From a virus, in the IMG/VR virus record IMGVR_UViG_3300044617_001063, positions 1 to 23,456 of that record: a stretch of DNA of 23,456 nucleotides. The stretch is one strand, 5' to 3'. Both the position numbers and the translations under genes were made by a program. Positions within the stretch are counted from its first letter, which is position 1, and every line of letters begins with the position of its first letter. The notes under the pieces were generated by a model. The model did not search any database, had not been told where the DNA came from, and was given only the letters and a program-made list of their open reading frames with translations. Positions 1-23,456 of the stretch are shown piece by piece.

Positions 1-591
1 GAAGCGATCCGGGGGCTGGCGGTGCCATACAACCGGCTATCCCTCGACCTCGGTGGCTTTCGGGAGCGAATCCTGCCTGGTGCCTTTGATAAGGTGCTGA
101 ACCGCCAGCGGGGCAAGGGCGAGATCCTGAGCTACTACAACCACAACAGCGATATGCTGCTGGGCCGGGAGTCGGCTGGCACGCTCGAAATCATCGCTGA
201 CGATCGTGGCATTTCGTATGTCGTGGAGCCGCCGGATACCTCGGCGGGCCGTGACGTGCTGGCCCTGGTGCGTGCTCGCCTGCTCACTGGCAGCTCCTTC
301 GCGTTCACTGTGAGCCAGCGTGGGGAACGCTACACGACCGACGAATCAGGCAAGGCCATCCGCGAGATCGTGGAGGCTTCGGGCCTGTACGAAGTTGGCC
401 CGGTCAACGTGCCGGCCTACGGCAGTGCTACGACTGCGGTGGTGTCCCGGCGGTCCTATGAGGCGTGGCTGGCAGAGCAGGCTGCCGCAGTCGAGGCCGA
501 TGCGGATGCCGAGCCCGAAGTGAAGAAGGCCATGCGTTCCCTGGTCCGTGACGCCGCAGCGGCGTGGGCTCTGAGGTTGCGCCGTGTCTGA
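1..591 (+). CDS. HK97-family prohead protease (5'-truncated)
   Basis: This is the maturation protease of an HK97-type capsid, which cuts the scaffold domain from the major capsid protein inside the prohead. The frame is open from base 1 and reads EAIRGLAVPYNRLS..DLGGFRERILPGAFDK, the usual N-terminal strand and 'PGAF' motif of the family, so the true start lies just upstream of the window. The GTG at 22 is internal to this conserved segment. A likely catalytic His lies in SYYNHNSDMLLGR and the likely Ser in LLTGSSFAFTV. The segment GLYEVGPVNVPAYGSA is the typical 'Ei..vs.v..PAy' C-terminal signature. About 45 mostly charged or Ala-rich residues follow. It lies directly before the capsid gene, as expected. 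Catalytic residues were assigned by family pattern, not by alignment. Confidence 0.93.
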   Translation, partial: EAIRGLAVPYNRLSLDLGGFRERILPGAFDKVLNRQRGKGEILSYYNHNSDMLLGRESAGTLEIIADDRGISYVVEPPDTSAGRDVLALVRARLLTGSSFAFTVSQRGERYTTDESGKAIREIVEASGLYEVGPVNVPAYGSATTAVVSRRSYEAWLAEQAAAVEADADAEPEVKKAMRSLVRDAAAAWALRLRRV

Positions 592-754
592 AGCACGCTG
601 CACGTGCGGCGAGAAACTCCGGTGCCGCTCCAGCCGTCCATGCGGTGACGAACGGCAGCGCTATCTGCGTTGCCCACGCTGCGGTGCTCGCGCCGTGGCG
701 TTTGTAAAAACAACACTTTCTGAAGTGCGGTTCTGCAAGAGAGCCACGCGATAG
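584..754 (+). CDS. Small Cys-rich zinc-ribbon-like protein
   Basis: This is a 56-residue reading frame starting at GTG 584. It overlaps the last 8 bases of the protease gene and ends just before the capsid gene. A Shine-Dalgarno-like GAGG lies 7 nt before the GTG. The product begins VSEARCTCGEKLRCRSSRPC and continues to RYLRCPRCGARAVAFVKT. The CxC and CPxCG pairs suggest one structural zinc site. The tail is basic. No specific function is recognised. The coupling to the protease stop and the good ribosome-binding site support a real gene. It could be a small nucleic-acid-binding or virion-associated protein, but that is inference. Confidence 0.55.
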   Translation: MSEARCTCGEKLRCRSSRPCGDERQRYLRCPRCGARAVAFVKTTLSEVRFCKRATR

Positions 755-803
755 TGGCAAGGTGGACTCCATCGGCAATACCGCCGCAGGAGTCTCACCG
801 AAC

Positions 804-2117
804 ATGGACAATCTCAAGAAGCTTCAGGACGAGGCGGCAACCCTTGCCAACCGGATCGACGCCGTGCGTGCGATCGAGGCCGAAGACACGACCGCCCGCG
901 ATGTCGAGCTCATCGACCTCAACAAGCGTGCCGACGAACTCACCGCCAAGATCGACTTCGAGAAGAAGGTGGTCGAGTCGGCCAAGAATCTCCGCAGCGT
1001 GGTCGAGCGTTGCTCGCCGGCTCCCGAGGTGAAGGAAGAGCGGAGTGAGAAGGTCCGCGTCGAGGCGGTTCCGTTCTCGGGCCGGCTCCGTGCGTTTGAG
1101 AACGCGAAGGACGCCTACTCGGTCGGCATGTGGTTCAAGGCCAAGGGCGGTGACGCCGAGGCCAAGCGGTGGTGCCAAGACCACGGCGTTGAGGCTCGTG
1201 CCCAGGGTTCGACCGGTTCCACGACCGGTGCGGCCTTCGTGCCTGACGTGCTCTCCTCGACCGTCATCCGCCTGGTCGATCAGTATTCCGCCTTCGCTCA
1301 GAACGCCACCAACGTGGTGATGCCGAGCGACGTGCTCCTGTTCCCGCGTCGGACTGCCGGTGCGACGGCCTACTGGATCGACGAGAACTCGGCCATCACT
1401 GCCAGCGACCCGACCTCTAATCAGGTTACGCTGACGGCGAAGAAGGTGACGGGTGCGGTGGTCATCGCGTCGGAGCTCCTGCAGGACTCCATCGTGTCGA
1501 TCGCCGACTGGATCGCTGCCGAGCTCGCCCTGACGCTCAGCAACGCCGTGGAAGCGGCTGCGTGGAGCGGCAACCCGAGCAACGCCCCTGCCGTGGCCGG
1601 TCTTGTGACCAGCCACACGGGCGGCCTGCTCGCTTCGTCTGGTGCCACCTATGCGGCGTCGCTCGTGACGGCTGCTGGCGACACGCCTGACGAGGTGACG
1701 AAGGCCAACCTGCTGGCGATGATGGCTGCGGTTCCGCAGCATTCGCGCCAGGGTGCCAAGTGGTTCTGCTCGCCGTTCTTCTTCGCTACCTGCATGCAGA
1801 ATCTCGACCTCGCCCAGGGCGGGTCGGTGGGCCTGTCGCAGGGCATGGGTCCGACGTTCCTCGGCTCGGAGGTGGTTCTCACCGACCGGCTCCCGAGCGG
1901 TGCGGATTCCACGGGTGCCATCATGGCGCTGTACGGCAACATGGCCAACAGCTCCTACTACGGCATCCGCCAGGCCATCGAGATCGCGTCCAGCGATCAG
2001 GTGAATTTCCTGTCGGACCAGACCGTGATCCGTGCGGTGGCTCGCGTGGCGATCACGCACGCCAACCTCGGCTCCTCGAGCGTCGCCGGCCCGATCATCG
2101 GCCTCGTGGGTGCGTGA
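804..2117 (+). CDS. Major capsid protein, HK97 fold, with N-terminal delta (scaffold) domain
   Basis: This is the main shell protein of the head. From ATG 804 it has 437 residues. Residues 1 to about 65 (MDNLKKLQDEAATLANRIDA...) are highly charged and predicted coiled coil, like the delta domain that acts as scaffold and is removed by the protease. The mature part starts near GSTTGAAFVPDVLSSTVIRL and contains typical N-arm and P-domain motifs (FPRRTAGATAYWIDENSAI, KKVTGAVVIASELLQDS, ADWIAAELALTLSNAVEAAAW). It ends with SSDQVNFLSDQTVIRAVARV, the usual C-terminal P-domain region. An upstream in-frame GTG at 762 would add 14 residues. ATG 804 is preferred because AGGAG lies 11 nt before it and the helix begins there. 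No separate scaffold gene is seen. A strong terminator hairpin follows the stop. Confidence 0.93.
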   Translation: MDNLKKLQDEAATLANRIDAVRAIEAEDTTARDVELIDLNKRADELTAKIDFEKKVVESAKNLRSVVERCSPAPEVKEERSEKVRVEAVPFSGRLRAFENAKDAYSVGMWFKAKGGDAEAKRWCQDHGVEARAQGSTGSTTGAAFVPDVLSSTVIRLVDQYSAFAQNATNVVMPSDVLLFPRRTAGATAYWIDENSAITASDPTSNQVTLTAKKVTGAVVIASELLQDSIVSIADWIAAELALTLSNAVEAAAWSGNPSNAPAVAGLVTSHTGGLLASSGATYAASLVTAAGDTPDEVTKANLLAMMAAVPQHSRQGAKWFCSPFFFATCMQNLDLAQGGSVGLSQGMGPTFLGSEVVLTDRLPSGADSTGAIMALYGNMANSSYYGIRQAIEIASSDQVNFLSDQTVIRAVARVAITHANLGSSSVAGPIIGLVGA

Positions 2118-2147
2118 GCCTGACGGCTTGACGTGAAGTGCAAACTG

Positions 2148-2185
2148 GGCGGGCCGCTCCACAACGGGGCGGCCCGCTCTCTTTT
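2148..2185 (+). terminator. Rho-independent terminator or attenuator after capsid gene
   Basis: A 12-bp GC-rich stem pairs 2149-2160 with 2166-2177 around the loop ACAAC, with one G-U wobble. It is followed at once by the pyrimidine run TCTCTTTT. It lies 31 nt after the capsid stop and just before the Shine-Dalgarno sequence (GGAG, 2186-2189) of the next gene. It would give high capsid mRNA and reduced read-through into the head-tail genes. Confidence 0.75.
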
Positions 2186-2195
2186 GGAGTCACGC

Positions 2196-2354
2196 ATGAT
2201 CGTGCGAGTAGGTGGCACCGAGGCCGACATCAGAGTTGAGGCAATCCTGTCGATGCCTCGGCTAAGTTTCACCGCGAACCACTTCGCATGGGCTCAGGCG
2301 CTCATGCCTCTGGGGATTCGCCCGACTATGGGGACCGGCGCATTCTGGGGTTGA
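2196..2354 (+). CDS. Glycosyltransferase-like protein, N-terminal part (interrupted gene)
   Basis: This frame encodes 52 residues from ATG 2196 to an in-frame TGA at 2352-2354. GGAG lies 6 nt before the start. The sequence MIVRVGGTEADIRVEAILSM..PRLSFTANHFAWAQALMPLGI..GTGAFWG resembles the first strands and helices of a GT-A-fold glycosyltransferase. In similar proteins, as I recall them, FWG continues directly into Q..TRM.E. Here that continuation (QVNTRVMEQFIDKAEYLL) is found only after a 50-nt gap and in another frame. The break falls inside the conserved motif, so this is the front half of a gene and not an independent small protein. See the gap entry at 2343-2401. The family call rests on motif recall; no alignment was run. 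Confidence 0.6.
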   Translation: MIVRVGGTEADIRVEAILSMPRLSFTANHFAWAQALMPLGIRPTMGTGAFWG

Positions 2355-2401
2355 GCCCTCTGGCTAAATGCCAGGGGGCTCAACCCTAGGACAAATGCGA
2401 C
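2343..2401 (+). other. Coding gap with 22-bp hairpin; candidate translational bypass element
   Basis: After the codons TTC TGG GGT (Phe-Trp-Gly) comes TGA at 2352. The protein appears to resume at CAA 2402, leaving an apparent 50-nt gap (2352-2401) that shifts the frame. A stem pairs 2343-2364 with 2370-2391 around the loop TAAAT. It has 22 pairs, and its only three departures from Watson-Crick pairing (2344/2390, 2347/2387, 2359/2375) are all G-U wobbles. The stem includes the last sense codons and the stop. A plain -1 shift meets TAG at 2387, and +1 meets TAA at 2365, so single frameshifting cannot bridge it. No U-tract follows, so it is a poor terminator. The layout parallels T4 gene 60, but I see no landing codon matching GGU in the resumed frame. 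Confidence 0.6.
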
Positions 2402-2980
2402 CAAGTCAACACGCGGGTGATGGAGCAATTCATCGACAAGGCCGAGTACCTGCTGACCATCGACTACGACACGTTTTTCACGAAGGAAGACGTTGAGCAC
2501 CTTTTCGCCATGGCGATGACGTTCCAGTGTGACGCCATCACGGGGCTGCAGACGAAGCGTGAAGACGGCCGCCCGATGCTCACGCTGAAGGGCACGTTGG
2601 ACAATCCGCCGCCTGACGGCACCACAAGCCTGCCTGCGTCGTGGTTCGCCGAGCCTGTGCAGGAAGTGGACACGGCGCACTTCGGGCTCACGGTGATCTC
2701 CACGGCCGCCCTGAAGCGTGCGAAAAAACCGTGGTTCTGGAGCAAGCCCGGCCCAGACGGCTCGTGGAACGAAGGCCGGGTCGATCCCGACATCTACTTC
2801 TGGCGCAACTGGCGCGAGAGCGGGAATCGTGTCTTCGTCACGCCCCGCGTGGTTCTTGGCCATGGCGAGTACGTCGTGACGTGGCCGGGCAAGAACCTTG
2901 GCACGCCTGTTTTCCAGTGGACTACGGATTTCACGAACACGAGCAAACGTCCCGAGACTGCATGGAGTGTGCCTCAATGA
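2402..2980 (+). CDS. Glycosyltransferase-like protein, C-terminal part (resumes after gap)
   Basis: This part provides 192 residues, reading QVNTRVMEQFIDKAEYLLTIDYDTFF onward. The D-Y-D in LLTIDYDTFF fits the metal- and nucleotide-sugar-binding DXD motif of GT-A glycosyltransferases. Later segments (DAITGLQTKREDGRPML, VDTAHFGLTVISTAALKRA, DPDIYFWRNWRESGNRVF and RVVLGHGEY) fit the acceptor side and a C-terminal His. The nearest starts are GTG 2417 and ATG 2420, with no convincing Shine-Dalgarno sequence. Starting there would remove the N-terminal strands that bind the sugar nucleotide, so translation from 2196 across the gap is more sensible. A joined protein would be about 244 residues. A likely role is sugar modification of virion or host surface, by inference. 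It ends with an ATGA overlap to the next gene. Confidence 0.65.
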   Translation, partial: QVNTRVMEQFIDKAEYLLTIDYDTFFTKEDVEHLFAMAMTFQCDAITGLQTKREDGRPMLTLKGTLDNPPPDGTTSLPASWFAEPVQEVDTAHFGLTVISTAALKRAKKPWFWSKPGPDGSWNEGRVDPDIYFWRNWRESGNRVFVTPRVVLGHGEYVVTWPGKNLGTPVFQWTTDFTNTSKRPETAWSVPQ

Positions 2981-3213
2981 CGAAAATCACATTCACCCGC
3001 GCGTGGCGGTCATACCGCAAGGGCCAGGTGGTGGACATCTCCGGCGGCTTGGCCACGCAGCTGCTCGCCCAGCGCGTGGCTGTCGAGGACACGCAGGGCC
3101 AACTGATCGAGACGGCAGCCGTCGAGCACGAAGCCGAAACGGCCGACGCCACACCCAGGAAACGCCGCCGTGCAATATCGAAGCCTGACCAGAGCGACCG
3201 CCCCAGCCGTTGA
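2977..3213 (+). CDS. Small phage head-region protein of unknown function
   Basis: This gene encodes 78 residues and starts in an ATGA overlap with the preceding gene, so it is translationally coupled. The N-terminal half, MTKITFTRAWRSYRKGQVVD then ISGGLATQLLAQRVAVED, has the pattern 'y.kGqvvdi..g.A..Ll..rvA' seen in small hypothetical proteins near head-tail connector genes of many siphoviruses. The C-terminal half is charged and Ala-rich, ending PRKRRRAISKPDQSDRPSR, a basic tail. Its last 44 bases overlap the next gene. No enzymatic motif is seen. It may be a minor head component, but that is only from position. Confidence 0.75.
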   Translation: MTKITFTRAWRSYRKGQVVDISGGLATQLLAQRVAVEDTQGQLIETAAVEHEAETADATPRKRRRAISKPDQSDRPSR

Positions 3214-3778
3214 GCCTGTGACGCTCTCGGAGGCCAAGGCCCACCTGCGGGTTGATACGGCCACCGATGATGCCTACATCGGCTCGCTCATCACTGCGGC
3301 CCGCGAGTGGTGCGAGCAGTATCTGGACCGCACGCTGGTGCATACGCAGTGGGTGATGAGGTTCGATCGCTTCCCACCAGACGGCACTATGGACATCGAG
3401 CTGCCACGCCCGCCGATGGCGACGGCCGGCACGACCACGGCGGTGGCCCTGACGTTCACCTTTGAGAACGGCACAACGTCTACCTACTCCACGACCAGTT
3501 ACCGCGTGGACCGCGACGGCGTGCCGGGCACGGTGAAGACGCTGTACGGCCAGACCTGGCCGCCGCACCTGCAGGACGATAACGCCATCAGCGTCACCTG
3601 GTGGGCCGGCTACGGCGCGAGCGGCACGAGTGTGCCGGCGGCGATCCGGCACGCCATGCTGATGCTGGTGGGCATTTGGTACGAGCGCCGGATGGCGGCC
3701 GACTCCATGAGCGGCAACGAGATCCCCTTCGGCGTGAAGTCGCTTCTGGACTCGCAGAAGTGGGGCAGCTACCGATGA
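3170..3778 (+). CDS. Head-tail connector (adaptor), HK97 gp6 / SPP1 gp15-like
   Basis: This is the adaptor ring that docks under the portal after DNA packaging. It has 202 residues from GTG 3170, with AGGA 9 nt upstream. The N-terminal motif EPVTLSEAKAHLRV..TATDDAYIGSLITAAREWCEQYLDRTLV is the hallmark of this family. The middle is a beta-rich insertion, and the C-terminal part VPAAIRHAMLMLVGIWYERR is the usual helical segment. The start overlaps the preceding gene by 44 nt, and the stop overlaps the next ATG (ATGA). Position between capsid and head closure genes agrees. Confidence 0.9.
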   Translation: MQYRSLTRATAPAVEPVTLSEAKAHLRVDTATDDAYIGSLITAAREWCEQYLDRTLVHTQWVMRFDRFPPDGTMDIELPRPPMATAGTTTAVALTFTFENGTTSTYSTTSYRVDRDGVPGTVKTLYGQTWPPHLQDDNAISVTWWAGYGASGTSVPAAIRHAMLMLVGIWYERRMAADSMSGNEIPFGVKSLLDSQKWGSYR

Positions 3779-4098
3779 TCGACCCCGGCAAACTCCGCGA
3801 GCGCGTGACAGTGCAGATCGCCAGCGGCACGACCAATGCCCTTGGCGAGACGGTGCTGGCGTGGGCCGACTCGTCTGCGGTGTGGGCCAGCGTCGAAGGC
3901 GTGAGCGCCCGCGAGGCCCTGACGGCAGGGCAAAAGGAAACGACCGTCAGCCACCGTGTGCGGCTGCGTTACCTGCCGGGCCTGACGCAGCAGATGCGGT
4001 TCTCGTGGCGATCCCGCACGCTCGACATCGTCAGCCTGCTCGAGCACGGCAACCGCTCAGAGCACGAGGCTATCTGCCAGGAGCGGCGGGATGGCTAA
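3775..4098 (+). CDS. Head closure / head-tail adaptor protein (SPP1 gp16-like)
   Basis: The product has 107 residues, starting in ATGA overlap with the connector gene. The opening IDPGKLRERVTVQIASGTTNALGETV..WADSSAVWASVEGVSAREAL is the classic start of the phage head-tail adaptor family ('G.lr.rv.iq......d..G....w.......waki.p..g.E'). Then come SHRVRLRYLPGLTQQMRFSW and RTLDIVSLLEHGNRSEHEAIC, the typical beta-barrel strands and closing motif. It forms the ring that plugs the connector to keep DNA inside and to receive the tail. Length is normal for the family. It overlaps the following gene by 8 nt. Confidence 0.88.
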   Translation: MIDPGKLRERVTVQIASGTTNALGETVLAWADSSAVWASVEGVSAREALTAGQKETTVSHRVRLRYLPGLTQQMRFSWRSRTLDIVSLLEHGNRSEHEAICQERRDG

Positions 4099-4660
4099 CC
4101 CTTCGCCGCAGGCCGGCGTCAACGTGACGATCGACGTGCCTGGGCTGGACGAGGTGCGCGAGCGGTTCAAGCAGCTGCCCAAGGCGCTGGCCGCCAAGCA
4201 CATGGCCGCAGGGCTTCGCCGCGCTGCCGAGCAGGGTGGCACGCTCCAGGCTCTTCGCACTAATACGCCACGAGGGCCGACCGGCAACCTGCGGCGGGCG
4301 ATCGCTGTAAAAAGCAAGACGTACACCCGTGGCGAGCGTGGCGGCGTCGGCATCGCCATCATCGGCTATCGGGCCGGGCGGCGAATGAACGAGCCGTTTG
4401 ATGACAAGAAGCTTGGCTACCACCAGGGGCTCCTGGAGTTCGGCACGAAGGAGCGATTCCGCAAGACCGCCAACGGCCTGCGTGTCTCCACGGGCAAGAT
4501 GCCCACGGGCGGCAGCTACAAGCGGCCGCCGATCCGTACGGTTTGGGAGCAGACGAGGGGCCGCGTCGAAGCCCTGATGGTTCGTGAGATGAGCGACGCC
4601 GTAGAGGCAGCAGGCCGCGAGCTCGCCGGCCAGGTCCGTGCATCCCAGAGGGCTGGCTAA
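4091..4660 (+). CDS. HK97 gp10-like tail component
   Basis: The product has 189 residues. The segment VPGLDEVRERFKQLPKALAAKHMAAGLRRAAEQGGTLQALRTNTPRG..TGNLRRAI matches the usual HK97 gp10 pattern of a small beta strand, amphipathic helix and 'aP..TG.Lr.si'. Later motifs, GLLEFGTKERFRKTANG and RPPIRTVWEQTRGRVEALMVREM, match the family 'yg.fvEfGt......a.pFl.pA'. It acts at the head-tail junction or in tail completion. It starts 8 nt inside the previous gene, and its TAA stop overlaps the next ATG by one base, typical of a co-translated morphogenesis operon. Confidence 0.85.
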   Translation: MANPSPQAGVNVTIDVPGLDEVRERFKQLPKALAAKHMAAGLRRAAEQGGTLQALRTNTPRGPTGNLRRAIAVKSKTYTRGERGGVGIAIIGYRAGRRMNEPFDDKKLGYHQGLLEFGTKERFRKTANGLRVSTGKMPTGGSYKRPPIRTVWEQTRGRVEALMVREMSDAVEAAGRELAGQVRASQRAG

Positions 4661-5079
4661 TGTCTCTCAAGTCTCCAGAGGCAGTGCTGCGAAACGCGCT
4701 CGTCGCCAATACCGCCGTGCAGGCGATCATCAACGGGCGGATCTACCCACTGCGGCACGTGGGGCCAGCACCGATCCAGTTTCCGCTGATTATCTGGCGA
4801 CGTGCTCGCATTGAGCGAGTGCCCACGATGACCGGCCCGGCGGGCATGCCACGGGTAACGATGGAACTGTACATCTATGCCACGACCTACAACGTGGCCC
4901 GCGACCTAGCAGACAAATGCCGCCGCGTTCTGGATGGGTATGCCGGCTCCATCGACAATACGGTGGTGCGGCAGGCCACCTTGGAAGACGAGTCTGATGA
5001 CATCGTCGACCAAGAGGGAGCCGAAACCTCGATATACAGCGTTCGTCAGGAATACGACATTTTCTGGGTGGAGAACTAA
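4660..5079 (+). CDS. Tail completion / tail terminator protein (DUF3168-like)
   Basis: The product has 139 residues, beginning MSLKSPEAVLRNALVANTAVQAIINGRIYPLRHVGPAP. This is the pattern of tail terminators: an amphipathic helix, then 'v..lv..RIyp...p......P.i.y'. It continues with a beta-rich core and a helix (ARDLADKCRRVLDGYAG), closing with YSVRQEYDIFWVEN, similar to the family's final strand. It caps the tail tube and joins it to the head. The ATG overlaps the previous stop by one base (TAATG). Position just before the tube proteins supports the role. Family assignment is by motif and position. Confidence 0.8.
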   Translation: MSLKSPEAVLRNALVANTAVQAIINGRIYPLRHVGPAPIQFPLIIWRRARIERVPTMTGPAGMPRVTMELYIYATTYNVARDLADKCRRVLDGYAGSIDNTVVRQATLEDESDDIVDQEGAETSIYSVRQEYDIFWVEN

Positions 5080-5082
5080 CTC

Positions 5083-5451
5083 ATGGCATCCCACGCTCAA
5101 GGCACGTCGCTCTCGTTTGCTGGCGCCACCTACACGGTGACGAGCATCACCTACTCGATGAACAACGTTGGCGGCGACGATGACATCGACATTTCGCACC
5201 TCGGGCTGACGGCCGGCAATAGCGTGCTGACCATGAGCCGTCCGCTTAAGGGCTCCGCGTCCGACACGGGCCGCGAAGTCAGCATCGAGTACATCGGCGT
5301 TGCTCCAATCACTGACGGCGCGAGCGGTACGCTCGCCATCTCTGGCGGTATGTCGCTCTCGGCGGCAGCCACGGTGCAGAGCTCGTCTGTCACGCTGACG
5401 GTGAACGACGTGACGCGAGGCCAGGCAACCTTCCGCGTTGCGCGAGTCTAA
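5083..5451 (+). CDS. Putative tail tube protein, first of a tandem pair
   Basis: The product has 122 residues and is almost entirely beta-strand-like with many Ser, Thr and Gly. It reads GTSLSFAGATYTVTSITYSM then DDDIDISHLGL and NSVLTMSRPLKG. The 'G....f.G..y.vt.it.s' opening and the 'idisHlg' loop resemble short tail tube proteins. It lies between tail terminator and chaperone genes, where the major tube protein is expected. The next gene has a similar size, opening and Ser/Gly/Thr-rich composition, so the pair may be distant paralogs, one being the main tube subunit. Function is inferred mostly from position. Confidence 0.65.
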   Translation: MASHAQGTSLSFAGATYTVTSITYSMNNVGGDDDIDISHLGLTAGNSVLTMSRPLKGSASDTGREVSIEYIGVAPITDGASGTLAISGGMSLSAAATVQSSSVTLTVNDVTRGQATFRVARV

Positions 5452-5469
5452 GCCGCTACGGAGGGTTCC

Positions 5470-5790
5470 GTGGCTATTTACTCGCATGGCGTCAGCGTCA
5501 CCTGGAACGGCACTGCGTTTCAGGAGATCACGAACCTTTCGTGGACGTATGGCGGCGGCGCCCCCAAGGGCCGCAGCGTCGCGTGGACCGACGAAGCCGG
5601 CACGCTAACTGTTGAGTGCCTGGGCGGCAACAACACGGCAGTCGGCAACTACGGCGTGCGCGCTCAGGTTGTCGTTTCTGGCGGCGGGCAATCCTTGACG
5701 AATCAGGCAGTATGGGAGTCAGTCAGCGTGGCGTCTGAAGTGAACGGCGTCACCCGGTACACCGTCACGCTGAAGCTCTTGGACAACTAA
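5470..5790 (+). CDS. Putative tail tube-like protein, second of a tandem pair
   Basis: The product has 106 residues from GTG 5470, with a strong GGAGGG Shine-Dalgarno sequence a few bases upstream. The sequence AIYSHGVSVTWNGTAFQEIT then NLSWTYGGGAPKGRSVAWTD and RYTVTLKLLDN is beta-rich. It shares the 'G..v.w.Gt.f..it.ls' opening with the gene before it. It could be a second tube subunit, a tube-associated decoration or a minor tail protein. No catalytic motif or membrane segment is present. It stands three bases before the chaperone ATG. Confidence 0.65.
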   Translation: MAIYSHGVSVTWNGTAFQEITNLSWTYGGGAPKGRSVAWTDEAGTLTVECLGGNNTAVGNYGVRAQVVVSGGGQSLTNQAVWESVSVASEVNGVTRYTVTLKLLDN

Positions 5791-5793
5791 ACC

Positions 5794-6138
5794 ATGGCAC
5801 TGACCAAAGAACAGATTCTGGCGGCGGACGATCTGGGCCTGCTCGAGCTCAAGGTGAAGGAGTGGGGCGGCTCCGTGTTTATCCGCATCATGACCTGCGG
5901 CGAGCGCGACGCTTACGAAAACGAATGGGTGAAGAACAAAGAGCGTGGCGTCGAGAACTTCCGCACGAAGTTTCTGGCGAAGTGCCTCTGCGACGAGAAG
6001 GGCGAGCGGCTCTTCTCTGATGCCGAAGTCGATCAGCTGGCGAGAAAGTCTGCGAAGGTCATGGCTCGCGTGTGGGCCAAGGCCATGGAGCACAACGCCC
6101 TCACCGACAAAGACGTGGAGGAACTCGCAAAAAACTAG
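5794..6138 (+). CDS. Tail assembly chaperone, short (gpG-like) form
   Basis: The product has 114 residues and is rich in charged residues and helix (ALTKEQILAADDLGLLELKV then KEWGGSVFIRIMTCGERDAY and ENFRTKFLAKCLCDEKGERL). The 'W.g.v.ir.mt..erd.ye' and 'r...la.c..de.g.rlF.d' motifs match tail chaperones of HK97-like siphoviruses. The gene ends with the codons GCA AAA AAC TAG, containing a slippery heptamer, and a -1 frame continues into the next ORF. The short form is made when no shift occurs. It precedes the tape measure gene, on which it acts as a chaperone during tail assembly. Confidence 0.85.
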   Translation: MALTKEQILAADDLGLLELKVKEWGGSVFIRIMTCGERDAYENEWVKNKERGVENFRTKFLAKCLCDEKGERLFSDAEVDQLARKSAKVMARVWAKAMEHNALTDKDVEELAKN

Positions 6139-6179
6139 CCATCCGCCCGACGCGCGTGTTTCTGTTTCGTCTGGCGGGT
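6129..6179 (+). promoter_or_regulatory. -1 programmed ribosomal frameshift site (A AAA AAC) with 3' stem-loop
   Basis: The heptamer A AAA AAC (6129-6135) is in the correct phase of the upstream frame (GCA AAA AAC), one codon before its TAG. Seven nucleotides later a stem pairs 6143-6151 with 6169-6177 (8 pairs and one C/U mismatch, loop 17 nt), extendable by 6141-6142/6178-6179. After slippage the next codon is CTA 6135-6137, entering the -1 frame that stays open to 6446. This is the standard way to make the long gpGT chaperone. Confidence 0.85.
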
Positions 6180-6446
6180 TATTTGAAAATGACGGTGCGA
6201 CAGCTCTGCGAGCAGATGGATTCGCGGGAGTTTGCTGAGTGGGTTGCGATCCACCGGCACTACCACCCGCTTCCTGACGAGTGGAGGCAAACTGGCCTGA
6301 TGGCCAGCGCGAGCCTTGCACCGTACTGCCCTCGAGGGCGAACGCCGAAGGCGGAGGACTTCGTGCCTGTCGTGAAGGCACCTCAGCACGAAATGCAGAT
6401 CGCGGAAACATTGGCACAGTTGGCGAAAGACTTGGGCGGTGAGTAA
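6135..6446 (+). CDS. Tail assembly chaperone, T extension made by -1 frameshift
   Basis: This -1 frame segment adds 103 residues to the upstream protein, giving a fusion of about 217 residues. It reads LAIRPTRVFLFRLAGYLKMT then VRQLCEQMDSREFAEWVAIH and RHYHPLPDEWRQTGLMASAS. The pattern 'lag.lg.tv.ql...ls..e...w.a......p..e.r' is the usual T-domain of siphovirus tail chaperones. No good start codon with a Shine-Dalgarno sequence exists at its beginning; the nearest ATG (6190) is inside the conserved part. The domain recruits the tape measure protein. Its stop overlaps the tape measure ATG by one base. Confidence 0.85.
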   Translation, partial: LAIRPTRVFLFRLAGYLKMTVRQLCEQMDSREFAEWVAIHRHYHPLPDEWRQTGLMASASLAPYCPRGRTPKAEDFVPVVKAPQHEMQIAETLAQLAKDLGGE

Positions 6447-9400
6447 TGGCAACCGTTATCGGCCTCGGCGTGCAGTTCAGCGCGAACGCCAGCGGTATGA
6501 CCAAAGGTCTGTCGCAGGTCGATCGCCAGCTGCAGAACCTCGGCAAGCAGGCGGGCCAAGCCGCTAGGCTGTTTGATACGTTCGCATCATCCAGCGCCGC
6601 AGCCTCGGCAGCCCAGCAGCAGGTCGCCACCGACGTTGCTTTTCTGGGCAGTGCCCTACGCACAGGCCAAGTAACGGCGGAGCAATACGCTGCCGAGCTC
6701 CAGGCGATCGTCGGCAGTGCCCAGCAGCAGGCCGCTGCGTTTGCGGAAGGTGCCCGGATCACGGAGCAGGTGGCGACCGCCGAAGAGCGGCGGGCCGCAA
6801 CTCTTGAACGTCTCGGGCAACTGCTCGCCACTGGTGCGATCAACGAAGAGACGTACAGCCGAGCGGCAGCAGAGGCCAGCGGAGAGAACGAGGCCGCCGC
6901 CAAGGCCGAGACAGACCGTGCCGCTGCTCTGGCCCGCGCCGCCCAGATCACGCAGGCCAACCTCAGCCCGCAGCAGAAATACGACCAGCAGGTGCAGGAA
7001 CTCAGCGGCCACCTGGCTGCTGGACGCATCACGCAAGAAACGTACAGCTCCGCACTCAACAAGGCGGCCACAGATTTTGCCAAGGCGACGATCGCCGCCA
7101 ATAAGTACGACGCTTCGGTGGAGGCGGCAGGCGACGGCGGCACGCTGAAGTTCAACGAGCTGAGCGGTGCGCTCGCTGCGATCCCTGGCCCGATCGGCAA
7201 CGTGGCTGGCCGGCTCTCTGGCCTCACGTCGGCCGGCGAAGGGCTGGGCCGTGTGTTCTCTGGCGGGCTGACGCAGGGGCTCGCTGGCATCGGCACTTCA
7301 GTCGCCGGGCTCATCAACCCGTTCACTGCCGGCTTGGCTGCCGTGGCTGCGTTTGGTGCCGGTGCCAGTGCTGTAGCAAACGGACTGCTCGCCTTGGACG
7401 AGCGCGTTGAGCAGTTGGGCAATCTCGCCGACCAGCTTGGCGTTTCGTTTGAGTTCATCCAGGTTCTCGAAGAGTCGGCAAACCGCTCTGGCGTTTCCGT
7501 GGATACCCTCGCCGGCTCCATGACTCGCCTGCAAAAGACGCTGGCCGGGGCCGACGAGGAAAGCAAGTCGGCACAGTCGGCACTTGATCGCCTTGGTGTT
7601 TCGGTCGAAGATCTCAACGGCCTTTCCCAGCAAGACCAGATCCGCCTGATTGGCGATCGCCTTGGGGCCATCCAAGACCCTGCCCAGAGGACGGCGGCGG
7701 CGGTTGCCTTGTTCGGCAAGAGCGGGGCTGCCTTGCTTCCATTCTTCAAAAACCTCGGGCCAGCGGCGAGTGACCTAGAGCGATTCGGCAAAGTTCTCAA
7801 TGACATCGACCGAGGGCGAATTGAGGATTTTGGCGATGGCGTGGATGCCCTTAGAGTTGCGTCTAAGGGACTGTCCACGGACCTCCTGCTGCCGTTCGCG
7901 GGTCTAGGCGAAGGCATCGCGCAAGGTTCTGCCGAGTTCTTGGGCGGCGTCAATGCAATCGTCGGGCCAATTGGCGACGTTCTGGAGCCTGTGCTTTCCA
8001 GCCTTGGTTCAGCCCTAGAAACAGTCGGCGTGGTTGTTGGTGGCGTTGGCCGCGTGTTTGGAACGTTGCTTGCGCCAATTGGCGAAATCTCCCAGGCATT
8101 CGGTGTAGTCGGCGACTCGTTCAACGAAGCCTTCGTGGACGTTGTGCGATACCTAGTCGATGGCGCTGTGTCGGCGGCAGAGTTCGTTCAATCGTTCAAC
8201 CCGCTGGGCGTTATCGCCGACAACATTGGTGCAATCGGCGAAACCGTTTCGCGCGTGACCAACATCATTGGCACGGCGTTTTCTCAGGCGGCCACGTTCG
8301 TCGGCGACTTGGCAGCAGGCTTCGTGGAGTTCACCGGCATCGGCCCGGCGCTGGAGGCTATAGGCGAAACGGTCAGCGGCGTATTCAATTCGATTTCGCA
8401 GACGCTGAGTTCGGTGGCCAGCGGCATCGGCGAATACCTCGGCAGCTGGCTAACGGCCGCAGAAGAATGGCTTGGCATTCGCGCCGAACTTGAAACGCCG
8501 ATTGCGGCCGAGCTAGACGTGACGCAGCCCCTGCTTGCGGCCACGCAGTTTTCCGACGCTATCGGCCAGGCGGCAATCGCTGCATCAGAGTTTGGGCAGG
8601 CCGGCTTCGAGGCCGCGCTGGCATACCAGACCGGCCTGGAGCAGATCGCCCAGCTGCAGGCTGACAACACGCTGACCGCCGACGAGGCGAAGAAGGCAGC
8701 CGAGCAGGAGAAGGCAGCCTTCGAGGCCAAGATCGAAACGCTTGAGAGTGAAGCGGACGCACAGCGGAAGTCGGCCGAAGCGGCACAGAAGGCGGCCGAC
8801 CAGAAGATCGAAGCCGCCCAGCGTGCTGCCGACGCACAGATCGACGCCGATCGCCGGCTGGCTGATTCTTTCATCGCGTCGCAGGGCATCGGTGCCCAGG
8901 ACGATCGTGCCAGGGCGCAGGAAACGCTGCTGGCCATCACGCGGCAGATCGACGAAACGGAAACTGCGATTGTCGAAGCCCGAGCCGCTGGCGATGCCCA
9001 GGCCGAGGCGTCAGCCACCCGCAGGCTGGCGATTCTTGATCAAGCCCAGGCTGCCGCCCAGCAGACCGTGGAACTCGGGTTTTCAACGCAGGATGCACAG
9101 AACGCCATTGCCGACGTTCGTGCTGATCTCGACGAGACATTTTCGTTCGACAATTTCCAAATCGCCCCCGAGGCCTTCAGCGCCGCCCAAGAGCAGCTGG
9201 CCCAACTTGAGCAAGACCTGCTTTCCGGTGCCATCGACCCGGAGACGTTTGAGCAGGCGGCCGACGCGATCCGCTCAGGCTTCGAGGATGCCCTGGCCAC
9301 AGCCCAAGAGATCGCCCAGCTAAACGAGCGGTACGCCGAGCAGTCTGCCGAGATCGAGCGCGAGCGGCTTGCCAACCTTGCGAGAACAGGGCCGACCACT

Positions 9401-9571
9401 GTGCAGGCGTCAGACCTGCGGACGAGCGAAGGCGCGTCCCAGTTCCTTCGGCTCGCCACTGGCCAGCAAGACCCGGCGATTGAGGAATACCGCAAGCAGT
9501 TGTCCAAGCTCGATGAGATCCGGCGTGAGATCGCCAAGGTTGGCGGCACTGTAGAAATCGTGGGGGCGTAG
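6446..9571 (+). CDS. Tail tape measure protein
   Basis: The product has 1041 residues and is the longest gene in the window. It sets tail length and travels with the DNA during injection. It is Ala- and Gln-rich and mostly helical, with coiled-coil regions at about residues 15-200 and 730-1000. A hydrophobic segment lies at about 275-318 (GIGTSVAGLINPFTAGLAAV then AAFGAGASAVANGLLAL). A typical tape measure core follows (LADQLGVSFEFIQVLEESAN, then VDTLAGSMTRLQKTLAGADE). A short motif of the form L..G.I..ETY..A recurs near residues 70, 125, 187 and 925. At roughly 1.5 angstroms per residue, the length would correspond to a tail of about 150 nm. It starts one base inside the chaperone stop. No lytic transglycosylase or peptidase domain was recognised. 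Confidence 0.93.
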   Translation: MATVIGLGVQFSANASGMTKGLSQVDRQLQNLGKQAGQAARLFDTFASSSAAASAAQQQVATDVAFLGSALRTGQVTAEQYAAELQAIVGSAQQQAAAFAEGARITEQVATAEERRAATLERLGQLLATGAINEETYSRAAAEASGENEAAAKAETDRAAALARAAQITQANLSPQQKYDQQVQELSGHLAAGRITQETYSSALNKAATDFAKATIAANKYDASVEAAGDGGTLKFNELSGALAAIPGPIGNVAGRLSGLTSAGEGLGRVFSGGLTQGLAGIGTSVAGLINPFTAGLAAVAAFGAGASAVANGLLALDERVEQLGNLADQLGVSFEFIQVLEESANRSGVSVDTLAGSMTRLQKTLAGADEESKSAQSALDRLGVSVEDLNGLSQQDQIRLIGDRLGAIQDPAQRTAAAVALFGKSGAALLPFFKNLGPAASDLERFGKVLNDIDRGRIEDFGDGVDALRVASKGLSTDLLLPFAGLGEGIAQGSAEFLGGVNAIVGPIGDVLEPVLSSLGSALETVGVVVGGVGRVFGTLLAPIGEISQAFGVVGDSFNEAFVDVVRYLVDGAVSAAEFVQSFNPLGVIADNIGAIGETVSRVTNIIGTAFSQAATFVGDLAAGFVEFTGIGPALEAIGETVSGVFNSISQTLSSVASGIGEYLGSWLTAAEEWLGIRAELETPIAAELDVTQPLLAATQFSDAIGQAAIAASEFGQAGFEAALAYQTGLEQIAQLQADNTLTADEAKKAAEQEKAAFEAKIETLESEADAQRKSAEAAQKAADQKIEAAQRAADAQIDADRRLADSFIASQGIGAQDDRARAQETLLAITRQIDETETAIVEARAAGDAQAEASATRRLAILDQAQAAAQQTVELGFSTQDAQNAIADVRADLDETFSFDNFQIAPEAFSAAQEQLAQLEQDLLSGAIDPETFEQAADAIRSGFEDALATAQEIAQLNERYAEQSAEIERERLANLARTGPTTVQASDLRTSEGASQFLRLATGQQDPAIEEYRKQLSKLDEIRREIAKVGGTVEIVGA

Positions 9572-9572
9572 C

Positions 9573-10469
9573 GTGGCAATCATCAACTTCCGCGAAGTCC
9601 TGCCCCGCACGTTCTCGCACAAGTTTGGCGAGAGCCCCACGGCAGAACGCAAGTTCGTCGTGACGGTCACGCAGCCTGTCGGGCACCAGGAGCTTCTTGA
9701 CGCTGTAGGCATCAAGCACGGTGCATCCCACCCAGAGTTTTTCTACCTGCTCTGCACGGAGGGCAGCGTCACGGAGCCCGATCGGCAGCACGCGGAGATC
9801 ACGTACCGCTACGAAGTGCCGCAGGTTGGCAGCCAAGACAATCAGCCAAATCCGCTCGCTCGCAAAGACGTGTGGAGTTTCAGCACGGGCGGCGCTGCAG
9901 TCCCGGCTCTCGTCTACTACCACGGCAGCGGCAACAACACGCGACGGTCACTGACCAACTCTGCCGGCGATTTCTTTGAGGGGGCGATGACCGAGGAGGC
10001 AGAGCTGCGAGCCAGCATTAGCGGCAACCGCGCTGCCTTCCCGCTCGGAGACGCGGCAGCTGTCACCAACACGGTGAACGGCTCGTCATTTCTTGGCGGC
10101 GCGATACACACATGGAAGTGCGCAGGCATCAGCGGCCAGCAGCAGGTCGAAGTCGTCAATGGTGCCGAGATCAAATACTGGAGCGTTACCGCCGAACTCA
10201 TTTACCGGCAGAGCGGCTGGAATCTTTTGCTGCCCAACGTTGGGTGGAACTACATCGAGGGCGGAGAGAAGCGGCGCGCCTGGGTGTGGTCTGACCCCGG
10301 CGCAGGTGGAACGCGAGAGCAGATCGCATCAAGCAATCCCATGCCGCTCAATGAAACCGGTGGGCTCGTCGTTTCTTCGCCAGGCGAATCCAACCCGCCG
10401 ATCATCCTGAACCGTCGCGTACACAGAGAGTCGGACTTTGCTACGTACTTCGGCACCCCGCCGTTCTAA
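9573..10469 (+). CDS. Putative distal tail / baseplate protein, unknown
   Basis: The product has 298 residues from GTG 9573, one base after the tape measure stop. It begins MAIINFREVLPRTFSHKFGE and has many aromatic beta-strand-like segments (YRYEVPQVGSQDNQP, WKCAGISGQQQVEVVN, ELIYRQSGWNLLLPNVGWNY). It ends ILNRRVHRESDFATYFGTPPF. The gene directly after the tape measure in siphoviruses usually encodes the distal tail protein or a tail hub component, so a tail-tip role is likely. I do not recognise a named family. Composition and codon use match the neighbours. Confidence 0.7.
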   Translation: MAIINFREVLPRTFSHKFGESPTAERKFVVTVTQPVGHQELLDAVGIKHGASHPEFFYLLCTEGSVTEPDRQHAEITYRYEVPQVGSQDNQPNPLARKDVWSFSTGGAAVPALVYYHGSGNNTRRSLTNSAGDFFEGAMTEEAELRASISGNRAAFPLGDAAAVTNTVNGSSFLGGAIHTWKCAGISGQQQVEVVNGAEIKYWSVTAELIYRQSGWNLLLPNVGWNYIEGGEKRRAWVWSDPGAGGTREQIASSNPMPLNETGGLVVSSPGESNPPIILNRRVHRESDFATYFGTPPF

Positions 10470-10481
10470 GGAGCCCGCCCC

Positions 10482-10850
10482 ATGCCAGACATCAACTACA
10501 CGATCAACGCCCAAGTGCAGAAAGGCGCTCTCTCGCAGCAGTTCGCAGCGTCTGGTATCACTGCCGACATCGCCACGGCTGGCATGCTGGCCGTTACGCT
10601 GAACCTCGGCACGGCCGTCACGCAGATCAGCACGGCCACTATGGGCAGCCTCGGCCTGTGCTTCGCCCGCTCGCTCGCCACGGAGACTACGCACACCGTG
10701 AGCTTCGGCCGGTTCGACGGCACGGACCTGCACGAGACTGTCCGCCTGCGTGCCGGTGAGGCTGCGATCCTTCGGCTGGCGGCTGGCAACTACGCCGCAA
10801 AAGCTGCCGTAGGTGGCTCCCGCCTGGTGCTTACCGTGCTCGAGGATTGA
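10482..10850 (+). CDS. Hypothetical phage structural protein
   Basis: The product has 122 residues from ATG 10482, with TAAGGAG 8-9 nt upstream. The sequence is Ala-, Thr- and Gly-rich and beta-like: MPDINYTINAQVQKGALSQQ, then LGLCFARSLATETTHTVSFG and RLAAGNYAAKAAVGGSRLVL. The string '..G.c..rsL....thtv.fG.fdG..lhe...L..GE.a..rla' suggests a small beta-barrel found among late tail genes, with no named function known to me. It fits a tail-tip or minor structural role by position. Its TGA is followed two bases later by the next ATG. Confidence 0.6.
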   Translation: MPDINYTINAQVQKGALSQQFAASGITADIATAGMLAVTLNLGTAVTQISTATMGSLGLCFARSLATETTHTVSFGRFDGTDLHETVRLRAGEAAILRLAAGNYAAKAAVGGSRLVLTVLED

Positions 10851-10852
10851 CC

Positions 10853-11449
10853 ATGGCCCAGAAGCCAGACGGCAAGCCAGCCCGCACAGAGCGCGTCACA
10901 TTCACGAAGCCAGCCGCCGAGCGGATCGCCAAGGTGGTGCGAGCCGTTGAGGGCGGCGACCGGGACGCTGGGCCGTTGACGTTTGGCAACCGTGGCGTGG
11001 GTGGGAATCCCAAGACCTTCCGCGTCTGCACCTTCACCGGCGCGTGGTCGATCAACGACACGAAAACGGTGACGTTCAAGAATCAGACGGCCACGCCGAA
11101 TACCGTGGCGGCGGTGAATCTGTTCTTCCCGTTCTCTGCTGCGACAGGCGCGACCACCGACTGCGCAATCGCCAAGGACGGCACGGCGTGGTATCTGATC
11201 GACGTGCCCTTCGAGACTGCGACGGCGGTTTTTGTCGGCTCAACCACCACAGGCATCGTCGTTTCGTCCACGCAATCCACGAGCCGCGTGACTGACGTGA
11301 CGCTGTCGGCCACGCTCAACACTTCCAACTGTACGATCTCAATCGGCAAGACGCTTGTCACGGCGTCTACGATTTTCGTGACTGGCACCGCCACCAGCGT
11401 ATTCGTGCAGTCCACGTTTACGGCCACGTACCTGCGGTTCAAGGTGTAA
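10853..11449 (+). CDS. Hypothetical structural protein, beta-rich
   Basis: The product has 198 residues from ATG 10853, with GAGG about 8 nt upstream. A TTG at 10847 in the same frame is less likely. The N-terminal 50 residues are charged (MAQKPDGKPARTERVTFTKP, AAERIAKVVRAVEGGDRDAG), then comes CTFTGAWSINDTKTVTFKNQ. The rest is Thr-, Ser- and Val-rich repetitive strands (TSRVTDVTLSATLNTSNCTI, then SIGKTLVTASTIFVTGTATS). This is the look of a tail-tip or fibre-like protein with a helical adapter region. No named family is recognised. Two bases separate it from the next gene. Confidence 0.6.
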   Translation: MAQKPDGKPARTERVTFTKPAAERIAKVVRAVEGGDRDAGPLTFGNRGVGGNPKTFRVCTFTGAWSINDTKTVTFKNQTATPNTVAAVNLFFPFSAATGATTDCAIAKDGTAWYLIDVPFETATAVFVGSTTTGIVVSSTQSTSRVTDVTLSATLNTSNCTISIGKTLVTASTIFVTGTATSVFVQSTFTATYLRFKV

Positions 11450-11451
11450 AG

Positions 11452-11961
11452 ATGGCGTGTTGTTGTGAAGATCCTTGCACCCCAAAAACCCGCGACTCTT
11501 TTTCGGTTGCTATCAGCGCGACAAGCACTTGGACCGCAGATGGCCCGCCCTCCCAAGCCTGCCAGTTTGTTGATTACATCGAGTCGTACAACGGCACCTA
11601 TGTGCTCACTAAGCCGCCTGGTGCGTTGCTTTTTGGCGGAATTGCCGGGCCGTGCAGCACAAACTACGGATACGTCGGCGGCGGCCTTACTATAGGCTTT
11701 TCGGCGCGGCCGTCTTCAGCAGTTCTTGCAGGGCTTGGTCGAGGTAATGCTGGAGGGCCAGCCGGATGCTTTTTTAATTTCGGAGATTTCCCGGTAATAG
11801 AAATAAATCTATCCAAGCCGGCGGGCTCGACTTGGCCTGCGGTGGGTGCCAGCGATATTTCCATAAGCAAAACATTTGGGATTTGGGCGCAGTGGGGGCC
11901 TTTCAATCCTTACAACACTATTGTCGGACTTGGGAACGTGACCATAGCTATCTCTGGGTGA
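11452..11961 (+). CDS. Hypothetical Cys- and Gly-rich protein, possible tail/adhesion protein
   Basis: The product has 169 residues from ATG 11452. It begins with a cysteine cluster, MACCCEDPCTPKTRDSFSVA, then a beta-like, aromatic and Gly-rich region (QFVDYIESYNGTYVLTKPPG, GLTIGFSARPSSAVLAGLG, FGIWAQWGPFNPYNTIVGLG). Base use changes within it. From about 11640 on, codons such as ATA, AAT and TTT are much more common than in neighbouring genes, suggesting a different origin or relaxed selection. Together with the late position, this resembles variable receptor-contact proteins, but no homologous family is recognised. Confidence 0.55.
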   Translation: MACCCEDPCTPKTRDSFSVAISATSTWTADGPPSQACQFVDYIESYNGTYVLTKPPGALLFGGIAGPCSTNYGYVGGGLTIGFSARPSSAVLAGLGRGNAGGPAGCFFNFGDFPVIEINLSKPAGSTWPAVGASDISISKTFGIWAQWGPFNPYNTIVGLGNVTIAISG

Positions 11962-11968
11962 TGAAAGC

Positions 11969-12379
11969 GTGATCCTTTGCGATTTCAAAAACCCTCAGTC
12001 CGCATGCCCGCGTTGCGGCTTGGTGTCGCCGACGCCGGGCGCAAAGGCGAACTGCTCTGCTTTCCCAATTCGGGCTTTCGGGCCTGGGGCGGAGCTTCAC
12101 GCCATTCTCAGCCGCTTCGGCGTATCCGCCACGCCCGACTGCAAATGCACTTCCCGCGCCAGCTACATGGACGCCAAGGGCTGCGATTGGTGCGAGTCTC
12201 CCGAAGGCATGGCCGAGATCATGGGCTTTCTGCGCGAGGCTGCCGAGGAGCGCGGCCTGCCGTTCCTTGACGTGGCCGCTAGGTTGCTCGTGAGACGGGC
12301 GATTGCCAACGCCCGCAAAGCGGAGGCCCGTCGTGCCAAAGAAGCCGAAGCAGCCGCAGCCGAAGGCCGCCCGGCCTAA
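11969..12379 (+). CDS. Cys-rich zinc-binding-like hypothetical protein
   Basis: The product has 136 residues from GTG 11969. The N-terminal half has cysteines spaced like zinc ribbons: C4, CPRC at 13-16, then CKCTSRASYMDAKGCDWCES. The second half is helical and basic/Ala-rich (EGMAEIMGFLREAAEERGLP, then a KAEARRAKEAEAAAAEG tail). The Shine-Dalgarno sequence is weak, but the frame keeps typical GC-rich third positions and no better start exists. It may bind nucleic acid or serve as a small structural scaffold. Its last 47 bases overlap the next small gene. Confidence 0.6.
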   Translation: MILCDFKNPQSACPRCGLVSPTPGAKANCSAFPIRAFGPGAELHAILSRFGVSATPDCKCTSRASYMDAKGCDWCESPEGMAEIMGFLREAAEERGLPFLDVAARLLVRRAIANARKAEARRAKEAEAAAAEGRPA

Positions 12380-12527
12380 TCTCGCCGAGCTCGACTTCGA
12401 GGACGAGGAGCCATCCGGCCTCGGCATCCTGGACGATGACGGCAACATGGTCCTGCGGCGCGATGCCGCCAAGCCTGCGAAGGGAGTCGGCCGTGCCAAA
12501 GGCAAAGCCCGCAAGCCTGCTCGATGA
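12333..12527 (+). CDS. Small basic hypothetical protein
   Basis: The product has 64 residues from GTG 12333, chosen because GGAGG lies 6 nt before it. It reads VPKKPKQPQPKAARPNLAEL, then DFEDEEPSGLGILDDDGNMV and ends in a Lys/Arg/Ala tail. A strongly basic N- and C-terminus flanks an acidic middle. No fold is evident and it is probably disordered. It overlaps both neighbours (47 nt upstream, 35 nt downstream). The next gene starts with the same GTG-CCA-AAG codons after a similar ribosome-binding site. Confidence 0.5.
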   Translation: MPKKPKQPQPKAARPNLAELDFEDEEPSGLGILDDDGNMVLRRDAAKPAKGVGRAKGKARKPAR

Positions 12528-12756
12528 CGTGCTCGCCCGCGTGAAGGCGAAGCGGCCCGGCTTCATGCCGTGGCACGAGCGTTTGCCTGACGATCTCCAG
12601 GCCGAGCTCGCCGCGATCCGCGAGCGGTTCCATGCTGGTGGGATTGCGAGCCAGAAGCGGGCGCTGGCCGTGGCGATTGCCGAAGTGGTGGCGGAGCGTG
12701 GGCACACGAAACCCGGCGAACAGGCGGTGCTGAGTTGGCTAAACAAAAAAGCGTAG
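12493..12756 (+). CDS. Small helical hypothetical protein
   Basis: The product has 87 residues from GTG 12493, with AGGGAG 6 nt upstream. The sequence ASLLDDVLARVKAKRPGFMP, then WHERLPDDLQAELAAIRERF and QKRALAVAIAEVVAERGHTK, contains a compact helical domain with conserved-looking Trp and Pro residues. It ends EQAVLSWLNKKA. The layout of short helices and a terminal 'W' helix suggests a small DNA-binding or regulatory domain. Some phages carry such a protein near packaging genes, so a small-terminase-like role is conceivable but unproven. It overlaps the phosphoesterase gene by 22 nt. Confidence 0.55.
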   Translation: MPKAKPASLLDDVLARVKAKRPGFMPWHERLPDDLQAELAAIRERFHAGGIASQKRALAVAIAEVVAERGHTKPGEQAVLSWLNKKA

Positions 12757-13913
12757 CGGCTGCCGTTGCTGCGAAGTTGCCGCCGCCAAAGCCCGCTGCT
12801 GACGCCGAACAGGTGACGCAGACGCAGGCCGGCGACGTGCTCGAGGCCCGCTCCACGAGCCGGCGGATTAAGACCGTCGAGGATCTGCTACGGCACATCG
12901 AAGCGGACATGCAGCGTTTCGAGATCGCTGCGAGCGAGGCGACGAAGTGGGAGACGGGCGACGGCGAGGGCTCGACGCTGGAACTGCACCGTGTCTTCGT
13001 GCGGCTGAAGCCCAAGGCCGGGCCGAGCACACGCGAGTGCGTTGAGGCGATGATCCAGGCTGCGAGTAAGCCCCTGCGGAAGCCCTTGACCAAGGCTGCC
13101 AAAGCCCCGAAGCGAGACGGGCTCTGGCAAGTGCTGATCGTGGCCGACACGCACTTCGCCAAATACGCATGGCGGGAAACCACGGGCGGCGATGACTACG
13201 ACCTGACGATCGCCGAGCGGCTCGTCGGCGAAGCGACTGAAGAACTCCTGGCGATTGGCGACACGTACAAGCCCGTGCGCCGCACCATTGCCCTGCTCGG
13301 GGATCTCTTCCACTACGACACGCCTGCGGGCACGACAACCAGCGGCACGCCGCTAGAGCGCGACGGCCGGCTACAGAAGATGATCGCCGTGGGATGCGAT
13401 TCGCTGCTCGGTGCCATTGAGCGATCGGCAGCCACGGTGCCCACCGACGTGACGATCGTGAACGGCAACCACGACGAGACGCTGACGTGGGCGTTTCAGC
13501 GGATCATGCAGGAGCGTTTTAGGAACGACCGCCGCGTGCGGATCGACGGGCGATACACGGGCAGGCAGTACGTGACGCACGGCCGCAACCTGCTCGGCTT
13601 CGTCCACGGGCACAGGGCAAAGCGGAAGCTGCCGCAGATCATGGCTCTGGAGGCTGCCGCCGATTGGAGCCAGTGCCCGTATCGGGAGTGGCACACGGGG
13701 CACTTCCACTCTCAGGCCGCCGAGTGGCAGCGCCCGATCGAAACGCTCGACGGCGTGATCGTGCGGACGGCCCCGGCACTCTGCCCGCCGGATGACTGGC
13801 ACAGCATGAACGGATTCATTGGCAGTAGACAGGCATGCGAAACATTCATCTACAGCCCAGAGGGAGGGCTAACGGCCATGCACGTTTCACGACTTCAGAA
13901 AGGGACACGATGA
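12735..13913 (+). CDS. Calcineurin-like metallophosphoesterase
   Basis: The product has 392 residues from TTG 12735. All the core metal-ligand motifs of the superfamily are present: D138-x-H140 (IVADTHFAK), G189-D190 with H193 (LLGDLFHYD), G244-N245-H246-D247 (VNGNHDE), H291-G-H293 (FVHGH) and H320/H323/H325 (WHTGHFHS). Residues 1-125 form a variable Ala/Lys-rich and helical N-terminal extension. The protein likely hydrolyses phosphodiesters or nucleotides. In phages it may act on DNA or signalling nucleotides, but the substrate cannot be told. The length is typical for large phage versions of this family. The stop overlaps the next ATG (ATGA). Confidence 0.85.
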   Translation: MAKQKSVAAAVAAKLPPPKPAADAEQVTQTQAGDVLEARSTSRRIKTVEDLLRHIEADMQRFEIAASEATKWETGDGEGSTLELHRVFVRLKPKAGPSTRECVEAMIQAASKPLRKPLTKAAKAPKRDGLWQVLIVADTHFAKYAWRETTGGDDYDLTIAERLVGEATEELLAIGDTYKPVRRTIALLGDLFHYDTPAGTTTSGTPLERDGRLQKMIAVGCDSLLGAIERSAATVPTDVTIVNGNHDETLTWAFQRIMQERFRNDRRVRIDGRYTGRQYVTHGRNLLGFVHGHRAKRKLPQIMALEAAADWSQCPYREWHTGHFHSQAAEWQRPIETLDGVIVRTAPALCPPDDWHSMNGFIGSRQACETFIYSPEGGLTAMHVSRLQKGTR

Positions 13914-14314
13914 CCACGACATTTGCATCGGCAAACGCCGAACTACGCAAAACAGTTGCCGACCGCGTTGCTGCGGTGGCGAGCGGAAAGCCTGGCGATC
14001 TGGTGCACCCCACCAGCCAGGCGTACTTCGATCTGCTCGACCGCATGAAGGCTCTGCACTCCAGCAAAAGCCGAGACTACGGGAGCGAGCACGACCCGTT
14101 GGCGAACATTCGGAACGGTGCCCTGTTCGTTGGCATCGAGCCGTGGAAGGGGGCCATGGTCAGGCTGTCGGACAAGGTGACGCGGCTGGCCACGTTCAAT
14201 CGCACAGGCCGCCTCGAGCACGAAGGCGTGGAAGACAATCTCATGGACCTGGCGTCTTACGCTCTCCTGGCCCTGCTGCTCTATCGGGAGGAGCACATTG
14301 GAAAAGCTGACTGA
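13910..14314 (+). CDS. DUF1599 / nucleotide-modification-associated domain 1 (Nmad1)-like protein
   Basis: The product has 134 residues from ATG 13910 (ATGA overlap; AGAAAGGGAC 3 nt upstream). The segment LHSSKSRDYGSEHDPLANIR, followed by GIEPWKGAMVRLSDKVTRL and EDNLMDLASYALLALLLYRE, matches the family pattern 'K..dYg...dpl.N', 'r..DK..Rl' and 'es..DtllDlanYa..'. The fold is MazG-like, an all-alpha NTP-pyrophosphatase relative. It may hydrolyse or bind modified or non-canonical nucleotides. It sits beside the phosphoesterase, so the two may work together on nucleotides. Family call is from motifs. Confidence 0.72.
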   Translation: MTTTFASANAELRKTVADRVAAVASGKPGDLVHPTSQAYFDLLDRMKALHSSKSRDYGSEHDPLANIRNGALFVGIEPWKGAMVRLSDKVTRLATFNRTGRLEHEGVEDNLMDLASYALLALLLYREEHIGKAD

Positions 14315-14474
14315 CGCCTACCTGCAACAGTGCGAGTTCGACGCCCGCCGGTTCAGCGGGGCGTACACGGGCACGGCCGGAACGCTGGCTGCCCACGTCA
14401 TGCGGCTGCTCGCGGAGCTGAGCCGCACGAAGGGCGATCTGGCCGTGGAGCGGGCGCGGCGCGTTGATTCATGA
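14298..14474 (+). CDS. Small hypothetical protein at end of late operon
   Basis: The product has 58 residues from TTG 14298, with GGGAGG about 6-7 nt upstream. It overlaps the previous gene by 17 nt. It reads LEKLTDAYLQQCEFDARRFS, then AGTLAAHVMRLLAELSRTKG and DLAVERARRVDS. It is an amphipathic helical protein, probably a small dimer or coiled coil. Strong ribosome-binding site, tight overlap and good codon use support it as a real gene. It ends just before the inverted repeat that separates it from the convergent integrase gene. Confidence 0.55.
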   Translation: MEKLTDAYLQQCEFDARRFSGAYTGTAGTLAAHVMRLLAELSRTKGDLAVERARRVDS

Positions 14475-14475
14475 G

Positions 14476-14543
14476 CCGGGCGGCGGGTCGAGGCGGCGCA
14501 GGGTTTTCTCCCTTTCCCCCGCGTCGCCTCCCCGCTTGCCCGG
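14476..14543. terminator. Large inverted repeat between convergent genes, likely bidirectional terminator
   Basis: The arms CCGGGC (14476-14481) and GCCCGG (14538-14543) pair perfectly. Further imperfect pairing continues inward (CGGG, GAGGCG and CG with a bulge). The top holds an AGGG / CCCT mini-hairpin with TTTTCT in its loop. It fills the gap between the plus-strand late operon and the minus-strand integrase. A role as part of attP cannot be excluded. Confidence 0.45.
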
Positions 14544-14544
14544 T

Positions 14545-15450
14545 TCAGGCAGCAGGAGGCCGGTCGCTTAGGTCCAGCGGCGGGAGCACCGTTCGCTCCT
14601 GCGGGCAGATCGCCGGATCGACGTACACCTCTTGCATTGCAGGGTCGGCGTGATCGAGCAGCTGCGTTGCTGCGGCCCGTCCGCCGGCTAGGGCTGCGTA
14701 TGACGCCGCAGTGCGCCGGAACCCGTGGAAGCCCCTGTATCGCACGCCAGCGAGCCTACAGAGGAGTTTCAGGCTGTTCCATTGGGCTCGGCTCTTGCGG
14801 TCCCAAGGCCACACAAGATCGTCTGGCTGCCCTTTCTGGGTCGCCAGCATGGCGGCGAGCTCTGGCGTTATGTCTCGCTCAATGTCCCGCGTGCGTCCCT
14901 TGCGCGTCTCGCCCAGGAATACGAGCTTGCGGCGGTCGAGATCCACTTGGCCCCACCGCAGTGACGTGAGGGCCGTAAACCGCTCGCCGGTGCAGTACGC
15001 GGCATAGAGCACTGTCGGCCACCACCAGGCCGAAGGCTTGCCGCCCGTCTTGCCTTTGCGGCATTTGCCCCGCACGACAAGCTTCGCCACGTCCTCTGTT
15101 GTGTAGGCCCGGCCCGTGGGCAGACGCACCGGCACCTTGATGCGGGGAAGTTCGGGAAACTCGTTCACCCATTTTTTCCTGGCGGCTAGGTTCCAGGCTG
15201 CCTGAATCATCACCTTGTCTTTCTGGACACTGGCCGCGCTGGGTTTCTTGCCTTTCCAGCCGACAGTGTCCGCCCGCCACCGCAGGTAGCGTGAAATCAC
15301 CAAGTCATCGAGGTCTGCGATCGTCGGCTCCCTGCCCAGGAACCTGGCCAGCCTGTCGTTCAGTCCCCTGTACAGCGACACAGTTTTGGCGTCGAGATTG
15401 CGAAGCGTGGCATACCGCTCGATAAGGTCTGAAAACGTGAGTAGATTCAT
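14545..15450 (-). CDS. int: Tyrosine recombinase / phage integrase
   Basis: The product has 301 residues. It catalyses site-specific integration and excision between attP and attB. The N-terminal part (residues 1-100) is a SAM-like core-binding domain (LLTFSDLIERYATLRNLDAK, TVSLYRGLNDRLARFLG). Catalytic residues fit the family: R157 in CTGERFTAL, K184 in GETRKGRT, H242 and R245 in FHGFRRTAA, H267 in LLDHADP and nucleophile Y276 in QEVYVDP. AGAAAGGGAC lies 5 nt before the ATG on the minus strand. It is the only convincing minus-strand gene. Its presence shows the phage is temperate or descends from one. Confidence 0.93.
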   Translation of the reverse strand: MNLLTFSDLIERYATLRNLDAKTVSLYRGLNDRLARFLGREPTIADLDDLVISRYLRWRADTVGWKGKKPSAASVQKDKVMIQAAWNLAARKKWVNEFPELPRIKVPVRLPTGRAYTTEDVAKLVVRGKCRKGKTGGKPSAWWWPTVLYAAYCTGERFTALTSLRWGQVDLDRRKLVFLGETRKGRTRDIERDITPELAAMLATQKGQPDDLVWPWDRKSRAQWNSLKLLCRLAGVRYRGFHGFRRTAASYAALAGGRAAATQLLDHADPAMQEVYVDPAICPQERTVLPPLDLSDRPPAA

Positions 15451-15475
15451 GGTCGGTCCCTTTCTTGCCCAGTAG

Positions 15476-15489
15476 TGTACATAAGTACA
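15476..15489. repeat. Small inverted repeat in integrase leader
   Basis: TGTAC-ATAA-GTACA is a perfect 5-bp dyad with a 4-base spacer, 26 bp upstream of the integrase ATG. Its place in the integrase promoter region suggests an operator or recombinase arm site. No clear -35/-10 pair for the integrase was found. Confidence 0.35.
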
Positions 15490-15513
15490 ACTCCCGCCGC
15501 CTCCACTCGAACA

Positions 15514-15558
15514 TTGCCCCGGCGGTCGATCCTACGGTGGGTCGGCTGACCGGGGCAA
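15514..15558. repeat. Inverted repeat in the int / HTH divergent region (possible attP or regulatory arms)
   Basis: TTGCCCCGG (15514-15522) and CCGGGGCAA (15550-15558) are inverted copies. An inner GTC/GAC pair partly extends the match. The 27-base centre has no gene. It lies between the divergent integrase and HTH genes, where attachment or excisionase sites are often found. The core att sequence cannot be identified without the bacterial junction. Confidence 0.35.
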
Positions 15559-15567
15559 GCGGCGGAT

Positions 15568-15601
15568 TTGACGCCGCTATTTCCGGCGTTAGTATTGGGG
15601 C
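15568..15601 (+). promoter_or_regulatory. Promoter of HTH gene with operator; leaderless transcript predicted
   Basis: TTGACG (15568-15573), 16 nt, TAGTAT (15590-15595). The predicted start falls at about 15602, which is the A of the HTH gene ATG, and no Shine-Dalgarno sequence exists at usual spacing, so the mRNA is probably leaderless. CGGCGTTAG (15584-15592) is the reverse complement of the CTAACGCCG operator half found at three other sites. Confidence 0.55.
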
Positions 15602-15838
15602 ATGGTTGTGGCACTACCCGAAGGCAAGAAGCTGATCTCCACCGCCGAGGCGGCGAAGATCCTTGGCGTGACCATGGGTCGCATGCGTCAACTGGCGATC
15701 GCTGGGCCGAAAAAAGGTGGCCTTCACTCCTGGCTAGCCGCACCGACCGCCCGCGTCTTTGACGAGGTCGAGGTTAAGAAGCGGGCAGGCTCGACGCAAA
15801 AGACCGGCCGGAAGGCTGGCGGCTTCAAGGCCAACTAG
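15602..15838 (+). CDS. Small HTH protein (MerR/excisionase type), likely repressor or Xis
   Basis: The product has 78 residues from ATG 15602. Residues about 11-60 (ISTAEAAKILGVTMGRMRQL, then AIAGPKKGGLHSWLAAPTAR and VFDEVEVKKRA) form a winged-helix of the MerR/HTH_17 type used by excisionases and small regulators. The C-terminal tail is basic (TGRKAGGFKAN). It is divergent from the integrase and is the first gene of the rightward early region. Its own promoter carries an operator-like sequence also present in downstream promoters, so it is the best candidate for their regulator. It could be the lysogeny repressor, a Cro-like protein or Xis. The sequence alone does not decide. Confidence 0.75.
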   Translation: MVVALPEGKKLISTAEAAKILGVTMGRMRQLAIAGPKKGGLHSWLAAPTARVFDEVEVKKRAGSTQKTGRKAGGFKAN

Positions 15839-15861
15839 CGTTTCCTGCGGGAAAACAGCCC

Positions 15862-15879
15862 AGAAAAAAATCTTTTTCT
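15862..15879 (+). terminator. Weak A/T-rich hairpin, possible terminator
   Basis: GAAAAA and TTTTTC are inverted around a 4-base loop (AATC), 25-40 bases after the HTH stop. The stem is A/T-only at its core, so termination would be weak. It is the only structure before the next promoter. Confidence 0.25.
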
Positions 15880-15885
15880 CACCCC

Positions 15886-15913
15886 TTGTATGTTCTAACG
15901 CCGACGCTAGAAT
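15886..15913 (+). promoter_or_regulatory. Operator-controlled promoter upstream of small ORF at 15966
   Basis: TTGTAT (15886-15891), 16 nt, TAGAAT (15908-15913). The spacer and -10 are covered by an imperfect 20-bp palindrome, TTCTAACGCCGACGCTAGAA (15893-15912). A protein bound here would block the polymerase. The same layout recurs at 16369-16396. Confidence 0.6.
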
Positions 15914-15965
15914 ACGGGCGTCGGGCACATGAGACCTGACGCAACGCAAACCGGGAGACGAAACA

Positions 15966-16136
15966 ATGAACGCCCTGATCAGCAACGACCGCGTGGTGGC
16001 CATCGAGGTTCGCGGCGAGACTCGCTACTTCATCGCCATGGGCCGCCCTGGCTTTAATCTTCCGGCGAACAACCGGAAGGGCTACGCCACGGCCAAGGCT
16101 GCCGAGGCCGCCAGCCTCCGCTGCGAGCGGGCCTGA
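15966..16136 (+). CDS. Small early hypothetical protein
   Basis: The product has 56 residues from ATG 15966, with GGGAG 8-9 nt upstream. It begins MNALISNDRVVAIEVRGETR and continues YFIAMGRPGFNLPANNRKGY, then ATAKAAEAASLRCERA. It has a likely beta-hairpin followed by a helix, a shape common among small phage regulatory proteins. It is the first gene after an operator-controlled promoter, so it is probably made early and repressed in the lysogen. No family is recognised. Confidence 0.6.
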   Translation: MNALISNDRVVAIEVRGETRYFIAMGRPGFNLPANNRKGYATAKAAEAASLRCERA

Positions 16137-16228
16137 GAAAACACAAAGGTGGGGCCACCCGGCCAGCCGACAGCAGCGAAACGGGTGGCAATCGCACAAC
16201 GGACTCTACAGCCAAGGAGGGCCACGCC

Positions 16229-16372
16229 ATGAAACGCCAGTGGAATGCCGCCATGAAATCCCTGCTTTTGATCCGCGTCGGCCAAGAGCTCGGCACATCG
16301 AGCGAGTTGGCCCAGACGATCGCTCACTCGATCGACTTCGTTCTCGGCACGCTCGCCCGTTTTTTTAGTTGA
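16229..16372 (+). CDS. Small early hypothetical protein
   Basis: The product has 47 residues from ATG 16229, preceded by a near-perfect AAGGAGG Shine-Dalgarno sequence 7-8 nt upstream. It reads MKRQWNAAMKSLLLIRVGQE, then LGTSSELAQTIAHSIDFVLG and TLARFFS. It is helical and amphipathic with a hydrophobic C-terminal stretch, but it is too short and polar for a clear membrane segment. The strong ribosome-binding site is the main support. The stop overlaps the -35 box of the next promoter. Confidence 0.5.
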   Translation: MKRQWNAAMKSLLLIRVGQELGTSSELAQTIAHSIDFVLGTLARFFS

Positions 16373-16396
16373 CAGTTCTAACGCCGCCGCTATGTT
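16369..16396 (+). promoter_or_regulatory. Operator-controlled promoter, second copy
   Basis: TTGACA (16369-16374), 16 nt, TATGTT (16391-16396). The spacer (GTTCTAACGCCGCCGC) differs by one base from the spacer of the promoter at 15886-15913. This is the best -35 match of the set. Confidence 0.65.
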
Positions 16397-16423
16397 GCCA
16401 CGATCTAACGCCGACGCTAACTA
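16395..16423 (+). promoter_or_regulatory. Third downstream operator copy with possible tandem promoter
   Basis: CTAACGCCGACGCTAA (16405-16420) lies 27 bp after the preceding operator start. A weaker TTGCCA (16395-16400), 17 nt, TAACTA (16418-16423) pair surrounds it in the same geometry. It may be a tandem promoter or only a second binding site for cooperative repression. Confidence 0.45.
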
Positions 16424-16466
16424 CTGTACGAAGTTTCGACTCCCCTCATTTTGTTGGTCTGCCCCC

Positions 16467-16494
16467 TTGACGCTTGACTGTACGTCCTTACAGT
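16467..16494 (+). promoter_or_regulatory. Promoter with LexA-box-like dyad CTGT-N8-ACAG
   Basis: TTGACG (16467-16472), 16 nt, TACAGT (16489-16494). The dyad CTGTACGTCCTTACAG (16478-16493) is flanked by A and T, giving the form of an E. coli-type SOS box, and overlaps the -10. ACTGTACG also occurs at 16423-16430. It would control the genes from 16521 on, including the recT-like gene. A LexA-type DNA-binding protein is encoded at 20796. Confidence 0.5.
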
Positions 16495-16520
16495 ACGCCA
16501 CCCACACGAAAGGATTCGCC

Positions 16521-16739
16521 ATGAATGACGCCCACGAACGCGAATACGCCGGTGCAGTAGCCGGCATGCAAGAAACGTACGGCCGACCGGCCAACCTCCC
16601 CGCAGTTGGCGACTTCATTAGCGGCTGCACGTGCGGCAAACGCTGGAGCGGCTACGTCCTCACCGCCGAGCCCGGCCGCCTGGCCGTCGAGTGCAGCGGC
16701 GCGTGGATCGTGGTGAACCCGGAGGACATCACGCACTAG
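16521..16739 (+). CDS. Small early hypothetical protein
   Basis: The product has 72 residues from ATG 16521, with AAAGGA about 7 nt upstream. It reads MNDAHEREYAGAVAGMQETY, then GDFISGCTCGKRWSGYVLTA and ECSGAWIVVNPEDITH. A CTCGKRW motif and a later Cys hint at a small beta-domain, perhaps metal-binding. It is the first gene after the promoter with the CTGT-N8-ACAG dyad. A short stem CCCGGT/ACCGGG (16751-16765) follows its stop without a U-tract. No family is recognised. Confidence 0.6.
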   Translation: MNDAHEREYAGAVAGMQETYGRPANLPAVGDFISGCTCGKRWSGYVLTAEPGRLAVECSGAWIVVNPEDITH

Positions 16740-16840
16740 CGAACACGGAGCCCGGTGGAACCGGGATTGCCCAGGAAGGGACCAACCAGCCAACGCAGGA
16801 CGCTGAGGCTGGCATTTCACATCGCAGAAAGGGACGCGAC

Positions 16841-17692
16841 ATGACCACGGAAATCAGCACAAACACGGCACCAGCGAGAGGGTTGGCTCTCGCCTCGTTC
16901 GAGGACGCATTTCGGTTCAGCAAGATGGTGGCCTCGTCGGAGTTCGCCCCGAAGGACTTCAGGGGCAAGCCCGAATCCTGCATGCTCGCCATCCAGCACG
17001 GCAGCGAAGTCGGGCTCTCCCCGATGCAGTCGCTCCAGAGCATTGCCGTGATCAACGGCAGGCCGACGATCTGGGGCGACGCGGCCCTGGCCCTGGTGCA
17101 GTCGAGCCCGGTCTGCGAGTACGTCCGGGAGTTCACCGAGGGCGAAGGCGAAGCCCTGGTGGCCGTCTGTGAGGCGAAGCGTCGAGGCTACCCGCAGCCC
17201 ACCGTGGTGCGGTTCTCGATGGCAGACGCCAAGCGGGCCGGCCTGGCTGGCAAGTCTGGCCCGTGGGCCTCGTACCCGGCCCGTATGTGTGCCCTGAGGG
17301 CACGTGGCTTCGCTCTGCGAAACGCCTTCGCAGACGCTCTGCGTGGGCTCATCACGGCAGAGGAAGCCCAGGACTACCCGACGCCAGAGCCGACGCCTGC
17401 CACGCAGCCCGAGGCTGTGTATGCGAAGCCCGCCGAGCAGGCGAAGCCCGAGGACATGACCAAGGCCCGGCGGGCGATCGCCGCAGCGAAGGCCGTGGAC
17501 CGTCTGCGGCAGATTCACGCAACCGTCAGCGAGCGGCTAGACGCTGGCTTCTACACGCCGACGCAGGCCAGCGAGTTGGTCGAGCTCATCGACACGCGAA
17601 TGGAGCTTCTGACGCCGCGCGGCGATGCCTACGAGGACAACGGCAGCGAGCACTTCGACGCACAGGAAATCGAAGCGGAGGCCCGCGCATGA
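16841..17692 (+). CDS. recT: RecT-like single-strand DNA annealing protein
   Basis: The product has 283 residues from ATG 16841, with AGAAAGGGAC 5 nt upstream. It anneals complementary single strands during phage recombination and replication. Family-like motifs in order are FRFSKMVASSEFAPKDFRGK (24-43), LAIQHGSEVGLSPMQSLQSI then AVINGRPTIWGDAALALVQ (49-87), VRFSMADAKRAGLAGKSG (123-140) and WASYPARMCALRARGFALRN (142-161). The 'tG...Gl.p..alq.i..i.G.p' and 'W..yp..ml..RA' patterns are typical. The C-terminal 120 residues are low-complexity and helical. No exonuclease partner is seen in the window. RusA at 22931 would act later in the same pathway. Confidence 0.85.
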   Translation: MTTEISTNTAPARGLALASFEDAFRFSKMVASSEFAPKDFRGKPESCMLAIQHGSEVGLSPMQSLQSIAVINGRPTIWGDAALALVQSSPVCEYVREFTEGEGEALVAVCEAKRRGYPQPTVVRFSMADAKRAGLAGKSGPWASYPARMCALRARGFALRNAFADALRGLITAEEAQDYPTPEPTPATQPEAVYAKPAEQAKPEDMTKARRAIAAAKAVDRLRQIHATVSERLDAGFYTPTQASELVELIDTRMELLTPRGDAYEDNGSEHFDAQEIEAEARA

Positions 17693-17952
17693 GCCACGAG
17701 ATTGAGCCAGACGAGGACCGCATGCAGGCCCAGCGCCGCGAGTGGAAGCGGCTGGACGAACTGGCCGCAGAGATCGCATCAGAGCGGGCGAACATGGAAA
17801 CGGACCTTGGGAAGGTGCTCGAGCCGAAGACGCCGCCCAAGCCCGAGCTGGTGATCAAGCCTGGCTATCAGCACGCTCGTCGTGCCTACGAGCTCGGCAT
17901 GGATGACGAGTACAGCAACGCAATGAAAGCCCGCTACGGCGGGGAATGGTGA
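17689..17952 (+). CDS. Hypothetical protein after recT
   Basis: The product has 87 residues, starting in an ATGA overlap with the recT-like gene. It is highly charged. Residues 1-45 form a likely coiled coil (IEPDEDRMQAQRREWKRLDE, then LAAEIASERANMETDLGKVL). A Pro-rich linker follows, then YQHARRAYELGMDDEYSNAM and KARYGGEW. Coupling suggests a partner of the annealing protein or another recombination accessory protein, but no family is recognised. Confidence 0.65.
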   Translation: MSHEIEPDEDRMQAQRREWKRLDELAAEIASERANMETDLGKVLEPKTPPKPELVIKPGYQHARRAYELGMDDEYSNAMKARYGGEW

Positions 17953-18118
17953 ATCACAGCCGGCACGCGATTGCCACAGCGGCTGCCAATCACGGCCGCA
18001 TTCGCCCCTACCGCCGGCCCAGTGGGGATCAACGCCGGATGCCACGCAGAGCCGCTTCCTACGGCCGAGGCTGGCCGGGTGCCGCACGAGACGCGGCCAA
18101 TACACACGGAGGTGAACG
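17953..18118 (+). other. 166-base stretch without a confident gene
   Basis: Two overlapping frames run through this stretch and into the next gene, but neither has a good start with a Shine-Dalgarno sequence. The frame containing GTG 18003 has the more coding-like third positions, yet would overlap the next gene by 85 nt. The last bases hold the GGAGG of the following gene. A short unknown ORF cannot be ruled out. Confidence 0.3.
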
Positions 18119-18421
18119 GTGTCCGACTACTTCGCCGAATCGCTCGACACGCTGCCGCTGTTTCGACGCACCGACCCGGTGACGAGCAAGGCCGCAGCCG
18201 CTGACGCGAAGACGTTCCGAGGCGAGCACCATGCCGCGATCCTCGAGGCGCTGAGCCAAGGCCCGGCCGGAGCCAGTGGCATCGCGGCACGGTGTGGGCT
18301 GCTCGCCCACCAGGTCAACAAGCGGATCCACGAGCTCGCCAAGTGCGGGCGGATTGCGGAGACGGGCAAGATCGTCACCAGCGCCAGCGGGCGCGGGGAA
18401 CGGGAATGGAGGGCGTCGTGA
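18119..18421 (+). CDS. Winged-helix DNA-binding protein
   Basis: The product has 100 residues from GTG 18119, with GGAGG 6 nt upstream. The opening DTLPLFRRTDPVTSKAAAAD is a segment shared by many small phage proteins ('RtDP.TSk.Aa'). The rest (HHAAILEALSQGPAGASGIA, ARCGLLAHQVNKRIHELAKC, GRIAETGKIVTSASGRGER) is a winged helix with recognition helix LLAHQVNKRIHEL and a beta-wing. It is likely a small transcription regulator or DNA-binding replication accessory. The stop overlaps the next ATG by one base. Confidence 0.75.
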   Translation: MSDYFAESLDTLPLFRRTDPVTSKAAAADAKTFRGEHHAAILEALSQGPAGASGIAARCGLLAHQVNKRIHELAKCGRIAETGKIVTSASGRGEREWRAS

Positions 18422-19485
18422 TGCGTTGGCAAGACATGCCGGAAGGCAAGCGTAAGTATTCAGCCTATCTGTGCAGCCGTGAGTGGTCTGTACTGAAGGA
18501 GGCCGTTAAGGCCAGGAGCGGCGGCATTTGCGAGCGATGCTTAGTAAATCCAAGCGATCACGTCCACCATCTGACGTACGAACGGAAGTACGCCGAGCGT
18601 CTTGAAGACTTGCAGGACTGTTGCAAGCAGTGCCACGAATTCATACACGCCAAATCAGACTACGACCCAGCTGATGAGCGCCCGATTGTTCTGCCTTGGC
18701 GCGGCGAAATCGTTAAGTCTTTTTATCTTGCCGGAAAAATTACTGGCACGACTTGGCGGGATGAAATTGTTTCTGGGTGGTCCGAGGAGAATCACCGTGA
18801 TGCAGCGTACTGCCAAGCTTTTATTGACTACGACGAGTGCCTCCGATGGGCGATCGTTCCAAACGCTTGCGCAGCGTGCGGGGTTAATCTGCATTACACG
18901 GGGCCGTGGTGGAAGGACACTAAGGGATTGAATGGAGGACACGGCAGCTCCAGCAAGTCAGAACACCCGCACGGATACTTCTTAGCAGACAACTCCGTCG
19001 AGGAGTTTTATCAGTTCGCCCGCTTGCCTGAGCACTCAGATATACATGCGGCGCGCACTGAGGTTTCGCAAGCCGTTCAGTCGGCGATAGAGGCGGCCGA
19101 CCTTGTGTTCGCCTGGATCGACGGGCCGGACTGCTACGGCACGATCCTTGAGATCGGATACGCGAGGGCGATGGGCAAGGCCGTCGTGGTTGCATTTAGT
19201 GAGGACTTCGCTTCCACGAAGGCCGCGCACGAGATGTGGCTGCTGACAAAGTGGGGCTACTACCTTGAGGACAAAACCCCAAAGGAAGCGTGGGAGCAAT
19301 TTTGGCGGCTTGCAGAGTCCGAGAGTGGCCGCGATCCACGGCTGGCGAAGGTGCGCCAAATCAAGCACGCCTTGAAAAACAGAGAGGTGTCAGTAAGTGC
19401 GGCAGCTGTCCTGCTTGATCGCATGGCTGATGTTGCCAGGGCTCGCAACCTAGAGAGCGAGGAGAACCATGGCACGCAAGCCTGA
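18421..19485 (+). CDS. HNH domain fused to nucleoside 2-deoxyribosyltransferase-like domain
   Basis: The product has 354 residues. Residues 32-76 hold an HNH-type fold: C37xxC40, VHH at 48-50, a long linker and CCKQCHEFIH at 67-76. From residue 97 a second domain begins (KSFYLAGKITGTTWRDEI), followed by LHYTGPWWKDTKGLNGGHG and HPHGYFLADN (148-180). Then comes AADLVFAWIDGPDCYGTILE with IGYARAMGKAVVVAFS (215-250), matching the 'aDlv.a.ld..d..Gt..EiGyA...gk' core with E234 as the candidate catalytic Glu. CAAC at 140-143 may add a metal site. The C-terminal 80 residues are helical. Codons are richer in A and T than in neighbours, suggesting later acquisition. It could remodel nucleosides, act in DNA modification or in defence. 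No substrate can be inferred. Confidence 0.7.
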   Translation: MRWQDMPEGKRKYSAYLCSREWSVLKEAVKARSGGICERCLVNPSDHVHHLTYERKYAERLEDLQDCCKQCHEFIHAKSDYDPADERPIVLPWRGEIVKSFYLAGKITGTTWRDEIVSGWSEENHRDAAYCQAFIDYDECLRWAIVPNACAACGVNLHYTGPWWKDTKGLNGGHGSSSKSEHPHGYFLADNSVEEFYQFARLPEHSDIHAARTEVSQAVQSAIEAADLVFAWIDGPDCYGTILEIGYARAMGKAVVVAFSEDFASTKAAHEMWLLTKWGYYLEDKTPKEAWEQFWRLAESESGRDPRLAKVRQIKHALKNREVSVSAAAVLLDRMADVARARNLESEENHGTQA

Positions 19486-20293
19486 CAGTCACCACGTCCT
19501 TCCGTTGTTCTGCGATGACCTGATTGCGTCCTGCGTCGATATGACGCCGGCTTGCTTCGGGGCATACATGCGACTCCTCTGCTATGCGTGGACGCGTGGC
19601 GGCATACCAGATGACGAGGGGGCATGCGGCCGGATTGCTGGCGGGCTGGAGCCTGGCGACTGGGCAGCCATCCGGTCACGCTTGGTGCAGATCGCAGACA
19701 GATCGCAGTGCGATCGCACTGCGATCGCAAACGGATCGCAAACGGATGTCCGGCTGACCCACCCGAGGCTTGAGCTCGAGCGGCAGGCCGTCGAGGCCCA
19801 CAAGCAAAAGAAGTCAGAGGCCGGGAAAAAGGGCAATGACGCTAGGTGGGGATCGCAAACGGATCGCAAAACGATCGCAGAAGGTATCGCAAACGGATCG
19901 CAAACGGATCGCAAAACGATCGCCCCTAATCCTTCCCCTAGCCTTCCCGTAAGACAAGACAAAACACACACACAGGCCGAAAGCGAGTTTCGCCAGCCAG
20001 GCTGGGCAGCGGTCGAGTGGGAGCGTTTTGCCGAACGATGGAACCGCACCGAGAAGGCTGCGAAGTGGACCCCGCTTATTGCGCCGGCCGGCTGGGTTGA
20101 GAGAGCCTGTGACGGCAGCTGGATGGCGAAGGCAGACGAGGCCCTTCAGCGTCTCCCTGGCTGCCATTGGTTTGACAGCCCGTTGGCGGTCACCAGGTTC
20201 TTCGACTACGTCGACCGCATCTTGGCCGGCGAGTTTGACAACCCAAAGCAGGATGTAAGGCGAAAGAAACAGCCAGTAGGAGGGAACCTATGA
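19469..20293 (+). CDS. DUF1376-type replication initiation protein carrying origin-like iterons
   Basis: The product has 274 residues from ATG 19469, overlapping the previous gene by 17 nt. Residues 8 to about 90 (HHVLPLFCDDLIASCVDMTP, ACFGAYMRLLCYAWTRGGIP, DDEGACGRIAGGLEPGDWAA) match the DUF1376 domain found in phage replication proteins, a winged-helix that opens as 'p.y..d.l.....l...e.gaY..ll.~w..ggip.d'. The middle (about 72-155) is encoded by 11-bp DNA repeats and reads as GSQTDRKTIA-like units. The C-terminal part (FRQPGWAAVEWERFAERWN to FDYVDRILAGEFDN) is a small helical domain. It likely recognises the origin inside its own gene, as lambda O does. Confidence 0.75.
   Translation: MARKPDSHHVLPLFCDDLIASCVDMTPACFGAYMRLLCYAWTRGGIPDDEGACGRIAGGLEPGDWAAIRSRLVQIADRSQCDRTAIANGSQTDVRLTHPRLELERQAVEAHKQKKSEAGKKGNDARWGSQTDRKTIAEGIANGSQTDRKTIAPNPSPSLPVRQDKTHTQAESEFRQPGWAAVEWERFAERWNRTEKAAKWTPLIAPAGWVERACDGSWMAKADEALQRLPGCHWFDSPLAVTRFFDYVDRILAGEFDNPKQDVRRKKQPVGGNL
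19690..19751 (+). repeat. Iteron cluster 1: GATCGCA every 11 bp
   Basis: GATCGCA starts at 19690, 19701, 19712, 19723 and 19734, with a decayed copy (GATGTCC) at 19745. The spacing is exactly 11 bp each time. Bases 19701-19726 also form a perfect 26-bp palindrome centred on GCGATCGC. The period is not a multiple of three, so the conservation is at DNA level and not from a peptide repeat. Confidence 0.85.
19851..19924 (+). repeat. Iteron cluster 2: GATCGCAAACG repeats
   Basis: GATCGCA starts at 19851, 19862, 19873, 19896 and 19907, with variants TATCGCA at 19885 and GATCGCC at 19918. Steps are 11, 11, 12, 11, 11 and 11 bp. The cluster is followed by a pyrimidine-rich and then an A/C-rich run (19925-19975). 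Iterons next to skewed, easily melted DNA inside a replication gene are typical of lambdoid-style origins. Confidence 0.85.
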
Positions 20294-20799
20294 GGACATG
20301 GGAAGAGAACAAAACGGCCATCAACCAGCTGTGGCCAACAGTGCAGTTCACGGACGAGGAAAAGCGTCTGTGGCACGAAGACCTGTCTTCGCTCGACCAA
20401 GACGTGCTGTACGACGCGATACGAAACGCAAAGCGAACGCACGACAACCCGTGGCCGCAGTTGAAGTGGGTGCTGGAGTGCTACCGGGATCTCCGTCAGG
20501 CACGAAAAAACGCGACGGCTAGGCAAGTTGATCGCGGCGAGAAGCTCGACCTGCAGATCGACAGCAACGAATCAGAGCATCTAGCAAACGACTTTGCCGC
20601 GCTGATCGACATGTCACTGCCGGCAGACTTTGAGCATGTCCAGGAAAGAGTGCTGGAGAAATGCAACCGCATGGAGGCAGTCTCTGCCATCAGGGTTTTG
20701 AAGTACGCACGCAAAAGACTGCTCGGAGAAACGGAGCAATTCGGCCGCGTTACGGATGACGGCGGCATTGAGCAGGTTGCGTTTAAGGAGATCACATGA
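20290..20799 (+). CDS. Putative helicase loader / replication accessory protein
   Basis: The product has 169 residues, starting 4 bases inside the stop of the replication initiator gene. The N-terminal part (MRTWEENKTAINQLWPTVQF, EEKRLWHEDLSSLDQDVLYD, AIRNAKRTHDNPWPQLKWVL) is helical with a 'lW...l..ld...l..Ai.......~pwPql' pattern. That resembles small helicase-loader or inhibitor proteins such as G39P that follow the initiator gene. The second half (ANDFAALIDMSLPADFEHVQ, then ERVLEKCNRMEAVSAIRVLK) is also helical. Function is inferred from position and this loose pattern. No helicase gene is seen in the window, so a host DnaB partner is possible. Confidence 0.55.
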   Translation: MRTWEENKTAINQLWPTVQFTDEEKRLWHEDLSSLDQDVLYDAIRNAKRTHDNPWPQLKWVLECYRDLRQARKNATARQVDRGEKLDLQIDSNESEHLANDFAALIDMSLPADFEHVQERVLEKCNRMEAVSAIRVLKYARKRLLGETEQFGRVTDDGGIEQVAFKEIT

Positions 20800-21038
20800 C
20801 CACGACGACCCCAATACGTCCGCTCACCGATCGCCAGCGCGAGATCTACCGCTGGATCGTGAACTACATCGCCAGCCACGGATTCAGCCCCACAATCCGC
20901 GAGCTGTGCCTGGCCTTTGGCTTTGCCTCAACCGAAGGTGCCATGTGCCACCTTCGCCCGCTTCGCAGCAAGGGCTACGTGGTCTGGAACGAGCGTCAGT
21001 CTCGCACGCTTCGCCCGCTGCAGGAGGTGGACGCATGA
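20796..21038 (+). CDS. LexA-type DNA-binding domain protein lacking the peptidase domain
   Basis: The product has 80 residues, starting in ATGA overlap. The segment PLTDRQREIYRWIVNYIASH, then GFSPTIRELCLAFGFASTEG and AMCHLRPLRSKGYVVWNERQ, closely follows the N-terminal winged helix of LexA ('Lt.rQ.eil.fI..~i...G..Pt.rEi...~gf.S.......L..L..kG~i'). It ends soon after, at RTLRPLQEVDA, so the S24 self-cleavage domain and catalytic Ser/Lys are absent. Such a protein could bind SOS-type boxes but not be inactivated by RecA. A CTGT-N8-ACAG dyad exists in this phage at 16478. It is co-transcribed with replication genes. Confidence 0.82.
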   Translation: MTTTTPIRPLTDRQREIYRWIVNYIASHGFSPTIRELCLAFGFASTEGAMCHLRPLRSKGYVVWNERQSRTLRPLQEVDA

Positions 21039-21226
21039 GCGAAAACCCGTACCCAACTCCACCGATCAGAACCTTGATCCAGATGCTTCGCATACACGCA
21101 TGGGCAGACCACATCGACGATGACAGCCGCATCCTGCACGAGCAGTCTGCCGACGCGCTTGAGGACATGGCGAATCGCTTGGAACGCCAGGCGCTGCATC
21201 TCGAGCGAGCGGAGGCCACACGATGA
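21035..21226 (+). CDS. Small hypothetical protein in replication operon
   Basis: The product has 63 residues with an ATGA overlap on the previous gene and GGAGG about 8 nt upstream. It reads MSENPYPTPPIRTLIQMLRI, then HAWADHIDDDSRILHEQSAD and ALEDMANRLERQALHLERAE. It is an almost wholly helical, acidic protein with a likely C-terminal coiled coil. No family is recognised. Tight coupling on both sides supports it as a real gene. Confidence 0.6.
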   Translation: MSENPYPTPPIRTLIQMLRIHAWADHIDDDSRILHEQSADALEDMANRLERQALHLERAEATR

Positions 21227-21363
21227 CAGTCCGCGACTTCGTGATGTTGAGCCTTGGAGAGATTGTCCTGCTGCTGACGTTCGGCACCGGGATTTTGGTT
21301 GGTTGTTCACTCAAAAGAAGGGATTCTTATGGGAACCGCAACGAAGAAGAGAACCGGGATTGA
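21223..21363 (+). CDS. Small single-span membrane protein
   Basis: The product has 46 residues from ATG 21223 (ATGA overlap). After MTVRDFVMLSLGE it has one hydrophobic segment (IVLLLTFGTGILVGCSL, about residues 14-30), followed by a charged tail, KRRDSYGNRNEEENRD. The basic residues after the segment suggest the C-terminus faces the cytoplasm. It overlaps the sliding clamp gene by 35 nt. A holin is unlikely for such a short early protein. It may be a superinfection or membrane-targeting factor, but this is not shown. Confidence 0.5.
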   Translation: MTVRDFVMLSLGEIVLLLTFGTGILVGCSLKRRDSYGNRNEEENRD

Positions 21364-22432
21364 ACTGGCGTCCGCTGACCTAAAGGCGGCGCTGGCCGCA
21401 GTCTCACCGGCTGTGCCGACGCGCAGCCCGAAGCCGATCTACCAGGCCGTGCGTCTGGGCGACGGCCTGCTCACTGGATCGGATGGCGAAGTGCGGATCG
21501 ACGTGGCTCTCGGCTACCACGGGGATGCGATCCTTCTGCCACACGGCAGGCTTTCGCAGATCCTCGGGGCCGCTACTGGCGAGACGGTGACGCTGGAGCC
21601 GGGCGAGACGAGCTGCGTGGTGCGGGCGGGCTCGGGCACGTGGACGCTGCCAACGGAGAACGCCAGCGAATACCCGCTGTGGGAACCGACCGACGCGAAG
21701 CCCGTGACACGGCTGCCTGCCGATCAGTTCTGCCGCGCCGTGCGTGGCGTGAACTTCGCCACCGACGATGACTCCAGCAGGTTCGCCCTCGGGGCCGTGC
21801 TTATCGAGGTGAAGGGCGAGACGGTGTCTTTCGTGGCAACGGACGGCCGGCGACTCTCGCTCGTGGAGTGCGAGCACGACCTGGCGGTTGATGACTCCCA
21901 GACGCTCGTGCCGAGCCGGGTGATGGCGATCCTGTCTCGGTTGGCCTTGGCCGACTCCGATGGGTCGATCCAGCTCGAGGCGACGGGCAAGGAGATCGTG
22001 GCCACCGTGGGCACGGCGACTGTGACGGCACGGCTGATCGAGGGACGCTTCCCCCGGTGGCGCGACGTGGTGCCGGATCTCGACTGCGAGCCCACCACCG
22101 TGCTCGCCGAGCAGCTGCTGGCGGCGGTGAAGGCGGCGGCGATTGTGACCACTGAGGCCAGCCGGGGCATCGACTTCGCCTTCTCCGAGCAGGGCCTGTG
22201 GCTCCACGGGAAGTCGAGCGAGGCCGGCGAGTCCAGCGTGACGTGCGACCTCGTGGAGGCTGGCACGGCCTGCACGGTGAAGCTGGACCCGCGCTACGTG
22301 CGGCAGTGGCTCGAAGGGCTGCCGGCGGACGGCGAGCCAACGGTGAGCGTCCAGGCTAAGGACGGGCAGTCGGCTGTGATCCTGCGGACGGATTGCAGTA
22401 CGGGCGTTGTCATGCCTATGGCAGCGGAGTAA
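21329..22432 (+). CDS. dnaN: DNA polymerase III beta subunit-like sliding clamp
   Basis: The product has 367 residues from ATG 21329, with AGAAGGGA 7-8 nt upstream. An in-frame ATT/GTG region further up is less likely. It forms a ring on DNA and tethers polymerases. The three-domain layout is visible: ELASADLKAALAAVSPAVPT (domain 1 start), GTWTLPTENASEYPLWEPTD (the 'l.g...~fP.lp' site), ALGAVLIEVKGETVSFVATD then GRRLSLVECEH (domain 2, the 'aTDg.rL' motif) and LIEGRFPRWRDVVP (domain 3). The C-terminus reads GVVMPMAAE, the position of the usual MPMRL. Length matches bacterial DnaN. No phage polymerase is seen here, so it may recruit the host enzyme to the phage origin. Confidence 0.92.
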   Translation: MGTATKKRTGIELASADLKAALAAVSPAVPTRSPKPIYQAVRLGDGLLTGSDGEVRIDVALGYHGDAILLPHGRLSQILGAATGETVTLEPGETSCVVRAGSGTWTLPTENASEYPLWEPTDAKPVTRLPADQFCRAVRGVNFATDDDSSRFALGAVLIEVKGETVSFVATDGRRLSLVECEHDLAVDDSQTLVPSRVMAILSRLALADSDGSIQLEATGKEIVATVGTATVTARLIEGRFPRWRDVVPDLDCEPTTVLAEQLLAAVKAAAIVTTEASRGIDFAFSEQGLWLHGKSSEAGESSVTCDLVEAGTACTVKLDPRYVRQWLEGLPADGEPTVSVQAKDGQSAVILRTDCSTGVVMPMAAE

Positions 22433-22436
22433 CGCC

Positions 22437-22763
22437 ATGGGAGTTTGCAAGAACATCGACCTGCCCACGCTGTACCAATTGTGGAACGACCACACGCTGA
22501 CTCGCGTGCAGGTGTCCAGCAGGCTCGGGATCAGCGCCACGCATCTCACGCGGCTCGTGACTCGGCACAAGCTGCCGCCACGGCGGCGTGACTACAGACG
22601 CGATGTGGCGGACCCGACTCCCGACGAGATTGCACAGCGTGCGGCAGAGTGCCGGGCGAAGCACTTCGCACAGAGGCGTGCCGAGCCTGACTGCTCGACC
22701 ACGTCGAAGGTGTCGAAGTGGCGGGCCGGGATCTGCCAGCCCAGCGGAGGCCGTCACGCTTGA
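22437..22763 (+). CDS. HTH-containing hypothetical protein
   Basis: The product has 108 residues from ATG 22437, 4 bases after the clamp stop. Residues 8-45 (LPTLYQLWNDHTLTRVQVSS, then RLGISATHLTRLVTRHKLPP) form a resolvase/Hin-like HTH with 'l..lW.....t..qvA..lgis...l.r...~~~lp.r'. The remainder is charged (PTPDEIAQRAAECRAKHFAQ) and Ser/Lys-rich. It is likely a DNA-binding regulator of later genes, possibly a late-gene activator, although no specific evidence supports that. Confidence 0.7.
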   Translation: MGVCKNIDLPTLYQLWNDHTLTRVQVSSRLGISATHLTRLVTRHKLPPRRRDYRRDVADPTPDEIAQRAAECRAKHFAQRRAEPDCSTTSKVSKWRAGICQPSGGRHA

Positions 22764-22784
22764 CGCCGTAGCGATGCTGCGTGC

Positions 22785-22934
22785 ATGTCTCCGGCGCTCA
22801 TTGCAATCACTGGCGTGATTTATCTTGTGGTAGCGGCAGACCTGGCCCTGCATGGCAAAGCGGGGCTGGGTCTGGCGTACCTTGGGTATGCGTTTGCGAA
22901 CGTCGGCCTGTACCTGGCGGCGAGGGCATCGTGA
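22785..22934 (+). CDS. Small two-span membrane protein
   Basis: The product has 49 residues from ATG 22785, with no strong Shine-Dalgarno sequence. It reads MSPALIAITGVIYLVVAADL, ALHGKAGLGLAYLGYAFANV, GLYLAARAS. Two hydrophobic segments (about 3-19 and 29-45) are joined by a short polar turn with a Lys. Similar two-span micro-proteins with an 'aY.gYa.aN.gl' second helix occur among early phage genes, as I recall, but no function is known. Its stop overlaps the RusA start. Confidence 0.5.
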   Translation: MSPALIAITGVIYLVVAADLALHGKAGLGLAYLGYAFANVGLYLAARAS

Positions 22935-23338
22935 ACGCCATCACGTTCAGCGTGCCAGGCGATCCGGTGCCGCAGCCACGGGCTCGCATAACCGTCAGAG
23001 GCAAGCACGGGCACGCCTACACGCCATCGGCCCACCCGATCCACGCCTACCGGGCAGCGATTGCAGCCGCAGCGATCGAAGCCGGGGCAACCCCGACCGA
23101 CTCCGCGCCAATCACGCTGATCGTTGATCTCGTGTGGACCCGGCCGAAGAGCCACTTCCGCAAGAGCGGGCTGCGAGACGATGCCCCGAAGCTGCCACGG
23201 CCCGACTGCTCGAACGTGCTGAAGGGGCTGGAAGACGCTTTGAACGGCGTGGCCTGGGTGGATGATTCGCAGATCGGGCGGGTGATTGTCGAGAAAACGT
23301 ACGGCACGGAGGCACGGACAACCGTGCGGATCACATGA
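22931..23338 (+). CDS. rusA: RusA-family Holliday junction resolvase
   Basis: The product has 135 residues from GTG 22931, overlapping the previous stop. It cuts Holliday junctions and helps resolve replication or recombination intermediates. The sequence begins NAITFSVPGDPVPQPRARIT, continues with YTPSAHPIHAYRAAIAAAAI and ITLIVDLVWTRPKSHFRKSG, then holds the core motif KLPRPDCSNVLKGLEDALNG, VAWVDDSQIGRVIVEKTYG. This contains the acidic residues of the family signature 'p.~kPD.DN..K...DaLng..~~DD.qi'. Here the usual D-x-D-N is D-C-S-N. The D-D pair in WVDDSQI is intact. Length is typical. Confidence 0.9.
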   Translation: MNAITFSVPGDPVPQPRARITVRGKHGHAYTPSAHPIHAYRAAIAAAAIEAGATPTDSAPITLIVDLVWTRPKSHFRKSGLRDDAPKLPRPDCSNVLKGLEDALNGVAWVDDSQIGRVIVEKTYGTEARTTVRIT

Positions 23339-23456
23339 GCGTGGCCCTGCTCACTAGCGTGTCAGCCAACATCGGCGAGATGGCAACGCTTACCGTTGCC
23401 AATAAGTTCGAGTATTGCCTGCGTCATGGATATTCGCTGATCGCGGACAACATGCC
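23335..23456 (+). CDS. Glycosyltransferase-like protein (3'-truncated by window end)
   Basis: The first 40 residues are visible from ATG 23335, in ATGA overlap with rusA. They read MSVALLTSVSANIGEMATLT, then VANKFEYCLRHGYSLIADNM. The arrangement of an initial strand, then 'N...Y...hgY.l~~~' resembles the start of galactosyltransferase GMA12/MNN10-like (GT34-type) proteins. The gene continues beyond the window, so the DXD region is not seen and the family call is tentative. Confidence 0.5.
   Translation, partial: MSVALLTSVSANIGEMATLTVANKFEYCLRHGYSLIADNM

Follow-up and report, generated by a model that had tools for sequence, protein, structure and literature searches.

How can one protein be made from a gene whose two halves lie in different reading frames, with every frame closed between them? 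This question is posed by a gene in the window, the whole 23,456-base stretch of DNA analysed here, which is an IMG/VR virus record of an HK97-type phage encoding a prohead protease, capsid, head-tail connector, tape measure, integrase, DNA polymerase beta clamp and RusA. The interrupted gene (the window gene) is conserved, is placed between capsid and connector, and belongs to PHROG 1574 (function unknown). Its product has no match in Pfam and its predicted structure (pLDDT 34) gives no usable fold; together with the PHROG assignment, these results do not bear out the label "glycosyltransferase" that a preliminary description of the locus had attached to it. Elsewhere in the window, the C-terminal part of an ORF at 18292-19485 matches nucleoside 2-deoxyribosyltransferase in Pfam and its N-terminal part is HNH endonuclease-like by eye, while GATCGCA repeats with 11-nt spacing at 19688-19927, within an ORF at 19469-20293, resemble iterons or protein-binding sites.

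Exact ends of the gap in the window gene

The N-terminal half, ORF1 (2196-2354, plus strand as are the other parts of this locus), is preceded by a Shine-Dalgarno-like GGAG at 2186-2189 and comprises 51 codons up to a Trp codon at 2346-2348, which is followed by GGT and the stop codon TGA (2352-2354). The resumed frame, ORF2 (2399-2980; DQVNTRVMEQ...AWSVPQ), has 193 codons plus a stop. As previously described, all three frames are closed between the halves; the stops are TGA at 2352, TAA at 2365 and TAG at 2387. An ordinary terminator-like hairpin in the spacer between the capsid gene and the window gene (2147-2179) is found in phages with and without the insert alike and lies outside the mobile element. 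No relative of the ORF2 protein or of the element was found among annotated phage records.

An IMG/VR search with ORF2 yielded 80 close relatives from which the gap ends could be fixed. In 74 of these the gene is uninterrupted and reads TTC TGG, then GAC, AGC or TCN, then CAR, whereas six (L007, L012, L017, L023, L045 and L058) carry the same 50-nt insert as the window, which is also present in L084-L090 and L095. The insert thus spans 2349-2398, at TTC TGG/GAC CAA (here and below, a slash marks the insertion point), with a G at both ends that makes a 1-nt slide possible. Whereas ORF1 encodes M...GAFWG, the uninterrupted homolog L031 reads ...GTGAFW51-D52QV. Alignment to the uninterrupted homologs returned the same gap length of 50 nt, but moved its start three bases upstream: GGT (2349-2351) lies inside the gap, the last codon shared with the homologs, and thus the candidate take-off codon, is TGG (2346-2348) rather than the Gly codon GGT, and the first resumed codon is GAC instead of CAA. 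The misassigned take-off codon also explains why no GGN landing codon could be found at that time.

The 22-pair stem proposed earlier was recovered, with a 5′ arm at 2343-2364 that includes the Phe-Trp codons, the loop TAAAT at 2365-2369 and a 3′ arm at 2370-2391, in which 2387-2391 pairs with the TTC TGG codons. The 91-nt stretch that holds this hairpin has a minimum free energy of -57.5 kcal/mol (z = -10), and none of 200 shuffled sequences folded as well.

Hairpin inserts at seven sites in two genes

Carriers were collected using relaxed patterns, homolog scans, the whole contigs of 50 relatives and a covariance model, giving in total 62 distinct carriers. Their inserts (40 distinct sequences, 47-52 nt long) occupy seven sites, all within two genes; as the search patterns were built from the first carriers, these counts are biased and unrelated stems are under-sampled. 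The element-bearing phages are from freshwater. Related inserts interrupt the window gene, at FW/DQ or FW/SQ (empty form TTCTGG/GACCAA), in at least 12 further distinct sequences, as well as the gene for the terminase large subunit (Pfam TerL_ATPase plus TerL_nuclease) at six sites in 49 distinct interrupted sequences. The terminase sites are FRAEGL/NIHALL; FDEL/HAQ, where two elements with different stems occur; RRLW/DALRY (Trp/Asp), the commonest site with 29 distinct carriers; RYR/LNVW; YIEVP/KKNGK, which adjoins Walker A in L370 and has the empty form YIELP/KKQGKS; and, in a second terminase type (L274), AADR/DQAR. Empty homologs are known for all of them. The insert is 47 nt long at one site and 50, 51 or 52 nt at others, with all three of the latter length classes present at RRLW/DALRY. 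One terminase gene (L384) contains two elements, and both terminase and window gene are interrupted in L101/L204 and likewise on the contig of L429/L444. The whole contigs of the 50 relatives (3.49 Mb) held no elements outside these two genes. An assembly chimera was ruled out by the conservation and by the 62 distinct carriers from many samples.

No matches to Rfam were obtained at the gathering score for the window and four carrier loci, and full-text searches of an open-access library turned up no report of a phage element family like this one. Bacterial chromosomes were considered as another location of the element, but none of the pattern matches in genome contigs or of the covariance-model matches in 392 genomes from a single phylum interrupted a gene; they were chance matches, REP-like sequences or ordinary hairpins. 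The host is probably a planctomycete, since the nearest chromosomal relatives of the terminase belong to the same phylum as a Phycisphaerales genome (55-58% identity in five genomes), compared with at most 44% identity in the two other phyla sampled. In four genomes (G108, G146, G164 and G210) the terminase match falls into two pieces, ∼20-120 nt apart near residue 356, which could reflect ordinary divergence or another insertion.

Hairpins of other kinds were also seen. In a different phage group (L388, L390, L399, L401, L403, L407, L416, L427, L446 and L452), a conserved non-coding hairpin, GCTTRCGCCCC...GGGGGCGYAAGC, stands shortly upstream of an ORF; it is like the element's stem ends, yet interrupts no gene. 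L387 and L448 have two copies per contig of intergenic hairpins, CTGGCTTAAGCCC...GGGC.TAAGC, directly 5′ of coding sequence, and another virus (L171:11145-11360, L172:3408-3620) has tandem non-coding hairpins built on GGGTTGAGCGCGC that are unrelated to gene interruption.

Every insert of the family opens with a hairpin of 16-17 pairs directly at the gap start. In 25 distinct hairpins, 399 of the 400 outer-16 pairs are formed, compared with 81.5% after permutation. Both sides of a pair change together even within one site, e.g., A-U, C-G and U-A at a single pair, and an alignment of 12 elements gave a covariation score of 0.344 vs. at most 0.095 for slid versions. The 448 pairs of 28 hairpins include 383 Watson-Crick and 63 G-U pairs vs. 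one A-C pair, and the sense strand folds better than the antisense strand in 28/28 hairpins, indicating that it is the mRNA strand that matters. Compensatory and G-U changes keep the hairpin intact at the RNA level. Selection on RNA structure had previously been read from the G-U pairs of the window stem; in L045, a T to C change at 2387 converts a G-U into a G-C pair.

Protein continuity, codon copies and a candidate ribosomal bypass

None of the 40 inserts can be translated through in frame, and the protein sequence carries on across every gap. At RRLW/DALRY, 29/29 carriers have the flanking peptides LLFDELHAQRDRRLW and DALRYGGAAR, equal to those of empty homologs, and ORF2 is open over ∼340 codons at every gap length. 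Since gaps of 50, 51 and 52 nt occur at this one site with ORF2 open, a single frameshift cannot explain the expression of these genes, and neither can read-through, as no insert is open in frame; whatever acts at the gap is blind to the reading frame. dN/dS is 0.08 upstream and 0.12 downstream of the gap at RRLW/DALRY, 0.16 downstream of RYR/LNVW, and 0.11 for ORF2 of the window gene among carriers; four further values (GT up, T1 down, T2 down and T3 up) were left out as alignment artefacts caused by indels or non-coding DNA. Judged by this conservation on both sides of the gap, the interrupted genes look functional, which contradicts the decayed gene that had been offered as one alternative.

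Could each interrupted gene instead encode two proteins, the hairpin ending the first polypeptide, re-initiation making the second and the halves assembling? Some sites do have a TGA shortly past the point where the gap begins, and in the window gene a GTG at 2417 is a possible start of ORF2, but most sites have no start codon near the resumed frame and several inserts lack a frame-0 stop altogether. The split would moreover have to be tolerated at seven positions, some of them within the terminase's Walker A and Walker B regions, and the residues just past the gap are as conserved as in non-carriers, so that we regard this explanation as very improbable.

The gaps fall between codons at 7/7 sites. 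At five of these, at least one carrier has an insert whose final triplet is an exact copy of the preceding codon (TGG, CTG, CTG, CGG and CCG), and a sixth has a synonymous end triplet (CGG and CGT), the first two bases of the take-off codon being matched at six of the seven sites. The codon before the insert is invariant among carriers, while the copy at the six matching sites varies in its third base only (TGC, the form seen in the window and in most relatives, or CTA, CGA or CGT). The presumed landing triplet of the window, TGC at 2396-2398, accordingly matches TGG at two of three bases, and the related window-gene inserts of L098, L100 and L101 have an exact TGG...TGG. Both elements at FDEL/HAQ, despite their different stems, use CTG and CTG. 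Among the six sites other than AADR/DQAR, the stem by inspection runs into the take-off codon at five, with no such pairing at RYR/LNVW (alignment columns 1-2), and the insert tail tracks the take-off codon, with CAG or CGG opposite CTG, CCA or CCG opposite TGG, and CGG opposite CCG. In L391 (FRAEGL/NIHALL) a TAA directly precedes the codon copy in the resumed frame, and decoding there can therefore not restart upstream of the copy. When GGT in the window or GGC in the terminase Trp/Asp elements was taken as take-off codon, a codon-by-codon check gave no consistent landing codon.

We infer that it is the ribosome that skips the insert; rather probably, the 50 nt are one member of a family of mobile mRNA hairpins which are bypassed in a manner similar to T4 gene 60. 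The ribosome would decode up to a codon X (Trp, UGG, in the window), where a very stable hairpin that includes X would occupy the A site with its base. Peptidyl-tRNA would then release and the hairpin be skipped, whereupon the tRNA would re-pair 47-52 nt downstream with the copy of X, or the mostly matching triplet, that ends the insert, and decoding would restart at the codon after this landing triplet. We favor bypass because the gap is exact, recurs at seven sites, has its hairpin on the sense strand, preserves protein continuity, respects codon phase with codon copies at its ends, and has spread together with its flanks. Of the preliminary description, the bypass reading is thus the best supported and its comparison with T4 gene 60 is apt; GGT as take-off codon was wrong.

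Several sequence features count against bypass. At RRLW/DALRY, inserts end in AGA (19), CGC (8), CGA (1) or TGA (1), triplets that match UGG at the middle base only (TGA also at the first), and codon re-pairing offers no good explanation for this unmatched landing; the window copy itself ends in TGC. A frame-0 stop right after take-off, a feature of importance in T4, is not general: it forms the gap's second codon in the window gene and in part of two terminase sites, and elsewhere it lies later in the insert or, in several inserts, is absent. A common nascent peptide likewise seems to be missing: upstream residues are the same in non-carriers, a comparison which finds carrier-specific peptides and is blind to a signal common to all homologs. 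No phage-encoded tRNA able to help landing was found. We hold the assignment to the T4 type with reservation, because adjacent stop and nascent-peptide signal are, as tested, not general.

The unmatched triplets at the terminase Trp/Asp site would be accounted for if the hairpin, held in the A site or mRNA channel, positioned the downstream codon by geometry, with no landing pairing and with the codon copies as remnants of insertion; the gap also stays near 50 nt while hairpin and tail lengths trade off. Such a geometric version appears very improbable to us, as it would reduce the codon match at five or six of the seven sites to a coincidence or a fossil, and gap length differs by 1-2 nt at a single site.

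Upstream flank and horizontal spread

In the 45 nt before the gap, third codon positions are more conserved in carriers than in non-carriers at all five well-sampled sites (0.96/0.79, 0.85/0.67, 0.97/0.66, 0.96/0.69 and 0.86/0.68), mostly returning towards baseline farther upstream, and the effect is weaker downstream of the gap. Recent co-transfer accounts for part of this conservation. At FRAEGL/NIHALL, however, the stem has diversified while 36 upstream bases are unchanged, which points to a nucleotide-level function of the upstream stretch. A universal 5′ stem-loop was not found: a strong upstream stem-loop is clear at one terminase site and partial at a second, the other sites being less structured than, or near, non-carriers, and this restriction to one or two sites would again count against bypass.

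The constrained third positions could also be an exon recognition sequence, if some host or phage activity removed the 47-52-nt hairpin from the mRNA and ligated the exons. Such RNA excision, which would define a new class of mini-introns, seems unlikely to us, though less so than the other alternatives; we give the same weight to its specific form, in which an unknown bacterial or phage activity would recognise the stem plus ∼40 nt of upstream exon. Excision would explain why gap length is free at one site (50, 51, 52), would need no matched landing codon at the terminase Trp/Asp site and would account for the sense-strand hairpin. It does not predict gaps between codons at seven sites that end with a copy of the preceding codon, and neither a conserved 3′ boundary sequence nor a match to an Rfam family was found. 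Inserts of 47-52 nt are too short for self-splicing introns, and we know of no comparable bacterial activity.

How the element spreads is indicated by further carriers from the pattern search, several of which have a clearly different ORF2 type (FEQFIDKCEY...) with an identical insert. The block identical between ORF2 types comprises ∼100 nt upstream, the insert and ∼11 nt downstream, with similarity dropping on either side, and L109 and L110, which are of the second type and have no insert, differ from carriers over exactly that block. Thus, the element moved between lineages together with its upstream flank. We infer spread by homing-like gene conversion. In L370 (1-1467, minus strand), an intein-like insertion that contains a LAGLIDADG endonuclease domain lies in the terminase Walker A motif (GK/ALAIDTPIPTPDGW...), with the hairpin element five codons upstream of it. 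A link between the T4 gap and protection from a homing endonuclease has been reported (PMC5009743), and by analogy we hypothesize that, within conserved motifs, the elements may serve to mark homing sites or to block them.

Horizontal transfer along with flanking sequence, the 3-nt direct repeat and hairpin ends that resemble one another at several sites (G[GC]TT..GCCCC) are also what one would expect from a DNA mobile element, i.e., a palindromic MITE with a 3-bp target duplication which either inactivates genes or is excised from DNA prior to expression. We consider this very improbable: the symmetry of a DNA palindrome or MITE was not seen, given the G-U bias, which makes the RNA strand matter, and the stabler sense strand in all 28 hairpins; an essential terminase is interrupted in 49 distinct sequences; and purifying selection acts on both sides of gaps flanked by identical peptides. 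Excision from DNA is unlikely since none of the empty copies among the homologs examined bears the carriers' distinctive flank.

Comparison with known bypass systems

To our knowledge, T4 gene 60 was for decades the sole example of efficient bypass of a long gap in bacteria. The 62 natural variants at seven sites described here amount to a natural mutagenesis of stem, gap length and landing codon which shows what features matter. If the proposed mechanism is true, bypass elements would be mobile and recurrent in essential phage proteins of low copy number, not a curiosity; should the RNA be excised instead, the finding would be a larger one. Gene callers split the interrupted genes, and such terminases are probably annotated as broken.

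Few cases of bypass are known (reviewed in PMC5009743). The insert that interrupts T4 gene 60 is a mobile passenger, the gene being intact in relatives, and its take-off stem-loop includes the take-off codon, with a stop adjacent (PMC5009743); sliding in T4 is highly processive only for gaps of up to 56 nt (PMC11194080). The elements described here share with it a gap of ∼50 nt between codons (47-52 nt, under the T4 limit), a take-off/landing codon repeated at most sites, a stem-loop that includes the take-off codon, the stop near take-off in the window gene, uninterrupted relatives and spread along with flanking DNA (PMC5009743, PMC11194080). In contrast to T4, the genes are terminase and a conserved gene of PHROG 1574, the take-off codons are TGG, CTG, CGG or CCG instead of GGA, the stem is much longer and more stable, no nascent peptide is shared, the stop does not always adjoin take-off, and there are many sites rather than one, with landing unmatched at one of them.

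Two further systems resemble the family in part. Mitochondria of Magnusiomyces capitatus have 81 byp elements, which are likewise many mobile short hairpin inserts in protein genes, skipped at translation, and at times have imperfectly matched take-off and landing codons (PMC5009743), whereas the present elements reside in double-stranded DNA phages whose bacterial hosts have normal ribosomes, possess GC-rich stems and involve no unused A-site codon. A putative bypass in Streptomyces phage Hau3 also affects a phage terminase gene, but the gap there is far shorter and associated with a UUA codon, and no family of hairpin elements has been reported for it (PMC5009743).
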